Part shown: positions 1-64,000 of the stretch, in pieces
Layout of the letters: each line of letters opens with the position of its first letter
Numbering within the stretch: the stretch's first letter is position 1
NCBI RefSeq assembly: GCF_025787225.1
Contig: NZ_CP090958.1
Span: forward strand, 1,207,856 to 1,271,855
Direction: 5' to 3'
Length of the DNA stretch: 64,000 nt
DNA from: Saxibacter everestensis
Lineage (GTDB): Bacteria > Actinomycetota > Actinomycetes > Actinomycetales > Brevibacteriaceae
Notes under the pieces: generated by a model
What the model saw: only the letters and a program-made list of their open reading frames with translations
The model's database searches: none
Told to the model about the DNA's origin: nothing
Translations under genes and position numbers: made by a program

Positions 1-432
1 AGGGTCGAACTCGCCGCTCTCCTTGCCTTCGGCAATCACGTTCCGGATCACGCCAAGCACGTTCTCCCGGACGAACAGCAGGGTGTCCTGCCAGGCCCGG
101 CCGGTTCGGTACATTTCGGTGAAGAGCAGCTGCATGAACGCCGGTGTTTTCGACGCCCGCTGCAGTACCTCAGTGAAAATGGCGTCAAGCGCCGCCGTGC
201 CCTTAAGTCCCTTGCTGACCTCGGTCATCCGGCTGGTCAGCAGGTCGACGCCGTACCCCAGCAGCTGACGGAATAGTTCCTCCTTGGAGCCGAAGTTGTA
301 GTACACCGTGCCCTTGGCGACTTCGGCCTTGGCGGCTATCTCGTCGATAGTGGTTGCCGCATACCCGTGCTCGGCGATCAGCACCACCGCCGACTCGTAG
401 ATCTTCTCGCGGGTCGTCATTGACTTTCCCAT
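1..432 (-). CDS. TetR-family transcriptional regulator (3' end cut by window edge)
   Basis: Reading the minus strand from 432 gives 144 codons with no stop, so the C-terminus lies outside the window. Residues about 8-55 form a TetR-type N-terminal helix-turn-helix, ending in the typical VAKGTVYYNFGSKEEL stretch. The rest would be the ligand-binding and dimerisation domain. The ATG at 432 follows a GGAGG ribosome site and overlaps the TGA of the upstream YhgE/Pip gene (TGATG), so the two are translationally coupled. The regulator is the last gene of the ATPase/YhgE/TetR unit and probably represses it through the dyads at 3547-3570. The ligand is unknown. Confidence 0.9.
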   Translation of the reverse strand, partial: MGKSMTTREKIYESAVVLIAEHGYAATTIDEIAAKAEVAKGTVYYNFGSKEELFRQLLGYGVDLLTSRMTEVSKGLKGTAALDAIFTEVLQRASKTPAFMQLLFTEMYRTGRAWQDTLLFVRENVLGVIRNVIAEGKESGEFDP

Positions 433-2585
433 CACACCTCCAGGACCGGATACAGACGCTTCATTGTCACCATCCGCTGTTTCCGGGCGGTCAGGGCGGT
501 GAGAGCCAGCGCGCCGAGAGCGACGCCGGCAAGGACCAGGACGTCCAGGCTGATTCTGGACATGTCGCCGCCGGAGATCAGCACCCGCAGGCCCGAGACC
601 AGGTACGTCATCGGCAGGTAGGGGTGCAGCGCCTGGAACAGACCCGGCGAGGTCTGGATCGGATAGGTTCCGCCGGCGGACGTCAGCTGCAGCATCAGGA
701 TCGCCAGGGCCAGCAGCCGGCCCGGGGTGCCGAGTGCGGCATTGAACAACTGCATCAGTGCGGTGAACGCAAGGCTGCCGAGCCAGGTCATCGCAAAAGC
801 CCCCAGCGGATGTTCGGGCGTTATTCCGAGGCCGAAATGCAGGACGAGCCACATCAGGATTGTCTGGCCGAGCGACAACAGCGCGGCCGGAGCGTAGTTC
901 GCCCACATCACCCGGACCGGATTGGTGGCAGATGCGATAAGGCGGGGCGACAACGGCTTGAGCACCATGTACGTCACCAGAGCGCCCACCCACATGGCCA
1001 GCGCGATGAAGTACGGCGCGAAGCCTATCCCGTATGTGTTCGCCTTGTTCTCATTCGAATCGGTCTGGCCAACCGGATTGGCGACCACATCGGACCGCTG
1101 ATCCTTGTCGGCGTAGTCCGGTATCTTTTTCGCGCCGTCGGCCAGGGAGTCGGCTAGCTTGTGCGAGCCGTCGCTGAGCTTGGCTAGGCCTTCCTCAAGT
1201 GAACCGGAACCGTCGGTCGCCTTCTCCGCCCCGTCGGCAAGTTTCGTGCTGCCGTCGGCAAGTTTCGCCGATCCGGTCTTGGCCTCGGCCGCGCCATCAG
1301 AGAGCGCCGAAGCGCCAGCGGACGCCGAGTGGATGCCGGACGACAGTTGATCGGCGCCGTTCGAGGCACTCTTGATGCCCTGGTGCAGCGCTGGCGCGGC
1401 CTCGGCGAGTTTCTCCGCGCCATCGGCCACCTTGTTGGCGCCGGCTGCAAGCTTCTTCGTGCTCGCCGCGGCCTCGTCGAGGTCCGAATCGATGCCTTGC
1501 AGTTTCGGATCGACCCTGTCGGCAACCGACTCCGCTTTTGCGATCGCCTTGTCCAGTGCCTCCACGGTCGTCTGGTCGCCGGCATTCTTCGCGTCGTCAC
1601 GTTGCGTCTTCAGGTCGGCGATGAGGTCGTCCCGCAGTTGCTGCCTGGCTTCGGCGATGTCGTCACTGGCCTTGTTGATCTTGGTCGCCACGTCGTTGAC
1701 CTGCTCGGTTCCCTCGGCCACCTGCTGCGCGCCGTCGGCGAGTTGCCGGCTCTGCTCGGGCAGGCTGGCCGTCTTGTCGTCGAGGGTTGACAGCCCCTGC
1801 GCCAGAGTTTTTCCTCCGGAGTCAAGCTTCGCCAGGCCGGCCTCCAGGTCATTCGCTCCGGTATCGAGCTTCCCGATGCCGGTGTCCAGCTCGCTCGCGC
1901 CGTTCGCCAGCTGGTGTGAGCTCGACGACAGCGTTTTGAGCCCTTCGCGCAGCTCGCGGGCTCCGTTGTCGGCTGAATCGACGCCATCGGCGACGTCGTT
2001 CGCTCCGTCGGCGGCATCGTTGGTCGAATTGTGCAGCGTGCTCAGCGAGACATACACATTGTTCACGTACTCGCTGGTCACCTCGTGGGCGAGGTTTTCG
2101 CGGATCGCCTTCAGCACGCTGTTGGAGATCTGGCGGATCAGATAATTGTTCGAGTCGTCGGTTGTGAGTTCTAGGTTCGCCTGTTCGGCGCGCTCGGATG
2201 CGGGGGAGACCAGGTTTGCCGAGAAGTTCTCCGGCACCGTCACGATGACCAGGTACTTGCCCTGCTTCAGCCCGCGGGCAGCCTCTTGGGCATCGGTTAT
2301 CGTCCAGTCGAGTGAGTCCGACTCGGGCAGCTTCTCAGCGAGTTCCTCGCCCGCATTCAGCGTCGTCGTCTTGCCATCGGACGAGGTGACCGATGCCGGC
2401 TTGTCCTGCACCACGAGGGCCGCCGGCACGTGGTCGAGGTTGCCGGTGGGATTCCAGAACGACCACAGGTAAAGGGCGCCGTACAGCAGCGGAACGACGA
2501 CAACCGCCAGCAGTGCGAGTTTCGTCAGTGTCGCCGACCTGAAGCGCTTCAGCTCGAAGCTGGGAAGGTGGGTGAGGCGTGCCAT
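432..2585 (-). CDS. YhgE/Pip-family membrane protein
   Basis: The product has 717 residues from the ATG at 2585. It has one N-terminal membrane segment (about residues 19-40), a long extracytoplasmic region and about five or six C-terminal membrane segments after residue 520. The middle of the protein is dominated by degenerate repeats of the type LADGxxxLxxG, a hallmark of YhgE/Pip proteins and likely a helical or coiled-coil stalk. Family members resemble ABC-2 permeases and include the phage infection protein of lactococci and type VII secretion-linked EsaA. A TTG at 2600 would overlap the preceding gene, but the ATG at 2585 is better placed after GAGGAC. The ABC-ATPase-like gene lies directly upstream and the TetR gene downstream. 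I infer a membrane export or envelope role; the substrate is unknown. Confidence 0.88.
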   Translation of the reverse strand: MARLTHLPSFELKRFRSATLTKLALLAVVVVPLLYGALYLWSFWNPTGNLDHVPAALVVQDKPASVTSSDGKTTTLNAGEELAEKLPESDSLDWTITDAQEAARGLKQGKYLVIVTVPENFSANLVSPASERAEQANLELTTDDSNNYLIRQISNSVLKAIRENLAHEVTSEYVNNVYVSLSTLHNSTNDAADGANDVADGVDSADNGARELREGLKTLSSSSHQLANGASELDTGIGKLDTGANDLEAGLAKLDSGGKTLAQGLSTLDDKTASLPEQSRQLADGAQQVAEGTEQVNDVATKINKASDDIAEARQQLRDDLIADLKTQRDDAKNAGDQTTVEALDKAIAKAESVADRVDPKLQGIDSDLDEAAASTKKLAAGANKVADGAEKLAEAAPALHQGIKSASNGADQLSSGIHSASAGASALSDGAAEAKTGSAKLADGSTKLADGAEKATDGSGSLEEGLAKLSDGSHKLADSLADGAKKIPDYADKDQRSDVVANPVGQTDSNENKANTYGIGFAPYFIALAMWVGALVTYMVLKPLSPRLIASATNPVRVMWANYAPAALLSLGQTILMWLVLHFGLGITPEHPLGAFAMTWLGSLAFTALMQLFNAALGTPGRLLALAILMLQLTSAGGTYPIQTSPGLFQALHPYLPMTYLVSGLRVLISGGDMSRISLDVLVLAGVALGALALTALTARKQRMVTMKRLYPVLEV

Positions 2586-2596
2586 GGTTCCAGTCC

Positions 2597-3529
2597 TCAA
2601 ATATGTTCAGTGGTAGTGAGGTCGACGCGGACGCAACGGTCGTCGTCGAGAATTTCCGGGAGTGGCAGCTCGACGCAGCTTGCCACGACGGTGCTGCCGT
2701 CCGCGCAGATTTGGCGAAGCAGTTCCCACAGGGCCGTGCGCTGCCCGGCGTCGAGGATTGAATCGACGTTGTCGACGACCAGGATCCGGGGTTCGGCCAG
2801 CAGGGCCAGGCCAATGCCCACAGTGCTGCGTTCAAGCGGATGCAGGTCGCGGACCAGGGTGGCCTCGTCGCTCGCGGAAATCCCGACGGACCCGGCCAGA
2901 TCTTCCAGCAGCGTGCGTGCCGCCTGGTAGCGCCGGGCCGGAATCATCGGCTTGTACCAGGGGGACAGGCCGCTTATCCGTTCCCGGACATGGTCGTGAA
3001 TCGAGAGTGCCGGCTCCAGCGGGTTGACGCCGTGCATTTCCGCCAGCGCGACCGATCGCTGGACAGTCGAGGATTCTCTTGGCAGTTCGTGGCCGAGCAC
3101 CTCGAGGTGGCCGGTTGTCGGCTTCATCCTGCCGGCGAGTGCGAGCAGCAGGGTCGTCCGGCCAGATCCGGAGGGGCCATTCACGATCACAAGTGAGCCA
3201 GCGGCCGCAGTGAACGACACGTCCTGGTAGATCGTGCGGCCGCGCACTGCGAGACCCAGGTCGGTGACGGCAACCGCTACTGCGGGCTCCGGTTCGGCGG
3301 TCGCGAGTTCGGTAGCGTCTTCGGCTGCGGGCTCCAGCTCAGCAGCGTCGGTCGGTTCATAGGTGAGGTCGCCAGCGTCGGTCGGTTCATAGGTGAGGTC
3401 GCCAGCGTCATCGTAAGCTTCTTCGCCGGCAGCGTCGGTCGTGTCTTCGGCGCCGGCGGCTTCCAGAACGGTTTCCAGCTCGCTTGCTTCCCCTACCGGC
3501 TCGGCAGAGCCTTCGGTCGGCTGTTGCAT
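2597..3529 (-). CDS. ABC-transporter ATPase-like protein with altered Walker motifs
   Basis: The product has 310 residues. Residues 1-80 are an acidic, low-complexity extension with the ten-residue unit DAGDLTYEPT in tandem. Residues about 85-300 are an ABC ATPase fold. The Walker A motif reads GPSGSGRT, with Arg in place of the invariant Lys. The Walker B region reads ILVVDNVDS, with Asn where the catalytic Glu normally sits, and the LSGGQ signature is degraded to LHPLERS. The ribosome site AGGAG precedes the ATG at 3529. The gene ends 11 bases before the YhgE/Pip start and is presumably its partner. The substitutions argue for weak or absent ATP hydrolysis, so it may act as a nucleotide-binding scaffold rather than an engine. 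Confidence 0.85.
   Translation of the reverse strand: MQQPTEGSAEPVGEASELETVLEAAGAEDTTDAAGEEAYDDAGDLTYEPTDAGDLTYEPTDAAELEPAAEDATELATAEPEPAVAVAVTDLGLAVRGRTIYQDVSFTAAAGSLVIVNGPSGSGRTTLLLALAGRMKPTTGHLEVLGHELPRESSTVQRSVALAEMHGVNPLEPALSIHDHVRERISGLSPWYKPMIPARRYQAARTLLEDLAGSVGISASDEATLVRDLHPLERSTVGIGLALLAEPRILVVDNVDSILDAGQRTALWELLRQICADGSTVVASCVELPLPEILDDDRCVRVDLTTTEHI
3343..3402. repeat. 30-base perfect tandem duplication inside the ABC-like gene
   Basis: Two exact copies of a 30-base unit lie at 3343-3372 and 3373-3402, followed by seven bases of a third. They keep the reading frame and encode DAGDLTYEPT twice in the acidic N-terminal extension of the minus-strand ATPase-like gene. The lack of any mismatch suggests a recent slippage event. 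Confidence 0.95.
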
Positions 3530-3546
3530 CGAGATCTCCTTAAACG

Positions 3547-3570
3547 GTCAGTTTGAACTGACTAGTCAGT
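3547..3570. promoter_or_regulatory. Probable TetR operator (overlapping dyads)
   Basis: Three alternating half-sites GTCAGT/ACTGAC form two overlapping dyads. The first is GTCAGTT-N2-AACTGAC at 3547-3562. The second is the perfect palindrome ACTGACTAGTCAGT at 3557-3570. They sit 18-41 bases upstream of the first gene of the minus-strand operon that ends with the TetR gene. Position and symmetry fit autorepression. Binding itself is inferred. Confidence 0.6.
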
Positions 3571-3633
3571 ACAAAAATACGCCTGAGCGATTGACCTGGC
3601 AAGCCGGGACGTCCCGAGCATGCATGACCACTA

Positions 3634-3651
3634 TGTGAGATCGATCTCACA
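3634..3651. promoter_or_regulatory. Upstream LacI-type operator of the deglycase operon
   Basis: TGTGAGATCGATCTCACA is a perfect 18-base palindrome with a central CG, the usual layout of LacI-family operators. Its 14-base core TGAGATCGATCTCA recurs at 3694-3707. It lies just upstream of the candidate -35 box at 3657. The LacI gene at 9200 is the likely partner. Confidence 0.6.
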
Positions 3652-3656
3652 ATCCC

Positions 3657-3685
3657 TTGACGTGCTGTGACGCAGCTCTCACTCT
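3657..3685 (+). promoter_or_regulatory. Candidate promoter of the SIS/PfkB/ABC operon
   Basis: TTGACG at 3657-3662 is followed after 17 bases by CACTCT at 3680-3685. The -35 match is good and the -10 match is weak. Transcription would begin near 3692, on the edge of the second operator, about 30 bases before the first start codon. Confidence 0.4.
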
Positions 3686-3693
3686 GGAGGTAC

Positions 3694-3707
3694 TGAGATC
3701 GATCTCA
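3694..3707. promoter_or_regulatory. Downstream LacI-type operator of the deglycase operon
   Basis: TGAGATCGATCTCA is a perfect 14-base palindrome identical to the core of the dyad at 3634-3651, with centres 58 bases apart. It covers the predicted transcription start and ends 13 bases before the SIS-gene ATG, so a bound repressor would block initiation. Confidence 0.6.
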
Positions 3708-3720
3708 CATAGGAGCCAGA

Positions 3721-4749
3721 ATGATAAAAACAGTGCAGGGACGCGGTGTCGTGGGGATGCAGGACAGCATCGTCGAGGATGTCGCCGATGTGGCAACCGG
3801 AGCAACCTTTACAGCGGTACGTCGCTTTGTTGCCGACTACTTCACGTCGAGTACGTCAGTGATCTATCTCGTGGGTTGCGGCGGCTCGCTCTACATGTTC
3901 GGTGCCATGAAGTATCTGCTCGATGACTTACCGGTGCCGGTCATCACAATCAATTCCGCCGAACTGGTTGCCCGTCGTCCTGCCGGCCTCGGGCAGAATT
4001 CCCTGGTCATTGCATCGTCTACTCACGGCACGACGATGGAGACAGCAGAAGCAATCACTGTGGCGCGTAGTTCAGAGGCCCCGGTTCTGCTCGTGTGCCA
4101 GAACGTTGACAGTCCTTGCGCTGCAGCAGCCGAGCACATAATCAACCACAACGGAGTTGAGGCCAAGCAGGTGCTGCTAGCCGTGATTGCGCACGAACTC
4201 CTTGATACTCGGCACGTCGTGCCGCGATCTCTCCCGGCGCCTGACGTGCTCGCCGGCTTGGGGCCGGTTTTCCGGGAGACTAACGTCGCGTGGGACCGCG
4301 AGCTGGAAGCAGTGGCCACGTCGATTGCCCATGCAGAACTTTCGTTCGTCATCGGGTCGGGCCCCAATGAAGGTGCCATCGACACGTTCGCCTCGTGTTA
4401 CCTCATGGAGATGCAGAATCTCGCCGCGGTCGCTTCCGGTGCCAACGATTTTCTTCATGGCACCCACGAGATGATCGACGATGACAGCACGTTACTCGTC
4501 CTCGTTGGTGAAGATTCGACCCGAGAGATAGCAGAACGTGCCGCGGAGTTCGCTAGGCGGTTCAGCCGGAAAACGAGTGTTCTCGACACCGCAGAGCTGC
4601 CGATGACGGGAGTGGTCGCCAACCATCGGTCGACGGTTTCCGCCTTGCTCTTCGCTAGTTCAGTCATTGCCCGGCTTGCGCAGCGCGTCGAGGCGGTCAC
4701 GGAAGTGCCGCTGATCAGTCGGAAGTACATGTGGAAGGCCACATACTGA
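3721..4749 (+). CDS. SIS-domain sugar-phosphate deglycase, FrlB/FraB-like
   Basis: The product has 342 residues with two SIS (sugar isomerase) folds. The first phosphosugar-binding loop is seen as VGCGGSLYMFG and SSTHGTTMET. The start ATG at 3721 follows TAGGAG. Enzymes of this group split fructosyl-amino-acid 6-phosphates into glucose 6-phosphate and an amine, the second step of Amadori-compound use. Glu230 (in LMEMQ) and His246 (in FLHGTHE) lie 16 residues apart, matching the spacing of the catalytic Glu214/His230 that I recall for Salmonella FraB. The stop overlaps the kinase start (TGATG). AgaS-like or GlmS-isomerase-like functions are alternatives, but the kinase neighbour and the amino-acid-type importer favour a deglycase. 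Confidence 0.8.
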   Translation: MIKTVQGRGVVGMQDSIVEDVADVATGATFTAVRRFVADYFTSSTSVIYLVGCGGSLYMFGAMKYLLDDLPVPVITINSAELVARRPAGLGQNSLVIASSTHGTTMETAEAITVARSSEAPVLLVCQNVDSPCAAAAEHIINHNGVEAKQVLLAVIAHELLDTRHVVPRSLPAPDVLAGLGPVFRETNVAWDRELEAVATSIAHAELSFVIGSGPNEGAIDTFASCYLMEMQNLAAVASGANDFLHGTHEMIDDDSTLLVLVGEDSTREIAERAAEFARRFSRKTSVLDTAELPMTGVVANHRSTVSALLFASSVIARLAQRVEAVTEVPLISRKYMWKATY

Positions 4750-5603
4750 TGCGAGCAGTTGTGATTGGCGACAATATTGTTGATCTGTTCGTCGAGCAGG
4801 GACAGGCCTCGATCGGCGGAAATTGCCTGAACGTCGCGGTCCATCTCCACCGCCTGGGTATATCGACGCACTACATAGGAAGCGTCGGCGACGATGAAGT
4901 CGGACTCGCTGTGATTGATGCCCTGACTCAGGAGGGGCTCGCCGTCGATGGAATCGAGCGTATCCCTGGCCGGCCGACTGGTTACGCGCGGATTCACCAC
5001 GTGAACGGGGAACGCTATTTTGCGGACTTCGATCGGGGCGCCAGCGCAGTCTCGCCCAGTGTCAGGCAGTGGGCAGCCGTGGACGGGGCGAGCATCATCC
5101 ATACCAGCTATTCATCGCTTCTCGAAGATGCGCTTCCACGGCTGGCTTCGATTGCCCCCGTGTCATTTGATTTCGATGCACACATCGACGATGCGTATGC
5201 CCGGACGCTGATGCCCCACGTGTCACACGCTTTTTTCTCGGCTGCCGGCCACGCCCCGGCGGACCTGAAAGATTACGCCGGAAGACTGCTTTCCGGCGGC
5301 GTGGAGACAGTGACGACGACATTGGGCAATGAAGGTGCTTTGCACTTCCGTTCCAGTGGGGCCTGGGAGCAGTCGTCTTCCCGAATAACCGCCGTCGACA
5401 CTCTAGGCGCGGGAGATGCTTTCATCGCTGTGATGCTGGCCAGCATTCTCAACGATCAAGCTCCGCACGAATCGATGGCGCAGGCGACAATCCGAGCGGC
5501 CGAAGTGTGCAAATCGGTCGGGTCGCTCGGACTCTTTATCGGCGCCAACCTTGTCCACGAGCACATTTCACCGCACGGCCGTCAGAGAGAGAAGATGTCA
5601 TGA
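4749..5603 (+). CDS. PfkB-family carbohydrate kinase, FrlD-like
   Basis: The product has 284 residues with the ribokinase/PfkB fold. The N-terminus MRAVVIGDNIVDLF and the loop GGNCLNVAVHLHRLG form the sugar site. The second PfkB signature DTLGAGDAF carries the catalytic base Asp223. The protein is close in size to fructoselysine 6-kinase FrlD. I chose the ATG at 4749 because it overlaps the upstream TGA; an in-frame GTG at 4731 lies inside the previous gene. In the proposed pathway it phosphorylates the imported Amadori compound on O-6 before the SIS protein splits it. The substrate is inferred from context and could be another sugar derivative. Confidence 0.82.
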   Translation: MRAVVIGDNIVDLFVEQGQASIGGNCLNVAVHLHRLGISTHYIGSVGDDEVGLAVIDALTQEGLAVDGIERIPGRPTGYARIHHVNGERYFADFDRGASAVSPSVRQWAAVDGASIIHTSYSSLLEDALPRLASIAPVSFDFDAHIDDAYARTLMPHVSHAFFSAAGHAPADLKDYAGRLLSGGVETVTTTLGNEGALHFRSSGAWEQSSSRITAVDTLGAGDAFIAVMLASILNDQAPHESMAQATIRAAEVCKSVGSLGLFIGANLVHEHISPHGRQREKMS

Positions 5604-6505
5604 AACTCAACGTAGTGGCTCCACTTGCCTTTACGGTCTCTCTGGTTGTCCTGGCCGGCTGCAGTTCGGCAGCCGACGAAGGAAGCCAGTCTGCATCGTC
5701 GGGAAAACCGAGCGTTCCTGTCTCCGTGAAAGTCGACGACTCAGTCGCCTCGCAGGTTCCCGACGACTTTGCGAAAGGTGTGAATGTCGCCGTCTACAGC
5801 GATTGGGCGCCCGAGGAGTACGTTGAGGGCAATCAATTCAAGGGATGGTCGGTCGAGATGGCGGAATTGATGTCCCAGAAGATGGGAGTAGGTTTTTCCT
5901 ATGACCCCAGTGGCTTCGATGCCATCATTCCGGGGCTCGAGAATAATCGTTACGACATTGCAGTTGCCAGCCTCGGGGTCACCGATGAGCGACTTAAGAG
6001 CCTTGATTTCGTCCCGCTTCAGAAAGAGGGGACAGCCTTCGCATGGAAGAAGGGCAATAGTTCCGCCGCAGTGGATGCGCTCGATGAGGTGTGCGGAAGG
6101 TCCGTTGCGGTACTCACAGGCGCGTGGGAATACGACTATCTGACCTCCCACAATAAGGAGGTGTGCGGCGACAAGCCGATGGACATCCAGCAGTTCAAAG
6201 ATCAGCCTTCGGCGGAACTTGCTGTCTCGTCGGGCCGGGTAGAACTTGTGGCTGCGGGATCGGGAAAGCTCGGCTACGCCGCGAAGCAATCCGGGGCCCT
6301 TGAAGTTGGGGATTTCATCGTCGATCCTGTCTACAACGGCATCGGAGTGCCAAAGGGGAGTGAACTCGGCCCGGTACTTCGGGATGCGCTGCAGTCACTT
6401 ATCGACGACGGCACCTATGCCAAGATCCGAGCGAACTGGGCGGCCTCAGAAGTCGGCAATCTGGACCGGGCCGTGTTGATCACCGAAGAGCATCCGAAGG
6501 GATGA
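5600..6505 (+). CDS. ABC importer substrate-binding lipoprotein, polar amino acid family
   Basis: The product has 301 residues. A lipoprotein signal peptide ends at VVLAGC with Cys21 as the lipidation site, followed by a Ser-rich linker. The remainder is a family 3 extracellular solute-binding domain of the HisJ/GlnH type (for example WSVEMAELMSQKMG and NRYDIAVASLGVTDER). The ATG at 5600 overlaps the kinase stop (ATGA); a longer reading from 5507 lies inside the kinase gene. The protein would catch the substrate outside the membrane and pass it to the permease at 6512. A solute-binding protein of this family next to a sugar kinase and deglycase points to a sugar-amino-acid conjugate rather than a plain sugar. 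Confidence 0.88.
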   Translation: MKLNVVAPLAFTVSLVVLAGCSSAADEGSQSASSGKPSVPVSVKVDDSVASQVPDDFAKGVNVAVYSDWAPEEYVEGNQFKGWSVEMAELMSQKMGVGFSYDPSGFDAIIPGLENNRYDIAVASLGVTDERLKSLDFVPLQKEGTAFAWKKGNSSAAVDALDEVCGRSVAVLTGAWEYDYLTSHNKEVCGDKPMDIQQFKDQPSAELAVSSGRVELVAAGSGKLGYAAKQSGALEVGDFIVDPVYNGIGVPKGSELGPVLRDALQSLIDDGTYAKIRANWAASEVGNLDRAVLITEEHPKG

Positions 6506-6511
6506 TGCACC

Positions 6512-7444
6512 GTGTCTAACGTCACGCATGCTCCGACTGACGCTGACTCAGCACGTATCGCGACCTCGGAAACCCGAGTTCGCCATCTGACACATCCCAC
6601 GTGGTGGCTCGGGGGAGTAATCGTCCTTGCCTTGATAGCCTCGTTTCTCCATCTGCTGTTCACCAACGAAAACATGAAGTGGGATGTCGTCGGCGAGTAT
6701 CTCTTTCATCCCGAGATTCTTCATGGGCTGTGGGTGACGATTGAATTGACCTTCCTTGCGATGGTCATCGGCTTGGTCCTCGGCGTAATTCTGGCCATAA
6801 TGCGCCTGAGCCGAAACCCACTGTTTTCTGCAGTCAGTTGGCTCTGGGTGTGGTTCTTCCGCGGAGTTCCACCCCTCGTACAAATGATTTTTTGGTTCAA
6901 CCTCGCCACCCTCATCCCGGAAACGAAGCTTGGTGTGCCGTTTTCCGGCATCACGTGGGCGAGCTGGGACACGAACACTCTGATGACCCCGTTCTCGGCT
7001 GCTATCCTCGGCCTTGCCTTGACGGAGAGCGCCTATGCTGCCGAGATGATCCGCGCTGGAATTATGGCGGTGCCGCGGGGGCAGGTCGAAGCCGCTTCGG
7101 CGTTGGGGATTTCATCCGGGAAAGTGACGATCCGTATTGTGCTACCGCAGGCGCTGCGCATAGTCATTCCGCCAATCGGGAACGATCTCATTTCCATGCT
7201 GAAGTTCACGTCGCTGGTAAGCGTGCTCGCAACGCCTGACCTGCTATACAGCGCACAGATGATTTACTCGCGGAACTATCAGACAATTCCTCTGCTGCTC
7301 GTCGCCACGCTGTGGTACTTGGTACTGACAACAGTGTTTACGCTTGCCCAGCAGACAGTTGAACGGAAGGTCCACGATCGACCGTTGATTCCAGTGCAGA
7401 AACTAACATTCAATCCGTTTGGCGCGCGAAAGGTCGTCTCATGA
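6512..7444 (+). CDS. Amino-acid-type ABC importer permease
   Basis: The product has 310 residues from a GTG at 6512 preceded by AAGGG. An extended N-terminus of about 25 polar residues is followed by five or six membrane segments typical of HisMQ permeases. The EAA loop that docks on the ATPase is visible as [20 protein letters not shown]. The single permease gene implies a homodimer. It lies 6 bases after the binding protein and overlaps the ATPase gene by four bases (ATGA). Confidence 0.9.
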
Positions 7445-8208
7445 GCTGGCCACTGCTTAAAGCCGATAATATTCACAAGTATTTCGGCAGTAATCACGTA
7501 TTGCGCGGCGTGGACCTTGAGGTTCGAAAAGGTCAGGTGCAGTGCGTCATCGGACCCTCAGGATCGGGGAAGAGTACTCTGCTCCGTTGCCTGAACTTCC
7601 TTGAGCGTCCTGATCAAGGGTATGTCTACCTCGATGGTGAGCCGATTGGTTATGCCTGGTCGGGTAACGAACTGCGCGAGATGCGCCCGGCCGGCCTTGC
7701 CCGACAACGTGAACGGATGGGCATGGTCTTTCAGAGTTTCAACCTGTTCGCGCACCTCTCCGCACTGGACAATGTCAAACTGGCTCCCCGCCTTGTCAAT
7801 GGAATAAGCGAAGGCGTAGCAAGGCAGCAAGCCGCCGACTTGCTAGCCGCTGTGGGGCTGCAAGGCAAAGAGGATCACAAGCCTGCTCAATTGTCCGGTG
7901 GACAGCAGCAGAGGGTTGCGATCGCGAGGGCACTGGCGATGAAGCCAGAGGTCATGTTGTTCGACGAGCCGACATCGGCCCTTGATCCCGAACTCGTCGG
8001 TGACGTTCTCGACGTCATGCGTGGATTGGCCGATGATGGGATGACGATGGTGATCGTCACTCACGAGATGTCATTTGCTGCGGATGTCGCAGACCAAGTC
8101 GTATTCATGGACGAGGGTAACGTCGTGGAAGCGGGTACGCCTGAGGACATCTTCTCCCGAAGTTCGCACCCGCGTACCGTGTCGTTCTTGTCTCGGGTAC
8201 TGGGATGA
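7441..8208 (+). CDS. Amino-acid-type ABC importer ATPase (GlnQ/HisP-like)
   Basis: The product has 255 residues with intact motifs: Walker [11 protein letters not shown]-loop VFQSFNLF, signature [10 protein letters not shown], Walker [15 protein letters not shown] and switch His in VTHEMSF. It powers the importer formed with the two upstream gene products. The ATG overlaps the permease stop, and its own stop overlaps the next start (ATGA in both cases), so the operon continues into the cyclodeaminase-like gene. Base composition here is clearly lower in G+C than the dcw genes. Confidence 0.93.
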
Positions 8209-9143
8209 CTGAGAAGATTGACAGTATCGAAAGGATCGGTGTCGCGGCATGCCACATAGCGGTGACGGACGATGAACTCGTCCAAGCGATGGACCGCGCT
8301 GGGCGGATCGCCGGACACCCCGAACTCACGGCGACGCGTATGGCCGCTGATGCCGGAGAAGACCTGATCTTTGGACACAGCTGCCTGATCCCAGGATTGG
8401 GGATGTGTGTAAAGACGGGGATTCAGAAACCGGGCAACCGAGCCAAGGGAATCGATACCGTCCAGGCAGCGGTCCTGCTGTTCGAAAACGCAACTGGTCG
8501 TCCGGTGGCCCTCGTCGACGGAAAAGCCGTTACCACCATGCGCACGGCCGGAGCACTTGTTGCGGGAATAAGGGCGTTGCGGCCAATTCCGCAGCCGAGG
8601 GTGGCGGTGATCGGCTTCGGTTCCCAGGGGCGACAGGTCGCTGAACTGTCCCGCACCGTTCTCGGGGCCGCCGAGGTCCGGGCATATACCCCTTCGGGGG
8701 TGGCAGCGGAAGATGGGATCGACACAGCCCGCACCATAGCTGAAGCCGCTGCTGGCGCCGATGTCGTTGCTTGTTGCACCTCGAGTCCACGACCGGTCAT
8801 CTCTCGATCGGATCTTGCTGATGACGTTGTCGTCGGCACGATGAACTCGTTCAGCCCAGCGCTTGTGGAGATCGAGCCCGAGATTATCGGCCACGCCACC
8901 ACGGTTCTCGTTGATAACGCACCTGAAAATTTCGGCCCAATTGTCCAGTGGACCGACGCCGGCGGCCGGTTGCCGGTTCTGCGGTACCTCGGTCAGGTTC
9001 CACCTCCGCGGGCCGGGGACGCCGGTGCGAGGGGGATCCGAGCGGCCTTTGTCGGTGGAACTGGATACCAGGACGCTCTCGTTGCCTGGAGCGTTGTCCT
9101 CGGTTGGTCACAGGTCGAGGAAGTAACTCGCCAATACACTTGA
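8205..9143 (+). CDS. Ornithine cyclodeaminase / mu-crystallin family protein
   Basis: The product has 312 residues. It has the N-terminal dimerisation region, the TTMRTAGA motif typical of the family at about residue 107, and a Rossmann NAD(P)-binding loop [10 protein letters not shown] at about residue 128. Family members cyclise ornithine to proline with ammonia release, or reduce cyclic ketimines or Schiff bases. The gene is the last of the operon and starts within the ATPase stop (ATGA). It may process the amino acid or imine freed by the deglycase. Its substrate cannot be read from sequence, and alanine-dehydrogenase-like activity is another possibility. Confidence 0.85.
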
Positions 9144-9199
9144 CTTATAAGAATACCGAAACGGTGCATCCAAGCCCAGGAAAGTGAGCAAAGCGCGGT

Positions 9200-10276
9200 A
9201 TGAAGCCGAAAAGCGCCAGTATTAAGGATGTTGCTGCGGCGGCAGGCGTGTCCCGGGCTACTGCGGCGCGCGTACTCGGTGGATATGGGTACGCGAGCGG
9301 TCAGGTCCATGAGGCAGTGCTCGGTGCGGCACGAGAGCTCGATTACGCACCGAGTCGCATGGCTAAAGCAATGCGCACCGGGCAATCGCAACTGATTGGA
9401 TTTGTCAGCGCCGACATCACCGATGGCCTGTTCTCCGAAGCGCTTGGCGGAATTTGCCGAATAGCCGAGCCCCTCGGATACCAGGTCGTTGTCTTCAATA
9501 GCGCCGATCGTCTCGACGGCGAACGTGAAGGTATTCGCAACTTGCTCTCGCACGGAGTGGAAGGGCTTATTGTTTCTCCTGTTGTCGTCTCCCAACGTGA
9601 GCACCTCCAAGCGGCTGCTCGCGCCGTGCCGCTCGTGTGTCTCGATCGAGCCCCTGAGGGCCTGCCGAGTGTTGTATCTGACAACGCAGGAGCCGCTCGC
9701 CGGGCGGTGCAGTCGCTGGTCGAACATGGACATCATCAGATCGGCCTGGTGTCCTCGGTCCAGGCCGAGGAACCGATCGTCATTGATTCGTCCGACCAAA
9801 TCCTGCGCGTGCTCGGTCCTGACCGGCCCTCGGTTTTGCGTGCGCGCGGCTTCGTTGATGGAATGCACGATGCCGGATTGCCCATCGGACCCGGCCAACT
9901 CTGTTTCACCCCCCATCTTGCTGAGGACGCACAGCTCAGGGTCACGCAGTGGCTTGAAGCCAAAGACGGCCTCACCGCGGTACTCGCTGCGGACTCCTAT
10001 CAGGCACGTTATGTCTACCGGGCGCTGCGTCTGCTCCGACGCCGAGTTCCCGAAGACCTCTCGCTGATCGTGTTCAGCGACGCCGAATGGACGGAGTTCG
10101 TCGTTCCTCCGCTGGACACGATCAGCCTCGACGGTGCAGAAATGGGAGCTCGTGCCGCAGGCGCCTTATTCGAACTGATTCGGGGAAGCGCACAAGCGAC
10201 TTCTGAGGTTATATCCGCGATCCATCGCCCCGGTCAAAGTGTCGTGACTCTGTCTGCTGAAGCGACAGCTACCTAA
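9200..10276 (+). CDS. LacI-family transcriptional regulator
   Basis: The product has 358 residues. Residues about 7-30 are the helix-turn-helix (SIKDVAAAAGVSRATAARVL), residues 50-60 the hinge, and the rest a periplasmic-binding-protein-like sensor domain. It starts 56 bases after the cyclodeaminase-like gene, with only a weak ribosome site before the ATG at 9200. It is on the same strand and may be partly read through from the operon. LacI proteins bind palindromes with a central CG, which are found twice at 3634-3707, so it most likely represses the deglycase operon until a sugar derivative binds. Confidence 0.9.
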   Translation: MKPKSASIKDVAAAAGVSRATAARVLGGYGYASGQVHEAVLGAARELDYAPSRMAKAMRTGQSQLIGFVSADITDGLFSEALGGICRIAEPLGYQVVVFNSADRLDGEREGIRNLLSHGVEGLIVSPVVVSQREHLQAAARAVPLVCLDRAPEGLPSVVSDNAGAARRAVQSLVEHGHHQIGLVSSVQAEEPIVIDSSDQILRVLGPDRPSVLRARGFVDGMHDAGLPIGPGQLCFTPHLAEDAQLRVTQWLEAKDGLTAVLAADSYQARYVYRALRLLRRRVPEDLSLIVFSDAEWTEFVVPPLDTISLDGAEMGARAAGALFELIRGSAQATSEVISAIHRPGQSVVTLSAEATAT

Positions 10277-10289
10277 GGTCCGCGCCGGG

Positions 10290-10317
10290 TTCGCGAATCG
10301 CGTAATCGCGAATCGCG
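10290..10317. repeat. Short direct/inverted repeat between lacI-like gene and dinB
   Basis: CGCGAATCGCG occurs at 10292-10302 and 10307-10317. TTCGCGA (10290-10296) and TCGCGAA (10306-10312) can also form a 7-base stem. No T-run follows, so I do not call a terminator. Confidence 0.4.
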
Positions 10318-10374
10318 ACCTGCGTCAGCAGCAACTCAGGCACCGCTGTCAGTGTTGTTAAGTACCCTGTCTCT

Positions 10375-11607
10375 GTGAGCCGAAAACAGCTGGATCGCTC
10401 CGGCGGAGATCTGTCGTCGTTGGGCGCCGACGACACCGGGTGCACCATTTTGCACCTGGATATGGACGCGTTCTTCGCTTCTGTCGAATTGCTGGAACGA
10501 CCGGAGCTCCGGGGCCGCCCGGTGATCGTCGGTGGATCATCTCATCGTGGCGTCGTTGTCTCCGCGACCTATGAGGCGCGGGCATACGGCGTTCATGCCG
10601 CGATGCCGATGACGCGCGCCCGCAGGCTCTGCCCGCAGGCAACGGTCATCCCGCCGAGCAAGGGGGCTTACTCCGCGTTCTCGGCCCAGGTGATGGAACT
10701 GATCGCCCAGCGGACCGACCAGATTCAGAAGATCAGCATTGACGAGGCGTTTATCGATGTGGGTTCGGCCGTTCGCCGGCTTGGCAGCCCGGCGACAATA
10801 GCCGCCGACCTTCGAGCAGACGTCCGCAGGCACACCGGGCTGGTCTGCTCGATCGGGGTCGCCTCGACCCTCTTCGTCGCCAAGCTGGCCTCCACTCGGG
10901 CGAAACCCGACGGCCTCCTGGTAATACCGGCGCAACGCGTGCTCGACTTCCTGAGTCCGATGCAGGTGCAGGCGCTGCCCGGAGTCGGCGAGAAAACCCA
11001 GGCCAGCCTGGCCAGGTTCGGTATTACGACGATTGGCGACCTGGCGGCCACCAGGCAGTCGGTTATTCAGCGTGCCCTCGGTGCACATGGCGCGCACCTT
11101 TGGCAGCTGGCGAATGGAATCGACCCGCGGGTGGTCTCCACCGGCGGACCGGAGAAGAGTATCGGAGCCGAGGAAACATTCGATATCGATCTGAGTGCCC
11201 GCGACGAGCTGCGACGTGAATTGCTGAGGCTCTCCGAAAAGGTAGCGCTCCGGCTGCGCTCGGCGGAATTCGTCGGCCGGGTTGTCGTGCTCAAGGTACG
11301 GTACAGCGATTTCTTCACCGTCACCCGATCCCGAACTCTGGACCAGGGCACTGACGTCGCGAGCGATATATACGCTGCCGTGGTCGAACTGTTCGACGCG
11401 CTCCGGGAAACATCGAAGCGGCCGCTGGTTCGGCTGCTCGGGGTGCGGGTCGAGCAGCTGTCTCCAAGCGCATCGGCCCACCGGCAGCTCACCATCGGTG
11501 AGCGCGAGTTCGGCAGACGCGAGGCAGAGCAGGCTTCGGACGCCGCCCGGAGGAAGTTCGGCACCGACGCGATTCGTCCCGCTTCGCTGTTAAAACGCAG
11601 TGAGTAA
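10375..11607 (+). CDS. dinB: DNA polymerase IV (Y family)
   Basis: The product has 410 residues, the usual length. The palm motif LDMDAFFASVE near residue 27 and SIDEAFIDV near residue 120 carry the metal-binding acidic residues. A helix-hairpin-helix thumb region and a little-finger domain follow. The enzyme copies damaged or mismatched templates with low fidelity. No beta-clamp peptide was pinned down at the C-terminus. The GTG at 10375 lies 7 bases after TACCCT (10363-10368), a possible -10 box, so the mRNA may be leaderless. No LexA-type dyad was seen upstream. Confidence 0.92.
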   Translation: MSRKQLDRSGGDLSSLGADDTGCTILHLDMDAFFASVELLERPELRGRPVIVGGSSHRGVVVSATYEARAYGVHAAMPMTRARRLCPQATVIPPSKGAYSAFSAQVMELIAQRTDQIQKISIDEAFIDVGSAVRRLGSPATIAADLRADVRRHTGLVCSIGVASTLFVAKLASTRAKPDGLLVIPAQRVLDFLSPMQVQALPGVGEKTQASLARFGITTIGDLAATRQSVIQRALGAHGAHLWQLANGIDPRVVSTGGPEKSIGAEETFDIDLSARDELRRELLRLSEKVALRLRSAEFVGRVVVLKVRYSDFFTVTRSRTLDQGTDVASDIYAAVVELFDALRETSKRPLVRLLGVRVEQLSPSASAHRQLTIGEREFGRREAEQASDAARRKFGTDAIRPASLLKRSE

Positions 11608-11709
11608 GCCCCTGATGTTTCGACGTCCTGACTTTCGGGCATAGACTGGTAATCAAAACGATCCCGGGACCTCTCGGGACACTTAAATGCCACCCAAGGG
11701 GAGGTCAAG

Positions 11710-12105
11710 GTGCCACTCTCAGAACATGAGCAGCGCCTGCTCGAGCAACTAGAACAACAGTTGCAGAGCGAGGATCCGAAGTTCGCGAACAATCTGGGCA
11801 GTTCGCCCAAGCGTTCGCTCTCCGCGCGCAGACTCACCCTGGGTATTTTGATTGTCGTTGTCGGCCTGCTGATCGTCGTGCTGGCGGTCTCGCAGAACCT
11901 CATCCCGCTCGGTGTGGTCGGCTTCGTTGCGATGCTCGCCGGAGTTAGCTGGGCGTTGTCAAAGCCCAAGGGAGCTATCGGCGACGGGGCACCGGTCAAA
12001 CCGGCGACTCCTGGCGCTCGAACAATGCGCACACCAACATCAGGGTCCGGCTTCATGGGCCGCCTGGAAGAACGCTGGGACCGCCGCCGCGACAACCGCG
12101 GCTAG
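11710..12105 (+). CDS. DUF3040 membrane protein
   Basis: The product has 131 residues from a GTG at 11710 after a GGGGAGG ribosome site. The N-terminus VPLSEHEQRLLEQLEQQL is the diagnostic DUF3040 start. Two membrane segments lie at about residues 45-85, followed by a charged, Arg-rich tail. It is commonly found just before the dcw cluster in actinobacteria, as here. The function is unknown. It converges on the transglutaminase gene. Confidence 0.9.
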   Translation: MPLSEHEQRLLEQLEQQLQSEDPKFANNLGSSPKRSLSARRLTLGILIVVVGLLIVVLAVSQNLIPLGVVGFVAMLAGVSWALSKPKGAIGDGAPVKPATPGARTMRTPTSGSGFMGRLEERWDRRRDNRG

Positions 12106-12167
12106 ACCGCTTCTCTCGTTCTCGCTTACTCTCTCCTGCCGGCGATGCCCCTGCGGGTAATCAGCTG

Positions 12168-12207
12168 CTCCCTGACGTCGGCGTTGCCTCCCTGACGCCG
12201 GCGCTGC
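12168..12207. repeat. 20-base imperfect tandem repeat
   Basis: Two adjoining 20-base copies at 12168-12187 and 12188-12207 differ at two positions. They lie between the convergent DUF3040 and transglutaminase genes, with no coding signal. A 5-base stem CTGAC/GTCAG follows at 12213-12226. Confidence 0.8.
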
Positions 12208-12243
12208 GTTAGCTGACGGTTGTCAGTCACTGCCCGCGAACAG

Positions 12244-14514
12244 CTATTCCCTACCGCCGAACAGCGAACGCGGCAGCAGGAACGCCGCCACCCGGTGCCA
12301 GGACGATGACGTCGCCTGCAACGCCTTCCTTAGGGCGGCAATATCCTTTCGGCCCAGCGCCGGTTCGGCCACGCGGGTTTCGGACGCCGCTCCATACGCC
12401 GACTTCTCGAACTCGGCGACGATGTGCCGCGCGGCTTCCGCGGTCGCCGCGTCGTGACGGTTCACCCGGGCCACGACAGGTTCGATGGCTGCGCGTGGCG
12501 TCGAAGCTGGATCGATCCGGATGTAATAGTCACGCGCGGAGTCAATCAGTTCCCGCCAGGCGATACCGGCCTGCTCATCCCAGGTGCGCACCTTCGACCA
12601 GCGTCGAGCGGATCGAAGCGCCCGGAGCAGTGCCGGAGCAAGTAGCAGGACTCCGATCAGAATGACAGTAGCCAGCAACCGCCACCACTGGTCCCACCAC
12701 AGCGCGAAGGCCGCGGGATCCGTGCTGCTTGAATCGGACTCGGCTTCGGCCGGTGCCGAGCTGGACTCCGACGGCGAAGGTTCGCTGGCGCTCGGCTCGC
12801 TGCTGGGTTCGGTTGTCGTCGTGGTTTCCTCGTCATCCGAGGTGGCACCCGTTGTCCACTCCGGTGCCGAGCCGCTCTGTGTCCCCGGGGTCGGCTCGAA
12901 GCGGGTCCAGCCAACACCGGGGAAGTACAGTTCGGGCCAGGCGTGTGCGTCCTCCAGGGTGACATCCCAGCTGTCATTGGGCTGCTGCTCTCCCGGCAGG
13001 AAGCCGACGGCTATCCGGGCCGGGATGCCGAGTGATCTCGCCATCACAGTCATCGCGGACGAGAACTGCACACAGTAGCCGGCCTTGGTTTCGAGAAAGT
13101 CTGCCAGCGCGCCATTCCCGCCGTCCGGCGGAGCGTCCGTCGTGTAAGTGAAGTCCGGGCCCCGGAAGTATCTTTGCAGCGCTACGGCCTGGGCGTAGGC
13201 GTTCGTCTCGTCGCCGACGATATCCCGGGCGGTGTCGGTCACCACCTTTGGCAAGTCCCTCGGCAGCTCGGTGTACTCGCTCAGCGCTGAGGACTGGTAG
13301 CCGGCCGCCAGCAGATCATCGGGCGTCGGCTTCACCGCCAGGTAATCGACCGAGTAACGCAAAAAGCTGGTTTTGACGCCGTCCCCGAGAATGTTCAGCG
13401 TGTCCCGGTCGTAGACCCAGCTCCGGCCGGTGTTCTCCGTGCGGACAGCAGGATACGGCGCAGGGAGATGATCCTGATCGAGGTTCCTGATTCGGATGTA
13501 GACACTCTCCTGGCTGGCCTCAATTGATGTGTTCAATCCCGGGGGAGTCGGTAGGCCATCCTCGGCAACGGCCTGCCGGTCGATCGAAACAGTCGAGGGT
13601 TCCCAGACTTCGCCGTCGAATCGGTCCGCAGTCACGATGCGAATCGGCCCGGGGCTCTCTTCTGAGCTCCGGTAGCTGAGCACGTCACGATTGTCGTTGC
13701 TGGCGAGGTTGTCGCGCAGGTCAAGAAACGGATTGATCACCGTGACGTTAGTGCCTGAACCATTGTTTCCGAGCCGCCGGGGGTCGAGGGGGGCGTTCGT
13801 CGTCGCCGGCAGCAGCCCCGGGATGGCGGCGGCGAGCACCAACGCAGTGACCGCGGCAACCACCGCTGTGCCGTCAATCCTGGTTGCCGCATATTGCCCG
13901 CACAGCAATATCAGATATCCGGCCGCCGCGAGGGCGAAATGCCACCAGCGCAAGCCGTCGCCGTTGATCACCATCGGCAACAGGTACATCAGCAGGAGCG
14001 GAATCCCGGCGACTTTCGCGGCCCGGATGTCTGAGCTGAGTCCATCCACGACCACTGTGATGACGATGGCGCCGATCGCGAGCAGGGTGGTGAAGCCGGT
14101 GGTTGACGCCGCGGGGGAGGTTGTCTGGTAGATGCCCTGCACGCCGGATTCGAGCACACTCCACAGCGCGGTGCCGGTGGATGTCGTCGGCAGGAAACCC
14201 AGAACGGCACTCTCTGGCACGGCAATCGCGATGATCGACAACCCACCGGCAACGACCTGGACCAGGACGGCGAGTCCGGTGTGCAGTAGCGCAGGGATCG
14301 CGCGAAAGGCGGCGCCGGCCAGGGTGACGGTCACGATCGTCGCGGCTATCGGGGGCAGCCAGCGCAAGTCGTCGAAGAGCGCGCCGAACGACATCGAGGT
14401 GGCAAGTACGGCCAGTCCGGCCAGCAGGCTCAGAGCGGCTGCGGACGTTTCTCCGGGCGTGCCGGCTTCGGGCGCATCGCTTGCCGCCGGACTCATCCGC
14501 GTCTGCGTGCTCAC
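12244..14514 (-). CDS. Transglutaminase-like membrane protein (TgpA type, DUF3488)
   Basis: The product has 756 residues. About six or seven membrane segments fill the first 230 residues. An extracytoplasmic transglutaminase core follows, with catalytic Cys in GYCVQFSS (about 480) and His in EDAHAWPELYF (about 523). A Ser/Thr/Glu-rich linker leads to one more membrane segment near 620 and a cytoplasmic tail. The GTG at 14514 overlaps the stop of the DUF58 gene (GTGA). MoxR, DUF58 and transglutaminase genes form a recurring envelope-associated set. I infer a cell-surface protein-modifying or cleaving role; the substrate is unknown. Confidence 0.88.
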   Translation of the reverse strand: MSTQTRMSPAASDAPEAGTPGETSAAALSLLAGLAVLATSMSFGALFDDLRWLPPIAATIVTVTLAGAAFRAIPALLHTGLAVLVQVVAGGLSIIAIAVPESAVLGFLPTTSTGTALWSVLESGVQGIYQTTSPAASTTGFTTLLAIGAIVITVVVDGLSSDIRAAKVAGIPLLLMYLLPMVINGDGLRWWHFALAAAGYLILLCGQYAATRIDGTAVVAAVTALVLAAAIPGLLPATTNAPLDPRRLGNNGSGTNVTVINPFLDLRDNLASNDNRDVLSYRSSEESPGPIRIVTADRFDGEVWEPSTVSIDRQAVAEDGLPTPPGLNTSIEASQESVYIRIRNLDQDHLPAPYPAVRTENTGRSWVYDRDTLNILGDGVKTSFLRYSVDYLAVKPTPDDLLAAGYQSSALSEYTELPRDLPKVVTDTARDIVGDETNAYAQAVALQRYFRGPDFTYTTDAPPDGGNGALADFLETKAGYCVQFSSAMTVMARSLGIPARIAVGFLPGEQQPNDSWDVTLEDAHAWPELYFPGVGWTRFEPTPGTQSGSAPEWTTGATSDDEETTTTTEPSSEPSASEPSPSESSSAPAEAESDSSSTDPAAFALWWDQWWRLLATVILIGVLLLAPALLRALRSARRWSKVRTWDEQAGIAWRELIDSARDYYIRIDPASTPRAAIEPVVARVNRHDAATAEAARHIVAEFEKSAYGAASETRVAEPALGRKDIAALRKALQATSSSWHRVAAFLLPRSLFGGRE

Positions 14515-15713
14515 TGATCCAGCCTCTCCAGGAGTGAGATCCAGGCCTGGTCGACGCGGTCGGAGCTGATCACCGGCTGCAAGGTGAAACCGGATGTTGC
14601 TTCCTCGTTTGCCGGCCCGGCGACGAAGGCCAGCTCGAGGCTGTCGGCCGTCGAACGTGCCGACAGGCCGTGGGTGATCGCCTGCTGCTCGGCGCCGTCG
14701 CTGCCGAGGAAGGCCAGTCGAACGGCCGACCCGAGCTGCTCGTGGCGCAGCGGGGTCGCTGTCGACGTGACGTACGCGCGATCAGTCAGCTCGATGCCGG
14801 CGAAGGTTCGATGCGCCGCTGCGATTGAATGGGTTGGATCGCCGCCGCCGCCAAACGTTCCTGCATGTCCGTCCTGGGTGTGCAGTTCGACCTCGTAGCC
14901 GCCCTGAGCGAAATGCGTGGTCGCCGACGACGCGGCGCTGACCATCCATTCGAAATCGTCGGCGTGCTGGTAGCTCGACACCGCGGAATCCAGAAAGACG
15001 GTGATCCGCCGGATATCGGCATTCGCCTCCTGCCGGACCATCAATTCGCCATGTCGTGCCGTACTCGGCCAATGCACATGGCGAAGGTCATCGCCGACCT
15101 GATAGGACCGGGAGGTGAAATCGTGAGTGCCGTTTCCCTGCTGCATCCGGTGTTGCTCCTCGGCGTTGCGCCGGGAGGACAGCGCTCCGGCATCGCTGAG
15201 CCGATGCAGCCGCGGGCCGACCAGCACCGGATATGAGCTGATCAGGGTGAGGCGTCGCCGGCAGAGGCTGAACGGCCCGTACATCTCGGCTGTCAGCGGT
15301 CCCAGTTCGAACTGGCCGCGGGTCGTCGGGCGGATGGTGTGCTCAAGGTCCTGTGCCTCGCCGGGACCCAACACGGAGGATGTCGCCATTACGGCCGGGC
15401 CGAGCGATGGTGACATCTGCAGGGTGAGCCGTGCTCCGGATGCCGGCCGCAGATCGGGGTTACGCAGGGCGACCACGATGCGGGCAAGCTGTCCGACCGA
15501 GACCGGGGCGCCGGGCAGCGCCTCAAGCGGCTGCACAATGAGATGCGCCAGCGGAAGATTGCGCCGCCAGTTCAGAACCAGAAGCGAGCTGGCCGGGAGT
15601 GCGAGAGTCAGGATGCCGATTGCTCGGAGCCCAGCGAAATTGGTGAGATAGGCCGCCACGAGCAACGCTATGCCTACCCCAAGAAATACCCAGCCGCTGA
15701 GTGTCAGTCTCAT
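14511..15713 (-). CDS. DUF58 family protein
   Basis: The product has 400 residues, with two N-terminal membrane segments (about 5-55). The signature YQVGDDLRHVHWPSTARHGE of DUF58 lies near residue 212, within a von Willebrand factor A-like fold. The ATG at 15713 overlaps the MoxR stop (ATGA) and the gene overlaps the transglutaminase gene by four bases, so the three are one translational unit. DUF58 proteins usually act with MoxR AAA+ ATPases, possibly as metal-dependent adaptors. The exact role is unknown. Confidence 0.88.
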   Translation of the reverse strand: MRLTLSGWVFLGVGIALLVAAYLTNFAGLRAIGILTLALPASSLLVLNWRRNLPLAHLIVQPLEALPGAPVSVGQLARIVVALRNPDLRPASGARLTLQMSPSLGPAVMATSSVLGPGEAQDLEHTIRPTTRGQFELGPLTAEMYGPFSLCRRRLTLISSYPVLVGPRLHRLSDAGALSSRRNAEEQHRMQQGNGTHDFTSRSYQVGDDLRHVHWPSTARHGELMVRQEANADIRRITVFLDSAVSSYQHADDFEWMVSAASSATTHFAQGGYEVELHTQDGHAGTFGGGGDPTHSIAAAHRTFAGIELTDRAYVTSTATPLRHEQLGSAVRLAFLGSDGAEQQAITHGLSARSTADSLELAFVAGPANEEATSGFTLQPVISSDRVDQAWISLLERLDQ

Positions 15714-16783
15714 TCGCCGGCGGATCTTATCGGTGCGCGCCGACCTCGTCCGGTCGGCGTCGCCAGCTGCGCCACCGCCAGCTCGGGCGATCTGCGCTCG
15801 GCGCTGACCGGAACCGAGGCAAGAATTTCCTGCAACGTTGTGTGCACAGACGACGCGCCGGATTGCCGGTCACGCGACGGGATCAGCCGGTGCGCCAGGA
15901 CAGGCTGAGCCAGGGCCTGAACGTCGTCCGGAAGCACGAAGTCGCGGCCTTCGAGCACTGCGCGCGCCCTGGAGGCCCGCAGCAGGTGGATTCCCGCCCG
16001 TGGCGACGCACCGAGGCTGAATCTCGAGGGATCCCGGGTCGCGGCCAGCAACCGGACGATGTAGTCGCGCAGGGCGTCTGTCGCCGTGACGGAGTGCACT
16101 GTCTGGATAGCCCGGCGCAGCTTATCTATCGAGCACACCGGCTGCATGCTTTTCAGTGGGTCCTTGCCGGCGTGATTTGCCAGCAGGTCGGTCTCGGCAT
16201 CCTGGGCCGGATAGCCGATCGAGATCTTTGCCATGAACCTGTCGCGCTGCGCCTCGGGCAGCGAATAGGTCCCTTCCATGTCGACCGGGTTCTGGGTCGC
16301 CACCACCATGAACGGATTGGGCAGCTCGTGGGTCACGCCGTCGATGCTGGCCTGTCGCTCGGCCATGCATTCCAGCAGCGCGGATTGGGTTTTGGGCGAA
16401 GCGCGGTTGATCTCGTCACCAATCACGATGCTGGCGAACACCGGGCCCGGCCGAAATTCGAACCGGTGCTGCTCCTGATTGAACATGTTGACGCCGACCA
16501 CGTCGCTTGGCAGTAGATCGGGAGTGAACTGCACCCGCTTCACCGTCCCGCCGACCACTTTGCCGAGCGCCTTCGCAAGCAGGGTCTTGCCGACACCGGG
16601 AACGTCCTCGATCAGCAGATGCCCCTCGGCGAGAACGATGGTCCAGGCCATTCGCAGAGCTTCGGCCTTGCCCTCGAGCACGGTAGACATGGCCTGCATT
16701 CCGGCCTGCGCAAGGAGCTGGACCTCGTGAAGTTCCAGCGCGGCATCTGCGGGGGCGAGATCGTTGATGTGGTCGGCGCTCAT
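15710..16783 (-). CDS. MoxR-family AAA+ ATPase
   Basis: The product has 357 residues with Walker A GVGKTLLAK near residue 65 and Walker B with sensor text VIGDEINRASPKTQSALLECM. The C-terminal lid domain contains SPRAGIHLLRASRARA. It is the first gene of the operon with DUF58 and transglutaminase and starts after a GGAG site. MoxR ATPases remodel or mature partner complexes. The operon is divergent from mraZ across a 431-base region with GTGG(A/G)G boxes on the strand facing it. Confidence 0.92.
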   Translation of the reverse strand: MSADHINDLAPADAALELHEVQLLAQAGMQAMSTVLEGKAEALRMAWTIVLAEGHLLIEDVPGVGKTLLAKALGKVVGGTVKRVQFTPDLLPSDVVGVNMFNQEQHRFEFRPGPVFASIVIGDEINRASPKTQSALLECMAERQASIDGVTHELPNPFMVVATQNPVDMEGTYSLPEAQRDRFMAKISIGYPAQDAETDLLANHAGKDPLKSMQPVCSIDKLRRAIQTVHSVTATDALRDYIVRLLAATRDPSRFSLGASPRAGIHLLRASRARAVLEGRDFVLPDDVQALAQPVLAHRLIPSRDRQSGASSVHTTLQEILASVPVSAERRSPELAVAQLATPTGRGRRAPIRSAGE

Positions 16784-16926
16784 CGGCGTACTCCAGACAA
16801 GGTCAGGCGGGCTGCCTGCTCACCAAGGCCGCCGCCCAAACCTACGGACGGTGAACCTGCCGCCAAGCAGACATGGCAGGTTCACCATTCTCCCGTATCA
16901 ACCTGAGAGTGCGCTAATTGTTGCGC

Positions 16927-16954
16927 CTCCACTTCCCTCCCCACAGCGCTCCAC
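16927..16954 (-). promoter_or_regulatory. MraZ-box-like repeats facing the moxR operon
   Basis: Read on the minus strand, GTGGAG (16954-16949), GTGGGG (16944-16939) and GTGGAG (16932-16927) follow one another with spacings of 10 and 12 bases. They are 144-171 bases upstream of the moxR start, in the orientation of that operon. They match the mraZ-proximal boxes in sequence. Control by MraZ is an inference. Confidence 0.45.
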
Positions 16955-17148
16955 TTTCACCCCCTCGCCGCCCAGCGGGCGGCAAAATGGGCCGCGGACT
17001 GCCCTGTGGAGTGCGGATATCCCGGTCAATTCCCCGGTTCACCCTGCCTGCGTGGCCATGGAATGCCGATAACCTCCACTTTCCACCACCGGTCTGACCT
17101 GCTCTTTTGGGCTGCCTAGGCAAGGATCTTCCGCAAGTCGCGCTAAAA

Positions 17149-17174
17149 GTGGAGCGAAGTGGAGTATGGTGGGG
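17149..17174 (+). promoter_or_regulatory. MraZ box array upstream of mraZ
   Basis: GTGGAG, GTGGAG and GTGGGG lie at 17149, 17159 and 17169 with an exact 10-base period. Weaker copies continue in phase at 17179 (TCGGAG), 17189 (GTGGTA) and 17199 (GTGAGG). MraZ proteins bind direct repeats of this kind, one helical turn apart, to control their own promoter and the dcw genes. Confidence 0.75.
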
Positions 17175-17214
17175 GATGTCGGAGCGCAGTGGTATCTGGT
17201 GAGGGGGTATCGAC

Positions 17215-17646
17215 ATGTTTCTCGGCACGCATCTTCAGCGTCTCGATGACAAAGGTCGAATGATCCTCCCTGCCAAGTACCGCGATGAACTCGAGCGGGG
17301 ACTGGTGCTTACTCGCGGGCAGGAACGGTGCCTCACGCTGTTCTCGGCCCGTGAATTCGAATCGGTTCACGAGCAGATGAGACAGGCTCCGATGACGTCG
17401 AAGGACGCGCGGGATTACCTGCGTCTCTTCCTGTCCGGGGCTTCAGCCGAAACGCCGGACAAGCAGGGGCGAATCACCGTTCCGCAAATCCTGCGACAGT
17501 ACGCCGGGCTTGGCAGAGATCTGGCGGTTGTCGGTTTGGGCAACCGCGCGGAGATCTGGGATGCCCCGACGTGGGAGAGCTACCTGGCTGCTACCGAGTC
17601 CGGCTTCGCCGAAAGGGAGGACGAGGTGATTCCAGGTGTGATCTAG
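17215..17646 (+). CDS. mraZ: Transcriptional regulator MraZ
   Basis: The product has 143 residues, full length, with two tandem AbrB/SpoVT-like half-domains: [23 protein letters not shown] at the N-terminus and [21 protein letters not shown] in the middle. The protein forms a ring and binds direct repeats upstream of its own gene. GAGGGGG precedes the ATG at 17215. It heads the dcw cluster and is separated from rsmH by 173 bases containing a duplicated 21-base element. Confidence 0.96.
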
Positions 17647-17690
17647 CAGTACCTCGGTGGATTGAGATCTCCAGCCGTCATCGCTCGTTT

Positions 17691-17743
17691 TGACACACTT
17701 CCCCGGTGCCAAAACGCCGTCCTGACGCACTTCCCCGGTGCCA
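17691..17743 (+). repeat. Duplicated 21-base element between mraZ and rsmH
   Basis: Copies at 17691-17711 and 17723-17743 agree at 20 of 21 positions, with the shared core CACTTCCCCGGTGCCA, and are spaced 32 bases apart. They sit about 80-130 bases before the rsmH start in a non-coding gap. The arrangement suggests a binding site for a regulator or an internal promoter element; no known motif was recognised. Confidence 0.85.
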
Positions 17744-17819
17744 GGGCGAGATGTACGGAGGGAGATCTGGATTCATCGGACAAGAACAGACAACGAACGA
17801 CCCAGGTAAAGGCGAGAGT

Positions 17820-18806
17820 ATGGACCAGCAAGGCGAACGCCCGGCGTCGGACCGCCACGTTCCGGTACTGCTGGAACGCACGCTGGAGCTATTGGGGCCG
17901 GCCGTCGATGTCGACGAGCCGCGCTATGTGCTTGACGCGACGCTGGGCATGGCCGGTCACAGCGAGGCAATGCTCAACGCTTGGCCGACCGCACACCTGA
18001 TCGGGGTCGACCGCGATACCCAGGCGCTGAGACTTGCCAGGACCCGGCTCCAGCCATTCGCTGACCGGATGACGCTGGTGCACGGCGTGTACGACGAGAT
18101 CCCGGAGATACTCGACGATCTCGGCATCAGCTCCGTGCATGGCATGCTCTTCGACCTGGGAGTGTCCTCGCTGCAGCTCGACGAGGCCGACCGCGGGTTC
18201 GCCTATTCTTTCGACGCTCCGCTCGACATGCGAATGGACTCCCGGCAGGACGCCGACCAGCTGACTGCCGCGGACATCCTGAATACCTATTCGGTGGAGG
18301 AGCTGACCAGGATCCTGAGGACCTACGGCGAGGAACGATTCGCTGGCCGAATCGCTCGCGCCATCGTCGAGGAGCGGGTAAAAGCCCCGTTCACGACATC
18401 CGGCCGTCTGGTCGAACTACTTCGCAAGGCAATACCCGGCGCCAGTCAACGAACCGGGGGGCATCCGGCGAAACGCACGTTCCAGGCGCTCCGAATCGAG
18501 GTCAATCAGGAACTCAGCGTCCTGGAGACGGCGATTCCGGCGGCACTCGGCCGGTTGGCCGTGTCGGGGCGGATAGTCGTCCTGTCCTACCACTCGCTGG
18601 AAGACAGGATCGTGAAACAGGCGCTGACAGAACTCGCGACGTCGAGGACGCCGGTCGACCTGCCGGTTGAGCTTCCGGATCAACAGCCAACCATCCGGCT
18701 GCTGGTCCGCGGTTCAGAAAAAGCAAGTGAGCAAGAGAAAGAAACCAATCCGCGTGCGGCCTCGGTCAGGCTTCGCGCGGCGGAAAGAACAAGGGAGGCA
18801 GCATGA
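17820..18806 (+). CDS. rsmH: 16S rRNA (cytosine-1402-N4) methyltransferase RsmH
   Basis: The product has 328 residues from the ATG at 17820, preceded by AAAGGCGAG. A longer reading from 17706 would run through the non-coding repeat and is not supported. The N-terminal [13 protein letters not shown], the SAM-binding [10 protein letters not shown] and the motif [25 protein letters not shown] (in part) are family hallmarks. It methylates C1402 of 16S rRNA. It is the second gene of the dcw operon, and its stop overlaps the ftsL start (ATGA). Confidence 0.95.
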
Positions 18807-19411
18807 GTCAGGCAACAGCCCGTGTCACAGCGCCCCGTCGGCGGCTCATCCCGCCTGCCGATACCGCGCCGCCAAGGCTACGACTTGTCGCGCCGCCGCT
18901 GCCGAAGCGCAGGCTGCCCTTCGTCCTGCTCTGCGTTGGTTCACTGACGCTCGGCCTGGTGGCAGTTCTACTGCTCAACATCGCGGTGTCGCACAACAGC
19001 TACCGGATCTCGGAGCTGACCAGCAGGCAGACCTCGCTCGCAGAACAGGAAGACGCTCTGACCGAGGACCTGTCGTACCGCTCAAGCCCGCAAAACCTGG
19101 CCAAGGCGGCGACGGATCTCGGCATGGTGGCAGACCCGAACCCGCTGTTCCTGCGGCTTTCCGATGGAAAGGTGATGGGTGAGGACGAACTGCCGCTCGG
19201 CGACAAGGCTGCTGGCGTGACGATCCCCGGGCCTGCGGCTAAGACCCGGGAGGCGAGCCGGCCAAACCTGAAGACCGGCAAGCCGCTGCCACAGATCGGC
19301 GAAAAGCCGCCCGTGGCAGAACCCAAGACCGAAGCAACTGAAGAGCTCCCCAACGGACAGGTCAGGGCGCCCAGCCAGAAAGCTCCTGATTCGAACCGGA
19401 ACGGCGAGTAG
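18803..19411 (+). CDS. ftsL: FtsL-like septum protein
   Basis: The product has 202 residues. A cytoplasmic Arg/Pro-rich N-terminus (1-37) is followed by one membrane segment (about 38-60, [20 protein letters not shown]). A short coiled region (about 65-90) comes next, then a Pro/Lys/Glu-rich tail of about 100 residues. Identification rests mostly on position between rsmH and ftsI and on topology, because FtsL sequence is poorly conserved. It should bridge FtsQ/DivIB-type and FtsI/FtsW proteins. The extracytoplasmic tail is longer than in the E. coli protein, as is usual in actinobacteria. Confidence 0.8.
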
Positions 19412-19413
19412 CC

Positions 19414-21258
19414 GTGGCGACGCAACGCCGAGACCCATCGACGAAGCGCCCGCAGCAATCGAGGAAGGGCAAGCCCGCGGCACGTGGCCCGCTGCCGGCG
19501 CCAGTACATCGGATCAAGGTAGGCCAGCCCAATAAGCGAATGCGCTGGGTGATCACCATGGTGATGATCGTCTTCCTGGTCTTCTGCGGCCGGCTGGTCC
19601 AGATCCAGGGCTTCGATCCTTCCAGCCTCGCGGCGGCGGCACTGCAGAAGCGGCTCAAGGTCGTGAAGCTCCCGGCCGAACGGGGTGAGATCCTGGCCGC
19701 CGATGGCACCACGCTGGCAACAACTGTGAAGCGGTACACCCTGGTCGCCGACCAGCTGAATGTCAGCCAGTACAAGGATGACGAGGGCAAGGTGCTCGGC
19801 GCGGAGGTCGCCGCCGAGCAGCTCGCTCCCTTGCTGGAAACCGACGCCGACCGGCTGCTTCCCATGCTGGACGGGAAGAAGCGCTGGAAGGTGATTGCCA
19901 AGGGTCTCAGCGCGGAAGCCTGGAACCGGATCGACGGGCTGGGCATTCCTGGGCTGACCTCGACCGAGACCCAGCAGCGCTCGTACCCCAACGGTGCAGT
20001 TGCCGGAAATGTGACTGGGTTCGTCGGCAGCGACGGCAGCGCGCTGGCCGGGCTGGAAAGCTCGATGAACAAGGAACTGACCGGCACCGACGGAAGCCGG
20101 CAGTATGAACGAGGCGTCGATGGGAGCATGATCCCGCTGGGCGAGAACAGCATCAAGACGCCGGTCAACGGCAAGAGCGTCGAGCTCACGATCGACTCCG
20201 CCATCCAGTGGTACGCCCAGCAGCAGATTGCTGCGCAGGTCAAGGAGGCGAAGGCCGAGTCGGGAACTGTTGTCGTGCTTGACGTGAAGACCGGTGAGAT
20301 TCTCGCCGCTGCGGAGGCGCCAACAGTCGACCCTAACGACCCCGGAGCCTCGGACGCCGACGATCGCGGCGCGAGGGTTTTCGGTGAGATCTATGAGCCC
20401 GGATCGACGGCGAAAGTCGTAACCGCGGCGGCCCTCCTCGAGGAGAACCTGGTCGAAAGCAGCACCCAGTTCGAGGTTCCCTATAAGTGGAAGGCCCCTA
20501 ACGGGGAAGAGTTCAGGGATTCCCACCCGCATGGAGTCGAGAAGCTCACCTTCGCCGGTATTATCGGCGAATCGTCCAATACCGGAACGCTGATCGCCGG
20601 CCAGAAGCTGACGAAGAAACAGCGGCACAACTACCTGACGAAGTTCGGATTCGGTCAGCCGACCGGCCTGAACTTTCCGGGAGCATCCTCCGGTCTGCTC
20701 GCCGGCCCGGACGACTGGGACGGTCGCACGCAGTACACGGTGATGTTCGGTCAGGGAGTCGCCGCAACCGCCTTGCAGTCGGCTTCGGTGTTTGCGACTA
20801 TCGGCAACGACGGTGTGCGACTGACGCCAAAACTGGTGAAGTCGTACATCGATCCGGACGGAACCCGGCATGATGCCGCGGCGCAGTCCGGTGAGCGAGT
20901 TGTCAGCGCTGACACAGCCCGGATGGTTACCCGGATGCTCGAGGGCGTGGTTAACGAGGGCACCGGTAAACTCGCTGCGGTCCCCGGTTACCGGGTGGCC
21001 GGCAAGACCGGAACCGCGCAGGCCCCGGCGGCCGAAGGAGGTGGCTATGACGGATATACGGCATCATTTATCGGAATGGCGCCGGCGGACAATCCGCAGA
21101 TCGTTGTGGCATCGACTCTGCAGCGCCCCCGCAACGGGCACTATGGTGGACCGGTCGCCGGACCTGTTTTCCAGAAGGTGATGTCGTATGCCTTGCAGGC
21201 ACGCGGAGTCCCGCCATCAGGCTCAGAAGTGAAGGAATTACCTCAGACGTGGAAATAG
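19414..21258 (+). CDS. ftsI: Septal peptidoglycan transpeptidase (penicillin-binding protein 3)
   Basis: The product has 614 residues from a GTG at 19414, two bases after the ftsL stop. One membrane anchor lies near residues 45-65, followed by the PBP dimer domain and a transpeptidase domain. The active-site Ser331 is in STAK, the SSN motif is at 387-389 and KTGT begins at 531. It cross-links peptidoglycan at the division septum with FtsW as glycosyltransferase partner. It overlaps murE by 10 bases. Confidence 0.95.
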   Translation: MATQRRDPSTKRPQQSRKGKPAARGPLPAPVHRIKVGQPNKRMRWVITMVMIVFLVFCGRLVQIQGFDPSSLAAAALQKRLKVVKLPAERGEILAADGTTLATTVKRYTLVADQLNVSQYKDDEGKVLGAEVAAEQLAPLLETDADRLLPMLDGKKRWKVIAKGLSAEAWNRIDGLGIPGLTSTETQQRSYPNGAVAGNVTGFVGSDGSALAGLESSMNKELTGTDGSRQYERGVDGSMIPLGENSIKTPVNGKSVELTIDSAIQWYAQQQIAAQVKEAKAESGTVVVLDVKTGEILAAAEAPTVDPNDPGASDADDRGARVFGEIYEPGSTAKVVTAAALLEENLVESSTQFEVPYKWKAPNGEEFRDSHPHGVEKLTFAGIIGESSNTGTLIAGQKLTKKQRHNYLTKFGFGQPTGLNFPGASSGLLAGPDDWDGRTQYTVMFGQGVAATALQSASVFATIGNDGVRLTPKLVKSYIDPDGTRHDAAAQSGERVVSADTARMVTRMLEGVVNEGTGKLAAVPGYRVAGKTGTAQAPAAEGGGYDGYTASFIGMAPADNPQIVVASTLQRPRNGHYGGPVAGPVFQKVMSYALQARGVPPSGSEVKELPQTWK

Positions 21259-22829
21259 AGGGCACAGCCCATCGGCACGGCGTCTCCGTGGCCGACCTTT
21301 TCAATTCCGTACGCGCTGCCGGTCTGCCGGCACGACGGGAGGGTGCGGCGGTCGACCCGGAGGTGACCGGCGCGACCCTTGATTCGCGCAGGGTAAGCGA
21401 CGGAGACCTGTACGCCGCGCTGCCCGGTTTCAATCTGCACGGCGCCGGATTCACCCGGCAGGCGGTGGAGGCCGGAGCGGCCTGCGTGCTGACCGATGAC
21501 GCTGGTGTTGCGCTGATCGACCCCGCGCTGTTCAGTCGTGTTCCGGTCATCGTCGTTCCCGAGCCGCGGGCAATCCTCGGCCAGCTCAGTGCCGCCATCT
21601 TCCAGACGGAGCAGCACTCGCCCATCCTCTTCGGGGTCACCGGCACGAACGGCAAGACAACGACCACGTTCATTCTGGATGCCTTGCTGCGAGAGATCGG
21701 CTACCGTACCGGGATGATCGGCACTATCGAGACGCGGATCGCAGATCGGGTGGTGCCCAGTATCCGCACCACACCCGAATCGCCCGACTTCCATTCGCTG
21801 CTGGCCCAGATGTACCACGAGCGCGTCACGGCCTGCAGCATGGAGGTGTCATCGCATGCCTTGAGTCTGCACCGGGTGGACGGCGCCAGGTTCGAGATCG
21901 CTGGTTTCACCAACCTGAGCCAGGATCATCTCGATTTCCATCCGACCATGGACGACTACTTCGACGCCAAGGCGAGCCTCTTCACCGAATCGCGGGCACA
22001 CAAGGGAGTTGTCGTGATCGATGACGAATGGGGCCGGAGACTGGCCGCCGAAGCCGAAATCCCGGTGACCACGCTGTTGTCGCGGCCGCCGGCACCGCCA
22101 GAGGACCCGGATTACTGGATCGAACCAGCCGCAGATGATCCTTCCCGATTCACCCTGCACGGCCGGAAAGGAACCCACCTTGCGGCACACTCGCCGCTGC
22201 CCGGCGGATTCAACCGGACCAACACGGCGCTGGCGATTCTGATGCTGCATAGCGCCGGAGTCAGCACGGAGACGCTGAGTCATATCGTGAATGTCTTTCG
22301 CGCCGTTGTGCCGGGCCGGATGGAACTGGTCAACCCGGAACACCCCCGAGCCATCGTCGACTACTCCCATACGCCGGAATCGGTTGGCCTGGCTTTGGCC
22401 GCGCTCAGCGACGACGCCGCGGGCGAGACGGCCGGCCCGCTGGTCGTCGTCCTCGGTGCCGGGGGAGACCGGGACAAGGGCAAACGGCCGTTGATGGGAC
22501 GTCGCGCCACGCTCGGCGCAGATGTGGTGATCGTCACTGACGACAATCCGCGTTCGGAAGATCCGGCACAAATTCGCACCGAAGTTTTGCGCGGCGCCCG
22601 CGGCGTTCACGACGGGGCCAGGGCCAGCAAAATTCTTGAGGTCGGCGACCGGACGGAGGCCATTTCCGCAGGTCTGCGCGCTGCTGGCCGGGACGGAACC
22701 TTGCTGGTGGCAGGGAAGGGACACGAGCAGGGTCAGGAGGTCGCAGGAGTGGTTTCACCCTTCGACGATCGAGAGCAGATCCGTCTGGCGCTAGCGCGGC
22801 TTCGACACGACGACAGCTCGAGCCGGTAA
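21249..22829 (+). CDS. murE: UDP-MurNAc-tripeptide synthetase
   Basis: The product has 526 residues from a GTG at 21249 inside the end of ftsI. The Mur ligase P-loop GTNGKTTTT starts at residue 132, and the three-domain layout is intact. The specificity motif DNPR at residues 432-435 is the version found in enzymes that add meso-diaminopimelate rather than L-lysine. It adds the third residue to UDP-MurNAc-L-Ala-D-Glu in the cytoplasm. The product goes to MurF, encoded next. Confidence 0.95.
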   Translation: MEIEGTAHRHGVSVADLFNSVRAAGLPARREGAAVDPEVTGATLDSRRVSDGDLYAALPGFNLHGAGFTRQAVEAGAACVLTDDAGVALIDPALFSRVPVIVVPEPRAILGQLSAAIFQTEQHSPILFGVTGTNGKTTTTFILDALLREIGYRTGMIGTIETRIADRVVPSIRTTPESPDFHSLLAQMYHERVTACSMEVSSHALSLHRVDGARFEIAGFTNLSQDHLDFHPTMDDYFDAKASLFTESRAHKGVVVIDDEWGRRLAAEAEIPVTTLLSRPPAPPEDPDYWIEPAADDPSRFTLHGRKGTHLAAHSPLPGGFNRTNTALAILMLHSAGVSTETLSHIVNVFRAVVPGRMELVNPEHPRAIVDYSHTPESVGLALAALSDDAAGETAGPLVVVLGAGGDRDKGKRPLMGRRATLGADVVIVTDDNPRSEDPAQIRTEVLRGARGVHDGARASKILEVGDRTEAISAGLRAAGRDGTLLVAGKGHEQGQEVAGVVSPFDDREQIRLALARLRHDDSSSR

Positions 22830-22843
22830 AGTTCGACTCTGTC

Positions 22844-24346
22844 ATGAAGGAATTTTCTTATAAGCAGATAGCCGCCGCAGTCGGCGGCGAAATCGTAGGC
22901 GCCGATCCCGAGCTACGCACGGCGGGCCCGGTCGTCACCGACTCTCGCGATGTCAGCCCTGGCGCGGTGTACGTTGCCCGCAGGGGCGAATCGCTCGATG
23001 GGCTGGATTTTGCAGCCTCCGCGGTCCAGGAAGGAGCCGCGCTCGTCATCGGCGAGGAAGTGGTCCACGTCGACGGCGTGCCGTTGCCGTCGATCGTGGT
23101 TGAAGACGCGACGGTTGCGCTGGGGCTGCTTGCCCACGCCAACGTCACCGCGCTTCGTGCCAAGGCACCAACCGGGTCGGACGCAGGGCAGCCTGCCGGC
23201 GCGGCAGCAGTGGACCACGGAGGACTCAAGGTGGTCGCCATCACCGGTTCGGCCGGTAAGACGACGACCAAGGATCTGCTCGCGGATTTCCTGGTGTCGC
23301 TGGGACAGACTGTCTGGCCACCCAATTCTTTCAACAACGAGGTAGGGGTCCCGCTCACCGCATTGCGGGCGGACGAGGACACTCGGTTCCTGGTGCTCGA
23401 AATGGGCGCCCGCGAGCCCGGAAACCTGAGCTACCTGACCAGCTTGGTCCGGCCGGACATTGCGGTGGAGCTCAATGTGGGCTCGGCGCACAGCGGCATC
23501 TTCGGCAGCGTTGAGGCAACCGCCAAAGCCAAAGCCGAGCTTGTCCAGTCACTGGACAGCGACGGAATAGCGGTGCTGAACCTTGACGACGACCGGGTGG
23601 CCAACATGGCCTCGAAGGTTGCTGACGGGGTAGGAATCGTCTGGTTCTCGCTCAGTGGCCGTCAGCATTCCACCCAGCCGACCGTCTGGGCCGAAGATGT
23701 GACGAGTGACGCCACCGGACGGACATCGTTCCTGCTGTGCCTTCCCGATGGACAGACGGCTCAGATCCAGCTTGCCCTGCTCGGCGAGCATCACGTGGCC
23801 AATGCGCTTGCTGCCGCCGCCGCCGCGTGGCGGATGGGTGTCTCGCTGACAACGATCAGCACTGTGCTGGCAACGTCCGGCGCGGCAAGCCGCTGGCGGA
23901 TGGAACTCGTCGACTCACCGTCGGGCGTCACCGTGCTCAACGACGCCTACAACGCCAACCCGGATTCGATGCGGTCAGCTTTGAAGACGCTGGCAACCAT
24001 GGGCCGCGGCGACGCGCAGAACCCGCCGCGGCGAACCTGGGCGGTGCTCGGTGAGATGCTCGAACTGGGCGAATCCTCGGTCGAGGAGCACGATTCGATC
24101 GGGCGCCTGGTCGTCCGGCTCAATATCTCCCGCCTGCTGGCGGTAGGCGAAGGAGCGCGGCCGATCTACCAGGCGGCGAATCTCGAGGGTTCGTGGGGCG
24201 AGGAAGCTGCCTGGGTGCCGGATGTCGCCGCTGCCCGCGCCTTTCTCAACGAGTCACTGAGCCCCGGCGACCTTGTGCTGTTCAAGTCTTCGCGGGATGC
24301 CGGCCTGCGCTACCTCGGTGACGATGTCGCGGGAGTCACCCAGTGA
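22844..24346 (+). CDS. murF: UDP-MurNAc-tripeptide--D-Ala-D-Ala ligase
   Basis: The product has 500 residues. An N-terminal substrate domain leads to the P-loop [12 protein letters not shown] near residue 133, then the central ATPase and C-terminal Rossmann-like domains ([10 protein letters not shown]). It adds the D-Ala-D-Ala dipeptide to complete the UDP-MurNAc-pentapeptide. It starts 14 bases after murE with a weak ribosome site, and its stop overlaps mraY (GTGA). Confidence 0.95.
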
Positions 24347-25428
24347 TCGCAGTTCTGATTTCGGCGCTGCTCGGGTTGCTGCTTTCGTTCCTCGGTACGC
24401 CGCTCTACATCCGTTTCCTGGTCAAGAAGGGCTACGGACAGTTCATCCGGGACGACGGCCCGACCTCGCACCACACAAAACGCGGCACGCCGACTATGGG
24501 CGGCGTGGTGATCATTTCCGCCACCCTGCTGTCGTATTTCATCGCTCACCTTGCCACGCTGACGCCGCTTACAGTGTCCGGACTCCTGGTGCTGTTCCTG
24601 ATGACCGGCCTCGGCGTCGTTGGTTTCGTCGATGACTTCATCAAGATCAGCAAACAGCGCAGCCTTGGGCTGCGCACTGTTCCCAAGCTGATCGGCCAGG
24701 GGCTGGTCGGCATCACATTTGCGTTGCTCGCGCTGCAGTTCCCGAACCACCAGAACCGGCTGCCCGCGTCGACCAGGATCTCGTTCATCAGGGATACCAA
24801 CATCGACCTGGCGTTCGCCGGCGTCGTGGTGGGAATGATCTTGTTCGTCATCTGGGCAAACATCATCGTCACCGCGGTGAGCAACGGCGTGAACCTCACG
24901 GATGGCCTCGACGGACTGGCCACGGGGGCCTCCGTCATGGTGCTCGGCGCCTACGTGCTGATCGGGACCTGGCAGTCGAACCAGTCATGTCAGCTGATCA
25001 GCCAGGCGGGCAAGGGCTGCTACGAGGTACGCGATCCCCGCGACCTGGCGATCGTCGCCGCCGGCATGATGGGCGCCGCATTCGGCTTCCTCTGGTGGAA
25101 CACGTCACCGGCAAAGATTTTCATGGGCGACACCGGTTCACTTGCCTTCGGCGGCGCGATGGCGGGACTCGCCATCCTGAGCCGCACCGAGATCCTTTTG
25201 ATCGTGCTCGGCGGGCTCTTCGTAATCATCACCCTCTCGGTGATCATCCAGGTGGGTTCGTTCAAACTGACCGGTAAACGCGTTTTCCGGATGGCGCCGC
25301 TGCAGCACCACTTCGAGCTCAAGGGCTGGGCCGAGGTGACGATCGTGGTGCGCTTCTGGATTATTGCCGGGCTATTCGTCGCGGCCGGACTTGGCATGTT
25401 CTATGCCGAATGGGTTGTCGGCCTGTGA
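24343..25428 (+). CDS. mraY: Phospho-MurNAc-pentapeptide transferase
   Basis: The product has 361 residues with ten predicted membrane segments. Family motifs are intact: [18 protein letters not shown] near residue 35, [12 protein letters not shown] near 185 and MGDTGS near 261, plus LQHHFEL near the C-terminus. It transfers phospho-MurNAc-pentapeptide to undecaprenyl phosphate, making lipid I. The GTG start and the stop both overlap their neighbours by four bases. Confidence 0.96.
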
Positions 25429-26942
25429 CCGAATCGCCCCGGCTGGCTCGGATCAACGGTAAAACAGGCGGCCTCGATGGCCTGAACATTGTTGTCACCG
25501 GGCTAGGCGTCTCCGGTTTCCCTGCCGCGGTGCATCTGGCCGAACGCGGCGCCTCGGTGATCGTCGTTGACTCGTCCAGCGCGGAGAAGTTCGAGGACAA
25601 GATCAATATCCTCAGCGTCTTCGACGCCGAAGTCCGACTTGGACCCGACGCTGTGCTGGAACTGCCGCGCTTCGCGGACGCGCTGCCGGACCTGGTAATC
25701 ACCTCGCCCGGCTGGCGCCCGGATCAGCCGTTGCTGGCCCAGGCAGCGGCGAATGCGGTGCCGATCTGGGGCGAGGTCGAACTGGCCTGGCGACTTCGCG
25801 GCGATAATCCGGCGCCGTGGCTCGTGGTGACCGGTACCAACGGGAAGACAACCGTCACCTCAATGCTTGAGTCGATGCTGCAGGCGGCGGGACTCCGCGC
25901 CCTGGCGGCCGGAAATATCGGCACCCCGCTGGTCGAAGCAGTGCTGGACGACAGCTACGAGGTTCTCGCGGTCGAACTGTCCAGCTTCCAACTGCACTGG
26001 ATCCATTCGATGTCGGCCCATTCCGCCGTTGTGCTCAATATCGCCGACGACCATGCCGACTGGCATGGCTCTGTGGACGCCTACGTCGCCGATAAGGCCA
26101 GGATCTACCAGCGGGTTCAGAAAGCGGGCATCTACAACGAGGACGACCCGCGTACCCGGAAAATGCTCGAGGAAGCCGATGTGGTTGAAGGAGCGCGGGC
26201 CATCGGCGTCACGCTCGCGATCCCGGCGCCATCGCAGCTCGGCCTGGTCGAGGATGTGCTCTGTGACCGTGCCTTCATCGCCGAACGGAGAACATCGGCC
26301 GCTGAGCTTGGAAACGTGAGCGACGTCGCGCACGCCTCAGGGCTGCCGGATGACGCCGAGGTTCCGGCCCACCAGATTTTCAATGCGCTGGCCGCGGCCG
26401 CGCTTGCCCGGAGTTTCGGGGTGCCAGGCGGGGCGATCAGGGACGGCCTGCGAAGCTTCACCCCCGGTGACCACCGGATCCAGACAGTGGCCGAGGCCGA
26501 CGGCGTCCGCTGGGTCAACGACTCCAAGGCAACCAATCCGCATGCGGCGCTGGCCTCGCTCGGCTCGTTGCGCAATATCGTCTGGATAGCCGGTGGCCTG
26601 GCCAAAGGCGCGAAGTATGACGACCTGGTCGGCCAGGTCGCTGACAGGTTGAAGGCCGTCGTTCTGATCGGCGTCGATACCGATCCGCTCAGCGAGGCGC
26701 TTTCGCGACACGCGCCGGATGTACCGCTCGTCGTGGTTCCGCACGATGAGACTGGTACGAAGAACGCCACCAAGCGAGGGGAGAACGTGATGGCCGACGC
26801 AGTCCGGGCAGCCGCGCAGCTGTCCCAGTCCGGTGACACAGTCATCCTCGCTCCCGCCGCGGCCTCGATGGATCAGTTCGATTCCTACGCCACGCGCGGG
26901 GATCTTTTCCGCGACTATGCCCGCCGGCACGCGGAGCAGTAA
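25425..26942 (+). CDS. murD: UDP-MurNAc-L-alanine--D-glutamate ligase
   Basis: The product has 505 residues from the GTG at 25425, chosen because it overlaps the mraY stop (GTGA) like its neighbours; an ATG at 25410 is possible. The P-loop GTNGKTTV lies near residue 140 and the three Mur ligase domains are complete. It adds D-Glu to UDP-MurNAc-L-Ala. The stop overlaps the ftsW ATG by one base (TAATG). Confidence 0.94.
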
Positions 26943-28237
26943 TGGCATTGACCCGCCCGGCGCCGTCGAAGAACGGCAAGCAGCACGACGGTGACGGTCC
27001 GGAAAAATCGCGGCCCGCTGCCCAGCTGTGGCGCCTGCTCGATTCACCGGCAGCCAGCTACTACCTGATCCTCGGATCGACAATCGCGCTCACGCTGCTC
27101 GGCCTGGTCATGGTTCTCTCCGCCTCGTCGGTCGAGGCCTACGATGGCGGTAAGGGATCGTCATTCTCGGTATTCCTTCGGCAGGCAGCCTTCGCTGCCG
27201 CCGGAATCCCGCTGATGTTCATCGCCTCCAGGGTTCCGCTGTGGTTCTGGAAGAAGATCGCCTGGGGTTTGCTGATAGTCGGCCTGCTGGTCCAGTTGCT
27301 GCCATTCACGCCACTTGGCGCCGAATCACACGGCAACAAGAGCTGGATCCGGATCGGCAGTTTCCAGGCCCAGCCGGCCGAGGCGGGCAAGCTGGCGCTC
27401 GTTCTGTGGCTCGGCGTGGTCCTGGCCGCAAAGCAGAAACTGCTCGGCCAATGGAAACACGTTGCGATTCCGATAGTTCCAGTTGTCGGCCTGATGCTGA
27501 TGTTCGTTCTGCTTGGCGATGACCTCGGTACCGGACTGATCTTCATGATCCTGGTGCTCGGCGCCCTGTTCGTCGCGGGCGTTCCGCTGCGGATGTTCGG
27601 CGTCGCGGGGGTCGGACTGGCACTCGTTGCGGTGCTGCTCGCGATCAGCAGCCCAAACCGGATGGCGCGGATCAGCTCTCTTTTCGGTGGCAACTCGGCC
27701 ACGAGCGACTACAGCGGACAGGACTGGCAGTCCACCCACGGGATGTGGGCACTGGCCTCGGGCGGCTGGTGGGGCGTCGGACTCGGTGCAAGCCGGGAAA
27801 AGTGGCAGTGGCTGCCGGAAGCTCACAACGACTTCATCTACGCCATCATCGGCGAGGAACTGGGCCTGCCCGGCACGCTCGGTGTGCTGGTGCTGTTCAT
27901 GATCCTCGGCCTCGCGCTGCTTCGGGTGGTACGCCGCAGCACCGATCTGATGGTCAAGGTGACCACCGGCGCCGTTTTCGCCTGGATCATCGCCCAGGCG
28001 GTGATCAACATCGGCGTCGTGCTCAGCCTGTTCCCGGTTATCGGTGTTCCTTTGCCGCTCGTCTCCTACGGGGGCTCGGCGCTTTTGACCACGCTGGCGG
28101 CGCTCGGTATCGTCTTGTCCTTCGCGCGGGCTGAAGCCGGCGCGTCCGCGGCGATGGCTCAGCAGGCGCATCAGGTGAGACGGTCCCTGGCTGTCCTCGG
28201 CCGACGACGGGCACAACGTGAAGGTAAGAGGCGCTAA
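26942..28237 (+). CDS. ftsW: Septal peptidoglycan glycosyltransferase of the SEDS family
   Basis: The product has 431 residues with about ten membrane segments after a 35-residue polar N-terminus. The SEDS signature PLPLVSYGGSALL lies in the last third and the loop with GAESHGNKSWIRIG in the first half. It polymerises lipid II at the septum with FtsI. The Arg-rich cytoplasmic tail ends directly against the murG ATG. Confidence 0.95.
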   Translation: MALTRPAPSKNGKQHDGDGPEKSRPAAQLWRLLDSPAASYYLILGSTIALTLLGLVMVLSASSVEAYDGGKGSSFSVFLRQAAFAAAGIPLMFIASRVPLWFWKKIAWGLLIVGLLVQLLPFTPLGAESHGNKSWIRIGSFQAQPAEAGKLALVLWLGVVLAAKQKLLGQWKHVAIPIVPVVGLMLMFVLLGDDLGTGLIFMILVLGALFVAGVPLRMFGVAGVGLALVAVLLAISSPNRMARISSLFGGNSATSDYSGQDWQSTHGMWALASGGWWGVGLGASREKWQWLPEAHNDFIYAIIGEELGLPGTLGVLVLFMILGLALLRVVRRSTDLMVKVTTGAVFAWIIAQAVINIGVVLSLFPVIGVPLPLVSYGGSALLTTLAALGIVLSFARAEAGASAAMAQQAHQVRRSLAVLGRRRAQREGKRR

Positions 28238-29335
28238 ATGGCTTTGAACGTCCTATTGGCAGGCGGCGGGACCACGGGGCACGTTTCTCCGATGCTGGCG
28301 GTCGCCCGCTGCCTGCGCCGGCGCGATCCGGACACCGGCATCATGATGCTTGGCACGGAAGCCGGCCTGGAGTCACGGCTTGTTCCGGCGGCGGGTTTCG
28401 AACTTTCAACCATCCCACGCGTGCCGATGCCCCGCAGGCCGAACAAGGACCTCCTACTGCTTCCGCGTAACCTGGCCCGGGCGGTGTCGGCAGCCGATGC
28501 CGCGATCCGCGCCCACCAGGCCGACGTCGTGGTAGGTGTCGGCGGTTACGTATCGACTCCGGCCTACCTCGCGGCCAGACGGCGCGGGGTGCCGATCGTC
28601 GTGCATGAAGCCAACTCCCGTCCCGGCCTGGCCAACAAGGTCGGCGCGAAACTGACGGATTACGTTGCGTGTGCCTTTCCGGGAACCCCACTGGCGAAAG
28701 CGCTACCGATCGGCATGCCGATGCGGCCGGAGATCTCACAGCTGGACCGCGAGGTGTCCCGTGGCGGTGCGCGTGCGGCGCTCGGCCTCGATCCGGAACT
28801 GCCGACGGTTGTCGTTACAGGTGGTTCGCTCGGCGCGGCGAGCCTGAATGCCGCGTTTTCGGCCGCGGCGCCGGAACTCGAGTCTGCGGGCGTCCAGGTG
28901 CTGCACATCGCCGGCGGCGGAAAAGCAGCGGAACTCGCGGCCTCGGTCGCTGACCTGCCGCACTACCATGTCACGGACTACGTCGATGGGATGGAAATCG
29001 CTTACGCGGCCGCCGATCTGATCGTGTGCCGTGCGGGGGCCGGAACCGTCAGCGAGGTGTCGGCCGTCGGGCTGCCGGCAGTCTATGTGCCGTTGCCGAT
29101 CGGAAACGGCGAGCAGCGGCTCAACGCCCAGCCATTCGTCGACGCCGGCGCGGCCGATTTGGTGGAGAGCGGTAAGTTTGATGCCGGGACTGTTCGCTCG
29201 CTGGTTATCCCACTCGTCAGGGATTCGGTAAAACTCGAGTCGATGTCACGCGTGGCCGCTGCGCGCGGTGTCCGCGATGCCGATGAACGGCTTGCCGATC
29301 TCGTGATGTCCGCACATCTTCGCAAGCAGAACTAG
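28238..29335 (+). CDS. murG: Lipid II synthase (GlcNAc transferase)
   Basis: The product has 365 residues of the GT-B fold. The N-terminal glycine-rich loop GGGTTGHVSPMLAVA, the GVGGYVSTPAYLAA region and the donor-site stretch RAGAGTVSE with LPIGNGEQRLNA are typical. It adds GlcNAc to lipid I on the inner membrane face. The ATG follows the ftsW stop with no gap. Confidence 0.95.
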   Translation: MALNVLLAGGGTTGHVSPMLAVARCLRRRDPDTGIMMLGTEAGLESRLVPAAGFELSTIPRVPMPRRPNKDLLLLPRNLARAVSAADAAIRAHQADVVVGVGGYVSTPAYLAARRRGVPIVVHEANSRPGLANKVGAKLTDYVACAFPGTPLAKALPIGMPMRPEISQLDREVSRGGARAALGLDPELPTVVVTGGSLGAASLNAAFSAAAPELESAGVQVLHIAGGGKAAELAASVADLPHYHVTDYVDGMEIAYAAADLIVCRAGAGTVSEVSAVGLPAVYVPLPIGNGEQRLNAQPFVDAGAADLVESGKFDAGTVRSLVIPLVRDSVKLESMSRVAAARGVRDADERLADLVMSAHLRKQN

Positions 29336-29353
29336 GAAAGGTACGTTATTCCA

Positions 29354-30775
29354 GTGATCGTCTCCCCGGAAGAGTCGCCGGTTATCCCAGCAACTGAGTT
29401 GGGACGGGTCTTTTTCGTCGGTATCGGTGGTGCGGGCATGTCCGGGATCGCCCGGGTGATGCTGATGCGCGGGATGGATGTAGCCGGCTCTGACGCGCGG
29501 GATTCCCGGGTACTGACCCTGCTCAGGGCTCAGGGCGCCGAGGTCTTCGTCGGCCATGATGCCAGCCACCTGCGCGACGTCGACACCCTTGTCGTTTCTT
29601 CCGCCGTTCGCGATAGCAACGCCGAACTCGTCGCAGCGCGCGCCTCCGGTCTTCGGATCCTGCACCGCTCACAAGCACTCGCGGCACTTATGGTCGACCG
29701 GCGGGCGGTTGCCATCGCCGGTACCCACGGTAAGACGACCACCACCTCGATGACGACGGTAGCCCTGCAGCACTGCGGCATCGATCCATCCTTCGCGATC
29801 GGTGGGATTTTGACCGCGACCGGAGCCAACGCGCACGACGGCACTGGCGACGTTTTCGTGGCCGAAGCCGACGAGTCGGATGGCTCTTTCCTGTTGTACA
29901 CCCCGAGGGTCGGCGTGATCACCAATGTCGAAGCCGACCATCTCGATTTCTATGGCACCGGCGAGGCCGTCGAAAAGGCCTTCGACCAGTTCTGTGACCG
30001 GGTGGGGGAGTCGAGCGATGGTGTCGTCGTCGCCTGCGCAGACGATGCCGGTGCGGCCCGGGTCGCCGAGCGTGCCCGGCAGCGTGGCGTGACTGTCTGG
30101 ACCTATGGCCGAAGCGACACCGCGGACTTCAGGCTTGAAAACGCAGACTTCTCAGGCCCTGGCGCAGTGTTCGACCTGGTCGCACAGGGACGCCGGCTTG
30201 GCCGGGTGGCGCTGCGCCAGCCAGGGGAGTACAACGCGCTCAACGCCGCAGCGGCCTTCGCCGTCACCCAGGCTCTGGGCCAGCCGGTCGATCGGGCTTT
30301 GGCGGGACTCAAGGCGTTCGGCGGGACCCGGCGCAGATTCGAGCTGCGCGGCGAGGTCAACGGGGTGCGGGTATTCGACGATTACGCGCACCATCCCACC
30401 GAACTCAATGCCCTGCTCAAGGCCGCGCGCGGTGTCGTCGCCGGCAGCGGCCGGGTGTTCGCCATCTTCCAGCCGCACCTGTTCAGCCGGACCGTCAACT
30501 TCCAGGTGGAATTCGCCCAGGCGCTCGGCCGGGCCGATGAGGTAGTCGTGATGGACGTCTACGCCGCCCGCGAGGACCCCGTCCCGGGTGTCTCGGGAGC
30601 GATAGTCGCCGACCGGGTAGAGCTCGACCCTGGCCTGGTGCACTTCATCGAGTCCTGGTCGGCTGTCGTCCCGTTCGTGCTGCCGAAACTTCAGCCGAAC
30701 GACATCGTGCTTACCATCGGGGCGGGTGACGTGACAATGCTCGGCCCGGAGATCCTTGAAGGCCTCACATCGTGA
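29354..30775 (+). CDS. murC: UDP-MurNAc--L-alanine ligase
   Basis: The product has 473 residues from a GTG at 29354. The FFVGIGGAGMSGIA loop near residue 20 binds UDP-MurNAc, GTHGKTTTTS near 122 is the ATP loop and DDYAHHPTE near 345 is the family motif. It adds the first residue of the stem peptide. It overlaps ftsQ by four bases (GTGA). Confidence 0.95.
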   Translation: MIVSPEESPVIPATELGRVFFVGIGGAGMSGIARVMLMRGMDVAGSDARDSRVLTLLRAQGAEVFVGHDASHLRDVDTLVVSSAVRDSNAELVAARASGLRILHRSQALAALMVDRRAVAIAGTHGKTTTTSMTTVALQHCGIDPSFAIGGILTATGANAHDGTGDVFVAEADESDGSFLLYTPRVGVITNVEADHLDFYGTGEAVEKAFDQFCDRVGESSDGVVVACADDAGAARVAERARQRGVTVWTYGRSDTADFRLENADFSGPGAVFDLVAQGRRLGRVALRQPGEYNALNAAAAFAVTQALGQPVDRALAGLKAFGGTRRRFELRGEVNGVRVFDDYAHHPTELNALLKAARGVVAGSGRVFAIFQPHLFSRTVNFQVEFAQALGRADEVVVMDVYAAREDPVPGVSGAIVADRVELDPGLVHFIESWSAVVPFVLPKLQPNDIVLTIGAGDVTMLGPEILEGLTS

Positions 30776-31518
30776 GAGGTTCCGCCGGGAAGCCTCCCGT
30801 GGCTGGCCAGCCGATCAGTCTCGAGGCCAAACGGGACGCCGCCCGCAGGCGCAAACGCCGCAACATCTGGATCACGATCGCGGCCGCAGCTGCCTTGTTA
30901 GGCCTTGCCGCGGTGGCCTTTTTCTCCCCGGTGCTGGCGTGTAAGTCGGTGACGGTCACCGGGACCGATCGGCTTGATCAGGCTGAGGTCCGGAAGTCGG
31001 TGTCGGAAGAATATCAGGGCACTCCGCTGCCGAGGCTGACGGCGAAGTCTGTCGGTGAGTTCGTCGCAGAGGCCTACCCGCTCGCTGCCTCTGTTCGGGT
31101 GGACAAGCAGTGGCCGCACGGGCTGCGGGTCAGGGTGGTCGAGCGTCAGCCGATAGCCGCGCTACGGGCGAAGTCCGGATTTGACCTGGTGGACGGGACG
31201 GGCTTTACCGTGGACACGGTCGCGAAGGCCCCGAAGGGTCTTCCGGTGCTGGACGTCAATGTCCGGTCGGCCGGGGTCAAGGCGGTGACAGCCGCGCTGA
31301 TCGCGACATCGTCACTGACCGAAGACTTGCAGAAGGATCTGAAGACGGTTTCGGCGAAAAGCGCGACATCCGTCGAACTGACAATGAAATCCGGAACCAG
31401 GATTCGCTGGGGGAGTGCCGAGGAGAGCGACCTGAAGGCGAAGGTGGCCGGGGAACTGCTGAAGCAAAAACCCGAGTACATTGATGTGAGTGTGCCGAAG
31501 GCGCCCACCACGAAATAA
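30772..31518 (+). CDS. ftsQ: Cell division protein FtsQ/DivIB
   Basis: The product has 248 residues from a GTG at 30772. A basic cytoplasmic N-terminus is followed by one membrane segment (about 40-60), a POTRA domain (about 60-130, CKSVTVTGTDRLDQAEVRKS) and a beta domain. It links early and late divisome proteins. It is the last gene before a 116-base gap that holds the ftsZ control region. Confidence 0.92.
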   Translation: MRGSAGKPPVAGQPISLEAKRDAARRRKRRNIWITIAAAAALLGLAAVAFFSPVLACKSVTVTGTDRLDQAEVRKSVSEEYQGTPLPRLTAKSVGEFVAEAYPLAASVRVDKQWPHGLRVRVVERQPIAALRAKSGFDLVDGTGFTVDTVAKAPKGLPVLDVNVRSAGVKAVTAALIATSSLTEDLQKDLKTVSAKSATSVELTMKSGTRIRWGSAEESDLKAKVAGELLKQKPEYIDVSVPKAPTTK

Positions 31519-31594
31519 CGCGACACGCGCGGCCCGGTTATTGCGCCGATCTGGCGTCAGTGCATAGCGTCTAATAAGAGATTTAAGTAACTAT

Positions 31595-31619
31595 AACCTT
31601 CAAGTTGAAGGTTAACCTT
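31595..31619. promoter_or_regulatory. Dyad array directly upstream of ftsZ
   Basis: AACCTTCAAGTTGAAGGTT (31595-31613) is a perfect inverted repeat around one central base. It runs straight into AACCTT, making a second palindrome AAGGTTAACCTT at 31608-31619. Three alternating half-sites thus end two bases before the GAGAGGG ribosome site. It could be an operator or, as RNA, a 7-base hairpin near the ftsZ start. Confidence 0.65.
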
Positions 31620-31634
31620 TGAGAGGGCATCGTC

Positions 31635-32840
31635 TTGGCAGCTCCGCAGAACTACTTGGCCGTTATAAAGGTCGTTGGCACCGGCGGCGGCGGCGTGAAT
31701 GCCGTTCAGCGGATGATTGACGTCGGGCTGAAGGGTGTTGAATTCGTGGCAATCAACACCGATGCCCAGGCGCTGCTCATGTGTGACGCCGATGTAAAGC
31801 TTGAGGTGGGCCGTGAGTTGACTCGCGGCCTCGGCGCCGGTGCCGACCCTGAGGTCGGCAAGAAGGCGGCCGAGGACCACACCGAAGAGATCGAAGAGGT
31901 GCTCAAGGGCGCCGACATGGTCTTCGTCACCGCCGGCGAGGGAGGCGGCACCGGAACTGGTGGCGCTCCTGTTGTCGCGAGGATCGCCCGTTCGCTAGGC
32001 GCGCTGACGATTGGTGTTGTCACCCGGCCGTTCACATTCGAGGGCCGCCGCCGTTCGACCCAGGCAGAAGCGGGAATCGCCGCGCTGCGCGAAGAGGTCG
32101 ACACACTTATTGTCATCCCGAACGACCGACTGCTGTCCATCTCGGATCGCAATGTCAGTGTTCTCGAAGCTTTCCAGTCGGCCGATCAGGTTCTGCTGTC
32201 CGGCGTGCAGGGCATAACCGACCTGATCACCACCCCCGGATTGATCAACCTGGACTTTGCCGACGTCAAGTCGGTTATGCAGGGCGCCGGCTCGGCCCTG
32301 ATGGGTATCGGCTCGGCGCGGGGCGAGGATCGGGCGATCCAGGCGGCGGAGGCGGCTATTGCCTCGCCACTGCTGGAAGCCAGTATCGATGGCGCCCATG
32401 GCGTGCTGCTGTCGGTGCAGGGAGGTTCAGACCTTGGCCTCTTCGAGATCAACGAGGCCGCTCGACTTGTTCAGGAAGCCGCGCACCCCGAAGCCAACAT
32501 CATCTTCGGCGCGGTCATCGATGACACCCTCGGCGACGAGTGCCGGGTAACGGTGATCGCCGCCGGGTTCGACAATCCCGATCAGAATTCAGGCACCGAA
32601 ACGGCTTCCGCCGCGGCACCTGCCGCCCCGATTGCCGAGCCGATTCCTGCGGCCGCCCCGGCCGCACAGCAGTCGCAGTACTCGGGCAACGGAAATGGCA
32701 ACGGCTATGGCCACCCCGCCGAGACCCAGGGTGGGTCGGTCGCCCCGATTCATGAGGAGCAGCAGGCGCCGCCGATCCTCGATGAGGAACGGCGTAAGCC
32801 CAAGGACGTCGACCTCGACATTCCCGACTTCCTGAAGTAG
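31635..32840 (+). CDS. ftsZ: Cell division GTPase FtsZ
   Basis: The product has 401 residues from a TTG at 31635, preceded by GAGAGGG. The GTPase loop [13 protein letters not shown] (near 100), the T7 loop [11 protein letters not shown] (near 205) and the N-terminal [14 protein letters not shown] are intact. A Pro/Ala/Gln-rich linker (about 315-385) leads to the conserved C-terminal peptide DLDIPDFLK that binds SepF. It polymerises into the Z ring. It has its own upstream control region. Confidence 0.97.
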
Positions 32841-32856
32841 CCGCAGGTAGCCTGCC

Positions 32857-33615
32857 ATGCTGAGCTATCGGCATGTGCTCCGCGCGGCCGGTGCGCCCAC
32901 CGAGGTGCACGCCGCCTTCACGGACCGCCGGGGAGGCTACAGCTCGGCGCCGTACTCCTCGTTCAATCTGGCCACGCACGTGGGCGATCGGCCGGACGAC
33001 GTTTCGGCCAACCGCTCCGCACTTGCCATCGTGACCGGGCTGCCGACCTCGTCCCTGGTGTTCATGGACCAGGTGCACGGGCGGGCTGTTCATCTGGTTG
33101 ATGAGCGGCACCGGGAAGGAGAGGCCCCGGTCGCCGACGCGCTGGTCACGTCCCGGCCTGGAATCGCGCTGGCCGTGATGGTGGCTGACTGCGTTCCGGT
33201 TCTGCTGGCCGATCCGGCCGCAGGCGTGATCGGAGCTGTGCACGCCGGCCGCCCAGGGATGATCGCCGGAGTGGTTCCGGCAGCCGTGTCGGCGATGCGC
33301 GAGCTGGGTGCGGAGCGGATCGAGGCGGTCGTCGGCCCATCGGTTTGCCCCCGCTGTTACGAAGTTCCGGCCGAGATGCGGGCCGCAGCAGCGCAGGTGG
33401 CTCCGGTATCGGCAAGCGTGACCCGCACCGGCACGCCGGCCATCGATGTGGCCGCGGGCGTGGTGTGGCAGCTCCACGAGGCGGCGGTCGATGTGCGCTG
33501 GTTGGACGGCTGCACGCGGGAGCGTGACGACCTGTACTCCTACCGGCGGGACAGTCGCACCGGCCGGTTCGCCGGCCTGGTCTGGATCGATCCGGATTCC
33601 GCCGTCCGGCCTTGA
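32857..33615 (+). CDS. pgeF: Peptidoglycan editing factor PgeF / multicopper polyphenol-oxidase-like (YfiH family)
   Basis: The product has 252 residues of the YfiH/DUF152 fold. Metal-site residues are visible in QVHGR, in DCVPVLLADP and in the HAG motif (here HAGRPG rather than the common HAGWRG), and in GPSVCPRCYEV. E. coli PgeF removes mis-incorporated L-Ser from UDP-MurNAc; other members are reported as purine nucleoside phosphorylases or laccase-like. It follows ftsZ by 16 bases, the normal actinobacterial place. Confidence 0.88.
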   Translation: MLSYRHVLRAAGAPTEVHAAFTDRRGGYSSAPYSSFNLATHVGDRPDDVSANRSALAIVTGLPTSSLVFMDQVHGRAVHLVDERHREGEAPVADALVTSRPGIALAVMVADCVPVLLADPAAGVIGAVHAGRPGMIAGVVPAAVSAMRELGAERIEAVVGPSVCPRCYEVPAEMRAAAAQVAPVSASVTRTGTPAIDVAAGVVWQLHEAAVDVRWLDGCTRERDDLYSYRRDSRTGRFAGLVWIDPDSAVRP

Positions 33616-33752
33616 ATCCTGGCACGACACGCCGAAATTCTTTTCCCGCTGTCCTCGACGGGTTTGCACCCCGTTTCCGGTAGTTTCAACAGTGGAAGTA
33701 GCCGTGGAGTTCAAACCCTGCGAGTTTCACGTTGACGTATGAAGGAGTAGTA

Positions 33753-34262
33753 ATGGCCGGCGCCCTCCGCAAGACCATGGTCTATCTAGGTCTGTCCGAT
33801 GACGAGCGCTACAACGCCCAGGACGAGACGGACCAGTCGAGCGACAGAGACAGAGACCGAAACATGGTGGACGACATCGAACCCGAGCATGAAGCTCCTC
33901 TGGCGCGTCAGCGTGACGCCCAGGTGACTCCGATCCGCACGGCTCAGGCAGTCCGTTCGGTTCCCGCGCCGGTAGGGGAGTTGCGCCGGATCACCACGAT
34001 TCACCCTCGCAGCTACAACGACGCGAAGGCGATCGGCGCGAGCTTCCGCGACGGAACCCCGGTGATCATGAACCTGACGGACATGGATGACTCCGACGCA
34101 AAGCGCCTGGTCGATTTCTCCGCCGGCTTGATCTTCGGTCTGCACGGATCGATTGAACGCGTCACGGCCAAGGTGTTTCTTCTCTCACCAGAGCACGTCG
34201 AGGTCGCCGGGGAGGCTTCGATTCCGGAGCAGACACAGGCCAGCTTCTTCAACCAGAGCTGA
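33753..34262 (+). CDS. sepF: Cell division protein SepF
   Basis: The product has 169 residues from the ATG at 33753, which has GAAGGAG at ideal spacing; an in-frame start at 33732 lacks a ribosome site. The N-terminal amphipathic membrane anchor ([13 protein letters not shown]), an acidic linker and the C-terminal SepF core ([19 protein letters not shown], in part) are all present. It tethers FtsZ to the membrane in actinobacteria, which lack FtsA. The yggS gene often found before sepF is absent here. Confidence 0.94.
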
Positions 34263-34333
34263 CTCAGCTTCTTCTCAGCGTTTCGGGCTAATCTGTCGAT
34301 AGCCCATGCCTTCGACCCACTCGAGGATGCACC

Positions 34334-34630
34334 TTGTCGCTCCTGTTCACATTTCTGTACTTCGCGGTACTTATCTACTTCTTGGCGCTTATCGTGCGCC
34401 TGGTTTTCGACTGGGTGCAGATGTTCGCGCGTGACTGGCGTCCGCGTGGACCCGTCCTGATGCTCGCCGAGGGCGTGTTCACGATCACCGACCCGCCGCT
34501 GAAGGCCATCCGCAAAGTGGTGCCGCCGCTGCGCCTCGGTGGCATCGCGCTGGACCTTGCGTTCCTGATTCTGATCCTCGCCTGCAGCCTGTTGATGAAC
34601 GTGCTCCAGGTGGCCGCCGCAGTGGCGTAA
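34334..34630 (+). CDS. YggT-family membrane protein
   Basis: The product has 98 residues from a TTG at 34334. Two membrane segments (about 2-24 and 74-96) flank a loop containing DWVQMFARDWRPRGPVL and TDPPLKAIRKVVPPLRLGG. The family is found beside sepF and divIVA in Gram-positive bacteria and is linked to division-site or envelope functions. The precise role is unknown. Confidence 0.88.
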   Translation: MSLLFTFLYFAVLIYFLALIVRLVFDWVQMFARDWRPRGPVLMLAEGVFTITDPPLKAIRKVVPPLRLGGIALDLAFLILILACSLLMNVLQVAAAVA

Positions 34631-34771
34631 TGCCCGGTCGGAGGCACAATTTTCGTTGCTCAAGGTGGCTCAAAGCGACAAACTGATGCTGTTTGCGCTA
34701 CCGTAACGTTTGCGACGTTTTCTTTTGGAAACGTCAACCAAGATATTGCTCCCCCAGTATGAGGTGGCCAG

Positions 34772-35551
34772 ATGGCGCTAACGCCTGAAGACGTAGTAAA
34801 TAAACGGTTCCAGCCCACGAAGTTTCGTGAAGGCTATGACCAGGACGAAGTCGACGATTTTCTCGACGAGGTGGTAGCTGAGCTACGCCGCGTTTACCAG
34901 GAGAACGACGAACTTCGCCAGAAGCTTTCGGCTGCGGAACTTCGCGTCAGTGAGCTCAGCCGCGGAGAATCCGCGGCGGCGCCTGCAAGTGACAAGGCTG
35001 CGCAGGCACCGGCAACCGCCGAGAAGACCGAGGCGGCCGCGGGTGACTCCACTGCTACCAAGGCTGTTCCGGTCGCTCCTGCGGCCGAACCGAAGCAAGA
35101 GGTCAAGGAATCCGTTCCGGCAGAATCAGCTCCGGCTGAAGCTCCGCCGGCTGTGGAGAAGCCGGCGCCTGTCGCTCCGGTGGCCAACGGTGCGGCTGCG
35201 CCTGCGGCGTCCGCCGGCCCGGATGACGCTCACGGCCTGATCTCGCTTGCGCAGCGCTTGCACGACGAGCACGTCCAGAAGGGCGAGCAGAAGCGTGACG
35301 AGCTGATTGCCGAGGCTGAGGATCGTGCCACCGGGTTGATCGGCGAGGCAGAAGAGAAGCGCCGCGCCACGCTCAGCTCCCTTGAGGAAGAGCAGGCACA
35401 GCTCGAACGCAAGATCGACGAGCTGCGCAACTTCGAACGCCAGTACCGTACGCGGCTCAAGTCGTACCTGCAGGACCAGCTCAGGGATCTCGATTCCCGT
35501 GGCTCGCTGGTACCGGCTACGCTGCGAGACGGTGACGATAGCGCTATCTAG
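34772..35551 (+). CDS. divIVA: Polar growth and septum-site protein DivIVA (Wag31)
   Basis: The product has 259 residues. The membrane-binding N-terminus MALTPEDVVNKRFQPTKFRE and the first coiled coil (about 30-60) are typical. A long Ala/Pro/Glu-rich linker (about 65-150) precedes the second coiled coil (about 155-245). It recruits the elongation machinery at poles and curved membranes. A 10-residue-scale hairpin in DNA (34715-34736) lies upstream, and a terminator follows at 35587. Confidence 0.94.
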   Translation: MALTPEDVVNKRFQPTKFREGYDQDEVDDFLDEVVAELRRVYQENDELRQKLSAAELRVSELSRGESAAAPASDKAAQAPATAEKTEAAAGDSTATKAVPVAPAAEPKQEVKESVPAESAPAEAPPAVEKPAPVAPVANGAAAPAASAGPDDAHGLISLAQRLHDEHVQKGEQKRDELIAEAEDRATGLIGEAEEKRRATLSSLEEEQAQLERKIDELRNFERQYRTRLKSYLQDQLRDLDSRGSLVPATLRDGDDSAI

Positions 35552-35586
35552 TCTTCGGACAGGTAGCAGTCGCAGCTGTTGGACGT

Positions 35587-35623
35587 GAACGTGGGGCTCT
35601 CTGTTTCAGGGGGCCCCACGTTC
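35587..35623 (+). terminator. Terminator after divIVA
   Basis: GAACGTGGGGC (35587-35597) and GCCCCACGTTC (35613-35623) form a perfect 11-base stem with a 15-base loop, 36 bases after the divIVA stop. The T-run is poor (TATGTTC), so termination may be partial. Confidence 0.65.
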
Positions 35624-35690
35624 TATGTTCGAACGATTCGCATTGCCCTAACTGAAGCTTTGTTCTATCTGAAGAGGAGACGGTAGGTAC

Positions 35691-36290
35691 GTGGAAAAGT
35701 ACAGCGGTGAGGATTCGGCTGCCGAAAGGCGGCACGAAGAAGCGAACCGCTCGCCCGGCACGCCAGGCCCGGGTCGGCGGGCGAGCAGGGCCCGGCTGCT
35801 CGCCGCCTTATCTGCTGTCGTTGTGGCCGTCGTGCTCGTCGATCAGCTGACGAAAGCCCTCGCGATCGCGACGCTCGAAGGCAATGAGCCGGTGCCGATC
35901 ATCGGCCCGTACGTGTCATTCCACTTCTACCGGAACGCCGGCGCTGCCTTCGGAATGGGCTCGCAGGCGACCTGGGTCTTCCCGCTGATCGGACTTGTCG
36001 TGCTGGGCATCGTTGCCTTCCTGGCGCGCAAGCTGGGTTCGCGGGCATGGGCAGCGGCCTTCGGTCTGCTGCTCGGCGGTCTGCTGGGGAACTTCATCGA
36101 CCGGATGGTGCAGCCACCCTCGATTGGCCAGGGTGCTGTCGTCGACTTCATCAACCTGCACTTCTTCATCTGCAATGTCGCCGACATTGCCATCACAGCC
36201 GCAGCGGCTTTGATCATCATTTTAAGTTTCAGGGGGATCGGAGTCGACGGGACGCTGACCGAGGATGCCCCGAAGGAGAAGAGCGCGTAG
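35691..36290 (+). CDS. lspA: Lipoprotein signal peptidase (signal peptidase II)
   Basis: The product has 199 residues from a GTG at 35691 with GAGGAG upstream. Four membrane segments follow a charged 35-residue N-terminus. Family motifs are [16 protein letters not shown] and NVADIAI, the last two carrying the catalytic Asp pair. It cleaves lipoprotein signal peptides, including those predicted in this window at 5600 and 53498. The stop overlaps the next start by one base (TAGTG). Confidence 0.94.
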
Positions 36291-37216
36291 TGGGCGAAAT
36301 CAGGTCATTTGCGATTCCCGAGGGTTTGGCTGGCGAACGGGTCGACGTCGGGCTCGGCCGGATGCTTGGCCTGTCACGCTCGGCCAGCGCCGAGCTGGTT
36401 GCAGGCGGGAAAGTCGCACTGGACGGCATCGTCGTCTCGAAGTCGACCCGGCTGCTTCCGGGCAGCCTGCTCGACGTCGAACTTGCCGAACCCGCCAGGC
36501 CGCTAGAGATTGTTCCCGAACCGGTCGAGGGAATGGAGATCGTTTACGACGACGATGCTTTCGTCGTGGTGAACAAACCGGTCGGTGTGGCCGCGCATGC
36601 CGCAGCGAGCTGGCATGGACCTACTGTCATCGGTGGCTTGGCGGCGGCCGGCTATCAGATTGCGACTTCCGGCGCATCGGAGCGCCAGGGCATCGTGCAC
36701 CGGCTGGACGTCGGTACGTCCGGCCTGATGGTCGTCGCGAAGAGCGAGCACGCCTACAGCGTGCTGAAGCGCGCCTTCAAGCAGCGCACAGTGACGAAGA
36801 TCTACCATGCACTGGTCCAGGGCCACCCGGACCCGTTCGTTGGAACCATTGACGCGCCGATCGGGCGGCATCCCCGGCGCGATGGCCTGTGGGCCGTCGT
36901 CAGCGGAGGCAAACCAGCCGTCACGCACTATGAGGTGATCGAGGCGTTTGCTGCGGCGTCCCTGGCCGAGATCAAGCTCGAGACCGGGCGGACCCACCAG
37001 ATCAGGGTGCATTTTTCAGCGTTGAAGCATCCCTGCGCCGGCGACCTGAGCTATGGGGCGGATCCCACCTTGGCCAAGCAGCTCGGCCTTTCCCGGCAGT
37101 GGCTGCACGCGGTCCGGCTGGGATTCACCCACCCCGACTCCGGCAAGTGGGTGGAGTTCACCTCGGAGTATCCGCCCGACCTGGCCGAGGCCCTTGCCAG
37201 GCTGTCCCACGAATAG
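36290..37216 (+). CDS. RluA/RluD-family pseudouridine synthase
   Basis: The product has 308 residues from the GTG at 36290, with GAAGGAG upstream and a 1-base overlap with lspA. A longer frame from 36047 runs inside lspA and is rejected. An N-terminal S4 RNA-binding domain (about 10-75) precedes the catalytic domain with [15 protein letters not shown] (catalytic Asp) and [10 protein letters not shown]. It probably modifies 23S rRNA uridines. The lspA-rluD pair is conserved in many bacteria. Confidence 0.92.
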
Positions 37217-37377
37217 CTGGACCTCGCCGGGCGGTCCGCTTAGTTGAGGGCAACGGGTCTGTCGGTGCCGGGGATTAGGCTCGTGCATAAGTAGACTTGG
37301 CCGGTAGCCGGAACAGGTTTTCTAGCAGCACACAGCTAGCACACAGCAGCACACAAGGGTCAAAAGGCAGGCGTTGA

Positions 37378-40300
37378 ATGTCCCAGGGTAAAGACTCCTT
37401 CGTTCACTTACACGTGCACACGGAGTACTCGATGCTCGACGGTGCCGCAAAGCTCGGCCAGTTGTTTGAAGAGGCGTCCCGGCTTGAGATGCCAGCGATA
37501 GCCACAACCGATCACGGCTTCCTTTTCGGCGCCTTCGACTTCTGGAAGCACGCCACGGAAGCGGGCATCAAGCCGATCATCGGTATCGAGGCTTATGTCG
37601 CTCCGGGCACCAGCCGTCACGACCGTACCCGGGTCAAGTGGGGCGAGAAGCATCAGGCCGGTGACGATGTCTCCGGTGGCGGCGCGTACACGCACATGAC
37701 CTTGCTGAGCAAGGACAACGCCGGAATGCAGAACTTGTTCCGGATGTCGTCGATCGGTTCGCTGGACAGTGTATTCGCCAAATGGCCGCGGATTGACCGC
37801 GAACTGCTGAACACGTACGGCAAGAGTCTGATCGCAACCACGGGTTGCCCCTCGGGTGAGGTGCAGACCCGGCTGCGGCTTGGCCAGTACGCCGAGGCCA
37901 AGGCCGCCGCCGCCGAATTTCAGGACATCTTCGGCAAGGAGAACTACTACTGCGAGCTGATGGACCATGGCCTCTCAATAGAAAAGCGGGTCACGAAGGA
38001 CCTGCTGCGGTTGTCGAAGGAACTGAGCATCCCACTCGTCGCTACCAACGACCTGCACTACACCCATGAGGCCGACTCCAAGGCGCACGAGGCGCTGTTG
38101 TCGGTGCAATCCGGTTCCACCCTGCTCGAACCGACCTATGACCAGGGTGGTTCCCGCTTCGCCTTCAGCGGCTCAGGCTTTTACCTGAAGTCCGCGGCAG
38201 AAATGCGTTCGCTGTTCCAGGAGATGCCGGAGGCATGCGACAACACGCTCGCGATCGCCGAGCAGTGCGAGGTGTCGTTCAACACCAACGCCAACTTCAT
38301 GCCGCGCTTCCCTTGCCCTCCGGGCGAGGATGAAACCTCGTGGATGGTCAAGGAAGTCGAGAAGGGGCTGCATTACCGCTACCCGGACGGTATACCTGAC
38401 GAGGTTCGCAGGCAGGCGAACTACGAGGTCGAAGTCATCACGAACATGGGCTTCCCCGGTTACTTCCTCGTGGTTGCCGATTTCATCAACTGGTCGAAGG
38501 ACAACGGAATCCGGGTCGGGCCGGGCCGTGGCTCCGGCGCCGGTTCGATGGTCGCCTACGCGATGCGGATCACCGACCTCGACCCGCTGAAACACGGCCT
38601 GATCTTTGAGCGCTTCCTGAATCCGGACCGGGTGTCGATGCCCGACTTCGACGTCGACTTCGACGAGCGTCGTCGCGGCGAGGTGATCAGGTACGTGACC
38701 GAGAAGTACGGCGACGACCGGGTCGCCCAGATCGTCACCTATGGAACGATCAAGGCCAAGCAGGCGCTCAAGGACTCTGCGCGGGTGCTCGGCTATCCGT
38801 TCTCGATGGGTGAGACCCTGACCAAGGCGATGCCGCCCACCATCATGGGTAAGGACATCCCGCTGACCGGCATCGAGGACCCGGCGCACAAGCGTTACGG
38901 CGAGGCGGAAGACTTCCGCACAGTGCTGAGGAACGACCCCGAGGCCGGGAAGGTGTTCGAGCTCGCCAAGGGACTTGAAGGCCTGAAACGCCAGTGGGGC
39001 GTGCATGCCGCGGGCGTGATCATGAGTTCCGAGCCGTTGCTCGACGTCATCCCGATCATGCGCCGCCTGCAGGACGGCCAGGTGATCACCCAGTTCGACT
39101 ATCCCACCTGCGAAGGCCTCGGCCTGATCAAGATGGACTTCCTCGGCCTGCGAAATCTCACGATCATCGACGACGCCCTGGACAACATCAAGTTCAACGG
39201 CAAGGAACGTCCGGACCTGGAGAAGTTGGAGCTCGACGACCCGGAGACCTACGCGCTGCTGGCCCGCGGCGACACTCTCGGCGTCTTCCAATTCGACGGT
39301 GGGCCGATGCGCTCTCTGCTGCGGCTTATGCGGCCGGACAACTTCGAGGACATTTCCGCTGTCGGCGCCCTGTACCGTCCGGGCCCGATGGGGGCCAACT
39401 CGCACACGAATTACGCGCTGCGTAAGAACGGCCAGCAGGAAATCACTCCGATCCACCCCGAGCTGGCCGAGCCACTCGAGGAGATCCTTGGCACCACGCA
39501 CGGCCTGATCGTCTATCAGGAGCAGGTTATGGCGATCGCGCAGAAGGTCGCCGGCTACTCGCTAGGCCAGGCCGACCTGCTCAGGCGTGCCATGGGCAAG
39601 AAGAAGAAGTCCGAGCTGGACAAGCAGTTCGCCGGATTCTCCGAGGGCATGAAAGAGCGCGGCTTCAGTGCCGCCGCCGTCAAAGCGCTCTGGGACATTC
39701 TGCTGCCGTTCTCCGACTACGCCTTCAACAAGGCGCACTCGGCCGCGTACGGCGTGGTGTCTTACTGGACCGCCTATCTCAAGGCGCATTTCCCGGCCGA
39801 GTACATGGCCGCCGTGCTCACCAGCGTCGGCGACGACAAGGACAAATCCGCGATCTACCTCAATGAGTGCCGCCGGCTGCACATCTCGGTGCTGCCACCG
39901 GACGTGAACGAATCGGCGCGCAACTTCGCCCCAGTCGGCAAGGATGTCCGTTTCGGCATGAGCGCGGTGCGAAACGTTGGCGGTAACGTCGTCGACGGCA
40001 TAGTCGCAGCACGCGAGGAGAAGGGCGCATTCACCTCGTTCCAGGATTTCCTCGACAAGGTTCCGGCGCAGGTCTGCAATAAGCGCACCATCGAGTCGCT
40101 GATCAAGGCCGGCGGATTCGACTCGCTTGGCCACACCAGGCGATCCCTGGTTGAAATCCACGAGGAAGCCGTCGATTCGGTTGTCGGCGTGAAGCGGCAG
40201 GAAGCCAAGGGCCAGTTCGACCTGTTCGCCGGTCTCGGCGCGGCCGACGAGACCTCGGGCTTCGCCGTCGTGATTCCGGATCGGCCGGAGTGGGACAAGA

Positions 40301-40935
40301 AGGAGAAGCTCGCCTTCGAACGCGACATGCTGGGACTTTACGTTTCGGACCATCCGCTGAACGGACTGGAGAAGATTCTTGCCGAGCAGGCCGAGGTGTC
40401 AATCGCCAGATTGATCGAAGACGACGCGCGCCCGGACGGCTCACAGGTCACCATCGCCGGCATGATCACCAGCCTGCAGCGGAAAGTCTCGAAGAACAGC
40501 GGCAACCCCTACGCCATCGCCACCATCGAGGATCTCGACGCAAGCATCGAGGTGATGTTCTTCGGACAGGTCTACCAGCCGGTGGCGACGATTCTCGCCG
40601 AAGACCTGATCGTCACGGTGAAGGCGCGCATTCGCCGGCGTGACGAAGGCGCGCTGTCGCTGATGGCGATGGAGATCACCCTCCCGGACGTTTCCGATGC
40701 TGCCGGAACCGGGCCGGTCGCCATCTCGATGCCATTGACCAAGTGCACCCCGCCGATGGTCGAACGGCTGGCGGACGTACTCCGGACCCATCCGGGTAAG
40801 AACGAGGTGCACCTGAGGCTGACGCAGCCCGGCCGGGCCACCTTGATGCGCTTGGACCGCAGCCTCAGGGTTGAGCCGAATCCGGCGCTCTACGGTGACC
40901 TGAAGGCCCTGCTGGGTCCGAGCTGCCTGGTCTAG
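37378..40935 (+). CDS. dnaE: DNA polymerase III alpha subunit
   Basis: The product has 1185 residues, full length. The N-terminal PHP domain (HLHVHTEYSMLDG) is followed by the palm domain with PDFDVDFDERRR near residue 422, which holds catalytic Asp residues. The fingers contain YQEQVMAIAQKVAGYS, and an OB-fold region lies after residue 1000. It is the replicative polymerase. It starts 161 bases after rluD, with short AGCACACA repeats at 37327-37355 in the gap. Confidence 0.97.
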   Translation: MSQGKDSFVHLHVHTEYSMLDGAAKLGQLFEEASRLEMPAIATTDHGFLFGAFDFWKHATEAGIKPIIGIEAYVAPGTSRHDRTRVKWGEKHQAGDDVSGGGAYTHMTLLSKDNAGMQNLFRMSSIGSLDSVFAKWPRIDRELLNTYGKSLIATTGCPSGEVQTRLRLGQYAEAKAAAAEFQDIFGKENYYCELMDHGLSIEKRVTKDLLRLSKELSIPLVATNDLHYTHEADSKAHEALLSVQSGSTLLEPTYDQGGSRFAFSGSGFYLKSAAEMRSLFQEMPEACDNTLAIAEQCEVSFNTNANFMPRFPCPPGEDETSWMVKEVEKGLHYRYPDGIPDEVRRQANYEVEVITNMGFPGYFLVVADFINWSKDNGIRVGPGRGSGAGSMVAYAMRITDLDPLKHGLIFERFLNPDRVSMPDFDVDFDERRRGEVIRYVTEKYGDDRVAQIVTYGTIKAKQALKDSARVLGYPFSMGETLTKAMPPTIMGKDIPLTGIEDPAHKRYGEAEDFRTVLRNDPEAGKVFELAKGLEGLKRQWGVHAAGVIMSSEPLLDVIPIMRRLQDGQVITQFDYPTCEGLGLIKMDFLGLRNLTIIDDALDNIKFNGKERPDLEKLELDDPETYALLARGDTLGVFQFDGGPMRSLLRLMRPDNFEDISAVGALYRPGPMGANSHTNYALRKNGQQEITPIHPELAEPLEEILGTTHGLIVYQEQVMAIAQKVAGYSLGQADLLRRAMGKKKKSELDKQFAGFSEGMKERGFSAAAVKALWDILLPFSDYAFNKAHSAAYGVVSYWTAYLKAHFPAEYMAAVLTSVGDDKDKSAIYLNECRRLHISVLPPDVNESARNFAPVGKDVRFGMSAVRNVGGNVVDGIVAAREEKGAFTSFQDFLDKVPAQVCNKRTIESLIKAGGFDSLGHTRRSLVEIHEEAVDSVVGVKRQEAKGQFDLFAGLGAADETSGFAVVIPDRPEWDKKEKLAFERDMLGLYVSDHPLNGLEKILAEQAEVSIARLIEDDARPDGSQVTIAGMITSLQRKVSKNSGNPYAIATIEDLDASIEVMFFGQVYQPVATILAEDLIVTVKARIRRRDEGALSLMAMEITLPDVSDAAGTGPVAISMPLTKCTPPMVERLADVLRTHPGKNEVHLRLTQPGRATLMRLDRSLRVEPNPALYGDLKALLGPSCLV

Positions 40936-40939
40936 CACG

Positions 40940-41866
40940 ATGACGTTTCCCGGCGACGGCCAGCCGCCAAGCGGTGAGCAGTTCGAAATAGGTTTCGGCG
41001 ACTACCGGGCTGTGATCACAGCGATCGGGGCCAGCCTGCGTCTGCTGCAGCACAAGGGCAGGGACCTCGTCGTTCCCTTTGCCGTGTCCGAGCTTCGGCC
41101 GGCGCATCGCGGAGCCGTTATGGTGCCGTGGCCGAACCGGATTGTCGACGGACACTACGAGTTCGACGGTAAGAGCTTTCAACTGCCGCTGAGCGAGCCG
41201 GCGCGTGGGCACGCGATCCACGGGCTGGTGGACTGGGCGCGGTTCGAGCCGCTAAAGCGATCGGCGAACCAGGTGGTGCTCGGCTATCGGCTGCCGGCGC
41301 AGAAGGGCTACCCGTTCTCGCTCAACGTCACCGTCAGCTATACCTTGGACGCCGGAGGGCTGCGCACCGAGGTGGTTTCGCGGAACACCGGAACCGTCCC
41401 GGCACCCTACGGCGTCGCGGCCCATCCGTATCTGGTCGCCGGCCCGGGCCGCGTCGACGACTGGGAACTGACCCTGCCGGCCGGTGACTATCTCGAGACC
41501 GCCGGCGAGCGGCTGCTGCCAGGTGAGGATCGTCAGGTTGCCGGAACGGCTTTCGACTTTCGGCAGCGCCGGGTCATCGGCGACACCGAAATGGATCACG
41601 CCTTCACTCGGCTGGACATCGATGCCGCCGGCGACGTCCGGGTCGCGGTGAATTCGCCGGACGGCGGGGGAGTGGAGCTGTCGTTCGCACGGCTCGGCTG
41701 GGTGCAGGTATTCACCGCCGATCTGCCGGATCCACTGGTGAGCCGGACCGGGCTTGCAGTGGAACCGATGAGTTGCCCGCCGGATGCCTTCAACTCGGGC
41801 CGCGACCTGGACCGGCTTGCCGCTGGCGCCGACCACAGTGCGTCCTGGCGGATCTCCGCGTTGTAA
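40940..41866 (+). CDS. Aldose 1-epimerase family protein
   Basis: The product has 308 residues of the galactose mutarotase-like fold. His residues in [10 protein letters not shown] and [11 protein letters not shown] and the catalytic Glu in [13 protein letters not shown] fit the family. It interconverts the anomers of a hexose or hexose phosphate. It starts 4 bases after dnaE and may be co-transcribed, although the two are not functionally related. Confidence 0.9.
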
Positions 41867-41936
41867 CCCCCGGCCTCGTCCGTCGTTCACCGTCCGGCTC
41901 GCCCGGGGCGCTCGTGCCAGTACACTTATGCGCGTG

Positions 41937-43256
41937 ATGAAACGCCTTGACTTTCGATCCGCATCCCTCGACCGGCGAACGCTGCGGGCCGCGGTTCCGC
42001 GGGCAGCAGTGAACCTTGCGGCTGCGGTCGCGGCAGTGACGCCGGTGATCGAGGACGTTCGTTCGGGTGGCCGCGAGGCAGTTCTGGATTACACCGAAAG
42101 ATTCGACCAGGTCCGGCCGGAGAGCATTTCGGTCAGCTCCGAGCGGCTTGCCCAGGCACTTGCCGACCTGGATCCGGAGGTGCGTTCCGCGCTTGAGGAA
42201 TCGATTCGTCGTGCCCGGCTGGTGCACGCCGACCAGCGTCGTGAAGACGTCACCACTACCGTTTCTTCAGGGGCAGAGGTAACGGAACGCTGGCTGCCGG
42301 TGTCCCGGGTCGGCCTCTACGTTCCGGGCGGCCTGGCGGTCTACCCCTCGTCGGTCGTGATGAACGTCGTACCGGCGCAGACTGCGGGTGTCGATCAGAT
42401 CGCAATCGCCTCGCCGCCGCAAAAGGAATTCGGCGGGATGCCTCACCCGGTGGTTTTGGCCGCTGCCGCACTGCTCGGCGTGCAGGAGGTCTACGCGATG
42501 GGTGGAGCGCAGGCGATTGCCGCGTTCGCCTATGGCTACGACGGCGAGCAGGACAGCCTCGAACCGGTCGATCTGATCACCGGCCCGGGAAACGCCTATG
42601 TCGCGGCAGCGAAGAGCGTTGTGCGCAATATCGTCGGCATCGACGCGATAGCCGGCACCACCGAAATCGCTGTGCTGGCCGATGCCGGCGCCGATCCGTT
42701 CCTGGTCGCGGCGGACCTGGTCAGCCAGGCCGAGCACGATCCGGCGGCGGCATCCATCCTGGTCACCGACTCCGAGGAACTGGCCGACGCGGTCGACCTC
42801 GCACTCGTCGACCGGGTGGCGGCAACGAAACACACGGGCCGGGTCACCGAGGCGCTTGGCGGTCCGCAGTCGGCGATCATCATCGTCGACGATCTCGATG
42901 CCGGCATTGCGGTGATCAACGCCTACGCCGGTGAACACGTCGAGATACTGACCGCGAACGCGCGCGCCGTGGCAGCGCGGGTGACGAATGCTGGGGCACT
43001 CTTCATCGGACCGTACTCACCGGTGAGCCTCGGCGACTACTGCGCCGGCTCCAATCACGTGCTGCCGACCTCGGGAACCGCAAGCTTCGCCTCGGGCTTA
43101 GGCGTGCAGAGCTTCCTTAAATCGACTCACATTGTGAACTACTCCAAGTCGGCCCTGCGGGAGGTCGCAGACCACGTCGTGACCCTCTCCCGTGCCGAGG
43201 ACCTGCCCGCGCATGGCGAAGCAGTTTCCGCGCGCTTTGAACAAGAGGTGAGCTGA
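41937..43256 (+). CDS. hisD: Histidinol dehydrogenase
   Basis: The product has 439 residues from the ATG at 41937; ATG 41928 and GTG 41934 are also in frame. Conserved stretches include [38 protein letters not shown] (zinc site) and [12 protein letters not shown]. It catalyses the last two steps of histidine synthesis. TACACT at 41921-41926 is a likely -10 box, which would make the message nearly or fully leaderless from GTG 41934. No other his gene is in the window. Confidence 0.95.
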
Positions 43257-43765
43257 TGCATTGCCCTTTCTGCCGGCATCCGGATTCCCGGGTCGTCGAT
43301 TCGCGCACATCTGAGGACGGCACGGCGATTCGTCGGCGTCGCCAATGCCCGAACTGCTCGCGCCGATTCACCACGATGGAGGCGACAAGCCTCGCCGTGA
43401 TCAAGCGCTCCGGAGTGTCGGAACCGTTCAGCAGGCAAAAGGTGATCAACGGGGTGCGCAAGGCCTGTCAGGGCAGGCCGGTCAGCGAAGACGACCTCGC
43501 AATGCTGGCACAGAAGGTGGAAGAGACTGTCAGATCGATGGGAATCGCGGAGATCGACGCGGACGAAGTCGGCCTGTCCATCCTCGACCCGTTGCGCGAG
43601 CTCGACGAGATCGCCTACCTGCGTTTTGCCTCTGTTTACCAGAGCTTTGACTCGCTCGAAGACTTCGAAACGGCCATCGAAGTACTGCGCGAGGACGCAA
43701 AGAAGACCCCCGCTATTGAAAGCCCGCAGGAAGCCGGTACTATCAGCTCAGACGACTTGTCATAG
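43256..43765 (+). CDS. nrdR: Ribonucleotide reductase regulator NrdR
   Basis: The product has 169 residues. A zinc ribbon (CPFC near residue 3 and CPNC near 31) is followed by an ATP-cone domain (about 46-136). The tetramer senses dATP/ATP and represses ribonucleotide reductase genes. The ATG overlaps the hisD stop (TGATG). The C-terminal Pro/Glu/Ser-rich tail is slightly longer than the family norm. The terminator at 43783 closes the unit. Confidence 0.96.
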
Positions 43766-43782
43766 CGCGTCGCACAAAGACC

Positions 43783-43834
43783 GCCGTTGGTGGCATCGGA
43801 GGGGAAGCCGTTGCCACCAGCGGCTTTTGTTTTG
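43783..43834 (+). terminator. Intrinsic terminator of hisD-nrdR
   Basis: GCCGTTGGTGGCA (43783-43795) pairs with TGCCACCAGCGGC (43812-43824) over 13 bases with one G-T wobble, followed by TTTTGTTTT. It ends at the stop of the converging M50 gene. Confidence 0.88.
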
Positions 43835-43835
43835 C

Positions 43836-44597
43836 CTAGAGTTCGGGGATGAAACCGGCCAGCACCGCTCCGGTTCCACAGAGCACAAGTGCGTACACAA
43901 GGCCGAAGCTTCCGAGCCAGACGGCGGGCGGAACGATGGTGATCCTGGCCAGTGCAGCCGCGTCCGAATGGCCGGTACGACCCTGCCGATGATCCCGGAT
44001 CAGACTAAGCACCGCGCGACCGCCACCGAGCTGCAGCAGCACGCCGAACGCGATCAGCACTGCGGTGCTCAGTGTTGGCTCGGCAGTCCACCAGAGGGCC
44101 GCCAGGGCAGCCGTGGTGACCAGGAAGATAAACACGGTGAACCAGCTTCGGGCCATCACCAGTACGAAGACCATAATCAGGAGCAGAATTGCGATGACCG
44201 GAGCCGCCCAGCCAGTTGATGCGCTTCCGACCAGTGCGATGCCGACCAGACCCGGAACGGGGTAGCCGAACCAGCTGGTGACAACCATCGCGGGGCCGCG
44301 GGTACGACCAGAGGTGACAGTTTCGCCGGACATGTCTCGGCGGACCGTGATCCCGTGCAGGCGGCGCCCGGTCAGCAGGCCGATGAGCGCGTGGCCAAGC
44401 TCATGCACGACAGTGACGACGATTCGGAAGACACCCCACGCCTGACTCGAGGCACACAGGATGATGCCCACGACTACGCTGCCGATTAGGGTGGCATTAA
44501 GGCTTGAGCTGTCCAGCAGGCCCAGGTCGATATGCCCCAGCCGTGACACGACCTGGTCCCAGACGGCACCAGCCGTCACGGCGTCCGCGCCGCTCAA
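43836..44597 (-). CDS. M50-family (M50B-like) membrane metallopeptidase
   Basis: The product has 253 residues with about six membrane segments. The zinc motif HELGH sits near residue 64 in a membrane segment, as in site-2-protease-like M50 enzymes. The second metal-binding motif NPxxD was not found in an obvious form. The TTG at 44597 overlaps the stop of the helicase gene (TTGA); a downstream GTG is possible. It may cleave a membrane-bound substrate; none is suggested by the neighbours. Confidence 0.82.
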   Translation of the reverse strand: MSGADAVTAGAVWDQVVSRLGHIDLGLLDSSSLNATLIGSVVVGIILCASSQAWGVFRIVVTVVHELGHALIGLLTGRRLHGITVRRDMSGETVTSGRTRGPAMVVTSWFGYPVPGLVGIALVGSASTGWAAPVIAILLLIMVFVLVMARSWFTVFIFLVTTAALAALWWTAEPTLSTAVLIAFGVLLQLGGGRAVLSLIRDHRQGRTGHSDAAALARITIVPPAVWLGSFGLVYALVLCGTGAVLAGFIPEL

Positions 44598-46816
44598 ACC
44601 GATTGACCGAAGTCGTCGGTGGTCACGACGGCGAGGCGCTGGGTCGGCCTGGTCAGCGAAACGTACAGGTCTCCGAGCCCGCCCGCGGTGGTACCCCGGA
44701 TCGTGCCGGGTTGCACAACGAGGACACCGTCGAACTCCAGGCCCTTGACGTCGGTCGGCGACATCAGGGCGATATCGGCGTCGAGTCCGCCCGGTCCGAC
44801 ACCGAGAGTGATCCCGTCCGCTCCGATTGCGTCGTGCACCTGCCGAAGAAGCGAGTCCGGTGCAATCACCGCGATCTTGCCACCGTCCAGCAACGCCTTT
44901 TCGTGCCGTAGCCGCGTGGGCAGCGCGGCGAGCAGGGACGCGTCATCGGCGAACCTTTCGATATCCGGTGCCCATTTGCCCTCCCGAACCGAGGACGGAA
45001 CTGGCAGGTCCGGGAAGTCGGCGGTGATTGTTTCGGCGGCCAGTTTCATGATCTGGCCCGGCGTTCGGTAGTTGATCGTCAGTTCTTCCAGCTGCCAGCG
45101 ATTGCCGACATGCGGCGCCAGGACCTGTGCCCAGTCGCGGGTGCCGGCCGGCGAAGACGTCTGGGCGATATCGCCGACCAGTGTTGCCGACCTGCTCGGC
45201 ACCCGCCGGAACAACAGTCGCCACATCATCGGGGAGAGCTCCTGCGCCTCGTCCACGACCAGATGGCCGTACGCCCAGGTGCGGTCTTCCGTGGCGCGTT
45301 CGGCTGTGGTGATCCGCCGTCCGTTGTTGGCGAACCGCTCGGCCAGGGAACCGGCAGTGAGGTACTCTTCAGTTCCAGTCATCTCCAGGACCGACTGTGC
45401 GTACTTCAGCTGCTCGGCGCTGTCCGCCTGTTGATCCTGCTCGGCCCGGGCGCTGGCCTGCGGATCTTCGCCGATCAACTCCGCCGCCTCATCCAGCAGG
45501 GGTACGTCTTCCACCGTCCATGGCGCGCCGGCGTCGCGGCCCAGCAGCTCTCGCTCGGCGCTGCTGAACTCCGGCGTGGCTGCGGCAAGCCGTTCTGGAT
45601 GAGCGAACAGGTCGGCGACGAACTTCTGCGGTATCAACGGCATCCAGGCGAGGTTCAACGCAATTCGCACATCCCGTGATGAGCGGACGTCGTTCAGCAG
45701 TTCGGCGCGATCGCCCTGGTCGATCGTCCCGCCGATCGCCTCGCCGAGCTGGTCGGTGAGCTGGCGCAGCAGTTGTTTGACGAACGTGACCCTGGCCTCG
45801 TTATGGGGCAGATTGGTCCGGCGCGCCTTCTCCCGGGCGGAGCGGACCGCGGCACGAGTCAGTGTGACGATCCGGCCCTCCACATCGAGATCCTGGTCGG
45901 CCTCGGGTATCCGCTGCCGGGCGGCGATCGCGCGCCGGAGCACGCGAGCCATCCGGGCATCACCCTTGAGCGCAGCCACCTCGGGGCCGTCGTGCCGATT
46001 GGTTTCGACGCCTGGGAACAGGTTGCCCGCGGTTGTCAGCACTGCGCCGGTTTCGCCGAGCGAGGGCAGCACCTGTTCGATGTAGCGCAGGAAGACCGGG
46101 CTCGGCCCCACCAGCAGGACACCGGAACGCGCTATCCGCTCCCGGTGCTTGTAGAGCAGGTAGGCCGCGCGGTGCAGGGCTACCGCGGTTTTGCCGGTGC
46201 CTGGTCCACCCTGGACGACGAGCACCCCAGCCATCTCCCGCCTGATGATCCTGTCCTGCTCGGACTGGATGGTCGCGACGATATCGCCCATCCTTCCGGT
46301 CCGATTCGATTCGAGCGCGGCGATCAGGGCGCCTTCGCCGCTGAGTTCGGCCCGCTGTGAATCGGTGAGCGCGCCGAGGTCGAGGACGTCGTCCTCGATC
46401 CCGGTGACCGACCGTCCTCGGGTGATCAGGTGCCTGCGTCGGGCCACTCCGGCCGGCGAACCACTCGTCGCCTGATAGAACGGCTCGGCCGCCGGCGCAC
46501 GCCAATCGATCAGCAGCCGCTGCTGATCCTCGTCGGATAGCCCGATCCGCCCGATATAGCGGGGAACAGTGCTGTCCGCGAGATCGAGACGTCCGAAGCA
46601 GAGTCGATCCTCCGCGCTGTTCAGCCGGACAATCTGGTCTTCGTACAGGGTCGCGAACGCATCGCGTTCCGACCGGGCCTGATGGTTTCCGCCGGGAGAG
46701 GTTCTTCTAATGCTTGCCAGACGCTGATTCGCGTCGATTCTGAGCGCGTCCAAGCGGCCATAGAGTTGATCAAGGTTAGCTTGTTCGACGTCGATCTCGG
46801 CTTGTGTGCCACCCAT
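44594..46816 (-). CDS. UvrD-like helicase, HelD/HelR type RNA-polymerase-recycling ATPase
   Basis: The product has 740 residues from the ATG at 46816 (AAGGG upstream); a reading from 46861 lacks a ribosome site. An N-terminal helical arm region (about 1-90) precedes the split superfamily 1 helicase core with Walker A GGPGTGKTAVALHRAAYL near 205 and HLVVDEAQELSPMMW (Walker B) near 520. The early stretch DWRAPAAEPFYQ is typical of HelD. HelD and HelR proteins push stalled RNA polymerase off DNA and in some actinobacteria protect it from rifamycins. No rifamycin-associated dyad was seen upstream. Confidence 0.87.
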   Translation of the reverse strand: MGGTQAEIDVEQANLDQLYGRLDALRIDANQRLASIRRTSPGGNHQARSERDAFATLYEDQIVRLNSAEDRLCFGRLDLADSTVPRYIGRIGLSDEDQQRLLIDWRAPAAEPFYQATSGSPAGVARRRHLITRGRSVTGIEDDVLDLGALTDSQRAELSGEGALIAALESNRTGRMGDIVATIQSEQDRIIRREMAGVLVVQGGPGTGKTAVALHRAAYLLYKHRERIARSGVLLVGPSPVFLRYIEQVLPSLGETGAVLTTAGNLFPGVETNRHDGPEVAALKGDARMARVLRRAIAARQRIPEADQDLDVEGRIVTLTRAAVRSAREKARRTNLPHNEARVTFVKQLLRQLTDQLGEAIGGTIDQGDRAELLNDVRSSRDVRIALNLAWMPLIPQKFVADLFAHPERLAAATPEFSSAERELLGRDAGAPWTVEDVPLLDEAAELIGEDPQASARAEQDQQADSAEQLKYAQSVLEMTGTEEYLTAGSLAERFANNGRRITTAERATEDRTWAYGHLVVDEAQELSPMMWRLLFRRVPSRSATLVGDIAQTSSPAGTRDWAQVLAPHVGNRWQLEELTINYRTPGQIMKLAAETITADFPDLPVPSSVREGKWAPDIERFADDASLLAALPTRLRHEKALLDGGKIAVIAPDSLLRQVHDAIGADGITLGVGPGGLDADIALMSPTDVKGLEFDGVLVVQPGTIRGTTAGGLGDLYVSLTRPTQRLAVVTTDDFGQSV

Positions 46817-46919
46817 AATGACCCTTCTATTCCAGCCATCCAGTATGCCCGGTAAAGCCAAAGAGTTTACTGGCAGGGTGGCGATACGTGGCCGTGTGTC
46901 GTTGGGGGAGAATGGGGCA

Positions 46920-48278
46920 GTGCCGGAAACCCACTCACAGAACCCACAGAATCAAACCCTGAAGATTTACTCCTTGTGGGCAGTTGGCGTCTTCGCATAC
47001 CTGATCGCGGTTCTGCAACGGACAAGTCTCGGCGTTGCCGGGCTGGAGGCCACAGAGCGCTTCCACGCATCCGCCTCGGTGCTGTCGATGTTCACAGTGA
47101 TCCAGTTGCTGGTGTATGCCGGGCTGCAGATTCCGGTCGGCGTCCTGGTCGACCGCTGGGGACCCAAGATTCTCGTCGCCGCGGGTGCGGCGCTGATGGC
47201 GCTTGGTCAGGCTGTGCTCGCCTTCGCCCCCGAGGTGCTGTGGGCCATCGTCGGCCGGCTGTTCGTCGGTGCGGGTGACGCATTCACATTTATCGCCGTT
47301 CTCCGCCTCGTCGTTGCCTGGTTCCCGCCGAGCCGGGTGCCGGTGTTCACCCAGCTCACCGGACTCGTCGGCCAGCTCGGCCAGATACTCAGTGCGGTGC
47401 CGTTCGTCTGGCTGCTGCACACGGCGGGTTGGACCACGGCATTCCTTTCCGCAGCCGCGTTGTCCGCCCTCGCCGTCATCATTGCGGTGGCAGTGCTGCG
47501 AATGCCTGCGGATGCAGTACCGAGCGGACCCGCCCAGACGGTGCGGGAGGTCTGGCACAGCGTGGTCGCTACCTGGCGGCATCCCGGCACACAGCTTGGA
47601 CTCTGGACGCATTTCACCACGCCGTTCAGCGGAACCATGTTCGTTCTGCTCTGGGGCGTGCCGTTCCTGGTTTCCGGGCAGGGCATGAGCACGGCAATGG
47701 CGTCCGGCCTGCTGAGCCTTTACGCCGTGTCTGCGCTGGCGGCCGGCCCGATCACCGGACGCCTGGTAGCCCGGCATCCGCTGCGCCGATCATGGCTGGT
47801 GCTGGCAATCGTCTTTGCAACGATGGCCGCATGGGCCGCCGTTCTGCTCTGGCCGGGCCGCGCTCCATTCTGGCTGATCGTGATCATGTTGCTGGTGCTC
47901 TCGGTCTCCGGCCCTGGCTCGATGATCGCCTTCGACTTCGCCAGGACCTTCAACCCGCCGAGCCGCCAGGGTACCGCCTCCGGAGTGGTGAACGTGGGTG
48001 GTTTCATTGCCGCTCTCGTGGCGATGTATCTGATCGGGCTGCTGCTGGACCTCAGCCAGCGAGCCTGGGGCGGCGATCTCTATCAGCTCTCGCACTTCAA
48101 GCTAGCGCTGTCGGTGCAGTTCCTGTTGTTCGGGATCGGCGTCTGGGGAATCATCAGTTCTAGGGCGAAGGCCCGGGCGGAGATGGCGGCCATGGGAGTG
48201 CGGGTTCCGCCAATCATGGAGGCGCTGCGCCGGGAGCTGGCCGCCGGCCGGCAACGTCGGCAGAACCGCAGGTCCTAG
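46920..48278 (+). CDS. MFS transporter
   Basis: The product has 452 residues from a GTG at 46920 after GGGGGAG; a longer frame starting at 46806 overlaps the helicase start and is rejected. About twelve membrane segments are visible. The loop-2/3 motif occurs as VGVLVDRWGPKILVAAG. It resembles nitrate/nitrite- or sugar-type major facilitators, but the substrate cannot be told. It is divergent from the helicase gene and converges on the spermidine-synthase-like gene with 8 bases between stops. Confidence 0.88.
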   Translation: MPETHSQNPQNQTLKIYSLWAVGVFAYLIAVLQRTSLGVAGLEATERFHASASVLSMFTVIQLLVYAGLQIPVGVLVDRWGPKILVAAGAALMALGQAVLAFAPEVLWAIVGRLFVGAGDAFTFIAVLRLVVAWFPPSRVPVFTQLTGLVGQLGQILSAVPFVWLLHTAGWTTAFLSAAALSALAVIIAVAVLRMPADAVPSGPAQTVREVWHSVVATWRHPGTQLGLWTHFTTPFSGTMFVLLWGVPFLVSGQGMSTAMASGLLSLYAVSALAAGPITGRLVARHPLRRSWLVLAIVFATMAAWAAVLLWPGRAPFWLIVIMLLVLSVSGPGSMIAFDFARTFNPPSRQGTASGVVNVGGFIAALVAMYLIGLLLDLSQRAWGGDLYQLSHFKLALSVQFLLFGIGVWGIISSRAKARAEMAAMGVRVPPIMEALRRELAAGRQRRQNRRS

Positions 48279-48286
48279 CGCTTAGC

Positions 48287-49084
48287 CTAAGCCGGAACGG
48301 CGCAGAACCGCTGCAGTTCCGTCCCGGAGAGCACCCTGGCAGGTGCTGCGCCGTTTCGAAGCGCCCGGCCGATCTCGGTCGCCGGCAGCGGAAGGGCCGA
48401 AGCCATCGCAACCAAATTGCCATAGCGGCGACCTTTGAGCTGCGCCGGCTCGGCGGCGACGATAACGTGCTCGAACACCTCGAACAGCCTGCGGATCTCC
48501 GCCTTGGCAGCCTTGAGCGGAGGCTTGTCCGCGACGTTGGCCAGATAGATCCCGTTCGGGCCTGCCACCCGCAGCACCTGTTCGAAGAAGGCGGTGTCGG
48601 CGAGGTGGACGGGCGTGGTCTCGGCGCTGAACGCGTCCCGGATGATGATCTCGTATCGATTCTCGGGCAGATCCCGGACAACCTGGCCGGCATCGCCGAC
48701 CCTGATCTTGACAAGTGGTGCGCGTGGTACGTCGAACCAATCCCGCACCAGCTCGGCCAGCCTGGCGTCGATCTCGACCGCAAGCTGCCGTGAGCCCGGC
48801 CGGGTGGCTTCGATGTATCGCGGCAGTGCACAGCCGGCTGCTCCGAGATGCAGGGCGCGGACCGCGTCCGGTGCCGGCGACACCTGTTCCAGAATCTTCG
48901 CGATCCAGTCCATGTATTCGAACTCGAGGCGTTCCGGGGCGCCGATGACGATGTGTGAACTTGGCACCCCGTTGACCCACAAGGTCCAGGAGCCGGCCTC
49001 GCCGGCGTCGGCAACCAGCTTTGCCGTGCCGGTGCTGATCGGATATTCCCCGGGCACGGGAGTGGGAGTTATCGGGCGGGGCAT
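48287..49084 (-). CDS. Spermidine-synthase-like protein
   Basis: The product has 265 residues from the ATG at 49084; an upstream in-frame start at 49174 is less likely. It has a Rossmann methyltransferase-like fold with LHLGAAGCALPRYIEATRPG near 90 and IIIRDAFSAETTPVHLAD near 150, as in spermidine synthase relatives. The family's catalytic Asp-containing DAF(S/D) stretch is kept, but the usual polyamine gatekeeper motif is not obvious. True aminopropyl transfer is uncertain, and many actinobacterial members have no assigned substrate. Confidence 0.78.
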   Translation of the reverse strand: MPRPITPTPVPGEYPISTGTAKLVADAGEAGSWTLWVNGVPSSHIVIGAPERLEFEYMDWIAKILEQVSPAPDAVRALHLGAAGCALPRYIEATRPGSRQLAVEIDARLAELVRDWFDVPRAPLVKIRVGDAGQVVRDLPENRYEIIIRDAFSAETTPVHLADTAFFEQVLRVAGPNGIYLANVADKPPLKAAKAEIRRLFEVFEHVIVAAEPAQLKGRRYGNLVAMASALPLPATEIGRALRNGAAPARVLSGTELQRFCAVPA

Positions 49085-49214
49085 AGGCCTAGCTTTCCAT
49101 ACCGGCAGCGGTTGGCATCCCCACTTGTCGGCACAGCCACATCGGTAGTGGCCCGATCGGGCCGATTTCTCCACAGCTGCCCACTGCGGCCGCGGTGAGG
49201 GTGACGCTTAGCCG

Positions 49215-50363
49215 ATGGACACTTCAACGACTACGGCGATAACCCTGCGGGAACCCCGGGACCTGATTGCCTGGGTTCCGTACCATCTGGGTTTCCGGCC
49301 GCGGGACTCTCTCGTGCTGGCGGCCGTCCGGCGCACCGGCCGGGAGTTTCGGATCGGCCTGACCGCCAGGCTGGACTACCCGCCCGATACTGCTACCGGC
49401 CTGTCCCAGGCCGCCGCCAATGCCTACGCCCACGCCCTGGACCCGGATCGCCAGGCCAATGCGGTCATTGCCATTATCTACAGTGACCTGAACCTCGAGG
49501 AGCAGGGCGATCAGGCGAAAGCGTCGGCACGCCTGCTGGAAGAAGCGCTCGAGACTGCGGGGCGGGAAGCCTTCGACGTCTTCTGGGTGGGTGAGCACGG
49601 CTGGGGATCGCTGCTCTGCGACGACGCTGCCTGCTGTCCGGCCCGAGGTCGTCCATTGGAGCAGCTGACCGACAGTTCGGTGAGCGCTCAAATGATTTTC
49701 GCCGGCCAGGTGGCCGCGGCAAGCGTGGCCGAAATGCTGGAGCTGCCAGCGGTGTCAGAGGCGCGCCGTGAATCGGTCGCCAAGGCGGCGCTCCTGGCGG
49801 CTGACTGGCGCAGATCGGAGATCGTCCAGGGCCGGCACGAGATGTGGGCTGCCCGGTCCATCGATCGGTGGCGTGACGCAATGCAGCGGTTTCAGAACGG
49901 CACTGAACCGGCGGCGTCACTCTTGGGGCGTCTCGCGGTCGCCCTCTGCGACTCATGGATCCGCGACGCGGTGCTGGTCGACATCGCCGGCTGGGGAGGC
50001 AGATCAGGCGACGACGAGGCGGAACCCGATCTGGTCAAGGCGGTAGCCACCCGGGGTGGTGGCCCGGAAGTCACCCGGATTGCCGCCGGGATCGCCGGAG
50101 CCCTCGATGAGCCGCCAGCTGAGTCGCGGCTCCGGCTCGCGGAACGTCTGCTGAGACACTGCGCCGCATGCTTCGACGACGAGCACCGGCCGCCGTGCCT
50201 GACAGTGCTGGCGTGGATCGAATGGGCGCGAGGTCACGGTTCGGCGGCCGGACACCTCCTGGATCAGGCGCTGCAAATTGACCCGGAATACCGTTTGGCC
50301 GTACTGATGGAGACCGCCGTGTCCAACGCACTGATGCCGGCATGGGTGATGCAGCCGCGCTAA
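49215..50363 (+). CDS. DUF4192 protein
   Basis: The product has 382 residues. The N-terminus (ITLREPRDLIAWVPYHLGF, then DSLVLAAVR) is the DUF4192 signature. The C-terminal third is helical with CLTVLAWIEWARGHGSAAGHL (in part), resembling TPR-like repeats. The family is confined mainly to actinobacteria, frequently near sigA as here. The function is unknown. Confidence 0.87.
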   Translation: MDTSTTTAITLREPRDLIAWVPYHLGFRPRDSLVLAAVRRTGREFRIGLTARLDYPPDTATGLSQAAANAYAHALDPDRQANAVIAIIYSDLNLEEQGDQAKASARLLEEALETAGREAFDVFWVGEHGWGSLLCDDAACCPARGRPLEQLTDSSVSAQMIFAGQVAAASVAEMLELPAVSEARRESVAKAALLAADWRRSEIVQGRHEMWAARSIDRWRDAMQRFQNGTEPAASLLGRLAVALCDSWIRDAVLVDIAGWGGRSGDDEAEPDLVKAVATRGGGPEVTRIAAGIAGALDEPPAESRLRLAERLLRHCAACFDDEHRPPCLTVLAWIEWARGHGSAAGHLLDQALQIDPEYRLAVLMETAVSNALMPAWVMQPR

Positions 50364-50423
50364 CCGCAGCCGAAACCAGCCCCGAGAGGATATGTTGGTT
50401 GCACAGTCTGTCTTGGAGGACAC

Positions 50424-50819
50424 ATGTCGATCATTGTTGGATATCTCCCGACGCCCGAGGGGCATGCGGCTCTTGACCGGGCGCTCGAGGAGGCCAGGCT
50501 CCGGGCAAGCAACGTGGTGATCGTTAACCGGAGCTCATCGGCAGCGGCGTCGGAAGGTGAACCGGCGCAGGACGAGAAGGTCGCTCAGGTTCTTGCCGAC
50601 GCTTCGGTCGCGGCGGAAGTCATCGATCCTGCCGATGACGAGGACCCCGCTGAGTCACTCATCGCCGCCGCCGAACAGCATGATGGCGAGCTGATAGTGA
50701 TCGGGCTGCGTAAGCGAAATCCGGTCGGAAAGCTGATCCTCGGCGCGAACGCGCAGCGCATCCTGCTCGACGCTGGCTGCCCCGTTCTGGCGGTGAAATC
50801 GCCAGGCCCGGCAGCCTGA
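50424..50819 (+). CDS. Universal stress protein (UspA family)
   Basis: The product has 131 residues, a single Usp domain. The nucleotide-binding loop is seen in GANAQRILLDAGCPVLAVK and the N-terminal VGYLPTPEGHAALDRAL. CTTGGAGG precedes the ATG. Such proteins bind ATP and modulate stress survival. It follows the DUF4192 gene by 60 bases and precedes the sigA control region. Confidence 0.9.
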   Translation: MSIIVGYLPTPEGHAALDRALEEARLRASNVVIVNRSSSAAASEGEPAQDEKVAQVLADASVAAEVIDPADDEDPAESLIAAAEQHDGELIVIGLRKRNPVGKLILGANAQRILLDAGCPVLAVKSPGPAA

Positions 50820-50902
50820 AACCCCTGCCGTTGGACGCCGCTTGAGGAAGGTGATTCCGGTGCGAAAGACCCGGCATCAGGCCGCGGCGATTAGCTCATC
50901 GT

Positions 50903-50930
50903 GGGAACAACATGGCACAATAAAGCGTTG
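50903..50930 (+). promoter_or_regulatory. Candidate SigR/SigH-type promoter of sigA
   Basis: GGGAAC (50903-50908) and GTTG (50927-50930) are separated by exactly 18 bases, fitting the GGAAY-N18-GTT pattern of actinobacterial redox/heat stress sigma factors. Transcription would start about 120 bases before the sigA GTG. In Streptomyces the homologous hrdB gene has such a promoter. A TTGACA at 50981 without a convincing -10 may belong to a second, vegetative promoter. Confidence 0.55.
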
Positions 50931-51056
50931 ACCCGGTCAGGACATCATCGAATAGCCACGCGTTTTTCGATTTTGATGCCTTGACATGGGTCTTAGTGGT
51001 GTTACGCGCCAGTGACGCCCAAACACGTTTTCGCTCCGCGACCGAAAGGTTTATCC

Positions 51057-52517
51057 GTGCCGAATTCCCCATCAGGATCAAGCGCCAGTAAGCCTCAGGA
51101 CGGTTCCGCTGCTGTTAAGCCCGCGGCCGGGAGTACGACAAGACAACAGACTGCGTCCGCCCTATCAGGCGGCTCGAAGAAGGGCACTGCCACGAAGACA
51201 ACGGCTAGCGCAACCACTCGCACACCCACGGCCGCGAAGAAGCCGGCAGTGAAGAAGACGACTGCCGCGAAGACTCCCGTTGCCAAGACCGCTGCAAAAA
51301 AGGTGGCGAAGGATGCCGCGGCGCCGGACGAATCGGTAGCGGCGACCGAGCCTGCTGCCATCGATGCCGAAAAGACCGCGGCAGCTGCCAAGCCGGCCGC
51401 TCGCCGGGGGCGTAAAGCCAAGGCTGCCGACGATGTCGTCACCGAGGACTCCGAGGCCAAAGAAGCCGAAGGCGCCGACGCCGAGGAAAAAGAAGCCGCT
51501 GCCAAGGCAGACAAGCAGGATTCCGAGGCGGTCGAGCGCAGTGGCGGGTTTGTTTACTCGCCGACCGATGACGACGACGCTCCTGCCCAGCAGGTAGTCT
51601 CAGCCGGCGCAACCGCTGATCCGGTCAAGGACTACCTGAAGCAGATCGGCAAGGTTGCGCTGCTCAACGCCGAGGAAGAAGTATCGCTGGCCAAGCGTAT
51701 CGAGGCCGGGATGTTTGCCGAGGACAAGCTCGCCAACGACAAGAAGCTCGATCCAAAGCTGGCCCGCGAATACAAGTGGATCATTCACGACGGGCGTCGT
51801 GCCAAGAACCACCTGCTTGAGGCAAACCTGCGTCTCGTCGTCTCGCTGGCCAAGCGCTACACCGGCCGCGGCATGCTCTTCCTGGATCTGATCCAGGAAG
51901 GAAACCTGGGCCTTATCCGTGCGGTCGAGAAGTTCGACTACACCAAGGGCTTCAAGTTCTCCACCTACGCCACCTGGTGGATTCGGCAGGCGATCACCCG
52001 CGCCATGGCGGACCAGGCGCGTACGATCCGCATTCCGGTGCACATGGTCGAAGTGATCAACAAGCTTGCCCGGGTTCAGCGTCAGATGCTGCAGGACCTC
52101 GGTCGTGAACCGACTCCGGAAGAGCTCGCCAAGGAACTCGACATGACGCCTGAGAAGGTCGTCGAGGTACAGAAGTACGGCCGGGAGCCGATTTCGCTGC
52201 ACACGCCGCTTGGCGAGGACGGCGACTCCGAGTTCGGCGACCTGATCGAAGACTCCGAAGCGGTCGTGCCGGCTGATTCCGTCAGCTTCACCCTGCTGCA
52301 GGAACAGCTGCATTCTGTTCTTGACACGCTCTCGGAGCGCGAGGCTGGTGTGGTGTCGATGCGGTTCGGGCTGAGCGATGGCCAGCCGAAGACCCTCGAC
52401 GAGATCGGCAAGGTCTACGGGGTGACCCGGGAGCGGATTCGCCAGATCGAGTCGAAGACCATGTCCAAGCTTCGCCATCCTTCCCGGTCGCAGGTGCTCC
52501 GGGACTACCTCGACTAG
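51057..52517 (+). CDS. sigA: Primary RNA polymerase sigma factor
   Basis: The product has 486 residues from the GTG at 51057, chosen for GAAAGG upstream; a GTG at 51012 is in frame. Residues 1-175 are Ala/Lys/Glu-rich low complexity, as in other actinobacterial primary sigma factors. Then come region 1.2 ([16 protein letters not shown]), region 2 (the [20 protein letters not shown] stretch and [14 protein letters not shown]), region 3 and region 4.2 ([20 protein letters not shown]). It directs RNA polymerase to housekeeping promoters. A very strong hairpin follows the gene. Confidence 0.96.
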
Positions 52518-52538
52518 GTCGGCCGGACGCTAAGCAAA

Positions 52539-52583
52539 CACAATAATGGCCACCACCCTTCGCGGGCGGTGGCCATTATTGTG
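52539..52583. terminator. Bidirectional terminator between sigA and the amidase gene
   Basis: CACAATAATGGCCACC (52539-52554) and its exact complement at 52568-52583 form a perfect 16-base stem, extended inward by three more pairs after one mismatch. No long T-run follows on either strand. It sits between converging genes. Confidence 0.82.
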
Positions 52584-52619
52584 CTCAGGGTTGTTGGGCA
52601 CAGGGGGAGCTGAGGGCCG

Positions 52620-53498
52620 CTACCTCGTGTCCGCCCAGCGATGAACGCCGTCGGCAAGGGCCGCAGCGTATTTTTGCCTGCCGGCCCGGGAATCCATTTC
52701 TGCTGCCTGGTCCGGGTTTCGCATCTCGCCGCATTCAACGATCACGGCGGGCCTGCTGGCGTGGTTTAGTCCCGCGAGGTCCGGCCGCTTGACGATGCCG
52801 TCCTTCCCGTAGTTGGCGTTGACCGGGAATCCGGCTCCGTTCATCGCTTTGGCCATTGCTTCGGCGACGGCTTCGGAGTCCTTGCCCTGGGACTTGTTGA
52901 GTGCGGGATGCGCGACGATGACGTGGAATCCCTTCGCCGCCGCGTTGTCCGAGCCGTTGGCGTGGATACTGACCATGATGTCGGCATCTTGCGCGGCGGC
53001 GAACTTGCCGCGCTTGTCGACGCAGGGGCCCACGCCCTTGTCGTTGTCGCGGGTCATCACGACCTTGGCGCCCGCGTCTTCGAGCAGCTCGCGGGTGCGC
53101 TTCGCGACATCCCAGGTGAATTTGTGTTCCGGGTAGCCGGTGCGGGCGGAGGTTCCCGTCGTATTACAGGCCTTTGTGCCACCGCGACCATCCGGAACCT
53201 GTTCGGCGATCTTTGCCGGATGACGGCCGTTGCCGCCGTTGTGGCCGGGGTCGAGCGCCACGGTCAGGCCGGCGAGCGCCTCTGGTGGATCTGATTCTGT
53301 TTCTGCTGGCTCGGGCCGCTCCGGCCGTCCGGAGGCGGAGCTCTGGTCGCTGGGTTGCTGGCTGGCGCCCGTTGTGGAGGGCCTCGAGTCGGTGGGCGCA
53401 ACCGTGGGTGGCGCATCGGTCTGCGTCGACGCGCAGGCCCCGAGGACTACGAGTAATCCCACGGTGCCCAACGCGCCGAGCCGGCCGGCGACCTTCAT
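52620..53498 (-). CDS. N-acetylmuramoyl-L-alanine amidase lipoprotein (Amidase_3)
   Basis: The product has 292 residues. A signal peptide ends in LVVLGAC, the lipidation site, followed by a Thr/Ser/Pro linker to about residue 70. The amidase domain shows the zinc ligands in LDPGHNGG, PEHKFTWDVA and SIHANGSDN and the catalytic Glu in VIVECGEMRNPDQA. It cleaves the bond between MurNAc and the stem peptide. It lies 21 bases after the DUF7455 gene and probably shares its message. Confidence 0.92.
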   Translation of the reverse strand: MKVAGRLGALGTVGLLVVLGACASTQTDAPPTVAPTDSRPSTTGASQQPSDQSSASGRPERPEPAETESDPPEALAGLTVALDPGHNGGNGRHPAKIAEQVPDGRGGTKACNTTGTSARTGYPEHKFTWDVAKRTRELLEDAGAKVVMTRDNDKGVGPCVDKRGKFAAAQDADIMVSIHANGSDNAAAKGFHVIVAHPALNKSQGKDSEAVAEAMAKAMNGAGFPVNANYGKDGIVKRPDLAGLNHASRPAVIVECGEMRNPDQAAEMDSRAGRQKYAAALADGVHRWADTR

Positions 53499-53519
53499 GT
53501 CACGTCGGTTCGGCGAACG

Positions 53520-53723
53520 TCAGACGTTCTCGACAAGCTTGTCGGTCTCGTCCTGAACCCGAACGGCGGTTGCCCGCAGGGCGTCCTGGTGCTTGCGGCC
53601 GTGGTGCGCGCAGAACAGGAGTTCGCCCGAGTTCAGGTGTACCCGGAGGAAAGCCTGTGCTCCGCACTGGTCGCAGCGATCGGCGACGGTCAGGGGTGCC
53701 TCTAGTGTTGCTGAGTCAGTCAT
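53520..53723 (-). CDS. DUF7455 small zinc-ribbon-like protein
   Basis: The product has 67 residues. CDQCGAQA and LFCAHHGRKH give a CxxC plus CxHH pattern typical of a small metal site. AGGAG precedes the ATG at 53723. This family is a standard neighbour of sigA and the topoisomerase B subunit gene in actinobacteria. Its role is unknown. Confidence 0.88.
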   Translation of the reverse strand: MTDSATLEAPLTVADRCDQCGAQAFLRVHLNSGELLFCAHHGRKHQDALRATAVRVQDETDKLVENV

Positions 53724-53904
53724 TGTGATCTCCTATCCGTCGAAATGCTCTGCCTCATTAGTAACATGCGCTGCTCGCCGATTAGTCCTGTCAGGCGACG
53801 AGTTCGCCTAGCGCGTATTTTCCCCCTCGTTCAAGGGCATGGCGGCGCGGCATTCGCCCTACTGTCGGTGGCCGACAGTAGGCTGGTATCCAGGAGGAAC
53901 TTCT

Positions 53905-56028
53905 TTGACGTCAACAACATCAGGGGCGGCATACACTGCCCGCCACCTTTCGGTGCTCGAAGGCCTGGAGGCGGTACGCAAACGCCCCGGCATGTACATC
54001 GGCTCAACGGACTCCCGTGGACTCATGCACTGCCTCTGGGAAATCATCGACAACTCGGTCGATGAAGCCCTAGCCGGACACTGCGACCGGATCGAGATCG
54101 TGCTGCATGCCGATGGATCGGTTGAGGTCTCGGACAACGGCCGAGGCATCCCGGTCGATATCGAACCCAAGACCGGCCTGACCGGCGTCGAAGTCGTCTT
54201 CACCAAACTGCACGCCGGCGGCAAGTTCGGCGGTGGATCATATGCCGCCTCCGGTGGCCTGCACGGCGTCGGGGCGAGCGTGGTCAACGCACTGTCAGCC
54301 CGGCTGGATGTTGACGTGACCCGCAATGGCAAGGTGCACCGGATGTGCTTTCGCCGCGGTGAACCGGGCACGTTCGACGACAAGGGTCAAGGGCGTAAGC
54401 CCGATTCACGGTTCAGTCCCTTCGTCGATGGCTCGATCCTCGCGGTGGCAGCCAAGGCCAAGCGGGGGCTGACCGGCACCCGGGTCCGCTACTGGGCCGA
54501 CGAACAGATCTTCATCGCCGGTGCGAAGTTCTCCTATCAGGAACTTGCCGATCGCGCCCGGCAGACCTCGTTCCTGGTTCCGGGACTAACCATCGTGGTC
54601 AACGACCTCCGTGAACGTCCGGCGCCGCTGGACGGTGAACCGGAGAAGCCGCGCGAAGAGGTGTTCTTCCACGAGGGTGGAATCGCCGAGTTCGCTGACT
54701 TCCTGGCGATCGATCCGCCACTCACCGACGTCTGGCGGCTGCAGGGCTCGGGGAACTTCACCGAAACTGTGCCGGTTCTGGACGATAAGGGACACATGGT
54801 GTCCAAGGAAACCTCAAGGGTCGCAGATGTCGACATCGCCGTACGCTGGGGCACCGGCTATGACACAACGGTGAAGAGCTACGTCAACATCATTGCCACA
54901 CCCAAGGGCGGCACCCACCTCGCTGGCTTCGAGCAGTCGCTACTGAAGACACTGCGGAAAAACGTCGAGGCGAACTCCCGCAAGCTGAAGGCAGGCAACG
55001 ACAAGCTGGACAAGGACGATGTGCTTGCCGGGCTGACCGCTGTGGTCACTGTCCGGCTGGCTGAGCCCCAGTTCGAGGGACAGACCAAGGAAGTGCTTGG
55101 CACATCCGCCGTGCGCTCAATTGTTTCCAAGGTTGTCGAAACTGAGCTGAACGCGATCCTGACCTCGTCCAAGCGGCAGGAGAAGCAACAGGCCTCCCAG
55201 CTGCTGGACAAGGTCGTCGCGGAGATGAAGTCGCGTATTTCGGCGCGAATGCACAAGGAAACCCAGCGTCGGAAGACGGCGCTTGAATCCTCCTCGCTTC
55301 CGGCCAAGCTCTACGACTGCCGGAAATCCGATCTGCGCACCTCTGAACTCTTCATCGTCGAGGGCGATTCGGCGATGGGAACGGCAAAGGCGGCGCGTAA
55401 TTCGGAGCATCAGGCTCTGCTGCCGATCCGGGGAAAGATCCTCAACGTGCAGAAGGCCAGCGTGGGCGACATGCTGTCCAATACCGAGTGCGCGGCGATT
55501 ATCCAGGTGATCGGCGCCGGCTCGGGGCGCAGCTTCGACATCGATGCCTCCCGTTACGGCAAGGTCGTCATCATGACGGATGCCGATGTGGATGGCGCGC
55601 ATATCCGTACGTTGCTGCTCACACTGTTCTTTCGCTATATGCGGCCGCTCGTCGACGCGGGCAACGTGTATGCCGCAGTGCCGCCGCTGCACCGGATCGA
55701 GATCATTAACTCCGGATCGAAGCCGAACGAGGTTGTTTACACCTATTCGGAAGCCGAACTGCACGCCCTGGTGAAGAAACTGAACCGGTCCAACCGGCGT
55801 TACAAGGAACCGATCCAGAGGTACAAGGGCCTCGGCGAGATGGACGCAGACCAGTTGGCGGAGACCACGATGGACCCAAGGGCGCGCACGCTGCGCCGGG
55901 TGCAGATCGCCGATGCCGCCGCGGCGGAAAAGACGTTCGAGTTGCTGATGGGCTCTGACGTCGCCCCGCGCAAGGAGTTCATTGTGACCGGAGCGGATGA
56001 CCTCGACCGGGAGCGGATCGACGCCTGA
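53905..56028 (+). CDS. Type IIA DNA topoisomerase subunit B (ParE/GyrB paralogue)
   Basis: The product has 707 residues from a TTG at 53905 with AGGAGGAA at ideal distance; a frame from 53839 has no ribosome site. The GHKL ATPase motifs are IDNSVDEALAG, VSDNGRGIPV and GGLHGVGASVVNALS. The TOPRIM domain has FIVEGDSAMGTAK and MTDADVDGAHIRTLLL. It is either topoisomerase IV subunit B or a second gyrase B. The partner A subunit gene is not adjacent. The location near sigA is the usual one for the ParE-type paralogue. Confidence 0.9.
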   Translation: MTSTTSGAAYTARHLSVLEGLEAVRKRPGMYIGSTDSRGLMHCLWEIIDNSVDEALAGHCDRIEIVLHADGSVEVSDNGRGIPVDIEPKTGLTGVEVVFTKLHAGGKFGGGSYAASGGLHGVGASVVNALSARLDVDVTRNGKVHRMCFRRGEPGTFDDKGQGRKPDSRFSPFVDGSILAVAAKAKRGLTGTRVRYWADEQIFIAGAKFSYQELADRARQTSFLVPGLTIVVNDLRERPAPLDGEPEKPREEVFFHEGGIAEFADFLAIDPPLTDVWRLQGSGNFTETVPVLDDKGHMVSKETSRVADVDIAVRWGTGYDTTVKSYVNIIATPKGGTHLAGFEQSLLKTLRKNVEANSRKLKAGNDKLDKDDVLAGLTAVVTVRLAEPQFEGQTKEVLGTSAVRSIVSKVVETELNAILTSSKRQEKQQASQLLDKVVAEMKSRISARMHKETQRRKTALESSSLPAKLYDCRKSDLRTSELFIVEGDSAMGTAKAARNSEHQALLPIRGKILNVQKASVGDMLSNTECAAIIQVIGAGSGRSFDIDASRYGKVVIMTDADVDGAHIRTLLLTLFFRYMRPLVDAGNVYAAVPPLHRIEIINSGSKPNEVVYTYSEAELHALVKKLNRSNRRYKEPIQRYKGLGEMDADQLAETTMDPRARTLRRVQIADAAAAEKTFELLMGSDVAPRKEFIVTGADDLDRERIDA

Positions 56029-56073
56029 GCTAGCAGCGTCGCAGCCAGCAGTCAGTCCGATCTACGCCCTGAG

Positions 56074-56997
56074 CTAGCCGAACATCGGAGCCCACAGCAG
56101 TGCGGTGGGCACGGCGAACAGCGCGATCGAGCCGAGCAGGATAGCGGCCCGAACCGGAACTGCCAGCGTGGATTCGTCGACCCGGAGCCGGTGCACTCGC
56201 GCCGCGATCACAGTGTCATCGGCGACGACGCCAACTTTTCCGGCCAGCTCGCGGGCAGACGTGGTCTGCGCGATTGCGTTGGCCAGGATGAGCCGGTCGT
56301 TGTTGCGGCAGGCCTGGTCGTCCGCCAGCATCTCGACCAGCGCGGTGACACTCCTGTGTGCGACCACGGGGGTCGGAAGAAACGGAAGGGCCTGCTTCCA
56401 GGCCACGAATGGCAACACGAGCAGGTCATGGCGCTGTCGCAGATGGGCCCGCTCATGCGCGATCACGGCGTGGAGTTCACCCGGTTTCAGCAGCTCGACC
56501 AGGCCCGCGGACAGCACAGTCGTCGCCTTGTTCCCCGGCAGGCAGTAGGCGACAGGCAGCTCAAGCTCGAGCACCCTGGTCCGTGGATGGCTCGGCGACG
56601 GACTTGACAGCAGGGCGAGCAGTTCGCGGTGCCGGCGTCTGTGCCGGATCGTCTGCAGGAAGCTCCAGACCAGGGTTCCGGCGAGCCGGACTGCCAGCAG
56701 GGCCGCGACGATCAGCACGATGCAGTGCCCGACTCCAAGCCCTCGGAATGGAGAACCGGTCAGAATATTGTGCGCCAGGCGGCCGAGCGCGTGGGGGAGG
56801 TTGTCGCCCAGCGGCGCCACCCCGAAGACCAGGCCGGCGCCGATCATGGAGAGTCCTCCGGCCAGGCCGATTGCCTGCCAGAGGACGAGGGCGGCCAGCG
56901 GGTCACGATCGGGCCAGCGTGACCTGGAGAGCAACAGGGGAGCGGGCCACGCCAGAATAATGGCGAGCGCCGCGAGTAAGAGACCTATCGTCGCCAT
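56074..56997 (-). CDS. M56-family membrane metallopeptidase (BlaR1-protease-like)
   Basis: The product has 307 residues with four or five membrane segments. The zinc motif HERAH lies near residue 180 in AVIAHERAHLRQRHD. There is no penicillin-binding sensor domain, unlike BlaR1. It starts 31 bases after the BlaI gene and is presumably its partner protease, cutting BlaI when a signal arrives. The organisation resembles M. tuberculosis Rv1845c-Rv1846c. Confidence 0.88.
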   Translation of the reverse strand: MATIGLLLAALAIILAWPAPLLLSRSRWPDRDPLAALVLWQAIGLAGGLSMIGAGLVFGVAPLGDNLPHALGRLAHNILTGSPFRGLGVGHCIVLIVAALLAVRLAGTLVWSFLQTIRHRRRHRELLALLSSPSPSHPRTRVLELELPVAYCLPGNKATTVLSAGLVELLKPGELHAVIAHERAHLRQRHDLLVLPFVAWKQALPFLPTPVVAHRSVTALVEMLADDQACRNNDRLILANAIAQTTSARELAGKVGVVADDTVIAARVHRLRVDESTLAVPVRAAILLGSIALFAVPTALLWAPMFG

Positions 56998-57027
56998 AGC
57001 GGGCGACTAGGAGAGGCGTGGCATACG

Positions 57028-57411
57028 TTAGCTGGCGGGACGGTCGGTTCGACGGCTACGCGGGTCCAGATGCGTCAACAGCCGCCGAAGCAAATCAGTC
57101 TCGTCATTGGATGCAGAGCCGATGAAGCGGGCAAGTACAGCCTCGCGATCGGGTGCCTGACCGAGAACTTCGTGCATCAGCTCGGCGACGTGTTCCTCGC
57201 GCGACGAGGCAGCCTGATACCGGTGCGGACGCACAGAACGTTCCCGGACGACGAAGTTCTTCGCTTCCAATCGGGAAAGCACTGTGTGCACCGTTGTCAG
57301 TGCGAGATCGCGGTCGGCGAGCGCGTCACGGAGCTCCGTCGCCGACAGTCCGCTTTCAGCGCTCCACAAGACGTCCATGGCGCTTCGTTCCAGTTCGCCA
57401 AGAGTTCCCAC
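57028..57411 (-). CDS. BlaI/MecI/CopY-family repressor
   Basis: The product has 127 residues from the GTG at 57411, placed right after GGAG; a start at 57456 would add 15 residues without a good ribosome site. Residues about 5-75 are the winged helix (LGELERSAMDVLWSAESGLS, LTTVHTVLSRLEAKNFVVRE). The C-terminal part forms the dimer. The repressor probably binds the dyads at 57498-57514 and 57584-57600, controlling itself with the M56 gene and the divergent cyd genes. Confidence 0.9.
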   Translation of the reverse strand: MGTLGELERSAMDVLWSAESGLSATELRDALADRDLALTTVHTVLSRLEAKNFVVRERSVRPHRYQAASSREEHVAELMHEVLGQAPDREAVLARFIGSASNDETDLLRRLLTHLDPRSRRTDRPAS

Positions 57412-57497
57412 ACAGACTCCATTTATGTCAAAACTCCAAGTCAGCGCTTCCGGCACTTACCGGCGTGCTGCTTTCGGTTATCAGCTTCTCACGCCCA

Positions 57498-57514
57498 TTC
57501 TACGACAGGTAGAG
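57498..57514. promoter_or_regulatory. BlaI-like operator proximal to blaI
   Basis: TTCTACGACAGGTAGAG fits the pattern TTCTAC-N5-GTAGAR, the same as the cyd-proximal site. It lies 87-103 bases upstream of the BlaI start. Confidence 0.55.
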
Positions 57515-57583
57515 GCCAGCAGGTTCAGCGGCACCCGGGAGGCGGTAGTGATGTGGAAAAGGCCAAAGTGCCGTAGTAGCATC

Positions 57584-57600
57584 TTCTACAGCATGTAGAA
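57584..57600. promoter_or_regulatory. BlaI-like operator proximal to cydA
   Basis: TTCTACAGCATGTAGAA is a perfect inverted repeat of seven-base arms around three bases. It contains the TACA/TGTA core typical of BlaI-family operators and ends 26 bases before the cydA ATG. Confidence 0.65.
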
Positions 57601-57626
57601 CTCAATTCTCTTGGCTGGAGTCGTCG

Positions 57627-59198
57627 ATGGACCCGCTCGAAATCGCCCGTTGGCAGTTTGGCATCACCACCGTCTATCACTTCTGGATGGTTCCGCTGAC
57701 CATCGGCCTGGGCCCGATCGTCGCGCTGTTCAACACGCTGTGGGTGCGAACGGCTAAGGAGCAATACCTGCGGATGACGAAGTTCTGGGGCAAGCTCTAC
57801 CTGATCAACTTCATCCTGGGTGTGGCCACCGGAATCGTGCAGGAGTTCCAATTCGGCATGGCCTGGAGTGAGTACAGCAGATTCGTCGGCGACGTATTCG
57901 GCGCGCCATTGGCGATGGAGGCACTGCTGGCCTTCTTCATCGAATCGACCTTCCTTGGCCTGTGGATTTTCGGCTGGAAGCGGCTGCCGGCCAGGATCCA
58001 TCTCGCTTGCTTGTGGATTGCCGTCATCGGTTCCGTTGTCTCGGCCTACTTCATCATCGTTGCCAATTCGTGGATGCAGCATCCCGTCGGGGTGACGATG
58101 GTCGACGGCAGGCCGCAGATGACAGACGCCTGGGCGGTATTCACCAATAACACGGCACTCGTCGCGTTCAGTCACACCATCGTCGGCTCGCTCGCGGTCG
58201 GCGGAGCGTTCCTGCTCGGCATCGCCTGGTTCCATCTGTGGCGGCGTCGCCAGACCGGCATCGACACAGTCGATGACAATGGCCGGGTTGTCGTCGGCGA
58301 AGCGGGCGGCGATACGGGCGCCAACAGGGACGCCTGTGACTACCGGGTCTGGTTCCGTTCGCTGCGGATCGGCGCCTGGATCGCGGTCATCGCGTTCGCC
58401 GGCGTCGCGGCAACTGGCGACATCCAGGGAAAGCTGATGTTTGAGCAGCAACCTATGAAGATGGCGTCGGCAGAGGCGGCCTGCCACTCGGGCACCAGCT
58501 TCTCGGTGCTTTCGGTCGGCGACCTCGGCTCGAAGGATTGCGACGACGTCACCAATATCGTCGAAATCCACGGCCTGCTGTCATTCCTCGCCCATGGTGA
58601 CTTCAGCACCGAGGTCAAGGGCGTCAACGACCTGATCCCCGAGTACGAGTCCGCCTACGGCACAACCATCCCCGACGATCCCAAGTACGGCCAGCGGGCG
58701 GGGACCACGGTGGACTTCGTGCCGGTCATGGAGGTCACCTATTGGGGCTTCCGGCTGATGATCGGATTTGGAGCGCTGGCAGCCTTTGCCGCCGCCGTCG
58801 CTCTGTTGATAACCCGCAAGGGCACTGTGCCGAAAAGCAAATGGCTGATGCGCCTGGCCGTGCTCGGAATCGCCGCGCCGTTCATCGCGAACTCGGCCGG
58901 CTGGATCTTCACCGAGATGGGCCGGCAGCCGTTCGTCGTCGCGCCCAATCCGGATCCAAGCGGCGTCGACGGCGTGTTCATGTTCACCGCCGCAGCGGTC
59001 TCGCCGGGGGTGAGCTTCGCAGAGGTACTTGTCTCGCTGATTGTCCTGACGCTCGTCTACGGCCTGCTGATGGTTGTTGAGCTGAAACTGCTGACCCGGT
59101 ATGTGCGCTCAGGTGTGGCCTCTGCGATGCCGGAACTTGTGCACCAACCGGACCCGGACGCAAAAAAAGACGATGACGTTCTCGCCTTCGCCTACTAA
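57627..59198 (+). CDS. cydA: Cytochrome bd oxidase subunit I
   Basis: The product has 523 residues with about nine membrane segments. His18 in TTVYHFWMVPLTIG is the expected haem ligand, and FSHTIVGSLAVGG and the GRQPF motif near residue 432 are conserved. The protein carries haem b558, b595 and d and oxidises quinol with oxygen. The Q-loop is of the short type. A BlaI-like dyad lies just upstream, and cydB follows after 29 bases that include a 13-base duplication spanning the stop codon. Confidence 0.95.
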   Translation: MDPLEIARWQFGITTVYHFWMVPLTIGLGPIVALFNTLWVRTAKEQYLRMTKFWGKLYLINFILGVATGIVQEFQFGMAWSEYSRFVGDVFGAPLAMEALLAFFIESTFLGLWIFGWKRLPARIHLACLWIAVIGSVVSAYFIIVANSWMQHPVGVTMVDGRPQMTDAWAVFTNNTALVAFSHTIVGSLAVGGAFLLGIAWFHLWRRRQTGIDTVDDNGRVVVGEAGGDTGANRDACDYRVWFRSLRIGAWIAVIAFAGVAATGDIQGKLMFEQQPMKMASAEAACHSGTSFSVLSVGDLGSKDCDDVTNIVEIHGLLSFLAHGDFSTEVKGVNDLIPEYESAYGTTIPDDPKYGQRAGTTVDFVPVMEVTYWGFRLMIGFGALAAFAAAVALLITRKGTVPKSKWLMRLAVLGIAAPFIANSAGWIFTEMGRQPFVVAPNPDPSGVDGVFMFTAAAVSPGVSFAEVLVSLIVLTLVYGLLMVVELKLLTRYVRSGVASAMPELVHQPDPDAKKDDDVLAFAY

Positions 59199-59216
59199 CG
59201 AGTGCCTACTAACGAG
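59190..59216 (+). repeat. 13-base tandem duplication at the cydA stop
   Basis: GCCTACTAACGAG occurs at 59190-59202 and 59204-59216. The first copy includes the TAA stop of cydA; the second lies in the gap before cydB and brings a ribosome-site-like GAGGGAA to the cydB start. Confidence 0.9.
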
Positions 59217-59227
59217 GGAAACTGACG

Positions 59228-60250
59228 ATGGAATTCCTGCCAACCGTTTGGTTCATTCTGATCGCGGTTCTGTGGACCGGCTACCTCTTCCTTGAGGGCT
59301 TCGACCTGGGCGTCGGCATGTTCATGAAGCTGGTCGCCCGGAATGAGCAGGAGCGCCGGCTGCTGCTCAACACGATCGGCCCGGTCTGGGACGGAAACGA
59401 AGTGTGGCTGATCACCGCGGCCGGCGCGACGTTCGCGGCCTTCCCGCTCTGGTACGCATCCCTGTTCTCCGGACTGTACCTCCCGATGCTGCTGGTGCTG
59501 CTGGCGTTGATATTCCGTGCGGTGTCGATCGAGTACCGCGGGAAGATCAACTCGAGCAGCTGGCGTGCGCGCTGGGACTGGGGGCTGTCGCTTGGCTCGC
59601 TGTTTGCCGCTTTCGGGGTGGGCATGGCACTCGCCATCACCACGACCGGACTGCCGCTCAACGCTAACGGAGACCGGGTTGGCGGGCCTTTCTCCTGGTT
59701 CAGCTGGTACGCGGTGCTCGGCGGCCTGGCAGTCGTTGGCTTCTGCCTGGCACACGCGGCATTCTTCATCAGCCTGAAGACAGACGGCGAGATGCGTCAC
59801 CGGGCCCGCGGATTCGCACTGCGGCTGCTGCCGCTCCTGCTGCTCCCGCTGATCGGCTGGGCTGTCGCGGTGCAGCTGCAGTCCGGCAAGCCCGCCGGAC
59901 TGGCACTTATCGTGGTCGCGGTGGCGGCGGCGGCCATCTGCTGGGCACGCAGCCGGGCCGGACGCGAGGGGCAGGCATTTGCCGCCCAGGCAATATTCCT
60001 GTTGGGCGTCACCGGGAGCATCTTCAGCAACGTCTACCCGGTGGTCCTGCCATCGACGCTCGACCCCGCGAACAGCCTGACCGTTGGTTCGGCCGCAGCC
60101 TCCGATTACACTCTCGGCCTGATGTCGATCGTCGCCTGCTTCGGTGTGCCGCTTGTGCTTGCGTACCAGTCGTGGACCTATTGGGTGTTCCGGAAGCGAC
60201 TGAAAATCGAGAGCATTCCGGAACCGCATTCGTTGCCTGCGGCGGTCTGA
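59228..60250 (+). CDS. cydB: Cytochrome bd oxidase subunit II
   Basis: The product has 340 residues with about eight or nine membrane segments. WTGYLFLEGFDLGVGM and GPVWDGNEVWLITAAGATFAAFP (in part) are the conserved N-terminal motifs. It forms the heterodimer with CydA in the membrane. It ends 7 bases before the cydDC gene, so the three genes form one operon. Confidence 0.95.
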   Translation: MEFLPTVWFILIAVLWTGYLFLEGFDLGVGMFMKLVARNEQERRLLLNTIGPVWDGNEVWLITAAGATFAAFPLWYASLFSGLYLPMLLVLLALIFRAVSIEYRGKINSSSWRARWDWGLSLGSLFAAFGVGMALAITTTGLPLNANGDRVGGPFSWFSWYAVLGGLAVVGFCLAHAAFFISLKTDGEMRHRARGFALRLLPLLLLPLIGWAVAVQLQSGKPAGLALIVVAVAAAAICWARSRAGREGQAFAAQAIFLLGVTGSIFSNVYPVVLPSTLDPANSLTVGSAAASDYTLGLMSIVACFGVPLVLAYQSWTYWVFRKRLKIESIPEPHSLPAAV

Positions 60251-60257
60251 GCCGGGC

Positions 60258-63200
60258 ATGCCCTCCATAGTCGAGAGAATTCCCGGCGCCGGGGTATCGC
60301 CGACAGCGAGGACATCGCTGTACCTGATCGGCGTGCTGGGCGCGGCGAAGGCGCTGTCGTTGGTCGTCCTGGCCGGTGCGCTGGCAGCCGGAATCGTCGG
60401 GGTCATCGAGGCAGACAGCGCCGCCTGGCGTCAGGCCATCCTGGCCGGCCTCGCCGCTGCTGTGCTTCGGGCCGGTGCGAGCTGGGCCACTCAGGTAGTT
60501 GCGCGACGGACTGCGATCGGGGTCAAACAGGAACTGCGGGACCGGCTGGTTACCCGGCTGATGTTGCGTGGCGGCCGTGATCTCGAGGTCAGAGCGGGTG
60601 GACTCGCCTCACTCGCCGGACGAGGGCTGGATGATCTGGACAAGTACTTCACCGTCTACCTGCCAGCGCTGGTCGGCGCAGCCACCGTTCCGCTGCTCGT
60701 CGGCGCCCGGATTCTCTTCGCCGACTGGGTCAGCGCGCTGATTATCGTGCTGACGATTCCGCTGGTGCCGATCTTCATGATTCTGATCGGGCAGCATACT
60801 CAGGAAAGAGTTGGCGCGGCGGCCAACTCGCTCGACCGGCTATCCAGCCATCTGGTCGAGCTCGCCCGAGGACTTCCGGTACTGGTCGGGCTCGGCCGTG
60901 CCGCCGAACAGACAACTGCGCTGCGCAGGGTCGCGGATGACTACCGGCACCGCACGATGGGAACCCTCCGGGTCGCCTTCCTCTCATCGCTGGCGCTGGA
61001 GCTGATATCGACCATCTCGGTTGCCGTCGTCGCCGTCTTTATCGGCGTTCGTCTCGTGCATGGGGACATGCCGCTGGAAGTCGGCCTGCTAGCCCTGATC
61101 CTCGCACCGGAGTGCTTCCTGCCGTTCCGCGAGGTCGGCGCAGCCCATCACGCCGCCGAGGACGGTGTCGAGGCCTATCGGCGGGTGCAGAACCTGTTGG
61201 ACACGCCGACGTCCACATCGGCAGTGGCGGCAACGACGCCGGATGCGGCGAGTCCGGGCACGGCCGGGCTGGTGGTCCAGGGACTCACTGTTCGCTATCC
61301 CGATCGGAAGCATCCTGCCGTCGATAACCTGAGCTTCCGGCTACGATCCGGCCAGATGCTGGCCCTGACCGGGGAAAGCGGCGCAGGCAAATCGACGGTA
61401 CTGGCGGCGATCGCCGGCTTGCTCGGCGATTCGGACTCCACCAGGGTGAGCGGGCAGATATCGGGACCGGACCCGGACCGGATCGCCTGGCTTCCACAGA
61501 CTCCGCTGAGTTTCGCCGAAACCGTGCGAGCCGAGGTGGAGCTTTACCTGGGCCACCGCGACCAACGGGCGATCGCGTCGATTGCTGCCCAGGTTCAGGT
61601 GGACAAGCTGCTTGACCGGCATCCGGCCACGCTGAGTCCAGGCGAACTGCGCCGGCTAGGGATGGCGCGCGTGCTGGCCAGGGTGGAAGCCGGAGCGGAC
61701 ACCGTTCTGCTGGACGAGCCGACGGCACATCTTGACCCGGTGACCGCTCAGGTGATCCGCGACGTGCTCGTTGGCCTCCGCGGCCGGGCCACGATGATCG
61801 TTGTGGCACACAGCGACGAGGTGATCGAGCTGGCGGATGTCGTCGTGCCAGTTTCCGGCTCGGCGGTACGGTCGAACGGCCGCCGCGCAGGCGTCGGATC
61901 CGACCAACGGCCGCCGACCGGCCAGCTGCTGCCCTCCGGCCAGCTGCCGTCCTCTGCGCAGTTGCCGCCCGGGCCTCCTGCCGTGCCACAACCGCGAAAC
62001 GAAGCCGCAGGTACGCTGCCTGCCTTGCTGAGCGTCCTGCAGCCCTGGCGGCCACAGTTCATCGCCGCCGTCGTCGCGGGCGTACTGGCCTCCGCCGCGG
62101 CGATCGCACTGACCGCGACCTCGGGGTGGCTGATTGTCCGGGCCAGCCAGCAGCCGCCGATCCTGTACCTGCTGGTGGCGATAGTCGCGGTTCGCTTCTT
62201 CGGAATAGCCCGCTCAGTCCTGCGCTATTGCGAACGCCTGTGGCTTCACGACTCGCTGCTGAGCTCGCTCACCGATTTACGAGTCCGGTTGTGGCAGACG
62301 CTTAGCCGGCAGGGAATGCGTGATCGTCGGCTGCTTCGGTCCGAAGGCGTCGTGGAGCAGCTGGTCGGCACGGTCGACGACGTGCGCGACGTTGCGCCCC
62401 GCACGGTGCTGCCGCCGCTTGTCGGACTGCTGACCGGGCTGGCCGCAATCGTTGCGCTGGCGGCGATCTACCCCCCTGCCGCTGCTGTGCTCGGCGTTGT
62501 GGTCTTCGTCTGCGTGCTGGTCGCGCCGTTGGCCGGCTTGTGGGCGGATCGGGCGGCCAGCAGGGGAGAGCTGCTGATTCGTTCCACCGTGCTTCGTCGG
62601 CTTGCCGCGATCGTTCTCGCGGCGGAAGACCTCGCCGCCAACGGCCGGGGAAAGAGCATCGCCGGTGAACTCCGCACCCTGGACGAATCCGCGACCGCGG
62701 AAGCCAAACGCGGCGCCTGGGCGCTTGGTGCCGCGCACGGGCTGGTGATTGTCTCGTGTTACGCCGGCGCGTTCCTGATGCTGGCGGTCACCGCGCGTGG
62801 AGTTGCCGCGGGAAGCCTCGCGCCGGAGTTCGTCGCGGTATGTTCTCTGATCAGTCTTGCACTTGTGGAGCCGCTGAGTGAGATTACCTCGGCGATCCGG
62901 AACTGGCCGGCGTTGTCGGCCCTGCTTGGCCGGATGCCGAGGCTTGTCGATGCCGAGCAGACGCTGCCCGATGCCCTCGGTCATCCGCCGCTGATTCGCG
63001 CCGGCGCGACCGCGCCCCACGTGCTCCGGCTCGATGACCTAACCCTTCGCTGGCCGACGGCCGCCATGCCGGTGTTCTTTGGCCTCACCGCAGAGGTGCG
63101 TACCGGACAATGGCTAGTCGTCACCGGGCCGTCCGGTTCGGGAAAGTCAACGCTGATCAGCGCCCTGATGGGCTTCCTGAAGCCGGAAGCAGGGCGGATC

Positions 63201-63683
63201 TTTCTGGACGGCGAAAACCTGGCCGGCCGGACGCCGGAGCAGCTCAGCCGCAGGATTGCCTGGTGTCCGCAGGAGGGGCACATATTCGATTCCTCGCTTC
63301 GGGCTAATCTGCTGCTCGCCCGAAGCCGGGACGAGCGACCTGGCGACGATGAGCTTACTCAGGTGCTGCACCGGGTGGGGCTCGGGCCGCTGCTGCGGGA
63401 ATTGTCTGATGGGCTGGACACCGGCCTGGGCGCTGCGGGCGCACAGCTCTCCGGCGGGCAGCGGCAGCGAGTTGCTGTCGCCCGAACGCTACTTGCCTCG
63501 GCGGATCTCGTCGTGCTCGACGAGCCGTGCGCTCATCTCGATGCCGAGTCCAGCCGGGCTCTGATGGCGGACCTCCGAGCCGGCCTGGCCGACCGGATGG
63601 TCCTCCTGGTCACGCATCAGCACGATCAGATCACTGCCGACGACGTTCGGCTCGAGTTGGGCGCCGAACGAGTTCTAACCTAG
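60258..63683 (+). CDS. cydDC: Fused thiol-reductant ABC exporter CydDC
   Basis: The product has 1141 residues and joins two complete half-transporters. The CydD half (about 1-540) has six membrane segments, Walker A GESGAGKST, signature LSPGELRRLG and Walker B VLLDEPTAHLD. A Pro/Gly/Gln-rich linker (about 545-590) follows. The CydC half (about 590-1141) has [21 protein letters not shown] and VVLDEPCAHLD. It exports cysteine or glutathione-like thiols needed for cytochrome bd assembly. The fusion is known in other actinobacteria such as Streptomyces. Confidence 0.94.
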   Translation: MPSIVERIPGAGVSPTARTSLYLIGVLGAAKALSLVVLAGALAAGIVGVIEADSAAWRQAILAGLAAAVLRAGASWATQVVARRTAIGVKQELRDRLVTRLMLRGGRDLEVRAGGLASLAGRGLDDLDKYFTVYLPALVGAATVPLLVGARILFADWVSALIIVLTIPLVPIFMILIGQHTQERVGAAANSLDRLSSHLVELARGLPVLVGLGRAAEQTTALRRVADDYRHRTMGTLRVAFLSSLALELISTISVAVVAVFIGVRLVHGDMPLEVGLLALILAPECFLPFREVGAAHHAAEDGVEAYRRVQNLLDTPTSTSAVAATTPDAASPGTAGLVVQGLTVRYPDRKHPAVDNLSFRLRSGQMLALTGESGAGKSTVLAAIAGLLGDSDSTRVSGQISGPDPDRIAWLPQTPLSFAETVRAEVELYLGHRDQRAIASIAAQVQVDKLLDRHPATLSPGELRRLGMARVLARVEAGADTVLLDEPTAHLDPVTAQVIRDVLVGLRGRATMIVVAHSDEVIELADVVVPVSGSAVRSNGRRAGVGSDQRPPTGQLLPSGQLPSSAQLPPGPPAVPQPRNEAAGTLPALLSVLQPWRPQFIAAVVAGVLASAAAIALTATSGWLIVRASQQPPILYLLVAIVAVRFFGIARSVLRYCERLWLHDSLLSSLTDLRVRLWQTLSRQGMRDRRLLRSEGVVEQLVGTVDDVRDVAPRTVLPPLVGLLTGLAAIVALAAIYPPAAAVLGVVVFVCVLVAPLAGLWADRAASRGELLIRSTVLRRLAAIVLAAEDLAANGRGKSIAGELRTLDESATAEAKRGAWALGAAHGLVIVSCYAGAFLMLAVTARGVAAGSLAPEFVAVCSLISLALVEPLSEITSAIRNWPALSALLGRMPRLVDAEQTLPDALGHPPLIRAGATAPHVLRLDDLTLRWPTAAMPVFFGLTAEVRTGQWLVVTGPSGSGKSTLISALMGFLKPEAGRIFLDGENLAGRTPEQLSRRIAWCPQEGHIFDSSLRANLLLARSRDERPGDDELTQVLHRVGLGPLLRELSDGLDTGLGAAGAQLSGGQRQRVAVARTLLASADLVVLDEPCAHLDAESSRALMADLRAGLADRMVLLVTHQHDQITADDVRLELGAERVLT

Positions 63684-63787
63684 TCACGCTTGGTCGGCGA
63701 ACATCTGTGGCGGACCACCGCCCGCGCAGGGCAGAGTGCAGCACGATGATTGGTGCGTTCCGGCTCGTCGACGCCGTTGTCGTGCGG

Positions 63788-64000
63788 TTACGATTTTTCG
63801 CCGTAGAGAGCGGCAATATCCGGAGAGTCGGGCCATTTGCTGTACGCAGGTGACTGCGGCCAGCCGGAAGGGGAATCCTGCCAATCCTCCTGGCGCCCCC
63901 ACGGCAGCAGGTCGATGAGTGGGAAGATGTGGCTGAGCTGCTCGGTTCCACGTCCATCGCTGTGCCAGGTGCGGTAGACGGTGTCGCCGTCTCGGAAGAA
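63788..64000 (-). CDS. DUF899-family protein, C-terminal part (5' end beyond window)
   Basis: Reading the minus strand from the window edge gives 70 residues ending in TAA at 63788-63790. The text FFRDGDTVYRTWHSDGRG, then LIDLLPWGRQEDWQDSP, is the characteristic C-terminus of DUF899 thioredoxin-like proteins. The start lies outside the window. The gene converges on cydDC with 104 bases between them, where I see no terminator. The function of the family is not settled. Confidence 0.85.
   Translation of the reverse strand, partial: FFRDGDTVYRTWHSDGRGTEQLSHIFPLIDLLPWGRQEDWQDSPSGWPQSPAYSKWPDSPDIAALYGEKS

Follow-up and report, generated by a model that had tools for sequence, protein, structure and literature searches.

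A probable Amadori-compound utilisation operon of Saxibacter everestensis with an amino-acid-type importer and a ketimine-reductase-like enzyme

What is degraded by an operon that combines a sugar-conjugate kinase and a SIS-domain deglycase with an importer of the polar amino acid type and a gene of the ornithine cyclodeaminase (OCD) family? Such a locus lies near the beginning of the window, the 64,000-nucleotide stretch of the Saxibacter everestensis genome analysed here; the source genome belongs to the same family as Brevibacterium. Amadori compounds are found in decaying plants and soil as well as in food and the gut, and to our knowledge only few catabolic loci for them have been characterised.

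The six genes described in the earlier note (3721-9143) are all present on the + strand with the families given there, and the joints between successive genes are as claimed (-1, -4, +6, -4 and -4 bases). The kinase gene starts with the ATG at 4749, overlapping the stop of the SIS gene by 1 base; a start at GTG 4731 was discarded as the merely mechanical start of the reading frame. A LacI-family gene (9200-10276), absent from the earlier note, begins 56 bases 3' of the OCD gene. Positions 3721-10276 thereby form a tight seven-gene operon, and the whole unit including its operators spans 3631-10276 (Table 1).

Table 1. Features of the operon and its upstream region (window positions).
Feature	Position	Strand	Basis or remark
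Operator 1, CTATGTGAGATCGATCTCACA	3631..3651	.	Inverted repeat; upstream of promoter
Probable promoter TTGACG-N17-CACTCT	3657..3685	+	Between the two operators; read from sequence
Operator 2, TGAGATCGATCTCACATAG	3694..3712	.	Inverted repeat; immediately 5' of ribosome site
Predicted SIS-domain fructosamine-6-phosphate deglycase, FrlB/FraB type, 342 aa	3721..4749	+	Family, tree, fold, residues
PfkB-family kinase, FrlD-like (putative fructosamine 6-kinase), GAGDAF motif	4749..5603	+	Profile match and motif
Family-3 solute-binding lipoprotein, distinct importer clade	5600..6505	+	
HisM/GlnP-type ABC permease	6512..7444	+	
GlnQ-type ABC ATPase	7441..8208	+	
OCD/mu-crystallin-family NAD(P)-dependent enzyme, ketimine-reductase-like	8205..9143	+	Profile, residues, model
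LacI-family repressor, final operon gene	9200..10276	+	Final position kept in L027, L028 and L029

Upstream of the operon we found a pair of 19-base inverted repeats (3631-3649 and 3694-3712). Their 14-base core, TGAGATCGATCTCA (3636-3649 and 3694-3707), flanks a promoter-like site and has no other exact occurrence in the 4.05 Mb genome, with 0.07 occurrences expected in the window. TTGACG-N17-CACTCT between them is a probable promoter candidate. Three other Brevibacteriaceae genomes (G005; G009, Brevibacterium sp. RM44_bin.014; G066, Brevibacterium sp. 68QC2CO) carry all seven genes in identical order, with identities to the window proteins of 62-66% for the SIS protein, 74-81% for the permease and 41-43% for the OCD protein. 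In these three relatives, similar operator pairs precede the SIS gene, and TTGACA-N17/18-CA(C/G)ACT is found at the place corresponding to the promoter. Because genes, order and twin operators recur together, the seven-gene set is more than a chance adjacency. Most other members of the family are without the operon, which is an accessory unit.

The assignment of the locus to Amadori catabolism depends foremost on the SIS protein. By sequence search, its closest solved relative is B. subtilis FrlB (3eua, 118 bits), followed by Salmonella FraB; we disregarded matches weaker than about 1e-20, which are GlmS-type paralogues. A structure model of fair quality (pLDDT 65, built on three sequences) retrieved 3eua first in Foldseek, with FrlB (8glr) and FraB entries ranking high. 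In a tree of 29 proteins, the SIS protein is placed inside the FrlB/FraB clade, beside proteins from a Ti plasmid and S. mirabilis (93/87), with AgaS, GlmS and a rhizobial phosphosugar isomerase outside on long branches. A grouping with AgaS, raised in the earlier note as evidence against a deglycase, was thus not obtained, and the protein shows no meaningful similarity to AgaS; for KpsF the evidence comes from the curated matches of the protein, among which a KpsF model was absent, and not from the tree. E230 aligns with the catalytic E214 of FraB, whose E214A variant is catalytically inactive (PMC12755824), and H246, 16 residues on, is also conserved. The curated fructoselysine 6-phosphate deglycase model (E. 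coli FrlB type) gives 54 bits against a cut-off of 430. Such a score excludes the narrow fructoselysine equivalog and is compatible with the wider FrlB/FraB clade; the FrlB proteins of B. subtilis and E. coli are themselves just 30% identical. Sequence, tree, fold and the catalytic Glu all place the SIS protein with the FrlB/FraB/Ti-plasmid deglycases. Since the Brevibacteriaceae proteins form a long separate branch in the tree, the sugar or the amine could differ.

For the kinase, the top curated model is fructoselysine 6-kinase (PRK09813, 146 bits, below its cut-off of 247; next model 80), and the catalytic GAGD motif is present (VDTLGAGDAF). Top match and motif together identify a putative FrlD-like fructosamine 6-kinase. 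As neither the SIS protein nor the kinase reaches its curated cut-off, both are members by clade and residues, not as equivalogs.

How does the locus compare with known systems? The frlBONMD-frlP genes of B. subtilis likewise combine a FrlB-type SIS deglycase, a FrlD-type kinase and an ABC importer (FrlONM with the ATPases FrlP and MsmX; PMC12632257), but include no OCD enzyme and are controlled by FrlR, where the window has LacI. With Salmonella fra and E. coli frl, the window shares the deglycase and kinase families and the catalytic FraB Glu; a FrlC-like epimerase is encoded in sister loci of the window, whereas the window operon is without FrlC. E. coli frl further differs in its permease FrlA, its regulator FrlR and the absence of an OCD gene. 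In a Ti-plasmid cluster (NC_002377, L021), the SIS protein is 34% identical and groups with the window branch (93/87), and the kinase is annotated as fructoselysine 6-kinase; unlike the window, this cluster has a polyamine-type ABC importer, a Xaa-Pro peptidase and no OCD gene in the stretch. The soc locus of Agrobacterium pAtC58 (SocRABCD) serves the Amadori compound deoxyfructosyl-glutamine (PMC4231840) and resembles the window in its amino-acid-type importer, family-3 binding protein and LacI-family regulator, but cleavage is by a FAD oxidoreductase and a Gfo/Idh/MocA protein, with neither kinase nor SIS protein. SocA, the family-3 binding protein of soc, adjoins repABC on pAtC58. The importer type, taken in the earlier note as a departure from frl and fra, does differ from those loci, yet it has a precedent for Amadori compounds in SocAB. 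An amino-acid-type Amadori importer is therefore known, but not in company with a kinase, a deglycase and a ketimine reductase.

A connection between SocA-like importers and relatives of the window's enzyme pair is provided by genome G089, in which a related kinase/SIS pair adjoins a binding protein 59% identical to SocA, the solved Amadori-compound binder (5l9o and 5lom, named deoxyfructosyl-amino acid transporter binding protein). The SIS protein of G089 is the nearest relative (47%) of the deglycase in G310, a carrier from another actinobacterial family. By analogy, this arrangement anchors such kinase/SIS pairs to fructosyl-amino acids.

The importer of the window itself is not the SocA system. 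Its clade forms a separate branch, 24% identical to SocA, and the binding protein is not a SocA orthologue. It keeps the carboxylate-binding Arg, is without the ligand-contacting Asp kept in SocA, and carries three Trp residues in place of an Ala, a Phe and a Leu of SocA. With this Asp missing, the ligand may differ from an ordinary alpha-fructosyl amino acid. We rejected the Asp loss as proof of a substituted amine; SocA binds a fructosyl-amino acid and yet keeps the Asp. The proposal that the substrate is a different sugar-amino-acid conjugate gains indirect backing from the distance to SocA, the lost Asp and the three Trp residues, and a conjugate other than that of SocA appears likely.

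Outside the Actinomycetota, the closest relatives of the binding protein are about 46-52% identical to it, and the next ones only about 33%. These closest relatives are encoded on plasmids of Rhizobium, Agrobacterium, Sinorhizobium meliloti (pSymA), Shinella, Microvirga and Paracoccus. The gene set as a whole extends, in shuffled orders, to one other actinobacterial family and to 12 alphaproteobacterial plasmid loci. In the former (G310), the kinase gene comes first and is accompanied by those for SIS protein, binding protein, permease, ATPase and OCD protein; G310 was the one carrier among the 23 genomes of its genus. The alphaproteobacterial loci encode SIS protein, PfkB kinase, LacI, binding protein, permease, ATPase and a protein annotated as ornithine cyclodeaminase; flavoproteins, a FrlC-like epimerase and a regulator of the GntR/UTRA type are frequent additions. 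B. subtilis FrlB shares 43-47% identity with the SIS proteins of these loci, and the top curated model of the epimerase is fructoselysine 3-epimerase (126 bits). In A. tumefaciens F2, the depositors named two genes of the locus frlR and frlC.

The OCD gene is tied to this importer. All 17 loci of the importer clade carry it (16 intact, one decayed to fragments in Microvirga), and it is absent from all of the approximately 20 deglycase loci without this importer; the OCD enzyme thus belongs to the importer module. A Fisher test gives about 6e-8, an illustrative figure as the loci are related. A 20-bit antisense OCD match in L070 was judged to be due to chance. When 396 genomes of the order were scanned with the binding-protein clade, four genomes scored above 480 bits (next best 177), and all four carry kinase, SIS and OCD genes; a contig scan with the OCD alignment, using strict peptide patterns, matched just two Brevibacterium loci. 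The deglycases of the importer-bearing loci fall into three branches of the FrlB tree, and the presence of OCD requires at least four changes on the SIS tree, which argues that one deglycase branch was exchanged for another whereas importer and OCD gene were retained. Two groups, one actinobacterial and one alphaproteobacterial, make up the OCD tree, and a single origin of these genes is therefore not established; if the OCD gene was recruited twice, its functional tie to the importer would be the stronger.

Which reaction may the OCD protein catalyse? It passes PF02423 (62 bits, cut-off 24), and its structure model, which is fair (pLDDT 75, three sequences) with a poorly modelled C-terminal region, matched mu-crystallin and pyrroline-2-carboxylate (P2C) reductase structures first. 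Profile and predicted fold place it in the OCD/mu-crystallin superfamily, which has been described as acting on ketimines of alpha-amino acids (eLife, PMC4113996). K70, N78 and R113 are kept in the window protein, and the catalytic D228 of ornithine cyclodeaminase is replaced by Phe, which speaks against membership in that narrower family. This position is Phe, Tyr or His in 10/10 OCD copies examined, in which the active-site Lys and Asn are kept; it is Asp in true OCD, EutC and BhcD. Phe, Tyr or His are likewise found in LhpI, in two further relatives and in a Streptomyces protein encoded next to a gene of the proline racemase family. Our conclusions use an annotated Shinella OCD as the true-OCD reference, and not the P. 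putida OCD sequence that was also compared. Reductases of P2C and piperideine-2-carboxylate (Pip2C), such as LhpI, the Medicago enzyme 7rbp and the T. litoralis P2C reductase 6t3e, share fold, NAD(P) motif, Lys and Asn with the window protein and also have no Asp at 228. The window copy is divergent, with about 60-70 bits to the top OCD models and 68-72 bits to the P2C/Pip2C reductase models, below the cut-offs of 322 and 266. The rhizobial copies reach 295-315 bits with the P2C/Pip2C reductase model, below the cut-off of 322, and the solved structure that they match best is the Medicago Pip2C reductase 7rbp (190 bits). The "cyclodeaminase-like" label of the earlier note is hence appropriate for the family but not for the activity: with the catalytic Asp replaced as in P2C/Pip2C reductases, the enzyme is probably not a cyclodeaminase, and a ketimine reductase or amino-acid dehydrogenase is the best reading.

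Other explanations have to be weighed against an Amadori pathway with such a reductase. The cargo might be another sugar conjugate, for instance a mannityl opine or an amino-sugar acid; the kinase would then be a phosphosugar kinase, the SIS protein an aldose/ketose isomerase or a deaminase, and the OCD enzyme would oxidise a secondary amine or the acid part. The binding protein, with its Arg kept and its Asp lost, is compatible with this proposal, as are SbnB, an OCD-family enzyme acting on secondary amines whose structures were matched, and tauropine dehydrogenase, another such family member (PMC4113996). Moreover, in Rhizobium L074 a further cluster next to the first combines a ROK kinase, a SIS protein and a family-3 importer, so that importers of this kind may have other sugar derivatives as cargo too. 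We nevertheless consider this combination as a whole unlikely, since the SIS protein falls among deglycases and the kinase among fructosamine kinases, sister loci include a FrlC-like epimerase, and a SocA-like importer adjoins a related kinase/SIS pair.

A true ornithine or lysine cyclodeaminase, cyclising the diamino acid released from fructosyl-ornithine or -lysine to proline or pipecolate, would agree with the PF02423 membership, the retained equivalents of Lys69 and Arg112 in the window protein and the public annotation of the sister genes. It is improbable in view of the lost Asp228 and of the P2C/Pip2C reductases as top models; furthermore, an equivalent of Arg45 is found in the window copy only (in the comparison with the P. 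putida sequence), and the rhizobial copies carry Lys for Arg112. Still harder to believe is an ordinary polar-amino-acid importer, unrelated to sugars, that came to lie beside a sugar-phosphate pair by chance. Although the nearest solved relatives of the binding protein are glutamine-binding proteins, the same gene set recurs in 17 loci from two phyla in at least four gene orders, and the complete co-occurrence in the 396-genome scan likewise contradicts a chance neighbourhood.

We thus retain, with fairly good confidence, an inducible Amadori-compound utilisation operon with a ketimine-reductase-like OCD protein and LacI control, in accordance with the catabolic role proposed in the earlier note, which is supported by the SIS clade, the FrlC-like epimerases of sister loci and the SocA-like neighbour in G089. 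Gene content, conservation, family placement, catalytic residues, operator conservation and the importer-OCD tie were computed directly, and the pathway class is well supported by computation; the substrate class, the order of steps, the OCD reaction and the effector we infer. According to our proposal, the amino-acid-type ABC importer would take up a fructosyl-amino acid whose alpha nitrogen is probably the substituted one; the PfkB kinase would phosphorylate the sugar at C6, and the SIS deglycase would convert the phosphorylated conjugate to glucose-6-phosphate and the amino acid. The OCD protein, as NAD(P)-dependent ketimine reductase or amino-acid dehydrogenase, would handle the released amino or imino acid. 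LacI, bound to the two promoter-flanking operators, would repress the operon as long as neither the substrate nor its phosphate is present.

More speculatively, the module could represent an undescribed Amadori branch in which importer and ketimine reductase serve a cyclic amino-acid conjugate of the fructosyl-proline or -pipecolate type; the ketimine of proline or pipecolate arising en route would then be the substrate of the reductase. A binding protein that keeps the Arg, has lost the amine-binding Asp and carries three additional Trp residues would fit a tertiary ammonium ligand; even so, we regard this version as rather doubtful.

Literature searches (OCD-Amadori, fructoselysine-meliloti, Brevibacterium-Amadori) returned no description of a module of importer, kinase, deglycase and OCD protein, and in the literature searched a P2C/Pip2C ketimine reductase in an Amadori gene cluster is unreported; the operon is an Amadori-type variant undescribed there. 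The module joins the chemistry of kinase and deglycase to an importer of the amino acid type and an enzyme resembling ketimine reductases; it occurs in two phyla, with S. meliloti pSymA and Agrobacterium plasmids among its carriers. Since the deglycase was swapped while importer and OCD gene stayed, the OCD step is probably needed for the cargo of this importer, and the constancy of the two in both phyla points to a step that is absent from the textbook pathway.

The importer of the actinomycetotal genome G310 is nearer to that of Rhizobium sp. SRDI969 than to that of Brevibacterium (binding protein 58%, permease 70% between G310 and Rhizobium), which hints that the importer genes moved between phyla, the support from the tree being weak. 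In Microvirga, the gene for the importer's constant partner, the ketimine-reductase-like protein of the ornithine cyclodeaminase/mu-crystallin family (OCD), has apparently been lost recently. S. everestensis itself carries a second cluster of the fructosamine (Frl) type, the SIS protein of which falls on a branch of the SIS tree other than that of the window protein. The palindrome preceding the ABC exporter genes is a possible TetR-type operator.

Loci discussed here
Feature	Position	Content
Palindrome (repeat search)	window 3552-3575	near-perfect, TTTGAACTGACT/AGTCAGTACAAA; upstream of ABC exporter pair 432-3529 (minus strand)
Second Frl-type cluster	L031:5380-12890	SIS, PfkB, LacI, family-1 sugar-binding protein, permease, AP_endonuc_2 epimerase-like protein
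G310 importer	L062:6159-8120	
Rhizobium SRDI969 importer	L074:8878-10759	
Cluster adjoining the Rhizobium SRDI969 set	L074:13483-18750	ROK kinase, different SIS protein, family-3 importer, BadF-type ATPase gene
G089 operon (contig end)	L064:96-3749	kinase, SIS deglycase, SocA-like binding protein, permease
Microvirga OCD gene fragments	L077:11519-11938	between ATPase and GntR genes

Genome G089, with a binding protein matching SocA (the Amadori-compound binding protein of pAtC58) at 59%, combines a Soc-type importer with kinase/deglycase chemistry. The ROK kinase cluster of Rhizobium sp. SRDI969 suggests that amino-acid-type importers may serve other sugar derivatives as well.
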